Positions 1 through 33,109 of a DNA stretch of 33,109 bases are shown in pieces (position 1 is the first letter of the stretch; each line of letters starts with the position of its first letter). Source of the DNA: Candidatus Binataceae bacterium. GTDB taxonomy: Bacteria > Desulfobacterota > Binatia > Binatales > Binataceae. The position numbers and the translations under genes are program-made. The notes below the pieces were generated by a model that worked only from the letters and a program-made list of their open reading frames with translations, had not been told where the DNA came from and did no database searches. Location: contig JASHOJ010000073.1 of assembly GCA_030041155.1 (NCBI GenBank), forward strand, positions 1 to 33,109, given 5' to 3'.

Positions 1-198
1 CGCGTCAGGTTTGCGGTCTGGACTATCCCTTCACCATCCCCCGGAATATCCGGGGCTTAGGTGCTGCCCGTCTAGTCTCTACACCTTCCCGGCTGGGATG
101 TTCCGGCCGGGCTTGGCTCGGGATTGCCATGTCACAGGTTTCCCCGAATTTGGGCAGTTCTGCATCGCCGGTTTCCAGGCGAGCACTCAAGTTTCCTC
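1..198 (-). ncRNA. Group I intron (tRNA-Leu type), 3' end outside window
   Basis: The minus strand shows the conserved core of a subgroup IC3-type self-splicing intron in the right order. The P element is near 152-136 (..TTCGGGGAAACCT), Q near 129-110 (GGCAATCCCGAGCCAAGCC), R near 90-60 (GAAGGTGTAGAGACTAGACG and following bases) and S near 31-15 (AAGGGATAGTCCAGACC). The R and S strands form P7, the guanosine-binding helix. The exon end ACUU can pair with GAGU in the intron start (about 190-186) to form P1 with the expected U-G wobble at the splice site. At least 198 nt are present and there is no homing endonuclease gene within the visible part. The family resemblance to cyanobacterial tRNA-Leu introns is recognised from memory, not by search. 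Confidence 0.9.
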
Positions 199-233
199 AA
201 GTCCGTTGCGTCTGCCGGTTCCGCCACGCCCGC
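1..233 (-). tRNA. tRNA-Leu(UAA), 5' exon plus group I intron, truncated by window edge
   Basis: On the minus strand the 5' exon (233-199) folds as a leucine tRNA: acceptor strand GCGGGCG (233-227), U8-G9, D-stem GCG/CGC, base 26 A, anticodon-stem strand ACGGA, then C-U-U. Reading stops after U34 and a group I intron begins, so the remaining anticodon bases, the variable arm, the T arm and the acceptor 3' strand lie left of base 1. Insertion after the first anticodon base of tRNA-Leu(UAA) is the classic site of the cyanobacterial/plastid intron. The 5' end lies 8 bp after the integrase stop codon, so both may share a transcript. The UAA identity is inferred from intron position and exon sequence because the 3' exon is not visible. 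Confidence 0.88.
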
Positions 234-241
234 ATGGCTGA

Positions 242-1555
242 TCATGTATAGCTTTTATCAGAGGGTTGCGGAACGTACACCTCAGCCTTGTTTCGACGTT
301 TCGGAGGGTTGCTTTTCCCTTTTGGTCTTGGCCTCGGCCTCATGATGTTGATGGCGGCGGCGTCAAGGTTGGTCTTGATGTGGGAGGCGTAGTACTTCTC
401 GATCATCTCGACGCTGGTGCGGCAGTTTTTGGCGATCTGGTAGATGTCGGCGCCTTCCATCAGGCGCAGACAAATGTATGTGTGGCGCAGGCTGTAGGCC
501 GTTCGAGGGCGGCCTTCACGATCGAATCTGAGATTTTCCTCATCGAGGATCGCGTTGAAAAGGTCGCGCTGCCACTTCGGGAAGATGAGGTCTGTCGGTC
601 CGGGAAGGCGCCACTCTTCCGATGTGTTCGGGGCGGGGTTTGATGTGTTGTCGTCAACCTTGTCTGTGTGGTCCGCGCGCGGCGGACGGAGTCGAGCGCG
701 CAATCTCTCGAAGGGTCGAACAGCGCCGGTCATGCTCTTGCAGTAGCCGACGCCGCGCTTGCCGCGCACCTCGATCTCAAGGATGGTTTGGCCGCTCGCG
801 TCGTCTTCAACGATTGTGACGTCGCGGAATTGAAGCCGCCAGGCTTCGTCGGGGCGAAGGCCGGTGTTGGCCGCGAACAGAACAAAGTCGTGAAGCTGTT
901 CCGATTCCCATTTGTAGCGGGTCGTCTTTGGCTCGTGGGCGCGCGTGCGGGTGGCTTCGTAGAGCTTTTTGTATTCCTCAGGGGAGAACCAGGCCCGGTG
1001 CGAGATTTTTGGAGAAGATCTGTACGGTTCGGAAAGGTCCGGCATACGGTCGAGCCATCCATTCCGAACGGCGGTTTTCAAAGTTTGCCGGAGGGTTACG
1101 ATCTCCTGGTGCATGGTGTTGCGGGCCGGCGGCTTGCCACGTTTGGCCGTCGCTTCTTCGAGGCGATGTATTCGGTATTCCTGGACCTTGCCGGGGGTAA
1201 TTTCCGAGAGGCCCAAGGAGCCGAAGAACGGCACCAGGTGCACGCGCGATCGCCAGTGCAGGCCGTTGACGTAGATCTTGCTGCGCTCGCCTTGCGTGAT
1301 GAGGTCATACTCGCGCAGGAACTGTTCCGAGGCTTCGTTGAAGGTCTTTTCAGTTTTGATTTCGCCGTTGCGGAGTTTGCCGCGAAGCTGCAGGTACCAG
1401 TCCTCCGCGATCTCCTTGGCTCTGGAGAGGCTGTCTTCCTTCGTCGTTGTCCGGCGGTTTTTCCCGCCGAGGTAGGTGGAGCATTGCCAGCGGGTGCTGT
1501 TCGGGCGTTTGTAAACGTGAACCTTGCCGCCCAAGACTGTGTGGTGTTCCGTCAC
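242..1555 (-). CDS. Tyrosine recombinase / phage-type integrase
   Basis: A 437-residue site-specific recombinase of the lambda-integrase family, which cuts and rejoins DNA at attachment sites through a 3'-phosphotyrosine. The N-terminal third has the SAM-like core-binding character of integrases. The catalytic part carries an Arg region (NTGLRPDEAWRL), the signature SLRHTYICLRL (His-x-x-x-Arg type box) and the nucleophile in EKYYASH. The reading frame stays open upstream to 1831, but that stretch translates through a tRNA fragment. The GTG at 1555 is therefore preferred: it begins VTEHHTVLGGK and has GGAGG about 10 bases upstream. The C-terminal tail is very basic (RPRPRPKGKSNPPKRRNK). It lies between a truncated tRNA-Leu (1688-1728) and an intron-bearing tRNA-Leu, which strongly suggests tRNA-targeted integration. 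Confidence 0.9.
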   Translation of the reverse strand: MTEHHTVLGGKVHVYKRPNSTRWQCSTYLGGKNRRTTTKEDSLSRAKEIAEDWYLQLRGKLRNGEIKTEKTFNEASEQFLREYDLITQGERSKIYVNGLHWRSRVHLVPFFGSLGLSEITPGKVQEYRIHRLEEATAKRGKPPARNTMHQEIVTLRQTLKTAVRNGWLDRMPDLSEPYRSSPKISHRAWFSPEEYKKLYEATRTRAHEPKTTRYKWESEQLHDFVLFAANTGLRPDEAWRLQFRDVTIVEDDASGQTILEIEVRGKRGVGYCKSMTGAVRPFERLRARLRPPRADHTDKVDDNTSNPAPNTSEEWRLPGPTDLIFPKWQRDLFNAILDEENLRFDREGRPRTAYSLRHTYICLRLMEGADIYQIAKNCRTSVEMIEKYYASHIKTNLDAAAINIMRPRPRPKGKSNPPKRRNKAEVYVPQPSDKSYT

Positions 1556-1654
1556 CGAAGGATGCCCTCCGCGCGGTCTCAAAACTAGCAAAATGTGTAA
1601 GGGTTGTGCAACTCTGCCGACAGGCTTCAGTCGACAAATTCCGCTGTGTGTATG

Positions 1655-1691
1655 GATATTATTCGTAAAACCAAAAATTGATATTACGATT
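1655..1691. promoter_or_regulatory. Candidate recombinase arm/core repeats at element end
   Basis: Next to the break in the tRNA fragment lie a direct repeat GATATTA (1655-1661 and 1680-1686) with 25-bp periodicity and an inverted repeat TCGTAA (1663-1668) / TTACGA (1684-1689). Their position, exactly where tRNA identity stops and just upstream of the integrase, is what an attachment-site core would show. Function is inferred. Confidence 0.35.
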
Positions 1692-1728
1692 TTAAGTCCT
1701 CTGTGTCTACCGATTTCACCACCCCGGC
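1688..1728 (-). other. Truncated tRNA-Leu(UAA) 5' half; probable attachment-site remnant
   Basis: The minus strand reads acceptor GCCGGGG (1728-1722), U-G, D-stem GTG/CAC with an AAATCGGTAGA loop, then A-GAGGA-CTTAAAA-TC. That is a tRNA-Leu(UAA) 5' half including the whole anticodon loop with UAA at 1694-1692. After two bases of the 3' anticodon-stem strand (expected UCCUC) the sequence diverges and no variable or T arm follows. Bases 1-41 of a tRNA ending in the anticodon stem is the product expected when a tyrosine recombinase crosses over in the anticodon arm. The sequence differs from the intron-bearing tRNA-Leu at 199-233, so it is not a simple tandem copy. Confidence 0.78.
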
Positions 1729-1790
1729 TCCGCCCGCCCGAATTTAGCAGGATCTTTCCGCGCCGCGCATCCGGGCCGGCTGCATCCGCG

Positions 1791-2918
1791 CTAGCCCCAC
1801 ACCTCGCGCGCCACTTCCACCACCAGCGCAAGCTTGGCGCGCTGCGTTTCGATCGTGATGCGATTGCCCGGCGCGGTGCTCGCGAAACCGCATTGCGGAC
1901 TTAACGATAGCTGATCCAGATCGATATATTTCGCCGCTTCGTCGATGCGCCGCTTGATCGAGTCCTTCGATTCCAGCTCCGGAAATTTGCTCGAGACCAG
2001 TCCCAGCACCACCGTCTTATGCTTTGGCACCATCTTTAGCGGCTCGAAGGATCCCGCGCGCGCGGTGTCGTACTCCAGGAAGTGGGAATCGACATCGATT
2101 TGATTGAAGATAACGTCGCCCGCGAGATCGTAGCCGCCCTCCGCACTCCAATGGCTCTGGTTATTGCCCCTGCACATATGCATCGCGAGATGCAGCCCCT
2201 TCGGCCGGCCGGCAAACGCGCGGTTCATGATTTTCGGGTAGGTTTCGAGCAGGAGCTTGCGGCCGTCGTCGCCCCGCTTCTTCATCTGATCCCAGCTTCG
2301 CTTGTCGCTGAGCGACATCATCGTGGTCTCGTCGATCTGGACGTATCGGCATCCCGCGGCGGCAAGCGACTTTAGCTCGCGCTGGAACGCGTCCACGATA
2401 TCTTCCCAGAATTGATCGAGATCCGGATAAACCTTGCTGCTGATATTCTGCCGGCCCGCGCGGAAATGGATAATCGTCGGCGACGGAATAGTAATTTTTG
2501 GAGTCCTCTTAGTATTGTTCTGGATAAACTCGAAATCCGTGCTATGTATTGGCTTCTGCCATCTGAGCCGGCTGTTGATATGCGGGATGAGCAGCGGAAG
2601 CTTGTGACCTTCGCGATCGATGAAGAAAGCCTCGTCGATCGAAGTGGGATCGTAGGCAACCGTGCCGCCGCCGAGACCGCGAAAATAGAAATCGGAGTAA
2701 AACACTTCGCGCCGGTACTCGCCATCGGTGATTGACTGAAGGCCAACATCTTCCTGAAACGCGATTACCTTGCGGATCGCCGCGTCTTCGATCTCGCGAA
2801 GCTGTTCGGCGGAGCTTTTGCCTGCCGCGCGATCTCGCCGCGCCGCAAGCAGCTCCGGCGAACGCAGCAGACTGCCGACGTGGTCGGCGCGAAACGGAGG
2901 ATTATGTGGCGACGCCAT
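1791..2918 (-). CDS. MetE-like (cobalamin-independent methionine synthase family) methyltransferase, YxjG/YxjH type
   Basis: A 375-residue protein of the C-terminal catalytic-domain family of cobalamin-independent methionine synthase. It starts FRADHVGSLLRS, the usual opening of the short YxjG-type proteins, and has the ITDGEYRR segment. Zinc/thiolate ligands are visible as His247 and Cys249 (HMCRGNN) and Cys343 (PQCGFAS), matching the His-x-Cys...Cys set of MetE. The N-terminal MetE half is absent, as is normal for this subfamily, whose methyl donors are poorly defined. GGAGG lies 8 bases before the ATG. The gene follows pcaG with a gap of 12 bp, so the two are co-transcribed. A role in moving a methyl group from a methoxylated aromatic is an attractive inference from the operon but is not shown by the sequence. 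Confidence 0.85.
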   Translation of the reverse strand: MASPHNPPFRADHVGSLLRSPELLAARRDRAAGKSSAEQLREIEDAAIRKVIAFQEDVGLQSITDGEYRREVFYSDFYFRGLGGGTVAYDPTSIDEAFFIDREGHKLPLLIPHINSRLRWQKPIHSTDFEFIQNNTKRTPKITIPSPTIIHFRAGRQNISSKVYPDLDQFWEDIVDAFQRELKSLAAAGCRYVQIDETTMMSLSDKRSWDQMKKRGDDGRKLLLETYPKIMNRAFAGRPKGLHLAMHMCRGNNQSHWSAEGGYDLAGDVIFNQIDVDSHFLEYDTARAGSFEPLKMVPKHKTVVLGLVSSKFPELESKDSIKRRIDEAAKYIDLDQLSLSPQCGFASTAPGNRITIETQRAKLALVVEVAREVWG

Positions 2919-2930
2919 CGTTGCGCCCTC

Positions 2931-3527
2931 CTATACGTCGAAAAACACCGTCTCGTTCGCCCCTTGCAACACAATATCGAAGCACAGGCGCCGGCTAGCA
3001 GCTTTATCAGCAGCTAAGCGTTCGATGTCTTTCGCTATTAGAGTCGCGCGCCTGCCTGCCGGTACTGCGCAAAGGACCGGGTCGGAGTCATTGGCTATTT
3101 CGCCGGGAAAATAGATTCGAGTGACTAATCGAGTGAGTAATCCGCGTGCGAACACGATAAGATTAAGATGAGGCGCCTGCCAGATAGCTTGCGATTGTGC
3201 GGACTGCGCCGGAACGGCGCCGGGCACGATAGTGTGGATCGTAAACTCCCCGCGAGCATTGGTGCCAACTCGCCCGAACCCGTGGAAGGCCGGATCGAGC
3301 CGCTTTTCCTGCATGTCCTCCGGATGATCGTAGCGGCCCTCCGCATTCGCTTGCCAGATCTCGATCATCGCATCCGGCACCGGATCGCCGTTGCCGTCCA
3401 GCACACGCCCCTCGATTACTACGCGTTCGCCTCGCGTCTCTGCCGAGACCATTTGCGAAAGATCGCCGCGCAAGAGGGGAGCGAAGAACGGTCCGACGGT
3501 TTGCGAGGATGTAAGCTTGGTTTTCAT
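2931..3527 (-). CDS. pcaG: Protocatechuate 3,4-dioxygenase alpha subunit
   Basis: A 198-residue intradiol dioxygenase subunit. The N-terminus SSQTVGPFFAPLLRGD and the segments PDAMIEIWQANAEGRYDHPED and APHLNLIVFARGLLTRLVTRIYFPGE are typical of the alpha chain, which lacks the iron-binding set and helps shape the active site of the (alpha-beta) multimer. With PcaH it cleaves protocatechuate between its hydroxyls to 3-carboxy-cis,cis-muconate, the first step of the beta-ketoadipate pathway. It lies 20 bp downstream of pcaH and 12 bp upstream of the MetE-like gene on the same strand. No pcaB, pcaC or pcaD is present in this window, so later steps must be encoded elsewhere. The true substrate could be a related catechol. 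Confidence 0.88.
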   Translation of the reverse strand: MKTKLTSSQTVGPFFAPLLRGDLSQMVSAETRGERVVIEGRVLDGNGDPVPDAMIEIWQANAEGRYDHPEDMQEKRLDPAFHGFGRVGTNARGEFTIHTIVPGAVPAQSAQSQAIWQAPHLNLIVFARGLLTRLVTRIYFPGEIANDSDPVLCAVPAGRRATLIAKDIERLAADKAASRRLCFDIVLQGANETVFFDV

Positions 3528-3547
3528 CGCGCGCCCGCCACCAGTTG

Positions 3548-4243
3548 CTATTCCTGAGGCGGAGTCGCATCGCGCCCGCGAAGCACGATATCAAACCGAT
3601 AGCCGAGCGCGTATTCGGCGACGGTTACATCCATTTGAAGCGCCGCGACCAGGCGCGCGCGAGCGTCCGGATCGGCGACGCTCTGGAAAATCGGATCGAT
3701 CGCGAGCAGCGGGTCCCCGGGAAAATACATCTGCGTGATGAGCCGTGCGGCGAAGCCCGTCCCGAAGACGCTGAAGTGAATGTGCTGCGGGCGCCAGGCG
3801 TTCGGATGATTACGCCACGGGTACGCGCCCGGCTTGATCGTCACGAGCCGATACGCGCCGTCGCTATCGCTGATGATCCTTCCCGCCCCGGCGAAGTTCG
3901 GGTCGAGCGGCGCGTCGTGCTGATCGCTCTCATGTGCGTAGCGCCCCGCCGCATTCGCCTGCCAGGTCTCGATTAGCGCGCCCGCGATTGCGCGGCCGTC
4001 ATCGTCGAGGACGCGGCCGGTTACAATAATCCGCTCTCCGAGCGCCTCGCCGCGCGCCCCGCGGGTGAGATCGATCGCGCTCGCGCCGCCGGTCTCGAAA
4101 TGCGGGCCGGTAATCTCGGAAAGCGTATGCTCGATCCTGATTGCGGGATGCCGCGGCGCGCGCGCCCGCGTGCTCGCATAGGCCGAGCTATTGTTATCGG
4201 GATTGATCCCGGGCGCCGGACGACGATAGCCCACAACCGTCAT
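3548..4243 (-). CDS. pcaH: Protocatechuate 3,4-dioxygenase beta subunit
   Basis: A 231-residue catalytic subunit of the intradiol dioxygenase. The four non-haem Fe(III) ligands are all in place: Tyr102 in AAGRYAHESD, Tyr141 in KPGAYPWRN, and His154 and His156 in WRPQHIHFSVFG. The N-terminal segment HTLSEITGPHFE and the APLDPNFAGAGR and LITQMYFPGDPL blocks are also characteristic. It is the first gene of the pcaH-pcaG-MetE-like operon. A purine-rich AGCGAGGACG lies just before the ATG. The divergent 190-bp gap to the next plus-strand gene must carry the operon promoter, but no convincing -35/-10 pair is seen. Confidence 0.92.
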   Translation of the reverse strand: MTVVGYRRPAPGINPDNNSSAYASTRARAPRHPAIRIEHTLSEITGPHFETGGASAIDLTRGARGEALGERIIVTGRVLDDDGRAIAGALIETWQANAAGRYAHESDQHDAPLDPNFAGAGRIISDSDGAYRLVTIKPGAYPWRNHPNAWRPQHIHFSVFGTGFAARLITQMYFPGDPLLAIDPIFQSVADPDARARLVAALQMDVTVAEYALGYRFDIVLRGRDATPPQE

Positions 4244-4432
4244 CTTTTCGTCCTCGCTTTCGCGCTCAGTTTCGCTCTTTCTGCCGCACCGTCTTTGCTA
4301 TCGCGCCGCCGCGCGCTTAAGGCGCGTCGCTCGAGCCGCCATCAACGCCGCATTTTAGCTTCGCCACTCGCTTGGATAAAATGGCTCCGGCGCCGAAGCC
4401 TTCCGCGTCAGTATCGCGGATGGCTGATAGAA

Positions 4433-5023
4433 ATGAATAGTCATTTCAAATTAGTCCCGTTTGCGAACCTTATCCGTATTGCCTCGATTATATTGTGTAT
4501 CGGATCGATGCTTTGCGGATGCGCCACGTATCGACGCTACGAGTCTACACGCCCGACCGCAATTCAGGAGACCGAGTCCAGGCTTGGGCAGGCCGGCTTT
4601 CAGGTTCTGATGGCCGACCAGCCCGATCAGGTGATGATGGTGCGGGGTCTGCCTACCTTTCAGCTCCACAGCTATCCTTCTCTGCGCGGCAAGATCTACT
4701 GGTACAACGATCCGGTTCACTGCCGATGCGTCTACGTTGGCGACGATCACGCATATCAGAATTATCAGTGGGCGCTGATGCAGCAGAATGACACCGCAGC
4801 CTATGTCGCCGATTCCCAGGACTATAATGATGTCCTCGCGCTGGAGCAGTTCAACCAGATGATGTTCCCGGTGCCAGTCTATGTTGCCGGCGGAATCGTC
4901 GGCGGCACATTAAACGGCGGCGGGCACGACGGCGCCGGCGGCGGCCATATCGCGCATTCCGGCGGACCGGCGTTTGGGGGATGGTATGGTCACGGAGGGC
5001 ACGGCGGCGGGGGACATCGCTAG
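4433..5023 (+). CDS. Putative lipoprotein with Gly/His-rich C-terminus
   Basis: A 196-residue protein read from the ATG at 4433. Longer in-frame starts exist upstream but would bury the export signal. MNSHFKLVPFANLIRIASIILCIGSMLCGC is a type II signal peptide with a lipobox ending at Cys30, so the product should be lipid-anchored. The mature part starts ATYRRYESTRPTAIQETESRLGQAGF and ends in a low-complexity tail alternating glycine with six histidines (about residues 162-196). This tail could bind metal or be an unstructured surface segment. No family is recognised. It converges with the sulfatase gene, the two stop codons being 20 bp apart. Confidence 0.8.
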   Translation: MNSHFKLVPFANLIRIASIILCIGSMLCGCATYRRYESTRPTAIQETESRLGQAGFQVLMADQPDQVMMVRGLPTFQLHSYPSLRGKIYWYNDPVHCRCVYVGDDHAYQNYQWALMQQNDTAAYVADSQDYNDVLALEQFNQMMFPVPVYVAGGIVGGTLNGGGHDGAGGGHIAHSGGPAFGGWYGHGGHGGGGHR

Positions 5024-5043
5024 CGCCACGCGCTGCCGCCGAT

Positions 5044-6561
5044 TCATTCCAGACCTAATCGCTTGAATTGATCGCTCGGCGCCTCGACCGCTTTCAGAGC
5101 CGACCGGAGTGCATCGGCCGCATCTTTTTCCGACGCAGTTCCAGAGAGATTGTTCTCTTCCTCCGGATCTTCGCCGATGCGATACAGACAGTTGCCGCTG
5201 AATTTTCCGAGCGCCCAGAACGGTAGCGCATCGCCCGCCTTAAACGGCTGCCGAATCACCGGGATGCGCGAGCCGGGCATCCGATCCAGCGCCGCGCGAT
5301 CGTCGGGCGCCGGCAATCGCAGGTCCGGGGCGCTATGTATCGGCATCGTGGTCCATCGGTTCGACCACATGCTAAGCGGTGCATTTTCTGCGGACGGCGC
5401 GCGAGCATACTTGCGCTCGGGCTCGATCAGATGGACTTCGCGGCCCCATATTCCCGCCAATGCCCAGTCGCGGATCGAGCGCCGCTCTCCGGTGATTAGC
5501 GGCATCATCGAATGACCGTGGGTGCGATGCTTCGGCGCGACGCCGAAGATGTCCGCGAGCGTCGCCGAGATGTCCACATTGGTTGTCAGCGCGCCGATCG
5601 TGCCGGGGCGAACGCCCGGCCAGGAGATCATGAGCGGCGTATGCCCCAGCGGCTCGTATATCGGCACCGCGGGCTTGCCCCAGATGTCTTTTTCACCGAG
5701 ATAATGACCGTGATCGGTGCATACGATCACCACCGTGTTTTCGTTAAAGCCCGCGCGCTCGACAGCAGCAAACAGCTTGCCGACCCACGCGTCGATCATC
5801 GTGAGCTTGGCGCCATAGGATGCGCGCACCTGGCGCGCCTGCGCGGGCGTCAGCACTCCGCGCGCCAGAGCGCCGCGCATATATGGCGGCCAGATCAGAT
5901 GAGGACCGCTCCAGTCCGGATCGTACATCGAGGAATAAGGCTCCGGGGTGTCGAACGGTTCGTGCGGATCGAACTCGTCCACGAACAGCATGAAGCGCGC
6001 GTCGCGCGGCGCCTCGCGCCCGATCCATTCGCACGCGGTGCGCATCACGCGCGGTCCCGGAAAATCCTCCTCGCCGCGAAAATAGCCGCGCGAGTTGTCG
6101 TATGGCGTGTGACCGCGGCCAAACGACGGCGCGCCGATCCATGACGGGTCCGGCCGCGTGCGCCACGGATCGCTCTCATGGCCGCGCAAATAATCCCATC
6201 CGGTGAAATCGGTGTGATAATTTTCGCCGCCGGTTTCAAACAGATGCGGATGGTCCGAAACCAGCTTGGTGATTACTCCCGCGCTTCTTAGCCAGGCGGT
6301 AATCGGCCTTTCCCAAATTTCGATCGATCCCCACGGCTTCCAGAGAAAATCCAGCGCGCCGCACAGGATATCGTGGCGCGCGGGCATGCACGGCAGCGAA
6401 CCTGAGTAGTGCGCCTCGAACCGAACCGCGCGGCGCGCGAACGCGTCCAGGTTAGGAGTCGCAAACTCGCGGCCACCGTAAGCGCCGAGCATGTGCCGAT
6501 TAAGGCTGTCGAGCAGGATTACTATCGCATTTGGCGGACGGGAAACTGCTTGCTCTGCCAT
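5044..6561 (-). CDS. Sulfatase family hydrolase (formylglycine type)
   Basis: A 505-residue alkaline-phosphatase-superfamily sulfatase. The formylglycine-forming motif CMPAR is at Cys58 (GSLPCMPARHDILCG), so the protein needs FGE or anSME maturation. Other family blocks are NAIVILLDSLNRH near the N-terminus, FVDEFDPHEPFDTP in the middle and VCTDHGHYLGEKDIWGKP near residue 300. The frame is open upstream to 6729, but the ATG at 6561 puts the first beta-strand about 10 residues from the start, as in relatives. No signal peptide is seen with this start, so a cytoplasmic enzyme is implied. The substrate cannot be read from the sequence; aryl or alkyl sulfate esters are possible, as are phosphonate monoesters, since CxPxR enzymes overlap in activity. 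Confidence 0.9.
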   Translation of the reverse strand: MAEQAVSRPPNAIVILLDSLNRHMLGAYGGREFATPNLDAFARRAVRFEAHYSGSLPCMPARHDILCGALDFLWKPWGSIEIWERPITAWLRSAGVITKLVSDHPHLFETGGENYHTDFTGWDYLRGHESDPWRTRPDPSWIGAPSFGRGHTPYDNSRGYFRGEEDFPGPRVMRTACEWIGREAPRDARFMLFVDEFDPHEPFDTPEPYSSMYDPDWSGPHLIWPPYMRGALARGVLTPAQARQVRASYGAKLTMIDAWVGKLFAAVERAGFNENTVVIVCTDHGHYLGEKDIWGKPAVPIYEPLGHTPLMISWPGVRPGTIGALTTNVDISATLADIFGVAPKHRTHGHSMMPLITGERRSIRDWALAGIWGREVHLIEPERKYARAPSAENAPLSMWSNRWTTMPIHSAPDLRLPAPDDRAALDRMPGSRIPVIRQPFKAGDALPFWALGKFSGNCLYRIGEDPEEENNLSGTASEKDAADALRSALKAVEAPSDQFKRLGLE

Positions 6562-6694
6562 CGCAAAATCGAATCTAGCAGACCGCACACCGGCGCACAT
6601 CGCGGCATTTGTCCCGCACGCGCCTAACAAACGACGGTCGAAAAAATCCCGTGAATGCGGCTGATATGGACACGGCGGCGGAATTGACGACAAA

Positions 6695-7405
6695 ATGCTC
6701 ACGGTAAAGATGGGGCGAGCCGAATCCAAAAGACGATTTCATGCTTTCGCCGCGTGCGCGGCGATCATGGCGCTGACTGCCGCACTCTCGGGATGCGCTG
6801 TCTCCTCGCCGCCGATCGCGCATACCACGCAGGTGGTCGCAACTCCGATACAGGGACAACTGACCGTGAGCGTGCAGTCGGCGCCGGCCGTCGGAGAGGT
6901 TCAGCCGGTCTTCATATCAGTCGCCAACGGCACTGACGATGCTCGCGGGATTGTTCCGAGCCAGGTATTTGCGATGAACGCGCAGGGCGAGCGTATTGCT
7001 CCACTGCCTCCTGGCGAGGCGGCGCGCCAGGCGGGCGGCGCTAAGGAACTCGGCGGCGCGCTCGGCAGCGCGGCGGTAAGTGGCGTGGCGGGAAGCGCGA
7101 TTGGCGCCGGAGCAGGCGCGATCGCGGGTTCGGCGTTCGGCGCGGCCGGACCCGGGGCGCTGGTCGGCACTGCGATCGGCGCAGGCGAAGGAGTGTTCCG
7201 CGGAGCCGAGCGCGGTCAGGATAAGGCCGATCGGCAGGCAAACGAGCAAATAAAATCCCTCGCGCTGAAGCGCCAGGACGTAAACCACAATTTCACGGTG
7301 AGCGGGTACGTCTTTTTCCCCAAGGGATCTTACCAGAACGTACAGGTGCTGCTGGTGGACAAGGAAACCGGCGACACTCAGATGCTCACCGAACCCTGGC
7401 GCTAA
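6695..7405 (+). CDS. Putative lipoprotein with glycine-zipper segment
   Basis: A 236-residue protein with an N-terminal export signal whose lipobox is LSGC (Cys33; Cys28 if the ATG at 6710 is used). Residues about 110-168 form a glycine/alanine-rich zipper (repeated GxxxG-like spacing, ending in IGAGEGVFRGAERGQDKADRQ), which can pack into membranes as in other outer-membrane-associated small proteins. A beta-rich C-terminal part (NFTVSGYVFFPKGSYQNVQVLLVDKETGDTQ) follows. No specific family is recognised. It diverges from the sulfatase gene with 133 bp between starts. Confidence 0.82.
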   Translation: MLTVKMGRAESKRRFHAFAACAAIMALTAALSGCAVSSPPIAHTTQVVATPIQGQLTVSVQSAPAVGEVQPVFISVANGTDDARGIVPSQVFAMNAQGERIAPLPPGEAARQAGGAKELGGALGSAAVSGVAGSAIGAGAGAIAGSAFGAAGPGALVGTAIGAGEGVFRGAERGQDKADRQANEQIKSLALKRQDVNHNFTVSGYVFFPKGSYQNVQVLLVDKETGDTQMLTEPWR

Positions 7406-7513
7406 GTAGCCCTCAGGCCGCGCATAGCGGAATCGCGAAAGTGCCCGCGTCCGTTCGCCGACAGTTCAAGGCGATGTTGCAACTCGCCCGCCCGAGGCGG
7501 ACAAGTTTGGAGC

Positions 7514-8764
7514 ATGCCCGCCGCGTCACCAGATGCCGAGGCGATTCGCTCGATCACGAGGCGATATTATGTGGTCTCGGCCTGGTACTCCGCCGGACCG
7601 TTTCTCATCATGGCGGTGTATCCGCTGTTTCTGCGAGCGCGGAGCCTGGACCAGTTCGGTATCAACACCGTCACGACCGTCTTCGTTCTGATCACCTTCC
7701 TGACCGATGTACCAACCGGCGCATTTGCTGATGCAGTCGGCCGCCGCGCCGCAGTGGTGGCCGGATCCGGGCTTCACGCGATCGCGTTCCTGATCTATTT
7801 CCTGTCTCACAGTTTTTGGTTCTTCGTGGTTGCCGCCGCTGCCGACGGCCTCGGCACGACTTTCGGCAACGGTCCAATCGACGCGTGGGCTATCGATGCG
7901 CTCGACACCGCCGGCTTCGAAGGCGCTAAGGACAGGATGTTCTCGCGCAAGTTCCAGATAGGCCAAATCGTTGGGATGGCGATCACGTTGGCGGGAGCCT
8001 ACGCCGCCGAAATTGATGTCTCCATACCTTTCATCGTGAACAGTCTCGTCTGGATTGGGACGGGCCTGGTGGCGGCCGCCATGATGGGGCGAAGCAGTGG
8101 GCAAAGCTGGTCGCTTAGACATGTCGCTTCTGAGGTTCGCCGTCGCAGTATCGATTCCACGCTGCTAGGATTCGCGGACCGCAACGTGCGCCTACTCTCG
8201 ATCGCGGGGTTGCTGAGTGCGTTTCTGTTCGTCGGATGGGGACAAGAGTGGCAACAATTTTTCAAGCGCGGACTGCATTCAGGAATTGGCGGCGTGGGAT
8301 GGGTTTCCGCCGCGATTATTCTGGCGCAGATCGCCGGCCTGGAGATTGCCGCGAGAATTCCCCCGCAGCCATGGGAGCGCCGCGCGCTGCTCGTGGCGGG
8401 GCTTACGGGCGCGGGCAAGGCCGCAATAATCATCGCGGGACTGGCGGCCGCACATGTTGAAGTGGCTCTCGCCTCGATAATGACGTTCACCTTCGTGATG
8501 GGAATCGCGGGTCCGATGGGATTTTCCTGGTATAACGAAGTCATCGAAGGCGAGAATCGCGCGACTTTGCTCTCTTTCGCCACCACTATGTCGACTCTTG
8601 GCGCGATCATAGGACTGCCGGTACAGGGCAAGTTGGTTGACCTATTCGGAACCGGCATCACATGGCAGATAGCGGGTTTGATCTCGATGGCTAGTGTGGT
8701 GTGCTATCTCGCGGTTCGGAAGCGCAAACCCGGTTTCGATTCGCTCGAGCCTGCGCTGCCATAG
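7514..8764 (+). CDS. MFS transporter
   Basis: A 416-residue integral membrane protein with about twelve hydrophobic segments. The cytoplasmic loop after TM2 reads GAFADAVGRRAAVV, the MFS motif A, and TM blocks continue to about residue 402. TTTGGAGC lies a few bases before the ATG. The substrate is not deducible. The gene ends 12 bp before a SAM methyltransferase gene, so the two probably form a transcript, which would fit efflux coupled to modification of a small molecule (inference). Confidence 0.9.
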   Translation: MPAASPDAEAIRSITRRYYVVSAWYSAGPFLIMAVYPLFLRARSLDQFGINTVTTVFVLITFLTDVPTGAFADAVGRRAAVVAGSGLHAIAFLIYFLSHSFWFFVVAAAADGLGTTFGNGPIDAWAIDALDTAGFEGAKDRMFSRKFQIGQIVGMAITLAGAYAAEIDVSIPFIVNSLVWIGTGLVAAAMMGRSSGQSWSLRHVASEVRRRSIDSTLLGFADRNVRLLSIAGLLSAFLFVGWGQEWQQFFKRGLHSGIGGVGWVSAAIILAQIAGLEIAARIPPQPWERRALLVAGLTGAGKAAIIIAGLAAAHVEVALASIMTFTFVMGIAGPMGFSWYNEVIEGENRATLLSFATTMSTLGAIIGLPVQGKLVDLFGTGITWQIAGLISMASVVCYLAVRKRKPGFDSLEPALP

Positions 8765-8776
8765 CCGGCACCAATC

Positions 8777-9571
8777 ATGACGGATCTGACGTATGGGAAT
8801 CGCTTTGCGTCGCGGCGAGTGGCGGAAAATTATCGTTTCCGGCCGCCCTACTCGCCAGAGCTTTTCGCGACGCTCAAAAGCCTTGTTCCCGCCGCGCAGC
8901 GCGCCGTCCTCGACGCCGGATGCGGCACCGGCAAAGTCACCTTCGGCCTCGTTGATGACGTGGATCGAATCGACGCTATCGATCCATCAGACGAGATGCT
9001 TCGGGTCGCGCTGGCGGATCCGCGAGCCGCGAGCGAGAAAATCAGATGGATTCACTCGACAGCCGAGGAAGCATCGCTCGACCCTCCTTACGGACTTATT
9101 GTCGCGAGTCTGAGTATTCACTGGATGAAGCTGGATCGCGTGCTGCCTCGTTTCGCAGGCGCGCTCGCATCCGGATGCTTTCTCGCAATCGTCGATTATG
9201 ACGGACCGGCCGGCACGCCATGGGAGCGCGACGAAATCCGCTTCGCCGTTGCGATGGTCGAAAAGGTGTACGGCCACCGCGAGAAGCTGTGGCCGACGAT
9301 CGGAGAAAGAATCGGCGCGCAAATGCTAACGCATCCGGCGTTCGAGCTCGTCGGCTATCGCGTCACCACTGCGATGCCGTTTACCCAAAGCATCACGGAT
9401 TACCTCCGATGCCTGCATTCGCGCGCGACCTGGTCGGAAGATCATATGGGCGAGGCCGCCGTGCGCGAGTTCGACGCCGGAATGATCGAACTGCTCTCGC
9501 CATACGTGGACAATGGGATCCTCACCTTCCCGGTGCAGAATCGGGTCGAGTGGGGCCGCCTCCGCGCGTGA
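8777..9571 (+). CDS. Class I SAM-dependent methyltransferase
   Basis: A 264-residue Rossmann methyltransferase. Motif I is VLDAGCGTGKVTFGL (residues about 44-58), followed by the acidic strand DRIDAIDPSDEMLRVA and the post-I/II block YGLIVASLSIHWMKLDRVLPRFAGAL. The overall shape resembles trans-aconitate methyltransferase-like and type-11 methyltransferases. The opening TYGNRFASRRVAENYRFRPPYSPEL is characteristic of that group. It follows the MFS gene by 12 bp. The acceptor substrate is unknown. Confidence 0.88.
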   Translation: MTDLTYGNRFASRRVAENYRFRPPYSPELFATLKSLVPAAQRAVLDAGCGTGKVTFGLVDDVDRIDAIDPSDEMLRVALADPRAASEKIRWIHSTAEEASLDPPYGLIVASLSIHWMKLDRVLPRFAGALASGCFLAIVDYDGPAGTPWERDEIRFAVAMVEKVYGHREKLWPTIGERIGAQMLTHPAFELVGYRVTTAMPFTQSITDYLRCLHSRATWSEDHMGEAAVREFDAGMIELLSPYVDNGILTFPVQNRVEWGRLRA

Positions 9572-9586
9572 TTTCCCGCCAATTCG

Positions 9587-9684
9587 TGTCATGCCGAGCG
9601 AGGCATCTGTTGCCGAGTTGAGGAATCCCTCATGCCTCAGAGATCGTTCGACTGCGGCGGCAACCGCCTCCGCTCAAGATGACA
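9587..9684. repeat. Imperfect inverted-repeat element, TGTCAT...ATGACA ends
   Basis: A 98-bp intergenic segment bounded by TGTCATgCCGAGCG on the left and CGCTCAAGATGACA on the right. These form complementary termini with a GAGGAATC / CTCAGAGATC type interior. It shares its core (TCAT-CCGAGCG, GAGG-ATC) with the elements near 16087, 18694-18910 and 23161-23313. It fills most of the 194-bp gap between two convergent genes; nothing else is seen in that gap. Confidence 0.65.
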
Positions 9685-9765
9685 CAATGAAAGCCGTAGA
9701 GCCTCACGCGGCGTTTGCTCTTTTCCAGCAATCCGCCTGGGTGAGCGCGTGAGGATTCCCCAAGC

Positions 9766-10800
9766 TTACAGCAACGAGGAGAGAACCACGATCGCGCCGG
9801 AGCCGGGCCCCTTCGCCGACGGATCCGCCAGCACCATCTTGTTGCCGACGAACTTCATGCAATTTGGATCGGCCAGGTTGGTCGCGAACATCCGCGCGAC
9901 CCCTTTGTACACGCGATAAATGATTCCGTCGTCCGCGCCGCCGGTCACGATCGGCTTGCCCATGTCAGCAATGAAAAATACGTCGCCATAGGAACCCCAG
10001 TTCGCGGGCGAGTAGCCAAATCCGGTCGGCTCAACAAACCCGACCAGGTACGGATCGTCCTTGAGCTTGCCGTCGGGTCCGATAATGCCGATTCTGCCAA
10101 TCTTCGCCGCACCGCCCATCCGCGGACGCAAACCGATAAGCATCTCGTTAGGCGCTTTGCTGTCGCTTGCGGGCGCAAACGCTATCGAAGTCAGGTCGAA
10201 GGCAAGCGGCTTGTTGTACGATCCGAGCTCGGACGCCTTGCCCGACGAATCGATCGCATACACGGTCGCATTGCCTGAGGTCGCCGCGTACAGCTTTCCC
10301 GCGTATGGGCCGGAGGCAGGCCCGAACTCCAGGTCGCGGCACTCGGTCGGCTTGCCGGCCGCGTTGGCGGGCAGCTTCGCAAACGTGCTGACCGCGCCGC
10401 CCTTGTCGATCCTCTCGACCTCGCATGGCCCCTTCGGATCCGGCGTCGCATTCAGCACGAAAATCTGCCCGGCGTAGGATCCAAACCCGGTTGGCGCCAC
10501 CGCCACGCCGCCCGGATGCTTGATCTTGGCCCTGTCCGCCAGAACTTTCGTTTTGCCGGACATTGAAACCGAGTACACGCCGCCGTCGGCGTCGCTGACA
10601 ATCAGCGAACCATGATCGCCCTGCAGATAGAGCGGCGACTTGATCTCCGGCGTCTTCAGTTGAGTCGCTTCATACGGAATTTCAACGTCCACGCTCTTTG
10701 CTTTTGCAACCGCAATTCCCGCGATCGACACGACAAGCGCCGCGGCGCCCCACAGGGCGATGATGAGCAGGTTACCGGTCCTTCTTGTGGATGAGTTCAT
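9766..10800 (-). CDS. Exported beta-propeller (NHL/SMP-30-like) protein
   Basis: A 344-residue protein with an N-terminal hydrophobic segment (LLIIALWGAAALVVSIAGIAVAKA) acting as signal peptide or anchor. It is followed by repeated four-stranded motifs such as GSLIVSDADGGVYSVS, GKLYAATSGNATVYAID and GDVFFIADMGKPIV, typical of a beta-propeller of the SMP-30/NHL type. Four cysteines in the mature part could form disulfides in the periplasm. Its ATG (10800) lies inside the end of the upstream ribbon-helix-helix gene (29-bp overlap), with CGAGG about 8 bases ahead, so it is probably translationally coupled to it. The ligand or reaction is unknown. Confidence 0.82.
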   Translation of the reverse strand: MNSSTRRTGNLLIIALWGAAALVVSIAGIAVAKAKSVDVEIPYEATQLKTPEIKSPLYLQGDHGSLIVSDADGGVYSVSMSGKTKVLADRAKIKHPGGVAVAPTGFGSYAGQIFVLNATPDPKGPCEVERIDKGGAVSTFAKLPANAAGKPTECRDLEFGPASGPYAGKLYAATSGNATVYAIDSSGKASELGSYNKPLAFDLTSIAFAPASDSKAPNEMLIGLRPRMGGAAKIGRIGIIGPDGKLKDDPYLVGFVEPTGFGYSPANWGSYGDVFFIADMGKPIVTGGADDGIIYRVYKGVARMFATNLADPNCMKFVGNKMVLADPSAKGPGSGAIVVLSSLL

Positions 10801-10993
10801 CTAGTGCCTCGTTGACGAAGTATCGTCGGTCGGGGTCGCGGTCATCGATTTCCGCGGTTCGGCGCGAGATCCAGTCCGCCAGCGCGATAATCGCCGCCTC
10901 TTCCTGCGACGAAATTCCAAGCGCCTTCGCGATCCGCTCGAGCGCCTGCGCCATTTCGTCGGGAAGCTCGATCATTATCCGCCGTGCAGCCAT
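10772..10993 (-). CDS. Ribbon-helix-helix (CopG-type) DNA-binding protein
   Basis: A 73-residue protein. RRIMIELPDEMAQALERIAKALGISSQEEAAIIALADWI has the short beta-strand, helix, GIS turn and helix of a ribbon-helix-helix repressor. Such proteins are often antitoxins or plasmid/chromosomal autorepressors that bind DNA as dimers. No toxin gene is adjacent. Downstream it overlaps the beta-propeller gene by 29 bp in another frame, and upstream, divergently, is the RNB ribonuclease. It may be an orphan regulator of its own transcript (inference). Confidence 0.8.
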   Translation of the reverse strand: MAARRIMIELPDEMAQALERIAKALGISSQEEAAIIALADWISRRTAEIDDRDPDRRYFVNEALDELIHKKDR

Positions 10994-11075
10994 CGCTTCG
11001 CTCTTTCATATAGTCTTTGATCATAGTCATCGTCAAAATAAAACCTGTGGGGAACGCTGTTCCGCGCGCCGCGTC

Positions 11076-13076
11076 ATGACCACGCAAGTCAAATCGAGCG
11101 CCACCTATGCCGGGATGCTGGTCGAGTACCTTGACGGCGGACGCTTTCGCCCCGGTCTCGCGATACGCGAGCAGGATCATCGTCTCGTCGTCGCCGATGC
11201 CGAAGGGCGGGAGCGCATGGTCGCCCGCGACCTCGTGATGATGCCGCATCCCGATCGCCGCCCTTCGCGCGACGCCGCCGCGGAGGCGATCGACGCGCTG
11301 GCTGCCGAGCGCGCGATGCTCGCGCGGGAACTGGACCTGAATCTCCTGTGGGAGGTGGTCCAGGAGCAGGGCCGCAGCTTCAGCGCCTCGGAGCTGGCCG
11401 ACCTTTTCTTCGGCCGCGGCGACAGCGCAAGCGCCTCCGTGATGCTTGAAGCGCTGCTCGCCGACCGTATCTATTTCACCCGGCGTCACATGGATTTCTC
11501 TGCTCGCCCGCCCGACCAGGTCGAGCGCTTGCGCACTCAGCAGGAACGGGTTCGGGCCAAAAGCGGCGAATATCAGCGCACGCTTGCGATTCTGCGCGAT
11601 ACTCTGGCGGGCACGCCCTGCGCCGACCCGGCCGCGGCGGCAGAGCTCGGCGACAGCCTGAACGCTTATCTCAAAAATCCGCACACGCGCAGCCGCGAGA
11701 TGACCCAGATGCTGTCCGCCGCGGCGCCCGAAATCGATCCCGCCGAGGCCGCGTTCGAGATTCTGGAGCGGCTCGGCGCCAAACCAGCCGCGCCGCGCTT
11801 TGCGCTTATTGCCGGATTATCCGCCGAGTTCGCCTCGGCCCAGCTTGCCGAGGCGCACACCGCGTGCCCGGCTCCACGCCCAGAGATCGACGCGGGCTAC
11901 ACGCTCACGATCGACAACGACGACACGGTGGAGATTGACGACGCGCTCTCCTGCGAGCCGCTCGAAGACGGCAGCGTGCGGGTGCGAATCCATATCGCGC
12001 TGCTGGCGGATTTTGTCGCCAAGGGCGGCGCAATGGACCAGGAGGCAGCTTCAAGGGCCAGCACCGTGTACCTGCCGGAAACCACGGTCTGGATGCTGCC
12101 GCCGGCGGTCTCGTGCGATGTGGCAAGCCTGGTCGAAGGAACCAGGCGCCCGGTCCTTACTACCGAGGTGACCATCTCGGCTTCGGGAGAGCCGACCAGC
12201 ACGTCCATCTATCCCGCGCAGATCTCAATCTCGCGCCGCCTTGAATATTCAGAGGCCGATCGGATTCTCGACGCGCGCGTTGACGGCAGCGATGCCGCCG
12301 CTCCGGTTCTCCGGCTGCTGCTGTCGACCGCGGAGCAGCTTCGCAGACGGCGCGGCGCGGCAGGCGCGATGCTGATTCGACGGCGCGAGACCAAGGTCAA
12401 GGTCCGCGGCGACGATATTCAAATTTCGGTGCTCGACAGCGATTCGCCCGCGCGGATGTTGGTGGCGGAATTTATGATCCTGAGCAATTTCGTCGCCGCC
12501 AGATACGCCGCCGAAAATCGCATCCCGATTATCTATCGTGTCCAGCCGGACGGCCGTATCCAACCCGATAGCCGCGGCGAGGCCATTGCGATGCAGCGTC
12601 CGCGCCTGTCGCTATATCCCGAGTATCATTCGGGAATCGGCCTTGATTACTATGCGCAGCTAAGCTCGCCGATTCGCCGCTACGCCGACCTGGTGCTGCA
12701 ACGCCAGCTACTTGCCACGCTTTCGAACCCGCGCATCGCTCAGCCCTACACCGTCGATGAACTGCTGGCCGTGCTCGCCGGCGCGGAGAATGCCGAGGCC
12801 GCGGGCCGCGAACTCGAACGCCGCTCCAAGCGCTACTGGACTCTGCGCTATCTCGAACGGCTGGAACCCGATGCGCCGCTCCGCGCGATTGTCACCCGTG
12901 AGGGCGCCGGCGCGGAACTGCTCGATTTCGCGGTCCGCGGAACTCTGCGCGGCGCTCCCACCCTGCCTGACGGCTCTCCGATTATCGTGCAGTTAAATCG
13001 AGTCGATCCGCTGCGCGGCTGGCTCGCGTTCGATTATCTGCGCCCCGCCGAATCGGCCGCTCATCACGTGCCGTAG
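11076..13076 (+). CDS. RNB-domain exoribonuclease (RNase II/R family)
   Basis: A 666-residue protein from the ATG at 11076. The frame is open far upstream, but that part overlaps the divergent ribbon-helix-helix gene. A short N-terminal OB-like region (MLVEYLDGGRFRPGLAI) and a helical middle part precede the RNB domain, which begins near residue 275. The metal-binding block reads TIDNDDTVEIDDALS: Asp280, Asp288 and Asp289 fit the conserved acidic residues, while the position of E. coli RNase II Asp207 appears to be Glu286. The C-terminal catalytic block SSPIRRYADLVLQRQ lies at about 530-544. The short C-terminal tail has no full S1 domain. The enzyme should degrade RNA 3' to 5' in the cytoplasm. 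No strong ribosome-binding site precedes the start. Confidence 0.9.
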   Translation: MTTQVKSSATYAGMLVEYLDGGRFRPGLAIREQDHRLVVADAEGRERMVARDLVMMPHPDRRPSRDAAAEAIDALAAERAMLARELDLNLLWEVVQEQGRSFSASELADLFFGRGDSASASVMLEALLADRIYFTRRHMDFSARPPDQVERLRTQQERVRAKSGEYQRTLAILRDTLAGTPCADPAAAAELGDSLNAYLKNPHTRSREMTQMLSAAAPEIDPAEAAFEILERLGAKPAAPRFALIAGLSAEFASAQLAEAHTACPAPRPEIDAGYTLTIDNDDTVEIDDALSCEPLEDGSVRVRIHIALLADFVAKGGAMDQEAASRASTVYLPETTVWMLPPAVSCDVASLVEGTRRPVLTTEVTISASGEPTSTSIYPAQISISRRLEYSEADRILDARVDGSDAAAPVLRLLLSTAEQLRRRRGAAGAMLIRRRETKVKVRGDDIQISVLDSDSPARMLVAEFMILSNFVAARYAAENRIPIIYRVQPDGRIQPDSRGEAIAMQRPRLSLYPEYHSGIGLDYYAQLSSPIRRYADLVLQRQLLATLSNPRIAQPYTVDELLAVLAGAENAEAAGRELERRSKRYWTLRYLERLEPDAPLRAIVTREGAGAELLDFAVRGTLRGAPTLPDGSPIIVQLNRVDPLRGWLAFDYLRPAESAAHHVP

Positions 13077-13317
13077 AGACGAAGACTGACATGTGCCGCG
13101 CGCCGAGTCCCGGCTCCTGTTTCTGCACACGCGTTTGGCCACCTGCACCGCCCGTCTCCATTCATCCGTCCTGACCGCTGTGGCGCTTCCCTCTTTTGTC
13201 ATTCCCGCGCATCTGAGTTGTCTGACGCGCGAGCAATCCTGGCTCCGCTTCCTAAACACACCGCCCGCGCCCATCATTCCGCCCTTACGCCGCCGCATCC
13301 AACGCTACTTCCTCTTC

Positions 13318-13518
13318 CTACGCTGCCTCCTCTTCGGCAAACGAGTCCTGCTCCAGCCGCCACCTGTCGATTGACTCGATATTGAACCGCCAATCGCTTC
13401 CGACCTTGAATGCTGGAAGCTTGCCGCGTTTGAGCTGACGATAAATTGTGGACGGATGAACCTTTAGATAATCAGAAAGCTCCTTTACCGTCAGGACTCG
13501 GCTGCTGTCGTTCTTCAT
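13318..13518 (-). CDS. Excisionase-family HTH (HTH_17/MerR-like) DNA-binding protein
   Basis: A 66-residue protein of the small winged-HTH type often called excisionase family: VLTVKELSDYLKVHPSTIYRQLKRGKLPAFKVGSDWRFNIESIDRW. The helix-turn-helix is ELSDYLKVHPSTIYRQLKRG and the wing is AFKVGSDWRF. The ATG at 13518 is chosen because GGAGGG sits 4 bases ahead; an upstream in-frame ATG at 13530 has its GGAG touching the start. Chromosomal proteins of this type are usually transcription regulators rather than true excisionases. A close paralogue lies at 31932-32171. No recombinase gene is adjacent. Confidence 0.85.
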   Translation of the reverse strand: MKNDSSRVLTVKELSDYLKVHPSTIYRQLKRGKLPAFKVGSDWRFNIESIDRWRLEQDSFAEEEAA

Positions 13519-13750
13519 TTGGCCCTCCATCTCCGTGTCGGCGTATTGTCATCGCCGTTGACTGTAAGTCACGTATCGCAAGCGGTGTGCCGAAGAGTTT
13601 TCAGCCGAAGTTCTTATCGATGCGCGCTGATTTTTTCGCGACCGAGGCGAAGTTTCGCTAAGATTTTGCCGCGATGACCAGAAATTGGCGCTCACCGCCC
13701 ACCATAGGCCAAGCGCCAGTACATCTGCCGCTGATCGTAAGCGTCACTGA

Positions 13751-13802
13751 TGATAACCGGGAGTTATCAACACCCCGTTTGCTCAGTTGTCTGTGGACAA
13801 CT
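13751..13802. promoter_or_regulatory. Two adjacent perfect palindromes (7-bp arms)
   Basis: TGATAAC-CGGGA-GTTATCA (13751-13769) is followed 15 bp later by AGTTGTC-TGTG-GACAACT (13785-13802). The second ends within the stop codon of the minus-strand oxidoreductase gene. Both are perfect over 7 bp. They could be tandem operators, or transcription stops, although no T-run follows on either strand. TTATCAACA (13764-13772) and TGTGGACAA (13792-13800) are also each one base off the DnaA box TTATCCACA in opposite orientation. Confidence 0.45.
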
Positions 13803-14644
13803 TACAGCCGCCCGATCAAATCGCGCGCAGTGTCTCTCACCTGCTTGAGGATTCCCGCTTCGTCATTAGCGCGCTGAAGCAGGATGAGGCGATACACCCC
13901 GGCTTCCGCGAAACGCCGCGCCGCGTCTAGGTCAACCGCCCCGCGGGGCGTCACGCTTATCTCGATATCGGAGAATTTCCGCCCCGCTTGCGCGCATGCC
14001 GCCTTCACACCCTCGATGCACTTCTTTGCGCCGTCCAGGTCGAGCGCGAATCCGTACCATCCTTTGGCCAGCCGCGCCGCGCGGCTGAATGCCTCTGGCG
14101 TGTGCCCGCCAAACACGATTTCCGGAGACGGCTGCTGCACCGGCCGCGGCATCGCGTCAACCGCCTTGAATCTCACCCATTTCCCGCTGAACTCCGGCTT
14201 CTTTTGCGACCACAGCGCAACCATCGCGGCCAGATATTCCTCAGTGCGCGGCCCCTTATGGTCGAACGGAACGCCAATCGCCTCGAATTCGGGTTTCAGG
14301 TAGCCGATTCCGATGCCGAAGATCAGCCGCCCGTTCGAGAGAACGTCGGTTGACGCGAGCTGCTTGGCGAGCACCACCGGATTTCGCTGCGGCAGGATGA
14401 TTATCCCCGTGCCGAGCCGGATTTTCTGGGTATGCGCCGCGACATAGGCGAGTGCGACCGCCGGATCGAGCATCGGATAATCCGGCGCGACCGGCGAGGG
14501 CGGCGCCTGTGGATCGGGCAGGATCACGTGCTCGCCCGTCCATACGCTCTCGAAACCCGCCTCTTCCGCCGCGCGCGCGACCGCCGCCGCGGTTTTGGGC
14601 GACGCGCATGCGCCATTATTGATGCCGAATAATCCGAATTTCAT
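13802..14644 (-). CDS. LLM-class (luciferase-like) oxidoreductase, probably F420-dependent
   Basis: A 280-residue TIM-barrel flavin/F420 enzyme. It shows MKFGLFGINNGACASPKTAAAVARAAEEAGFESVWTGEHV at the N-terminus and the segments TQKIRLGTGIIILPQRNPVVLAKQLASTDVLSNGRLIFGIGIGYLKPEFEAIG and PEIVFGGHTPEAFSRAARLAKGWYG. These are the usual blocks of the TIGR03619-like F420 group. F420 versus FMN use cannot be settled from sequence alone, and no F420-biosynthesis gene is in the window. It is transcribed alone; its stop codon overlaps the palindrome at 13785-13802. Confidence 0.85.
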   Translation of the reverse strand: MKFGLFGINNGACASPKTAAAVARAAEEAGFESVWTGEHVILPDPQAPPSPVAPDYPMLDPAVALAYVAAHTQKIRLGTGIIILPQRNPVVLAKQLASTDVLSNGRLIFGIGIGYLKPEFEAIGVPFDHKGPRTEEYLAAMVALWSQKKPEFSGKWVRFKAVDAMPRPVQQPSPEIVFGGHTPEAFSRAARLAKGWYGFALDLDGAKKCIEGVKAACAQAGRKFSDIEISVTPRGAVDLDAARRFAEAGVYRLILLQRANDEAGILKQVRDTARDLIGRL

Positions 14645-14730
14645 GACCCGACCATTAGCACGCCGCCGCCGCGGCCGAAAAGCCGATTTCTGAGGAAAAC
14701 GCGTTTGTTGGCGAATGATCGACGGCTTAA

Positions 14731-14760
14731 TTGACGCCGCGTCCGCGTCCCAATCATAAT
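14731..14760 (+). promoter_or_regulatory. Sigma70-type promoter for the zinc-ribbon/PH gene and rnhB
   Basis: TTGACG (14731-14736), an 18-bp spacer and CATAAT (14755-14760). It lies in the 181-bp divergent gap upstream of the gene starting at 14826. No terminator is seen before rnhB, so it probably serves both. Confidence 0.5.
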
Positions 14761-14825
14761 TTATTCGTGATGCAATCGGAGTTGAGCCGCGCGACTTGTT
14801 TGCGGCGCGCCCGATAGGTGGCGCG

Positions 14826-15398
14826 ATGCGATGTCCACAGTGCGGGAATGACTGCGCGCAGGGCGCTCAATTCTGCTCGCGATGCGGCGCGCGGCTTTTC
14901 GCGCCCAAGCCCGCCGCTGTCCATGAATACATGCTGCTCAAGGTCCGATGCTCGATGTGGTGCTTCCAGGGCGCGCTGATTATCAGCGCGATCCTGATAA
15001 TCGTCGGCTTCGTCACTCTGTTCATGCCGCTGCTCAATAGCGCCACCCCTCAGCTCAACAACAATGCGAATTTGATCGTCGGCTATGTGCTGATTGGGCT
15101 CGGCGTCTTGAACATCTGCCGCATCTGGATCGATCGCAGGTTTCGCTCATGGACCGTGACCTCCGACCGGATTATCGAGCAAAACGGGATGCTCTCGCGA
15201 TCGCGCCGCGAGATGGAGTTGTCCGATATCCGCTCTGCCGAAGTGAACCAGCGTTTTATGCAGCGAATGCTCGGGATCGGCGACGTCACGATCGCCTCGG
15301 CGGCGAGCGCCGACTTCGCGATCCGGATGGTCTGTGTCGCAGGCCCGGGCGAAGTCGCGGAAACCGTCCGGCGAGCGCGCCTTAAGAGGCTAGCCTGA
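14826..15398 (+). CDS. Zinc-ribbon membrane protein with bacterial PH (YdbS-like) domain
   Basis: A 190-residue protein. The N-terminal zinc ribbon is MRCPQCGN...FCSRCG (Cys3, Cys6, Cys17, Cys20). Two membrane segments follow (ALIISAILIIVGFVTLFMPLL and NLIVGYVLIGLGVLNICRIW), then a bPH2-type domain beginning RFRSWTVTSDRIIEQNGMLSRSRREMELSDIRSAEV. The ATG at 14826 has AGGTGG about 5 bases ahead; an ATG 30 bases further upstream lacks such a site and would move the ribbon inward. The domain order is typical of small membrane proteins of unknown function. It ends 7 bp before rnhB. Confidence 0.85.
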   Translation: MRCPQCGNDCAQGAQFCSRCGARLFAPKPAAVHEYMLLKVRCSMWCFQGALIISAILIIVGFVTLFMPLLNSATPQLNNNANLIVGYVLIGLGVLNICRIWIDRRFRSWTVTSDRIIEQNGMLSRSRREMELSDIRSAEVNQRFMQRMLGIGDVTIASAASADFAIRMVCVAGPGEVAETVRRARLKRLA

Positions 15399-15405
15399 GG
15401 GTTCA

Positions 15406-16041
15406 ATGTCGAAGCGGCCCGACCTGCGCTATGAACGCCGCCTGTGGCGAATCGGATTTTCCGCGATTGCAGGCGTGGACGAGGCCGGCGTCGGTCCGAT
15501 GGCCGGCCCGGTGGTCGCCGCGGCGGTAATCTTTGCGCCAGAAACGTTTATTCGCGGCGTACACGATTCCAAGCAGCTAACCCCGGAGAAGCGCGACGAA
15601 CTCTACGCGCCGATTCGCGAACGCGCGCTCGCGGTCGGTATCGGCGTGGCCGAAGTTGAGGAAATCGACCGGGTCAATATCTTCTGGGCCACCATGCGCG
15701 CAAGCGAACGCGCGGTCGCCGCGCTCGGACGCGCTCCAGACCATGTTCTGGTCGATGGGCGCAGGATCCGCGGCCTCGGCTTCCCGCAAACCTGTATTGT
15801 CGGCGGGGATCGCAAGAGCTTCTGTATCGCGGCGGCCTCGATTATCGCCAAAGTCACCCGCGACCGCATGATGCTGGACTTCGACGCGCTATTCCCCGGC
15901 TACGGCTTTGCCCAGCATAAGGGCTACTGCACGCCCGAGCACATGACGCTGGTGAATCGGCTCGGTCCCTCGCCGTTGCATCGCAGATCGTTCTCGCCGG
16001 TGGTCGCCGCCGCTCAGATGAAGCTCTTCGGCGGGGAGTAA
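15406..16041 (+). CDS. rnhB: Ribonuclease HII
   Basis: A 211-residue type 2 RNase H, which removes RNA from RNA-DNA hybrids and single ribonucleotides misincorporated in DNA. The catalytic acidic residues are visible: Asp25 and Glu26 in GVDEAGVGPMAGPV, Asp117 in HVLVDGRRI, and an Asp in SIIAKVTRDRMM. The first motif has Val where most have Arg (DEAGRGP). The N-terminal extension before the motif is about 20 residues. It starts 7 bp after the zinc-ribbon/PH gene and is probably co-transcribed. Confidence 0.93.
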   Translation: MSKRPDLRYERRLWRIGFSAIAGVDEAGVGPMAGPVVAAAVIFAPETFIRGVHDSKQLTPEKRDELYAPIRERALAVGIGVAEVEEIDRVNIFWATMRASERAVAALGRAPDHVLVDGRRIRGLGFPQTCIVGGDRKSFCIAAASIIAKVTRDRMMLDFDALFPGYGFAQHKGYCTPEHMTLVNRLGPSPLHRRSFSPVVAAAQMKLFGGE

Positions 16042-16414
16042 GAATCGATCGACGATCGCAGTATCGAGCGAGCGCGGCGCCGGCGGTCATCCGGAGCGGG
16101 CGTTGCGCTCGTCGAGGGATCTTACACCATTGCCCGGTTAAAGCTGACAGAAAGTGAGCAGATGCTAACCCATCGGTCAGCTACAATTATTCGCATTTTG
16201 CGACAAATCGTTTCTAGGCCCTCTGGGCGTCCGACCCTGATTTTGAAGTACCATCCTGCCCCGTTTCGACGCTCCTGGAGCGTTTCTGTGCCCATAGCGG
16301 CCATTTCTGACGTGCAGGTCAACGACGAGATCGGCGCAAATCCCCGATTGCTCGCATTGCCCGTCTACAGGGGGTCATTGCGCGGCCCTTGCCGCCCGTG
16401 TTAGCCACTTTGCC
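16042..16414. other. Gene-free stretch with repeat remnant and unexplained block
   Basis: 373 bp without a supportable gene. The left part carries a TCATCC...GAGGGATC repeat remnant (16087-16124). The right part is less GC-rich and contains the perfect palindrome ACGCTCC-T-GGAGCGT near 16270-16284. Small open frames on both strands have no ribosome-binding site or recognisable product. The promoter of the lipoprotein gene at 16415 must lie here, but I cannot place it. Confidence 0.5.
16087..16124. repeat. Degenerate TCATCCCGAGCG-type repeat
   Basis: TCATCCGGAGCG, a GCGTTGCGCTC middle and GTCGAGGGATC match the core of the elements at 18861-18910 and 23262-23313. It is shorter and more diverged. 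Confidence 0.55.
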
Positions 16415-17116
16415 GTGAATAATTTGTGCGCGCGACGATTTGTCTCCGGTCGCCTGCCGTCAGCTCTTCTTTCGGCGGCGTTTGCACTGATGATGGCTGG
16501 CTGCGCGACCGTCTATCCGTCCTCGGTCGAGATCGCGTACCATCCGGTGGACTTTTACGACCCCGCGGCCAATTCCCAGGGCGTAGCTCTGCGGGTCGAG
16601 GTTCGCGACATCCGCGAAAACAAGCTCACCGTCGGTGAGACTCTCGACAGCAATGGCAACGAGTCGGCGCCGATCCGGATGAGGAACCGCGATATTGCCT
16701 ATCTCATCGCAAAGTCAACCGAAAACGCGCTTGCAAGCCGCGGCTTCAATGTTTCGCCCACCGCGCCGGTATTGGTGAAACTCGATCTGACGGAGCTCTA
16801 CACCACGTTCCAGCCCAACTGGCATTCCGGTATCGCGCATGCCGCGATGGTGATGAACGTGCAGGTGGTTGCGCCCGACGGCGCGGTCACCTTCGATCGC
16901 ACGATGTCCGGAACCGGCGGCATCAGCAGCCAGAACCCGGGGGGCGACAACACCAGCGCCGGGCTCGACGAGGCGCTGAGCGACGCGATCAACAAGCTTG
17001 CGAGCAATGATCAATTTGACCGCTCTATCGTTTATGCAAACCGGTTGCGGCGGCCCGCCGGCCACCAGACCGCCGATCAAGCGGTCGCGCCGGATTTCGC
17101 GACCGTGAGCCGCTGA
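16415..17116 (+). CDS. YajG-like lipoprotein
   Basis: A 233-residue putative lipoprotein read from a GTG. The signal peptide has basic residues, LLSAAFALMMAGC and a lipobox with Cys30. The mature sequence (ATVYPSSVEIAYHPVDF..., GVALRVEVRDIRENK, ENALASRGFNVSPTAPVLVKLDLTELYTTF) follows the layout of the YajG/YajI type of outer-membrane lipoprotein of unknown function. The GTG start has no strong ribosome-binding site, but it gives a complete signal peptide; the next in-frame ATG (16489) would leave almost none. It appears to be transcribed alone, upstream of lpdA. Confidence 0.8.
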   Translation: MNNLCARRFVSGRLPSALLSAAFALMMAGCATVYPSSVEIAYHPVDFYDPAANSQGVALRVEVRDIRENKLTVGETLDSNGNESAPIRMRNRDIAYLIAKSTENALASRGFNVSPTAPVLVKLDLTELYTTFQPNWHSGIAHAAMVMNVQVVAPDGAVTFDRTMSGTGGISSQNPGGDNTSAGLDEALSDAINKLASNDQFDRSIVYANRLRRPAGHQTADQAVAPDFATVSR

Positions 17117-17252
17117 CCGGCAACCGGAGCGGCGCGCGACTTAAATCACGCGGCTTGTCCCGCGCATCCCGCTGCGTCAACAATGATTTAGCCATCACAC
17201 GCCCGCGTCTGTTCGTCGCATCAAGTAGTGACGGCGCTGAAAGGATTTCATC

Positions 17253-18665
17253 TTGCCCAATCCATCCTATGATTTGGTCGTAATTGGCTCCGGACCTGGC
17301 GGATATACCGCCGCGATTCGCGCAAGCCAGCTAAAGATGCGCGTGGCGGTGGTTGAGCGCGATCGTCCGGGCGGCGTATGCCTCAACTGGGGCTGTATTC
17401 CGTCGAAAGCGCTGCTCAACTCCGCTGAAGCGATGGAGACGATCGGCCAGGCGTCGAAAGAGCACGGAATTGAGGTCGGCGAGGTTCGGGTCGATTTCAA
17501 AAAAGTCATCGCCCGCTCACGCGCGGCAGCCGACAAACTATCGCGCGGAGTTCGCTTTCTGTTCAGGAAAAATCACATCGATCTTTTCGAGGCCGAAGCC
17601 GCCATCGCCGACCCGCACACGGTTGCGCTCGCGCAGGCGCCCGATAAGCCGGCGCCGCCCGCGGCCTCGCTTGCGACCGAGCGGATCCTGATCGCGGCCG
17701 GGTCAGGCGAGCGGCTGTTCCCAGGGATGCAGGTCGGCGACGGCGTGATGACCAGCAAGGAAGCTCTGCTCCATGACCGTATTCCGCCGCGAATCGTGAT
17801 TATCGGCGGCGGCGCGATAGGCTGTGAATTCGCCTATTTTTATCAGGCCTTCGGTTCGCAGGTCACGATGGTCGAGCTGATGCCGCAGCTACTACCGGGA
17901 TTCGACGCCGAGATCGCCGAAGAGCTGCGCCGCTCATTCTTGAAGCGCAAGGTAACCGTGCTTCCCGGCCATGGTTTCAAGGGGATGGCGAAAAATGGCG
18001 ACACATGGAACGTGGTGGTCGGCGAAGGCGCCGCGCAGAAAACGCTCGAGGCCGAAGCGGTGCTGGTCGCGGTAGGCCGGACGCCGCTTTCCCGCTCACT
18101 TGGGCTCGACAAGGTCAAGATCGAGACCGACCGCGGCGGATTTATTCAAATCGACGAATCGTTTCGCACCACCGCTCAAAATATCTACGCGATTGGAGAC
18201 GTGATCCGTCCGCCGCTGCTGGCGCATAAGGCGTCGGCGGAGGGAATCGCGGCGGTCGAAATCATGGCCGGAGTGCGCGAGCCCGGCTTCGACCTGCTCA
18301 CGATCGCCGGATGCATCTACTGCGAGCCGGAGGTCGCAAGCGTGGGTCTCAGCGAGGCCGAAGCCGCCGAGCGCGGAATCGAGGTCAACGTCGGCAAATT
18401 CCCGTTTCGCGCGCTGGGCAAGGCCGTCGCGATCGACGAGACGACCGGTTTCGTGAAGCTGGTCGCGGCGAAAAAATACGGCGAAGTCATCGGATGCCAG
18501 ATAATCGGGCATCGCGCGACCGACATGATCGCCGAAGTTGTGCTCGGCAAGACGATTGAAGCGACCACCGCCGAATTCGGGCGTGCCCCGCATCCTCATC
18601 CCACGATGTCGGAGGCGATCATGGAAGCGGCGCTCGCCGCCGACGGCGAAGCGATCAACATCTGA
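17253..18665 (+). CDS. lpdA: Dihydrolipoyl dehydrogenase (E3)
   Basis: A 470-residue FAD disulfide oxidoreductase that reoxidises dihydrolipoamide on 2-oxoacid dehydrogenase or glycine-cleavage complexes with NAD+. The FAD fold starts VVIGSGPGGYTAA, the redox disulfide is GGVCLNWGCIPSK (Cys43, Cys48), the NAD-binding site is IVIIGGGAIGCEFA, the second FAD motif is IYAIGDVIRPPLLAHKA, and the catalytic pair is His449/Glu454 in HPHPTMSE. The start is a TTG with AAAGGA about 7 bases ahead; no ATG could give the FAD fold. The partner E1/E2 genes are not in the window, but the lipoate genes lipB and lipA follow 300 bp downstream. Confidence 0.95.
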   Translation: MPNPSYDLVVIGSGPGGYTAAIRASQLKMRVAVVERDRPGGVCLNWGCIPSKALLNSAEAMETIGQASKEHGIEVGEVRVDFKKVIARSRAAADKLSRGVRFLFRKNHIDLFEAEAAIADPHTVALAQAPDKPAPPAASLATERILIAAGSGERLFPGMQVGDGVMTSKEALLHDRIPPRIVIIGGGAIGCEFAYFYQAFGSQVTMVELMPQLLPGFDAEIAEELRRSFLKRKVTVLPGHGFKGMAKNGDTWNVVVGEGAAQKTLEAEAVLVAVGRTPLSRSLGLDKVKIETDRGGFIQIDESFRTTAQNIYAIGDVIRPPLLAHKASAEGIAAVEIMAGVREPGFDLLTIAGCIYCEPEVASVGLSEAEAAERGIEVNVGKFPFRALGKAVAIDETTGFVKLVAAKKYGEVIGCQIIGHRATDMIAEVVLGKTIEATTAEFGRAPHPHPTMSEAIMEAALAADGEAINI

Positions 18666-18693
18666 GCCGGCAGTCAATCATAATGATCAAAAG

Positions 18694-18745
18694 CGCTGCG
18701 CGACGATCCCTCGGCTTCGGCAAAAGAACGCCTTCGCTCGGGATG
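18694..18745 (-). repeat. 52-bp repeat, inverted partner at 23262-23313
   Basis: Read on the minus strand it begins CATCCCGAGCGAAGGC and ends GATCGTCGCGCAGCG. It matches the plus-strand copy at 23262-23313 at 50 of 52 positions by my own alignment. The two copies are in inverted orientation about 4.5 kb apart. Confidence 0.8.
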
Positions 18746-18802
18746 CCCTTAAGCGAGACTCGGCGTTGGCATCGCGATGCGATTTCTTCGTCGCGTTTCG
18801 TC

Positions 18803-18910
18803 TATCATCCCGAGCGAGCGCTGCTCTTTGCCTGTCATCCCTCCCGAGCGGCGCTCGTTGGTTGTCATCCCGAGCGCAGCGAGCAACGCGAGCGAAGTCG
18901 AGGGATCTCG
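18803..18910 (+). repeat. Cluster of TCATCCCGAGCG repeat units
   Basis: Three starts of the repeat follow one another: TATCATCCCGAGCGAGCG, TGTCATCCctcCCGAGCG and TGTCATCCCGAGCGCAGCG. The last runs through CGAGCGAAGTCGAGGGATCTC. They appear to be nested or tandem insertions of one repeat family. Confidence 0.65.
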
Positions 18911-18967
18911 GACAGCTTCGCGCGAGCGAAGCCGGTACCGGATTCTGCTTAGCCGCGTGGCCTTGCG

Positions 18968-19678
18968 ATGAATCCGTCCGAGCGCAAACTTGCGGTCCTT
19001 GAGCTTGGCACCGTCGATTACGATCGCGCGCTCAAGTTGCAAACCGCGCTGGTCGAAGTGCGCGCCCGCGACGACATTCACGACACTCTGCTCCTGCTCG
19101 AGCATCCGCACGTCTACACGCTCGGACGCGGCGCGGACGAGAAATTTATCTTGTCGGCGCCGGTCGAAGTGCCGATTCGGCGCGTGTCGCGCGGAGGGCA
19201 GGTGACGTATCACGGGCCGGGGCAGCTCGTCGGCTATCCGATCCTGAAGCTCGACGGCAAAAGACGCGATATAGCCCGATATCTGCGCATGCTGGAGACC
19301 GCGATGATCGACGCGCTCGCGCGGTGCGGCGTATCAGCCGGCCGGCGCGAGGGATTTACCGGGGTGTGGGTCGGGGCTCGCAAGATCGCGTCGATCGGGG
19401 TGGGAATCCGGCGCTGGATCACCTACCACGGGTTCGCGCTCAACGTGGCGACCGACCTGTCGTTCTTCAACTCGGTGGTCCCATGCGGAATCGAAGGATG
19501 CGAGATGACTTCGATCGCCGCGCTCGGGCGTCCCGAAATCACGGTCGCGGAATTTTCCGAAATAATGCGCGAGAGCTTTCGCGAGACCTTTAACTACGCG
19601 CATAGCGTGCTTGGCGATTCCGAAGCGATCTGGCGCCTCGTTGATCCGGGCGAACCGAACGCGCAGGCTCATAGTTAG
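18968..19678 (+). CDS. lipB: Lipoate-protein ligase B / octanoyltransferase
   Basis: A 236-residue octanoyl-[ACP]:protein N-octanoyltransferase, which moves the octanoyl chain from ACP to lipoyl domains. Family blocks are RGGQVTYHGPGQLVGYPI (residues 75-92), GVWVGARKIASIGVGIRRWITYHG with catalytic Lys139, and VVPCGIEGCEMTSI with nucleophile Cys173. The stop codon TAG overlaps the GTG start of lipA by one base, so the pair is translationally coupled. A repeat-rich gap separates it from lpdA. Confidence 0.94.
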   Translation: MNPSERKLAVLELGTVDYDRALKLQTALVEVRARDDIHDTLLLLEHPHVYTLGRGADEKFILSAPVEVPIRRVSRGGQVTYHGPGQLVGYPILKLDGKRRDIARYLRMLETAMIDALARCGVSAGRREGFTGVWVGARKIASIGVGIRRWITYHGFALNVATDLSFFNSVVPCGIEGCEMTSIAALGRPEITVAEFSEIMRESFRETFNYAHSVLGDSEAIWRLVDPGEPNAQAHS

Positions 19679-20544
19679 TGATACCCGAGCGCAGACATCC
19701 CGATTGGATCAAGGTCCGGGCGCCGGTCTCGCCTGACTACTTTCGCACCAAGGCAATCCTCGCCGAGCACCGGCTCCATAGCGTCTGCCAGGAAGCATGC
19801 TGCCCGAATATAGGCGAATGCTTTTCGCATCGCACCGCGACCTTCATGCTGATGGGCGACGTATGCACCCGCAACTGTCCCTATTGCGCCGTAACGCACG
19901 GCCGGGTGCGCCCGCTCGACCGCGAGGAACCCGCGCGAATCGCCCGCGCGGTAAAAAGCCTCGGCCTTAAACATGTCGTGGTGACATCGGTCGATCGCGA
20001 CGACCTGCCCGACGGCGGCGCGGCGCACTTTGCCGCCACGGCGCGCGCGATCAAGGCGAACTCCTCCGATACCCGGGTGGAAGTGCTGGTGCCCGATTTT
20101 CGCGGCAGCTTCGAAAGCGTGGAGACCGTGCTCGCGTCGCCGATCGACATCTATGACCATAACGTCGAGACGGTTCCGAGCCTCTACAAAATCGCGCGGC
20201 CGGGCGGAAATTATCAGCGTTCGCTGGATGTGCTGCGGCATGCGAAGCAAAATTCGCGCGCGACTGCGCGCGAGATTCTGACCAAGACCGGCCTGATGCT
20301 GGGGCTTGGGGAAACTCGCGACGAGTTATTCGAGGTGCTGCGCGATCTGGCCGCCATCCGCTGCGACATCGTGACGATCGGGCAATATCTGCGCCCTTCG
20401 ACGGATCACCTGCCGGTTGCCAGGTATGTTCCGCCCGCGGAATTCGCGGAAATCAGGCGCGACGCGATCGCGATGAGCTTTCGGCATGTCGAAGCCGGCC
20501 CGCTGGTGCGCAGCTCGTACCACGCCTGGTCCCACGTCCCGTAA
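19678..20544 (+). CDS. lipA: Lipoyl synthase
   Basis: A 288-residue radical-SAM enzyme that inserts two sulfurs into the octanoyl chain. Both iron-sulfur clusters are represented: the auxiliary cluster Cys37/Cys42/Cys48 (CQEACCPNIGEC) and the radical-SAM cluster Cys63/Cys67/Cys70 (CTRNCPYC). The C-terminal RSSYHA motif that ligates the auxiliary cluster through serine is at residues 278-283. The start is a GTG overlapping the lipB stop by one base. It converges on ispG; the 62-bp gap between stops holds a GCTTCGC...GCGAAGC inverted repeat but no convincing terminator. Confidence 0.95.
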   Translation: MIPERRHPDWIKVRAPVSPDYFRTKAILAEHRLHSVCQEACCPNIGECFSHRTATFMLMGDVCTRNCPYCAVTHGRVRPLDREEPARIARAVKSLGLKHVVVTSVDRDDLPDGGAAHFAATARAIKANSSDTRVEVLVPDFRGSFESVETVLASPIDIYDHNVETVPSLYKIARPGGNYQRSLDVLRHAKQNSRATAREILTKTGLMLGLGETRDELFEVLRDLAAIRCDIVTIGQYLRPSTDHLPVARYVPPAEFAEIRRDAIAMSFRHVEAGPLVRSSYHAWSHVP

Positions 20545-20606
20545 GCTTCGCTCGGTTGATCCTCTCCCCATCTGCGAAAGCATCAGCGACGCGAAGCCGT
20601 GGCGGG

Positions 20607-21761
20607 TCAATTCGCGGAGGCGGCAGCGCGAGCGGAGATCAGCTTGTCGAGCTCGACTTTCAGCCGGCCGAGCACGTCGTCGTAGCTGAAGAATCCGATC
20701 TTCTTGTCTTTCTTTTTGAGATTTACCGTGCTCGGACCGCACCATAGCCCAAGATCGGCGTCGTCGGTCTCGCCCGGACCGTTCACCCGGCATCCCATCA
20801 CGGCGATTGTGATCCGATATCTCGCCGCATACTCGGTAAGTTCCTTGACTTGCTGCGCCAGTTCGACGAATCGCTCGTTTTCAACCCGCGAGCACGACGG
20901 ACACGAAATGATGTTGAGGCCCTTGCCGAACTCGGGAACCGAGATGAAGCGGCCGGCGTGAACATCATCGACGATCTTGTGTCCGACGACCACTTCCTCG
21001 TGCTTGCGATCATTCGGCAGCGTCAGCGAAACGCGGATCGTCTCGCCAATTCCCTTTGCGAGCAGTTTCTCGAACGCGATCCTGGTCTTGATGATTCCGT
21101 CGGGCGGAAGTCCCGCCTCGGTGACGCCCAGATGGATTGGAACGTCGGGGCATCGCTCGGCGAAGCGGCGATTTGCATCGACAACCTTCTGCGGCTCCGA
21201 GTCTTTGAGCGAAACGACAAAGCGCGTGAATCCGAACTGGTCCATCAGATCGCAGTGATACGCGGCGGACTCCACAATCGCGCGCAGTTGATCGCCAGGA
21301 TATTTTTCCAGGAACGCGGGCGCGACCGAACCGCAGTTGACGCCAATTCGAATCGCCAGGTTGTTGTCGCGCGCGATGCCGACCAGCCATTTCACCTTCT
21401 GCTCGATAGTGCGCGCCTTCTCGATATGGTGCAGATGGCCGGGGTTATAGCGAATCTTATCGACGTGCGGCGCCACGCGATCGGCGATGCGGTAATTCTC
21501 CTGAAGATCGACCGAGAGCGTTATTCCTTTGGTTTGCGCGCGAATTTCCTTGATCGCGGGAATTTCCTTCTCGGAATCCATCGCGATTCGCACGATTCCG
21601 GCGCCGGCGCGGGCAAGCTGATGAGTCTGCGCGACGGTCTGGTCAATATCGATGGTGCGCGTCGCGCACATCGACTGCACTACCACCGGATTCGCGCCGC
21701 CGACCGTCACGCCACCGATTCGGACTTCGCGGGTTTTACGGGCGACTTGAGTCTCTGCCAT
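20607..21761 (-). CDS. ispG: 4-hydroxy-3-methylbut-2-enyl diphosphate synthase
   Basis: A 384-residue IspG (GcpE) of the MEP isoprenoid pathway, converting MEcPP to HMBPP with a [4Fe-4S] cluster. The N-terminal TIM barrel opens [35 protein letters not shown], and [11 protein letters not shown] is conserved. The C-terminal domain has the cluster ligands Cys287 and Cys290 (SCPSCSR) and Cys324, with the catalytic Glu331 in [12 protein letters not shown]. The length fits the two-domain bacterial form. It is transcribed against lipB-lipA and is followed upstream by the AhpD-like gene on the same strand (about 60 bp between them). Confidence 0.95.
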
Positions 21762-21820
21762 CTCTGATATGCTGCCGATAATCCTCGCTGATAATAATCC
21801 TGCCCGATGAAGGAGCCGCC

Positions 21821-22153
21821 CTAGTGCTTGTGCTCTTCAGTTACAGCCATCGCGATCGCGCCGTGGCTGAACGCCGCTCCCGCTCGCATCGCGGCGGCGA
21901 CCCACACCGCCTCGGCGATCTCCTCGTCAGTGCATCCCTTCTCTTTCGCGCGCGTGACATGAGCCTCGATACACCAGGGACATTGCGTGACATGCGCCGC
22001 GGTTATCGCCATCAGCTCTTTGGTTTTTCCGGGGATCGCGCCGTCCTTGAAAACGGTTTGATCGAAATCGAGGAAGCCCTTGAACATATCCGGCGCCATC
22101 TGGCGCAGTTTGCGCAGGTTCTTGGATGTCTCTTTACCGTAGAAATCTGCCAT
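21821..22153 (-). CDS. AhpD-like / carboxymuconolactone decarboxylase-family protein
   Basis: A 110-residue all-helical protein. It contains [32 protein letters not shown], in which Cys58, Cys61 and His65 make the CxxC...H redox/proton-relay motif of AhpD-like peroxidase-reducing proteins. True 4-carboxymuconolactone decarboxylases (PcaC) lack this CxxC, so a disulfide-type activity is more likely than a step in the protocatechuate pathway. Its stop lies 59 bp before the ispG start on the same strand, so co-transcription is possible. Confidence 0.85.
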
Positions 22154-22536
22154 GATCTGTTTCTCCCGATAGTTATTGCCGCCGCGCCGGCTGGCGAAAT
22201 TGAACTGCGCTCGATCCGAATAATGCGCGGGAATTTTTCGAAGCTGAGTCTACCATAATCGCGATGGCGGCGGCACGAGCACGATCAATTCGTGCGCATC
22301 GCACGCCGAAATTGTGGGTTCGCAAGCCATTTTTCCGATGATCGCCGATTTTGCGCTTTCTAAACATCAACCGAGTCGCAGGAGTCGCGCTAATCAGGCA
22401 CGTATTGCCCTATTATCTTTTCTTCTGCAACGGTATCGCACGTTTGTCTGTTGGATGCGATTTGGTTTGCATCAACTCTACGTTTGGTCTAATTTCCTTC
22501 TGCCATACGGTTATTCAGTTTGCGGACTGATTTCGG
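22154..22536. other. Gene-free, less GC-rich leader region
   Basis: About 380 bp without a supportable gene, between divergent genes. The part from 22340 to 22536 is visibly richer in A and T than its surroundings. It contains TATTAT (22411-22416) and a weak TTTGCA-N16-TCTAAT pair, either of which could be part of a promoter for the 22622 gene. Confidence 0.4.
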
Positions 22537-22573
22537 GTTTGGAGTTACGCTGACCGAGTTCGGAGTTATGCTG
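22537..22573 (+). repeat. Pair of 16-bp direct repeats spaced 21 bp
   Basis: GTTTGGAGTTACGCTG (22537-22552) and GTTCGGAGTTATGCTG (22558-22573) agree at 14 of 16 positions. A 21-bp repeat offset puts both on the same DNA face, as for tandem regulator sites. Confidence 0.6.
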
Positions 22574-22614
22574 CGAAACGGGGGATAAGAGCCAAAAGGT
22601 TTCGCAGCGGAGGA
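22570..22614 (+). promoter_or_regulatory. 10-bp hairpin directly abutting the Shine-Dalgarno
   Basis: GCTGCGAAAC (22570-22579) and GTTTCGCAGC (22599-22608) are perfect complements around a 19-nt purine-rich loop. The ribosome-binding site GGAGGA begins at the next base (22609). The layout suggests control of translation or of transcript end stability. No known riboswitch class is recognised. Confidence 0.6.
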
Positions 22615-22621
22615 CATCGCG

Positions 22622-23080
22622 ATGATGCTCCAGCGCGGAACTGATCCAAGCGTGGCGGAAGCGCGTCCGTTCCCAGATATAATCCTGCGAAGTCAGTTCT
22701 TCGAACTGATGGGAACGCGGTCGCTATCGAGCGAGCAACGCCTGATGCTCGCGGTGCTGGCCGACGCAATCAACATCGTCCAGGATTCCTACCATTCGGC
22801 GTCGCAGCGCAAGCGCGGCCCCTTCATGGAAGCGTGGAGTTGGATCTTTGCGCGCGGCGTGCGATGCCCGCTGTCGTTCGACAGCGTTTGCGATGCGCTC
22901 GCGATCGACGCAGAGGCGCTGAGAAATCGGATCCGCTCGATCGCAAGCAGCGATCCGGCGCTGTCGCATTACGCCCCGCTGAGACTCCGGCTCAAGGAAG
23001 CAAGCCGCGTGCAGCGCCTGACGGTGAATCGAGTGCGGCGCCGTCACAGACGGCTGCGTCCGGTGAATCACGCGCGCTAG
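22622..23080 (+). CDS. Unrecognised small basic protein
   Basis: A 152-residue protein with one of the best ribosome-binding sites in the window (GGAGGA, 7 bases before the ATG). Residues 20-60 read RSQFFELMGTRSLSSEQRLMLAVLADAINIVQDSYHSASQRKRGPFMEAW, then RGVRCPLSFDSVCDALAIDAEALRNRIRSI looks like an alpha-helical, possibly HTH-like stretch. The C-terminus is strongly basic (RVQRLTVNRVRRRHRRLRPVNHAR), which suggests nucleic-acid binding. I recognise no family. The hairpin leader and direct repeats upstream indicate that it is regulated. Confidence 0.75.
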   Translation: MMLQRGTDPSVAEARPFPDIILRSQFFELMGTRSLSSEQRLMLAVLADAINIVQDSYHSASQRKRGPFMEAWSWIFARGVRCPLSFDSVCDALAIDAEALRNRIRSIASSDPALSHYAPLRLRLKEASRVQRLTVNRVRRRHRRLRPVNHAR

Positions 23081-23160
23081 CCTTCAGCTGTCGTTGCGAG
23101 TCAAAGGCTAAGTACTCCGAGCATTCCGCCCCTTCCCTGACGATAATCGCTGCGCACCGA

Positions 23161-23219
23161 TCCCCTTCGACAGGCTCAGGGCAGGCTCTCGGCTCGCGCA
23201 ACGCTCGCTCGGGATGATA
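23161..23219 (-). repeat. TCATCCCGAGCG-family repeat unit
   Basis: Read on the minus strand it begins ATCATCCCGAGCGAGCGTTG, runs through GAGCCTGCCCTGAGCC and ends GTCGAAGGGGA. It shares the CCCGAGCG start with the other units but has a different, longer interior. Confidence 0.55.
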
Positions 23220-23261
23220 GCGAAGAAAGCAACCCGAGTTCGTACGCGTTTTCTTTGAGGT

Positions 23262-23313
23262 CATCCCGAGCGAAGGCATTCTTTTGCCGAAGTCGAGGGA
23301 TCGTCGCGCAGCG
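23262..23313 (+). repeat. 52-bp repeat, inverted partner at 18694-18745
   Basis: It begins CATCCCGAGCGAAGGC and ends GATCGTCGCGCAGCG, and is the near-identical inverted copy of 18694-18745. The interior contains CTTTTGCCGAAGTCGAGGG. Confidence 0.8.
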
Positions 23314-23402
23314 TGTATTGTTGCTATCAACCGCAACTTGCGCGCAGCAACGCGCGAGGATGACGGAAACATCCTGCGGCATACGGCGCGAGGTGATGCG
23401 AT

Positions 23403-24617
23403 ATGGACGAGCGTCCACTTTCGGGAATTAGGGTTGTCGAGCTGGCGATGTGGGTCGCGGGCCCTTCGACCGCGGCGGTGCTGGGCGATTGGGGGGCCGA
23501 GGTAATCAAGCTTGAGGATCCCGCGGGCGGCGATCCGATCCGCGGGATGGTCACGCGATCGATTGCCGACCCGGAATTTCGAGTGCAGCCGCCGTATGAG
23601 CTGGATAATCGCAACAAGCGATCGGTCACGGTCGATTTGCGAAAGGCCGCGGGCCAGGATTTCGCCTATCGGCTGATCGAACGCGCGGACGTATTCGTGA
23701 CCAGCCTTCGGCTGGAGGCGCTTGCGCGAATGAAGCTCGATTATGCGGCGCTGTCCGCTCGAAACTCGCGCCTGATATACGCGCTGCTCACCGGCTATGG
23801 CGACCGAGGTCCCGACCGCGATCGCGCGGCTTACGATTACGCCGCGGCGTGGGCGCGCTCGGGGCTGATGGCGACAATCCAGGAGCCGGGACAGCCGCCG
23901 CCCGCGCAGCGGCCGGCGATGATCGATCATGCGGCGGGCCTGGGGCTTGCCGGAGCGATCTCGGCGGCGTTGCTTCAGCGTGAGCGCACGGGCAAGGGGC
24001 GCGAGGTCAAAATTTCGCTGTTCGCGATGGGGCTGTGGATGAACGCGACCGACCTGACGATTGGTCTTATGACCGGCAACGCGGCGTCATCCGAAGGGCG
24101 CACGCAGCGAATCAATCCGCTGTGGAGTTCTTACCTTTGCAGAGACGGCCGCTGGATTTACTTCGTGATGGTCCAGGCGGACCGATTCTGGAACCAGTTC
24201 TGCTCCGCGCTGGGTCGCGAGGATTGGCGCGCCGACCCTCGATTCGCGAACGCGTCAGTGCGCGCGAAGAACTGCGCCGCGATGACCGCGGAGATCGACG
24301 CAGTGGTCGCAAGGCGCACGCGCGACGAATGGACGCCGATTTTCGATTCTCACCAACTCATCTGGGCGCCGGTGAAGACCAATGCCGAGGTGCTGAACGA
24401 TCCTCAGGCTCAGGCGATTGGAGCGTTCGTTGAAATCGAGCATGCCGGCTCGAAGAGCACCCGAATCGTGAACAATCCGATCGAATTCGGCGGGGTCGGG
24501 GCGCCGAAATATCGGCGCGCGCCGGAACTTGGAAACCATACTGAGGAAGTGGCGCTGGAAATCGGACTTTCGTGGGAGGATATCGCGCGGCTCAAGGCGG
24601 ACGGCGCGCTCGGCTAA
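23403..24617 (+). CDS. CaiB/BaiF (type III) CoA-transferase family protein
   Basis: A 404-residue family III CoA-transferase, which moves CoA between carboxylic acids through aspartyl-CoA intermediates. The N-terminus LSGIRVVELAMWVAGPSTAAVLGDWGAEVIKLEDPAGGDP is diagnostic. The expected nucleophile is Asp175 (PAMIDHAAGLGLAGAISAALLQRERTGKG). The blocks DNRNKRSVTVDLRKAAG and GAFVEIEHAGSKSTRIVNNPIEFGG are also conserved. GAGGTG lies about 7 bases before the ATG. The acid substrate is unknown. It is transcribed alone. Confidence 0.92.
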   Translation: MDERPLSGIRVVELAMWVAGPSTAAVLGDWGAEVIKLEDPAGGDPIRGMVTRSIADPEFRVQPPYELDNRNKRSVTVDLRKAAGQDFAYRLIERADVFVTSLRLEALARMKLDYAALSARNSRLIYALLTGYGDRGPDRDRAAYDYAAAWARSGLMATIQEPGQPPPAQRPAMIDHAAGLGLAGAISAALLQRERTGKGREVKISLFAMGLWMNATDLTIGLMTGNAASSEGRTQRINPLWSSYLCRDGRWIYFVMVQADRFWNQFCSALGREDWRADPRFANASVRAKNCAAMTAEIDAVVARRTRDEWTPIFDSHQLIWAPVKTNAEVLNDPQAQAIGAFVEIEHAGSKSTRIVNNPIEFGGVGAPKYRRAPELGNHTEEVALEIGLSWEDIARLKADGALG

Positions 24618-24717
24618 AGCGGCTGTCTTTTAACCGCCTAATCGCTGCGCGATTCGTGGCCATCTTCGCAGAATTTCCCTTTATTTTCAGCTACTTAGGA
24701 ATATCGGCGAATATTCG

Positions 24718-24747
24718 TTGACTGTATCGCAAGGGCCTTCGTATGAT
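24718..24747 (+). promoter_or_regulatory. Sigma70-type promoter upstream of the zincin-like gene
   Basis: TTGACT (24718-24723), an 18-bp spacer and TATGAT (24742-24747). The -10 box covers the ATG of the longest open frame at 24743, so translation should start downstream of it. Confidence 0.5.
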
Positions 24748-24778
24748 TCGCCGTACCTGCCATGGAGGCTGTTTTTCA

Positions 24779-25276
24779 GTGCGAATGATCGTGCCGCCGA
24801 TTGTCAACCGGCGCGCAATCGACCGCAATTTGGTCGAATTTTTCCATCACCATCGCAAGGCGTCCTTCAACCGCGCCATCTCGGGAATGTGCCGGTATTT
24901 CGGAGTGCGGCGTCCGCGTATCACCTGGTTTGAATATATCGATTGGGGCAAAACCGCCGGAAAAACCTACGAGGATGGCCGAATCCATCTGGTGCATCCC
25001 GAAAACTGGAAACGGGGACGAATTTATCGCAGCGAGCGGATGTGGGTGCAGATGATCTATCACGAGATGGGTCATTACCTGTTCTGGACCGACGCCGAGC
25101 GCAAAGCCGACGCATTCATGCGCCGGATGGTAGCCGGGCTGAGGCAGCCTCGGCGCGCGCGGCGCGGCGGGTCCAGGTCGCGAGGCGAAAGGCCTTTGCG
25201 GCGGCGAACTCGGGTGTTGATGGGGATCCGAGGCCGCGCACATACGCGGCGCGCGCGCAGGGCTCGCGCGGCGTAG
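24779..25276 (+). CDS. Zincin-like protein with HExxH motif and arginine-rich tail
   Basis: A 165-residue protein. The motif YHEMGHYLFWTDAERKADAFMRRMVAGL has the zinc-binding HEMGH (His95, Glu96, His99) and an E-x-x-A-D-x-F helix 8 residues later (Glu107). This layout resembles ImmA/IrrE-type (M78) metallopeptidases. The last 45 residues are mostly Arg/Gly and look unstructured or nucleic-acid-binding. The GTG at 24779 is preferred: GGAGG lies 10 bases ahead, and a promoter -10 covers the upstream ATG. An ATG at 24785 is an alternative. IrrE-type peptidases often cleave repressors, but none is adjacent and no target can be named. Confidence 0.6.
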   Translation: MRMIVPPIVNRRAIDRNLVEFFHHHRKASFNRAISGMCRYFGVRRPRITWFEYIDWGKTAGKTYEDGRIHLVHPENWKRGRIYRSERMWVQMIYHEMGHYLFWTDAERKADAFMRRMVAGLRQPRRARRGGSRSRGERPLRRRTRVLMGIRGRAHTRRARRARAA

Positions 25277-25285
25277 AATGCCGCC

Positions 25286-25834
25286 ATGGCCAGCAAGCCC
25301 AACGTCGAGAATCGCTGGTGGGTCGAAACCACCGTCAAGAAGCCAAAGAAGATTAAGCCGGAAGGCGAGATGCCGGAGCTACCGGTCGCGATGGCCTTTT
25401 ACCAGGTCGCACGCGACTACGATCAGGATCGCGCCAAGGACGACCTGACCGACAACAACCTGCGCATCGCGCGCCAGGCAAATCCGCCGCAAGGCGATTG
25501 GATTTACGTTGCGATGACGGAGGAGCACTATCCTCCGCATCTGATCAAACGCGTCAAGGACGAGTTCCGCCTGCCGCGCGAAGCGCGCGGGATCGTGCTC
25601 GACCATGGGCGGCTGGTGCGGCTTCTGATCTGCGGACCGGAGCTCGAAGACTGGATGATCGACGTGACGCTCGGCGACGAACCCTCGGTCGATGCGTACG
25701 TGTGGAATGTGATGTATCGGGAGCGGACCTTCCGCCGCGCGGAAGAGGCGCTGCGCCAGGCGCGCAAATGGGCAATCAACTTGCTTCAGTTCCCGCCGCC
25801 TCGCGATGAACCGTTTCGAGGCGCGCTGCTCTAG
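25286..25834 (+). CDS. Unrecognised hypothetical protein
   Basis: A 182-residue protein with a Lys-rich N-terminus (VENRWWVETTVKKPKKIKPEGEMPELP) and a folded-looking core: AMAFYQVARDYDQDRAKDDL, DWIYVAMTEEHYPPHLIKRVKDEFRLPREARGIVLDHGRLVRLLICG and PELEDWMIDVTLGDEPSVDAYVWNVMYRERTFRRAEEALRQARKW. No signal peptide or membrane segment is seen. Codon use (G/C third positions) fits a real gene. It starts 9 bp after the zincin-like gene and ends 49 bp before the permease start. I recognise no family. Confidence 0.7.
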   Translation: MASKPNVENRWWVETTVKKPKKIKPEGEMPELPVAMAFYQVARDYDQDRAKDDLTDNNLRIARQANPPQGDWIYVAMTEEHYPPHLIKRVKDEFRLPREARGIVLDHGRLVRLLICGPELEDWMIDVTLGDEPSVDAYVWNVMYRERTFRRAEEALRQARKWAINLLQFPPPRDEPFRGALL

Positions 25835-25883
25835 CGATAGCGGCACGCCTTTCGCGCAATCCGCGCGCACCCGCGTGTTAGCG

Positions 25884-27020
25884 ATGAAATTTCTGCCGCT
25901 GATTCTCCGCAACCTGCTGCGTAATCGGCGCCGCACAATCCTGACCGTCCTGTCGATCGGAGTTTCGATCTTTATTTTCGCCGTGCTGATAAGCCTGCCG
26001 GCGGTGGTCGATCAAATCCTGCGGGATTCGGCCAGCGACGTGCGGGTGATCGTGCACAACAAGGCCGGCATCTTCTACACCGTCCCGGCCGCTTACGAAC
26101 CGACTATACGCGCGATGCCGCACGTGGAGGCGCTAAGCGGCTACCAGGTATGGGTGGGCAGCTATCGTCGCCCCGAGCAGAACGTGGTCATCGCGGGCGT
26201 CGATCTCGACGCGCTTCGGGAGATTTGGCCCGACTGGAAAGTATCGCAATCCGACCTCGACAAGCTCGAGAGCGTGCGGTCCGGCGTGCTGGCGTCTTCC
26301 GCGATGCTGAAGCAGTACGGATGGAAAATCGGCGATACGATCATACTGAGCGGCATCACGGGCAAGCTGCAGGTGAAAATCGTCGGCCGAATCGGCGGCA
26401 AAGTGCCACCCAACGCGGTTATCGCACGGCGCGATTTCGTCGATCAGGCGTCGCCGGTGAAGGGTCAGGTCATCCTGTACTGGCTGCGAGTAGACAGCTC
26501 GAATTCGATTCCCGCGGTGATTCGCGAGGTTGACAGCCGGTTTGCCAACTCCGCCTATGAAACCGCAACCGAGTCCGAGGTCGCTCTGGGCGAGAGTCAA
26601 CTTCGCACCTATCATCTGCTGTTTGACGGCGTGAAGTTTCTTGCGCTCATCGTCATCGTCGTGATTGGAACGGTTGCCGCCAATACCGCCGCGATGGCGG
26701 TGCGGGAGCGGCGCAGCGAGCTGGCGGTGATGCGGTCGCTCGGATTCACCCGCCGCGTAATCGTGGCGATGCTGCTCAGCGAGGGCCTGCTTATCGGAGC
26801 TATCGGCGGGGCGCTTGGATGCGCGCTGGCCGAAGCGGTGCTGGCGATCATGCCGTACGCGGGATCGGTGCTGGGACCAATGGCTGAGATTCTGCACCTC
26901 ATTCCGAGCGTCGCGATTGCAAGTTTTGTTGCGGCTGCGGCGATTGGTGTTATCGCAGCGGCTATTCCCGCGCTTTCGGCCATGCGCCGCGATATTGCGG
27001 GCGAGCTGCGCGCAATCTGA
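25884..27020 (+). CDS. ABC transporter permease (FtsX/MacB-type)
   Basis: A 378-residue membrane protein of the FtsX/MacB_PCD class. MKFLPLILRNLLRNRRRTILTVLSIGVSIFIFAVLISLP contains the cytoplasmic basic start and TM1. A large periplasmic domain spans about 40-265, then three TM segments follow, including FLALIVIVVIGTVAANTAAMAVRERRSELAVMRSLGF, the typical coupling block. The ATG at 25884 is chosen because the longer frame (25806) overlaps the previous gene and spoils the topology. The cognate ATPase and periplasmic adaptor are not in the window, so this is an orphan permease gene here. The substrate is unknown. Confidence 0.88.
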   Translation: MKFLPLILRNLLRNRRRTILTVLSIGVSIFIFAVLISLPAVVDQILRDSASDVRVIVHNKAGIFYTVPAAYEPTIRAMPHVEALSGYQVWVGSYRRPEQNVVIAGVDLDALREIWPDWKVSQSDLDKLESVRSGVLASSAMLKQYGWKIGDTIILSGITGKLQVKIVGRIGGKVPPNAVIARRDFVDQASPVKGQVILYWLRVDSSNSIPAVIREVDSRFANSAYETATESEVALGESQLRTYHLLFDGVKFLALIVIVVIGTVAANTAAMAVRERRSELAVMRSLGFTRRVIVAMLLSEGLLIGAIGGALGCALAEAVLAIMPYAGSVLGPMAEILHLIPSVAIASFVAAAAIGVIAAAIPALSAMRRDIAGELRAI

Positions 27021-27036
27021 CGCGTTCGCGCGATCG

Positions 27037-27453
27037 CTATTTGTCGAATCTGACGGTGGCGGTTCCGGTGACCAGGCGCTCGGCTTCTTCGTTTTCGATC
27101 CAAACGTCTATTTCGGCGGTCCGTTCTTCGGGCACAGAATGGGTCACGAAACCCTGAAAGACCAGCGTATGATCGGGCTGAACCGGAACTCGATATGTAG
27201 TGCTGATGCGCACGAGCTGCGCGCCGCCTTCGGGACCAATCCAGTCGGTGACGAACTTTGACAGCAGGCCAAGGCTCATGTTGCCGGGCAGGATCATCCC
27301 GGGCAGCCCTTCTTTGCGCGCGCCTTCGTCGTCGGTGAAGCGCGGAGCCGCGAAACCGCTCGAGTGCGCAAACGCGCGGCATTCATCCTTGCTGACGAAT
27401 TGCTCGCGCGGTCCGATGGTGTTGCCGATCTGGATATCTGAGAAATTTTTCAT
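27037..27453 (-). CDS. MaoC-like hotdog protein lacking the hydratase dyad
   Basis: A 138-residue single-hotdog protein of the MaoC/acyl-dehydratase group; the blocks FSDIQIGNTIGPREQFVSKDECRAFAHSSGF and GMILPGNMSLGLLSKFVTDW are typical. Where (R)-enoyl-CoA hydratases have D-x-N-P-x-H, this protein reads FAAPRF, so the catalytic Asp and His are both replaced by Phe. It is the last gene of a six-gene operon and follows the companion hotdog gene by 24 bp. It may pair with that protein, as ChsH1 and ChsH2 do. Either it has another activity or it is a structural or CoA-binding half. Confidence 0.8.
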   Translation of the reverse strand: MKNFSDIQIGNTIGPREQFVSKDECRAFAHSSGFAAPRFTDDEGARKEGLPGMILPGNMSLGLLSKFVTDWIGPEGGAQLVRISTTYRVPVQPDHTLVFQGFVTHSVPEERTAEIDVWIENEEAERLVTGTATVRFDK

Positions 27454-27477
27454 TGCTCAAGCGTGATTGCGCGCCGA

Positions 27478-27924
27478 TTATTGGCGATTCATGAAACGAT
27501 GATCGATGTGGGCCACAACTTCGTCGCGCTGGTTCTTAAGCGTGGATCGAATCACCACGAACACCATCGAGCCGGTGCGCCCGGTCTTCTCGTAAACTTC
27601 TTTCACATGCGAGGTGAGCGTGATCGAGTCGCCGGGACGAATCGGCGCGACGAACTCCGCGTCCTTGCCCGCATCGAAGCCGCGCCGGCCAAAGCGCGGC
27701 ACGTGCTCGAAAAAGTTGCGCCCATTGCGAAACATCACCGCGAATGACGGAGGCGCAACCAGTCCCCCATAGGGACCCTTCTTTGCCGCTTCGGCGTCGG
27801 TGTAGAGCGGGTTGGTCTCGCCGATCGCGGCGCAGAATCTCGCGATCTTCTCAGGGGTGACCGATACCGGATCGGTGACTTCGAAGACTCGCCCGATAAG
27901 ACTCTGATCGAACTCCAGTGCCAT
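27478..27924 (-). CDS. MaoC-N-type hotdog (FAS1-like dehydratase) protein
   Basis: A 148-residue hotdog protein. The motif IARFCAAIGETNPLYTDAEAAKKGPYGGLVAPPSFAVMF is the signature of the MaoC N-terminal-like domain. In the canonical hydratase site, D-x-N-P-x-H becomes E-T-N-P-L-Y, as is usual for the non-catalytic half of such dimers. The frame is open further upstream, but the ATG at 27924 avoids overlap with the PHP gene, whose stop is at 27929. It probably forms a heterodimer with the 27037 protein. CoA-ester binding is likely. Confidence 0.85.
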   Translation of the reverse strand: MALEFDQSLIGRVFEVTDPVSVTPEKIARFCAAIGETNPLYTDAEAAKKGPYGGLVAPPSFAVMFRNGRNFFEHVPRFGRRGFDAGKDAEFVAPIRPGDSITLTSHVKEVYEKTGRTGSMVFVVIRSTLKNQRDEVVAHIDHRFMNRQ

Positions 27925-27928
27925 CCGA

Positions 27929-28612
27929 TTATCTCGTTTCCACCGCAACCGCGTGAGGAACAGGTTTGCGCCGCGGACGAAAATCCACCGGCTGATATTC
28001 TCCGCTCCTAAGCTGCGCCACCAGGCCGTCAATCGATCGGATATCCGCGTCAAACCGGGTCGCGCACAAGCCGATCAGGCTGACCAGATGGCTATCGGAG
28101 CCGCCCACCGCGCGATAACCGTAGCGGCGCACCAGCTCGATGCTGCGCTCGTCCTCGCCTTTGCGCGAGCCTCCGTTCAAGACCTCGACCGCGACCACAT
28201 TGCCAAGCGGCGGTTGGGTTTCGTAATGCTCGCAAAGTCCGATATTGGGCCGGCCGGGATGACACGGGACCACGAGCCCGCCCATCTTTGCGACCTCATC
28301 GATTAGAGTTTGCGCGTCAAGCCGGATGTTCGCGAAATCGAAGCGCGCCAGGATGTCATCGTTGACGCCGAATACCAGCATGTGGCCGTAGTTGGTTTCG
28401 ACCTCGGACGCGCGAAGCACCATCACGCCGAATTTGTCTTCCAGAGGACGGTAGTCGGCTTCTCGGTTGAACTGGCGATGTTCGGTAAGGACGATGCCGT
28501 CGAGCGGCAGCTCGGCGCGTCTGAGCTTAATCCAGTTGAGATATGCCTCTACCGGTGCGCGGCTGTCTTCGGAAGCATCGCTATGCGAATGTAGATCAAG
28601 GGTTGTGCTCAC
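27929..28612 (-). CDS. PHP-domain metal-dependent phosphoesterase-like protein
   Basis: A 227-residue PHP protein. Metal-binding motifs are visible in order: DLHSHSDASEDS (His8, His10), VLTEHRQF, PCHPGRPN and GGSDSHLVSLIGLCATRFDADI. This set is typical of stand-alone PHP hydrolases acting on phosphoesters. It lies inside the operon between DUF35 (13-bp gap) and the hotdog gene (4-bp gap), an unusual partner for CoA-ester enzymes. Its substrate in this context is unknown. Confidence 0.85.
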   Translation of the reverse strand: MSTTLDLHSHSDASEDSRAPVEAYLNWIKLRRAELPLDGIVLTEHRQFNREADYRPLEDKFGVMVLRASEVETNYGHMLVFGVNDDILARFDFANIRLDAQTLIDEVAKMGGLVVPCHPGRPNIGLCEHYETQPPLGNVVAVEVLNGGSRKGEDERSIELVRRYGYRAVGGSDSHLVSLIGLCATRFDADIRSIDGLVAQLRSGEYQPVDFRPRRKPVPHAVAVETR

Positions 28613-28625
28613 CAGGATTTTTCCT

Positions 28626-29051
28626 TCACCTCGCCGGGCGAAATTTCGCGAGCGTCACCTCGGGGGTAACGTCCTCGTATACGACCTCGACGGGCATCCC
28701 TATTTTAACGTCTTCCGGGCGGCAATCCACAAGGTTGGTCAGCATTTTCAGGCCTTCATCAAGCTCGATATAGGCCATGATGTACGGTAGCGATTCGCGA
28801 AAACCCGGCGACTGATTCTGATAGGTCGCGGTGAAGGTGTAGACCTTTCCCCTGCCATGCGCGCGAACCCATTCGGTGCGCGGCGAAAGACAGCTTGGGC
28901 ATTGCGCGCGCGGATAATAGCGCATGTCGCCGCAATCACGGCACTTCTGAACGTACAATTCATGGCGCTTGAGCGCTTCCCACCACGGACGATTTTCCTC
29001 GTCCAGATGCGGCAGCGGCTTCAAATATTTTTTTTCCTTCGATTCTGGCAT
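28626..29051 (-). CDS. DUF35 (zinc-ribbon plus OB-fold) acyl-CoA-associated protein
   Basis: A 141-residue protein with helical start HLDEENRPWWEALKRHELYVQKCRDCGDMRYYPRAQCPSC (zinc ribbon Cys37, Cys40, Cys51, Cys54) and a C-terminal OB-fold (GKVYTFTATYQNQSPGFRESLPYIMAYIELDEG). DUF35 proteins act as subunits of thiolase-fold enzymes and shuttle or hold CoA thioesters. The thiolase-fold gene is directly upstream with a 9-bp gap, which is the standard arrangement. Confidence 0.9.
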   Translation of the reverse strand: MPESKEKKYLKPLPHLDEENRPWWEALKRHELYVQKCRDCGDMRYYPRAQCPSCLSPRTEWVRAHGRGKVYTFTATYQNQSPGFRESLPYIMAYIELDEGLKMLTNLVDCRPEDVKIGMPVEVVYEDVTPEVTLAKFRPAR

Positions 29052-29060
29052 GGGAATGAC

Positions 29061-30224
29061 CTAGTTGTTCGAGAGAATAAGCGTTGCGCCGGAATGCCGC
29101 GTGCCGAGCGCTCCTCCGGTGCCATGGACCAGCGCGATCTGGCAGTTCTTCTTGACCTGGCGCGGGCCGCATTCGCCGCGCAGTTGTTTGGCAGCCTCGA
29201 TCACCAGAAAGATTCCGCGCATCCCCGGATGATTCGACGAGAGGCCGCCGCCATCGGTGTTGATCGGAAATTCGCGGTCATGGCGCAGCCGCCCTCCGGA
29301 TACGAACGCGCCGCCTTCGCCCGGTTTACAGAAGCCGAGATTTTCCAGCGTCGACAGCACGGTGATCGTAAACGAATCGTAGATCATCGCCATGTCGATA
29401 TCCTTGTGCGCGACGCCCGCGCGTTCGAACGCAAGGCGCCCCGATTGCGCCGCGGCGATATTGAGATAATCGCGCTGGCCTCGCGCGCTATGACGGACCG
29501 CTTCTCCCGCACCGAGAAGATAGACTGGCTTCTTCTTTAGATCGCGCGCGCGTTCAGCCGAAGTGATCACCAGCGCGCCGCCGCCGTCGGAAATAATGCA
29601 GCAGTCGAGCAGATGCAGCGGCGAAGAGATGACCCGCGATGCCATCACGTCTTCGACCGTGATCGGATCGCGATACTTCGCCGCCGGATTCATCGAGGCG
29701 TGCAGGCGCATCGTCACCGCGATCTCGGCGAGCTGTTCGGAGGTGGTGCCGTAGTCGTGCATGTGGCGCTGCGCGATCATCGCGTAGGCGCCGACCGTCG
29801 TAACGCCAAATGGCGCATCATATTGATCGGGTGGATCCGCTGATCCGCCTCCGCCTCCGGTTCCGACCGCGGTCCGCGACGATGCCGCGGTCGAGCCGTA
29901 AACCACCACGCATACGTTGCACAGGCCCGCATTGATTGCGGCGGCAGCGTGCGCGGTATGAGCGACAAACGATGACCCGCCGATCGCGGTCGAATCCACA
30001 AAGTTGGGAGTGAGGTTAAGATAATCGGCGAAACCGATGATGCCCATCCCGCCCATGCCCATGCCGGTGGTCGCAAGCCCGTCGACATCCTTGATGCCGA
30101 GGCCCGCATCGTCGAGCGCGCCGCGCACGCTTTCCGCCATGATCTGGAACATCGTCTTGTCGGGCGCGAAGCGGGTCGGATGCTCGTAAACGCCGGCGAT
30201 CGCGATTTTTCTGGAAAGACTCAT
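29061..30224 (-). CDS. Thiolase-fold (SCP-x/Ltp2-like) protein without catalytic cysteines
   Basis: A 387-residue thiolase-superfamily protein. It opens SRKIAIAGVYEHPTRFAPDKTMFQIMAESVRGALDDAGLGIKDVDGL and includes MIYDSFTITVLSTLENLGF and INTDGGGLSSNHPGMRGIFLVIEA. Real thiolases have a nucleophilic Cys after the first core strand and a second Cys near the C-terminus. Here those sites read IGGSSFVAH (Ser84/Ser85) and VHGTGGALG (His368). Tyr282 and His332 remain as candidate acid/base residues. The pairing with DUF35 and the missing cysteines are shared with Ltp2-type retro-aldolases of steroid side-chain degradation, so carbon-carbon cleavage without a cysteine is a reasonable guess. Confidence 0.88.
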   Translation of the reverse strand: MSLSRKIAIAGVYEHPTRFAPDKTMFQIMAESVRGALDDAGLGIKDVDGLATTGMGMGGMGIIGFADYLNLTPNFVDSTAIGGSSFVAHTAHAAAAINAGLCNVCVVVYGSTAASSRTAVGTGGGGGSADPPDQYDAPFGVTTVGAYAMIAQRHMHDYGTTSEQLAEIAVTMRLHASMNPAAKYRDPITVEDVMASRVISSPLHLLDCCIISDGGGALVITSAERARDLKKKPVYLLGAGEAVRHSARGQRDYLNIAAAQSGRLAFERAGVAHKDIDMAMIYDSFTITVLSTLENLGFCKPGEGGAFVSGGRLRHDREFPINTDGGGLSSNHPGMRGIFLVIEAAKQLRGECGPRQVKKNCQIALVHGTGGALGTRHSGATLILSNN

Positions 30225-30236
30225 CAGCGCAATCCT

Positions 30237-31052
30237 TTACCTGAGCGCGGCGACGAACCGCGATAGCGCGGCGTTGTACTCCGCGGGCCGCTCATGCGGA
30301 ATCATGTGGCCGGCATCAGCGATTACTTCGATTCCGCCGCCGCTAATCTTTTTCGCGATTAGTTCCGCGTCGGAGGGCCGCGCCGCCGGGTCATCCGCAC
30401 CCGCCAGCACCAGCGCGGGCCCGGTAATTTTCGCGATCGCATCGCGCAAATCCACTTTGGTGCACGCGACCACGTCAGTGTAGCGCACGCGCGGATCGGT
30501 CCTTATCTGCTCCATCCATCCCTCGCGTATCACGTCGAAGTTTTCCTTGATGGTACGCGGCGAATAGGCGTCGGTGGTGAAGGCCTGCGGCGCGCGTCCC
30601 ATCATGACGCCTCGCAGCGCCTCAACCATCGCGGCTGTGATCGAAAACTTTGCCGCGGTCGCGGAGAACACCAGAGCTTGCACGCGATCCGGATGCGAGA
30701 GAGCAAGCTGCATCGCGATAGCTCCGCCCATCGAATGGCCGACGATCACCGCGCGTTCAAGCTTGAGCGCATCCATGAACGCCACCACGAACTCGGCATA
30801 ATCCTCGATCGTCGGCAGACCGTCTGTGCCGCTTGAGCGTCCATGTCCGGGCAGGTCGAGCGCGATCGGGCTCTGATCTGCTCCCAACGCGGCTATCTGG
30901 CGATGCCAGAAATGGGCGTTGCCGCCCGCGCCGTGAATCAGAACCATCACGCGGCCACGGGAAAAGTCGGGCACCACGTCCGGAAGCGTGGTTGCACCGT
31001 GATAATAAAAATAGGTCGCGTATCCCTTGACCTGGATGTACTTGGTCGGCAT
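30237..31052 (-). CDS. Alpha/beta-fold hydrolase
   Basis: A 271-residue alpha/beta hydrolase. The oxyanion-hole strand is VMVLIHGAGGNAHFW, the nucleophile Ser107 is in VGHSMGGA, the acid is Asp220 or Asp221 (LAGADDPA) and the base is His249 (ADAGHMIPHERP). The fold fits esterases, lactonases and the C-C bond hydrolases of aromatic meta-cleavage pathways; the substrate cannot be assigned. It is the first gene of the six-gene minus-strand operon, 12 bp before the thiolase-fold gene. Confidence 0.88.
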   Translation of the reverse strand: MPTKYIQVKGYATYFYYHGATTLPDVVPDFSRGRVMVLIHGAGGNAHFWHRQIAALGADQSPIALDLPGHGRSSGTDGLPTIEDYAEFVVAFMDALKLERAVIVGHSMGGAIAMQLALSHPDRVQALVFSATAAKFSITAAMVEALRGVMMGRAPQAFTTDAYSPRTIKENFDVIREGWMEQIRTDPRVRYTDVVACTKVDLRDAIAKITGPALVLAGADDPAARPSDAELIAKKISGGGIEVIADAGHMIPHERPAEYNAALSRFVAALR

Positions 31053-31091
31053 CGCCGCACAGCTCTCCGCAAAGGTGGCTTTGAGCGATTG

Positions 31092-31118
31092 GTATTAGGT
31101 TAGTCGCGCGGTTGTCAA
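31092..31118 (-). promoter_or_regulatory. Possible promoter of the six-gene operon
   Basis: On the minus strand TTGACA (31118-31113) and TAATAC (31097-31092) are separated by only 15 bp, shorter than the usual 16-18. The position, about 40-65 bp upstream of the hydrolase ATG, is right for the operon promoter. Confidence 0.35.
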
Positions 31119-31212
31119 ACGGCGCGAACGAAGATTGCTCCAAATAGTCACCAACTTTGCGGCCATTTGCGAATGATCAATAAAATGTGCTCTTCAATAG
31201 CAACCGGTCACC

Positions 31213-31850
31213 ATGAGAATAGCCTTGCCTCGCAACGCGACGCGCGAACTGACCGCAGCCAGCGGCTACAGCACCGGCATTAACTTCTCTCCCACTGCCG
31301 CCGACATAATGGACACGTACGGAATCGCGATCGACAGCGCCGCCAATATCTGGGTGTCAAACACGGCCTACAGCGTCAGTGAACTGCTTGCGTCAGGCGG
31401 ATACAGCACCGCGAACACTTTTTCAGCCGAAGGCGCCGCATTTGACGATCCAGCCAGTATTGCGCTCGACAGTTCCGGCAATTTGTGGCTGTCAAATATC
31501 TTTCCGGGTACCAGCGGCAGCGTCAGCGACTGTCTCGAGCAGCTATCAGGAAGGACTGAACTTTGCGCCAACCGGCGCCGGGTTTAGCCTGCCGTACATC
31601 GTGCTTGATGGCGCCGCAAACGTATGGGCGGCAAACCTCACTGGGAGCACCGTCAGCGAGTTGCTCGCAGGATGCTCTGACTCAGGTTGCTCGGGACTGA
31701 ACTTTAGTCCGCCTGGTAGCACTTCGGCACTCCGCGTGTCTCAGCAATAGATGAATCCGGTAACTTATGGATCCCGAATGAACCGGATTCGTTGGCGCGG
31801 CGGTCCCGGTCAAGACGCCGATCACACCGGGTCCCGCTACCAAGCCGTAA
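31213..31850 (+). pseudogene. NHL/Vgb-type beta-propeller remnant with three frameshifts
   Basis: Repeats of about 45 residues with the core (I)ALDSSGNLWLSN / VSELLA can be followed through three reading frames: YGIAIDSAANIWVSN and IALDSSGNLWLSN (to about 31530), then GLNFAPTGAGFSLPYIVLDGAANVWAAN...STVSELLAG (to about 31725), then AIDESGNLWIPNE (31744-31782), and finally FVGAAVPVKTPITPGPATKP ending at TAA 31848-31850. The last piece is the usual C-terminus of this protein family. The N-terminal signal peptide and early blades are missing, so the copy is both truncated and frameshifted. Assembly errors are possible, but three independent shifts favour decay. Confidence 0.75.
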
Positions 31851-31931
31851 CTCGCGTGCGATCTTTCGCGCTACTTTCGCGCGATCTGCATGCGATTCAT
31901 CGGCGCTTGCGCGGCGCAGGGGCGATGCGCT

Positions 31932-32171
31932 CTACTTTCTGCCGCGCGCGGCCTTTGCCGGACGAGAACGCACCGGCGGGATATCCACGTCGGACATCCG
32001 GCCCTGGGTATGCTCCCAACTCTCGATGGCTGACTTGTTGAAACGCCAGGTGCTGCCGACCCTGAAACCTGGGATACGACCCTGGCGGAGAAGACGGTAG
32101 ATCGTCGTCGGATGCACGCGCAGATGTCGTGACAAGTCGGCAATGGTCAGAATGTCTTCGTCTGAAGTCAT
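31932..32171 (-). CDS. Excisionase-family HTH (HTH_17/MerR-like) DNA-binding protein, second copy
   Basis: A 79-residue paralogue of the 13318-13518 product: ILTIADLSRHLRVHPTTIYRLLRQGRIPGFRVGSTWRFNKSAIESWE. The HTH and the FRVGSTWRF wing match closely; the C-terminal tail (VRSRPAKAARGRK) is longer and basic. It has its own promoter upstream (32254-32282) and a long leader with palindromes, so it is probably autoregulated. It diverges from the crotonase gene and may control it. Confidence 0.87.
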   Translation of the reverse strand: MTSDEDILTIADLSRHLRVHPTTIYRLLRQGRIPGFRVGSTWRFNKSAIESWEHTQGRMSDVDIPPVRSRPAKAARGRK

Positions 32172-32232
32172 GAGTGAATTGTCCCGCCGGCGCGCTGGGA
32201 TCGAGCGCCGGGCAATATTTTCGGACTCAAAA

Positions 32233-32288
32233 CGTTGTTCAACGCCGTCCGCATTTGTAGACAGTTGTCAGCGTTATGTCAAACAACT
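32233..32288. promoter_or_regulatory. Promoter and palindromes between HTH gene and crotonase gene
   Basis: On the minus strand TTGACA (32282-32277), a 17-bp spacer and TACAAA (32259-32254) form a good sigma70 promoter for the HTH gene. AGTTGT (32263-32268) and ACAACT (32283-32288) form an inverted repeat straddling its -35 region. CGTTG-TT-CAACG (32233-32244) is a second palindrome just downstream of the start region. Either could be an operator for the HTH protein. Confidence 0.55.
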
Positions 32289-32315
32289 ATGCGACGCGAA
32301 CCGGAGAACAGATAA

Positions 32316-33109
32316 ATGAGTTACGAGACGCTGGAGCTAAAGACTGACGGGCAAGTTCAGTGGCTGACCCTTAACCGCCCGCATAACCTGAATGCGCTCA
32401 GCGCCAGGATGGTCGACGAGCTGGAAGATTACCTGCGCAAAGTGCCTTCAGATCGCAAGACGCGGGTGGTCGTGATGCGCGGCGCGGGGCGCGCGTTCTG
32501 CGCCGGACTTGATCTGAAGGAGCAAAATCGCGGCAGTACCGGACTTGGCTCGTCAACCACCGATACGGTCGAGTCGCAGCGCCGGATGAGCGATCTGGTG
32601 GTTGCGATTCGGCGCGCGCCGCAGCCGTTTATCGCCGCGGTGCGCGGCCCGGCCGCTGGCGGCGGGTTTGCACTCGCGCTTGCCTGCGACGTTCGTATTG
32701 CTGGAGAGTCAGCGCGATTCAACGCGGCGTTTATCCGGATTGGCCTGACCGCCTGTGACATGGGCACCAGCTATCATCTGCCTCGCGCGGTTGGGATGTC
32801 GGTCGCGTCCGAGTTGATGCTGACGGGGCGCTTCATCAACGCTCAGCGCGCGCTTGCAACCGGGCTGGTTTCCGAGATGGTGCCCGACGCCGAGCTTGAC
32901 GCGGCAGCGGCAAAGCTGGCGACCGAGATGATCGAGACTTCACCGCTCGGACTTCGCATGACCAAGGAATGCCTGTGGGCGAACGTGGATGCGGGCGGGC
33001 TCGAGCAGGCGCTTGCGATCGAGGATCGCAACCAGGTGCTGTGCGTCCGCGCCGGCTATATCGAGGAAGGCGCGCGGGCATTCGTGGAGAAACGCAAGCC
33101 GCACTATCC
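32316..33109 (+). CDS. Enoyl-CoA hydratase/isomerase (crotonase) family protein, 3' end cut
   Basis: 264 codons from the ATG at 32316 to the window edge without a stop, so nearly complete. GGAG lies 9 bases ahead. The crotonase fold is clear: WLTLNRPHNLNALSARMVDELEDYL, the oxyanion-hole segments GAGRAFCAGLDLKE and AAVRGPAAGGGFALALACDVRIAG, and IGLTACDMGTSYHLPRAVG. The two glutamates of classical enoyl-CoA hydratase are absent: GGGCE becomes GGGFA (Ala119) and the PE site is AF (Phe139). An Asp (148) sits where dienoyl-CoA isomerases carry one. An isomerase or hydrolase-like role on a CoA ester is therefore as likely as hydration. Confidence 0.9.
   Translation, partial: MSYETLELKTDGQVQWLTLNRPHNLNALSARMVDELEDYLRKVPSDRKTRVVVMRGAGRAFCAGLDLKEQNRGSTGLGSSTTDTVESQRRMSDLVVAIRRAPQPFIAAVRGPAAGGGFALALACDVRIAGESARFNAAFIRIGLTACDMGTSYHLPRAVGMSVASELMLTGRFINAQRALATGLVSEMVPDAELDAAAAKLATEMIETSPLGLRMTKECLWANVDAGGLEQALAIEDRNQVLCVRAGYIEEGARAFVEKRKPHY

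What the first reader, a model, noticed from the sequence alone, without database searches (positions are those of the whole stretch)
199..1728. Element end in a disrupted tRNA-Leu anticodon arm, with an intron-protected replacement tRNA next to the integrase
A tRNA-Leu(UAA) is cut two bases into its 3' anticodon-stem strand, an integrase follows, and 8 bp after the integrase lies a different tRNA-Leu(UAA) whose anticodon loop is split by an intron. The intron breaks exactly the sequence block (GGACTT|AAAATC) that remains in the disrupted copy. Inference: the element destroyed or displaced the native tRNA and carries a substitute that its own recombinase cannot target.
Basis: partly seen in the sequence, partly recalled or inferred. 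Interest (0 to 1): 0.72.

Follow-up and report, generated by a model that had tools for sequence, protein, structure and literature searches.

The report
Gene island with intron-shielded replacement tRNA
A mobile DNA island inserts itself into a leucine tRNA gene that its host needs, destroying it, and carries a substitute tRNA gene whose self-splicing intron cuts exactly the sequence the island's own integrase recognises, so the substitute appears safe from re-insertion.

Summary
On the minus strand the window has the 5' half of a tRNA-Leu(UAA) (1728-1688), a tyrosine integrase (1555-242) and, 8 bp later, the 5' exon of a second tRNA-Leu(UAA) (233-199). That exon is followed by a group I intron (Rfam RF00028), which runs into the contig end. 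It is one case of a widespread architecture. Of 80 related integrases from several phyla, 66 sit behind a tRNA-Leu 5' half and about 42 are followed by the same intron-split tRNA-Leu(UAA). Both ends were mapped in seven islands (16-47 kb). The core is GGACTT/CAAAATC (12 bp as a rule), and joining the flanks restores an intact tRNA-Leu in all seven. In the window's family, one congener holds the exact empty site. Three other genomes keep the intron tRNA after the integrase was lost or broken. The window genome and two isolates tested have no other tRNA-Leu(UAA). Mechanism: tRNA-dependent integration, as shown experimentally for actinobacteriophages, here in apparently non-phage islands and with a self-splicing intron that splits the att core of the replacement tRNA. 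The shielding role of the intron is inferred. The window's 3' exon and far end are not in the assembly.

The parts
1688..1728 (-). attL: 5' half of the native tRNA-Leu(UAA), acceptor GCCGGGG; the last 12 bp (1699-1688, GGACTTAAAATC) are the att core
   Evidence: intact copies in element-free family members; empty site G270
242..1555 (-). tyrosine recombinase (integrase), about 437 aa, GTG start, conserved R..K..R-H..Y positions kept
   Evidence: Pfam PF13102 at its N-terminal part; 80 relatives, up to 83% identity; alignment
244..260 (-). weak promoter-like stretch (TGATAA..TATACAT) just upstream of the cargo tRNA, overlapping the integrase 3' end; clearer promoters sit at the same place in relatives
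199..233 (-). 5' exon of the cargo (replacement) tRNA-Leu(UAA), ending GGACTT at U34
1..198 (-). group I intron, 3' end and 3' exon cut off by the contig end
   Evidence: RF00028 48.7 bits, E 7.6e-11; alignment with 24 relatives

Best explanation
The window holds the integrase end of an integrative genomic island. Shown by comparison: the integrase recombines a core of about 12 bp (GGACTTAAAATC) in the anticodon arm of the host tRNA-Leu(UAA). The core is too short to rebuild the gene, so the native tRNA is left in two halves at the island's ends. The island carries a complete tRNA-Leu(UAA) beside the integrase, with its own promoter in most relatives, and this is the only tRNA-Leu(UAA) found in the genomes checked. 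Inferred: the substitute tRNA keeps the host alive because UUA codons need it, which makes the island or its remnant hard to lose. Also inferred: a self-splicing group I intron between U34 and A35 splits the att core of the substitute gene at DNA level, so the integrase cannot insert there or recombine it with attL, while splicing restores a normal tRNA at RNA level. Other islands solve the same problem with intronless substitutes whose anticodon stem differs from the target.
For: Both ends mapped in seven islands: 16.4, 27.3, 31.6, 33.2, 34.6, 35.6 and 46.9 kb; joined flanks give an intact tRNA-Leu in 7 of 7. 66 of 80 relatives have the tRNA-Leu half upstream of the integrase. The intron tRNA-Leu(UAA) follows the integrase in about 42, always split at GGACTT|AAAATC where readable. 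No other tRNA-Leu(UAA) was found in the window genome, in Edaphobacter lichenicola M8US30 or in Pelagibacterium luteolum. Empty site: G270 shares both flanks with the 10.9-kb remnant in G313. G313 and G034 have lost the integrase and G041 has a broken one, yet all keep an intact intron tRNA. Core positions 29-38 of the spliced cargo match the current target in 23 of 35 intron cargos against 1 of 9 intronless (Fisher p 0.006, not corrected for kinship). The one intronless UAA cargo (L115) has a changed stem. L106 carries a differently placed group I intron, probably in a tRNA-Leu(CAA). Cargo promoters: TTGGC-N15-18-TATA in 13 of 17 proteobacterial cases against 0.003 in shuffles; the motif was chosen after looking. 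The rescue step itself is proven in mycobacteriophages (PMC10865867).
Against: Neither splicing nor integrase specificity was tested experimentally. The window lacks the 3' exon and attR, and its assembly is a fragmented MAG about 94% complete, so a missed tRNA is possible. The intronless cargo L096 keeps core positions 29-38 identical to its target, so small stem changes may suffice and the intron may not be strictly needed. The intron-versus-intronless comparison is confounded by shared ancestry. The Rfam score of the window intron is just under the gathering cut-off.
Confidence: 0.85

Rival explanations
1. The replacement-tRNA island is real, but the intron is a passenger: one ancestral island captured an intron-bearing tRNA-Leu(UAA) of the cyanobacterial type, and the intron has been inherited without any role against the integrase.
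For: The introns are alike in sequence and insertion site across phyla. The label is clustered on the integrase tree. Group I introns of this kind are typical of tRNA-Leu(UAA) in general.
Against: The intron sits in the middle of the 12-bp core. It is kept on a tree that needs at least 8 label changes on well-supported branches. The only intronless UAA cargo has a changed stem, and L106 has a variant intron, probably in a CAA cargo.
Confidence: 0.25
2. An ordinary tRNA-restoring island, where the attP of the element rebuilds the host tRNA at one end.
For: Related integrases in tRNA-fMet, Arg and Phe genes do lie next to an intact tRNA.
Against: After AAAATC the left end does not continue as tRNA, in the window or in the Leu-targeting relatives, and the right ends carry only the 3' half or a 5'-truncated copy.
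Confidence: 0.03
3. The two tRNA halves act as a trans-spliced split tRNA, and the intron tRNA is a spare.
For: Two halves of one tRNA exist in one genome in the mapped relatives.
Against: No trans-splicing signals were seen. The 5' half is decaying in G313, G034 and G041 while the intron tRNA stays intact. Bacteria are not known to have this pathway.
Confidence: 0.02
4. The intron guards the tRNA against something else, for instance anticodon nucleases or other mobile elements using the same site, or it regulates the tRNA.
For: Some islands carry defence genes: a type III restriction-modification pair and AbiE in L052. An intron would also block other integrases using this loop.
Against: After splicing the mature anticodon loop is normal, so nucleases would still see it. 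No regulatory feature was found.
Confidence: 0.08

Closest known systems
tRNA-dependent lysogeny of actinobacteriophages (Guerrero-Bustamante and Hatfull 2024, PMC10865867)
   Same: [quoted passage not shown] Phage Gaia even has tRNA-Leu-CAA downstream of int.
   Different: No integrase relative was found in phage or viral collections. The islands lie in Acidobacteriota, Pseudomonadota and other phyla. The substitute tRNA holds a group I intron that splits the core. The paper text mentions no intron in these tRNAs.
Group I introns in bacterial tRNA-Leu(UAA), cyanobacterial type (reviewed in PMC3984707)
   Same: Same RNA family (RF00028), intron between U34 and A35, no reading frame inside the short intron.
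   Different: Here the intron-bearing gene is cargo of an integrase island. The review text contains neither 'integrase' nor 'genomic island'.
tRNA-targeting genomic islands (Islander, PMC4383910)
   Same: Tyrosine integrase, tRNA target, anticodon-centred crossover.
   Different: Islander islands restore the tRNA; these do not, so a search that needs a full tRNA plus a fragment would miss them.
Randau and Soell idea that archaeal tRNA introns block integration (cited in PMC3293823)
   Same: An intron in the att region prevents integrase targeting.
   Different: There it is a host defence idea with protein-spliced introns; here the element itself carries a ribozyme-interrupted tRNA.
Tycheposons (see PMC10872708)
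   Same: tRNA-associated, tyrosine-recombinase islands.
   Different: No split host tRNA with an intron-bearing substitute is described in the text read.

Membership tests
tRNA-dependent lysogeny / tRNA-dependent integration | tyrosine family integrase at a tRNA gene | tested here: met
tRNA-dependent lysogeny / tRNA-dependent integration | short core, tRNA not reconstructed at attL or attR | tested here: met
   attL in the window; both ends in seven relatives, core usually 12 bp (10 bp in L053, 34 bp in L063). The window's attR is not in the assembly.
[quoted passage not shown]
   5' exon plus intron in the window; complete genes in relatives, ARAGORN Leu(taa) after splicing
tRNA-dependent lysogeny / tRNA-dependent integration | carried tRNA is required for survival of the integrant | not testable with these tools
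   indirect only: sole Leu(UAA) found; kept when the integrase decays
tRNA-dependent lysogeny / tRNA-dependent integration | the element is a temperate phage | tested here: not met
   no relative in IMG/VR or INPHARED; some distant relatives on megaplasmids
Group I intron (RF00028) | conserved core helices and P, Q, R, S sequences at a tRNA anticodon site | tested here: met
   48.7 bits, E 7.6e-11, just under the gathering score; relatives in L207, L208 and L282 exceed it; 33 of 77 pairs with two-sided changes
Group I intron (RF00028) | self-splicing | not testable with these tools
   not assayed; the window intron is truncated at its 3' end
Islander-type tRNA-restoring island | functional tRNA regenerated at the junction | tested here: not met

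The most novel reading that the evidence does not exclude
A self-splicing group I intron serves a mobile element as a recombination shield: it hides the att core of the element's own replacement tRNA at DNA level and removes itself at RNA level. Hosts then keep the intron tRNA after the island decays, which would make such islands a main route by which frame-less tRNA-Leu introns spread between bacterial phyla.
Probability: 0.6. Interest if true: 0.85.

Novelty: new variant of a known kind. Interest (0 to 1): 0.75.

Why it matters
It would give a group I intron a concrete benefit to its carrier, make testable the old idea that tRNA introns guard tRNA genes against integrases, and extend tRNA-dependent integration from actinobacteriophages to apparently non-phage islands in several phyla. 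It also offers a route for how short, endonuclease-free tRNA introns move between distant bacteria and become fixed: the host cannot lose the tRNA after its own copy is split. Island finders that require a restored tRNA would miss these elements.

Tried and rejected
ARAGORN without introns finds no tRNA in the window, and Rfam at gathering misses the intron by 1.3 bits; both are threshold effects. The window's 3' half and 3' exon were sought by pattern and by DNA search in the own genome and not found (C105 checked). A phage origin was rejected. Conventional tRNA restoration was rejected from the mapped ends. Three mis-parsed 3' exons (L056, L057, L083) and five genes cut by gaps or contig ends were counted only as probable. 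Most other group I introns in the phylum survey lie in other tRNAs or elsewhere, with no related integrase nearby. The literature search covers open-access papers only.

Full report
What is in the window. All three features lie on the minus strand. At 1728-1688 is the 5' half of a tRNA-Leu(UAA), GCCGGGG...GGACTTAAAATC, which then turns into unrelated sequence. At 1555-242 is a tyrosine recombinase (Pfam Phage_int_SAM_5); the conserved Arg, Lys, Arg-His and Tyr positions of the family are kept. After 8 bp comes the 5' exon of a different tRNA-Leu(UAA), 233-199, followed by a group I intron (RF00028, 48.7 bits, E 7.6e-11). The contig ends at position 1, so the intron's 3' end and the 3' exon are not visible.

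A recurrent architecture. A scan of one genome per species with the integrase gave 80 relatives, most in Acidobacteriota and Pseudomonadota, others in Gemmatimonadota, Planctomycetota and Verrucomicrobiota. Of these, 66 lie 120-240 bp downstream of a tRNA-Leu (UAA or CAA) 5' half that breaks off after the anticodon loop. Most of the rest have a truncated contig, a tandem or attP-like left side, or other tRNA targets (fMet, Arg, Phe). About 42 are followed by a tRNA-Leu(UAA) with a group I intron. In 37 the whole gene could be read, the intron (204-274 nt) always splitting GGACTT|AAAATC. For 34 of these the spliced exons are a tRNA-Leu(UAA) by ARAGORN, and the other 3 were mis-parsed at the 3' exon. 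Another 15 carry an intronless tRNA-Leu at the same place. In the acidobacterial CAA-targeting group the two islands read in full carry an intronless tRNA-Leu(CAA) about 4.5-5 kb from the far end.

Element ends. Seven islands were delimited: L052 16.4 kb, L065 27.3 kb, L130 31.6 kb, L063 33.2 kb, L076 34.6 kb, L053 35.6 kb, L103 46.9 kb. The shared core is GGACTTAAAATC, GGACTCAAAATC or CGACTCAAAATC; it is 10 bp in L053 and 34 bp in L063. The far end holds the 3' half of the host tRNA. Joining the flanks gives an intact tRNA-Leu in all seven, so the host gene was split and not rebuilt.

The window's own family. Of 41 genomes of the family, at least 25 show an intact, intronless tRNA-Leu(UAA) with the same GCCGGGG acceptor (plus G270). 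Four carry the intron tRNA: the window genome, G041, G034 and G313; each has the 5' half of the native tRNA. G270 is the natural empty site. Its left flank matches G034 and G313 up to the core, and its right flank (93% identity) resumes in G313 at GGACTTAAAATC, 10.9 kb away. G313 and G034 no longer have the integrase, and G041 has one that lacks its start and is frame-shifted, yet the intron tRNA is intact in all three. G313 also shares neighbouring genes with the window (by comparing translations), so this is the same locus. These are stages of decay in which the substitute tRNA stays behind.

Sole copy. The own genome has tRNA-Leu for TAG, CAA (two), CAG and GAG but no other TAA. A whole-genome tRNA search in two isolates with islands, E. 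lichenicola M8US30 and P. luteolum, gives GAG, CAA, TAG and CAG but no TAA outside the island.

Role of the intron. In the cargo gene the intron sits in the middle of the att core. If spliced in silico, core positions 29-38 equal the current target in 23 of 35 intron cargos but in 1 of 9 intronless ones (Fisher p 0.006, not corrected for kinship). Intronless cargos mostly have a changed base pair next to the loop. The only intronless UAA cargo, L115, has a changed stem. L106 holds a differently placed group I intron, probably in a tRNA-Leu(CAA) cargo. This fits a need to hide the cargo from the integrase, met either by an intron or by stem changes. It remains an inference; shared ancestry of the intron is the main rival.

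Expression. Most cargo tRNAs have their own promoter-like sequence: TTGGC-N15-18-TATA in 13 of 17 proteobacterial cases (0.003 in shuffles), and TATGAT or similar in 14 of 17 acidobacterial ones (0.6 in shuffles). The motifs were chosen after inspection.

Literature. Rescue of a split tRNA by an element-borne tRNA is established for actinobacteriophages as tRNA-dependent lysogeny (PMC10865867). That paper mentions no intron in these tRNAs. Classical islands restore the tRNA (PMC4383910). An intron as a shield against integration has been proposed for archaeal hosts (Randau and Soell, cited in PMC3293823). The review of bacterial group I introns does not mention integrases. I found no report of an intron-bearing replacement tRNA in an island, within open-access papers only.

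Verdict. The system works like tRNA-dependent lysogeny but is not a phage as far as tested, and it adds a self-splicing intron to the substitute tRNA.

Noticed in passing
L180:2659-16109 (island of L052): The 16.4-kb acidobacterial island carries a type III restriction-modification pair (DNA methylase and ResIII), an AbiEi/AbiEii toxin-antitoxin pair and an HATPase protein.
   Followed up: partly
L277 and L222 (G313 remnant, 10.9 kb): The integrase-less remnant still holds a type III polyketide synthase, an FAD monooxygenase, ABC transporter parts, an aminotransferase and a YceI-like protein.
   Followed up: partly
L162-L164, about 35.7 kb into the L053 island: A second copy of the tRNA 3' half lies 128 bp beyond the first, a likely scar of repeated insertions at one site.
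   Followed up: no
L097, L098, L099, L102, L115, L122, L126 upstream of the integrase: Instead of a tRNA half the left side looks like another island's right end plus core (TTACACA repeats), as in tandem islands or an attP.
   Followed up: no
L095, L129, L279 (tRNA-fMet), L100 (Arg), L116 (Phe): Related integrases target other tRNAs and have an intact tRNA next to them, the conventional restoring layout.
   Followed up: no
L202, L203, L204: Other group I introns in the same phylum split a different, short-variable-arm tRNA in the anticodon loop, without a related integrase nearby.
   Followed up: no
L066: An island with a UAA intron cargo sits in a tRNA-Leu(CAA) target; a UAA tRNA could in principle read UUG as well, so the cargo may cover both targets.
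   Followed up: no
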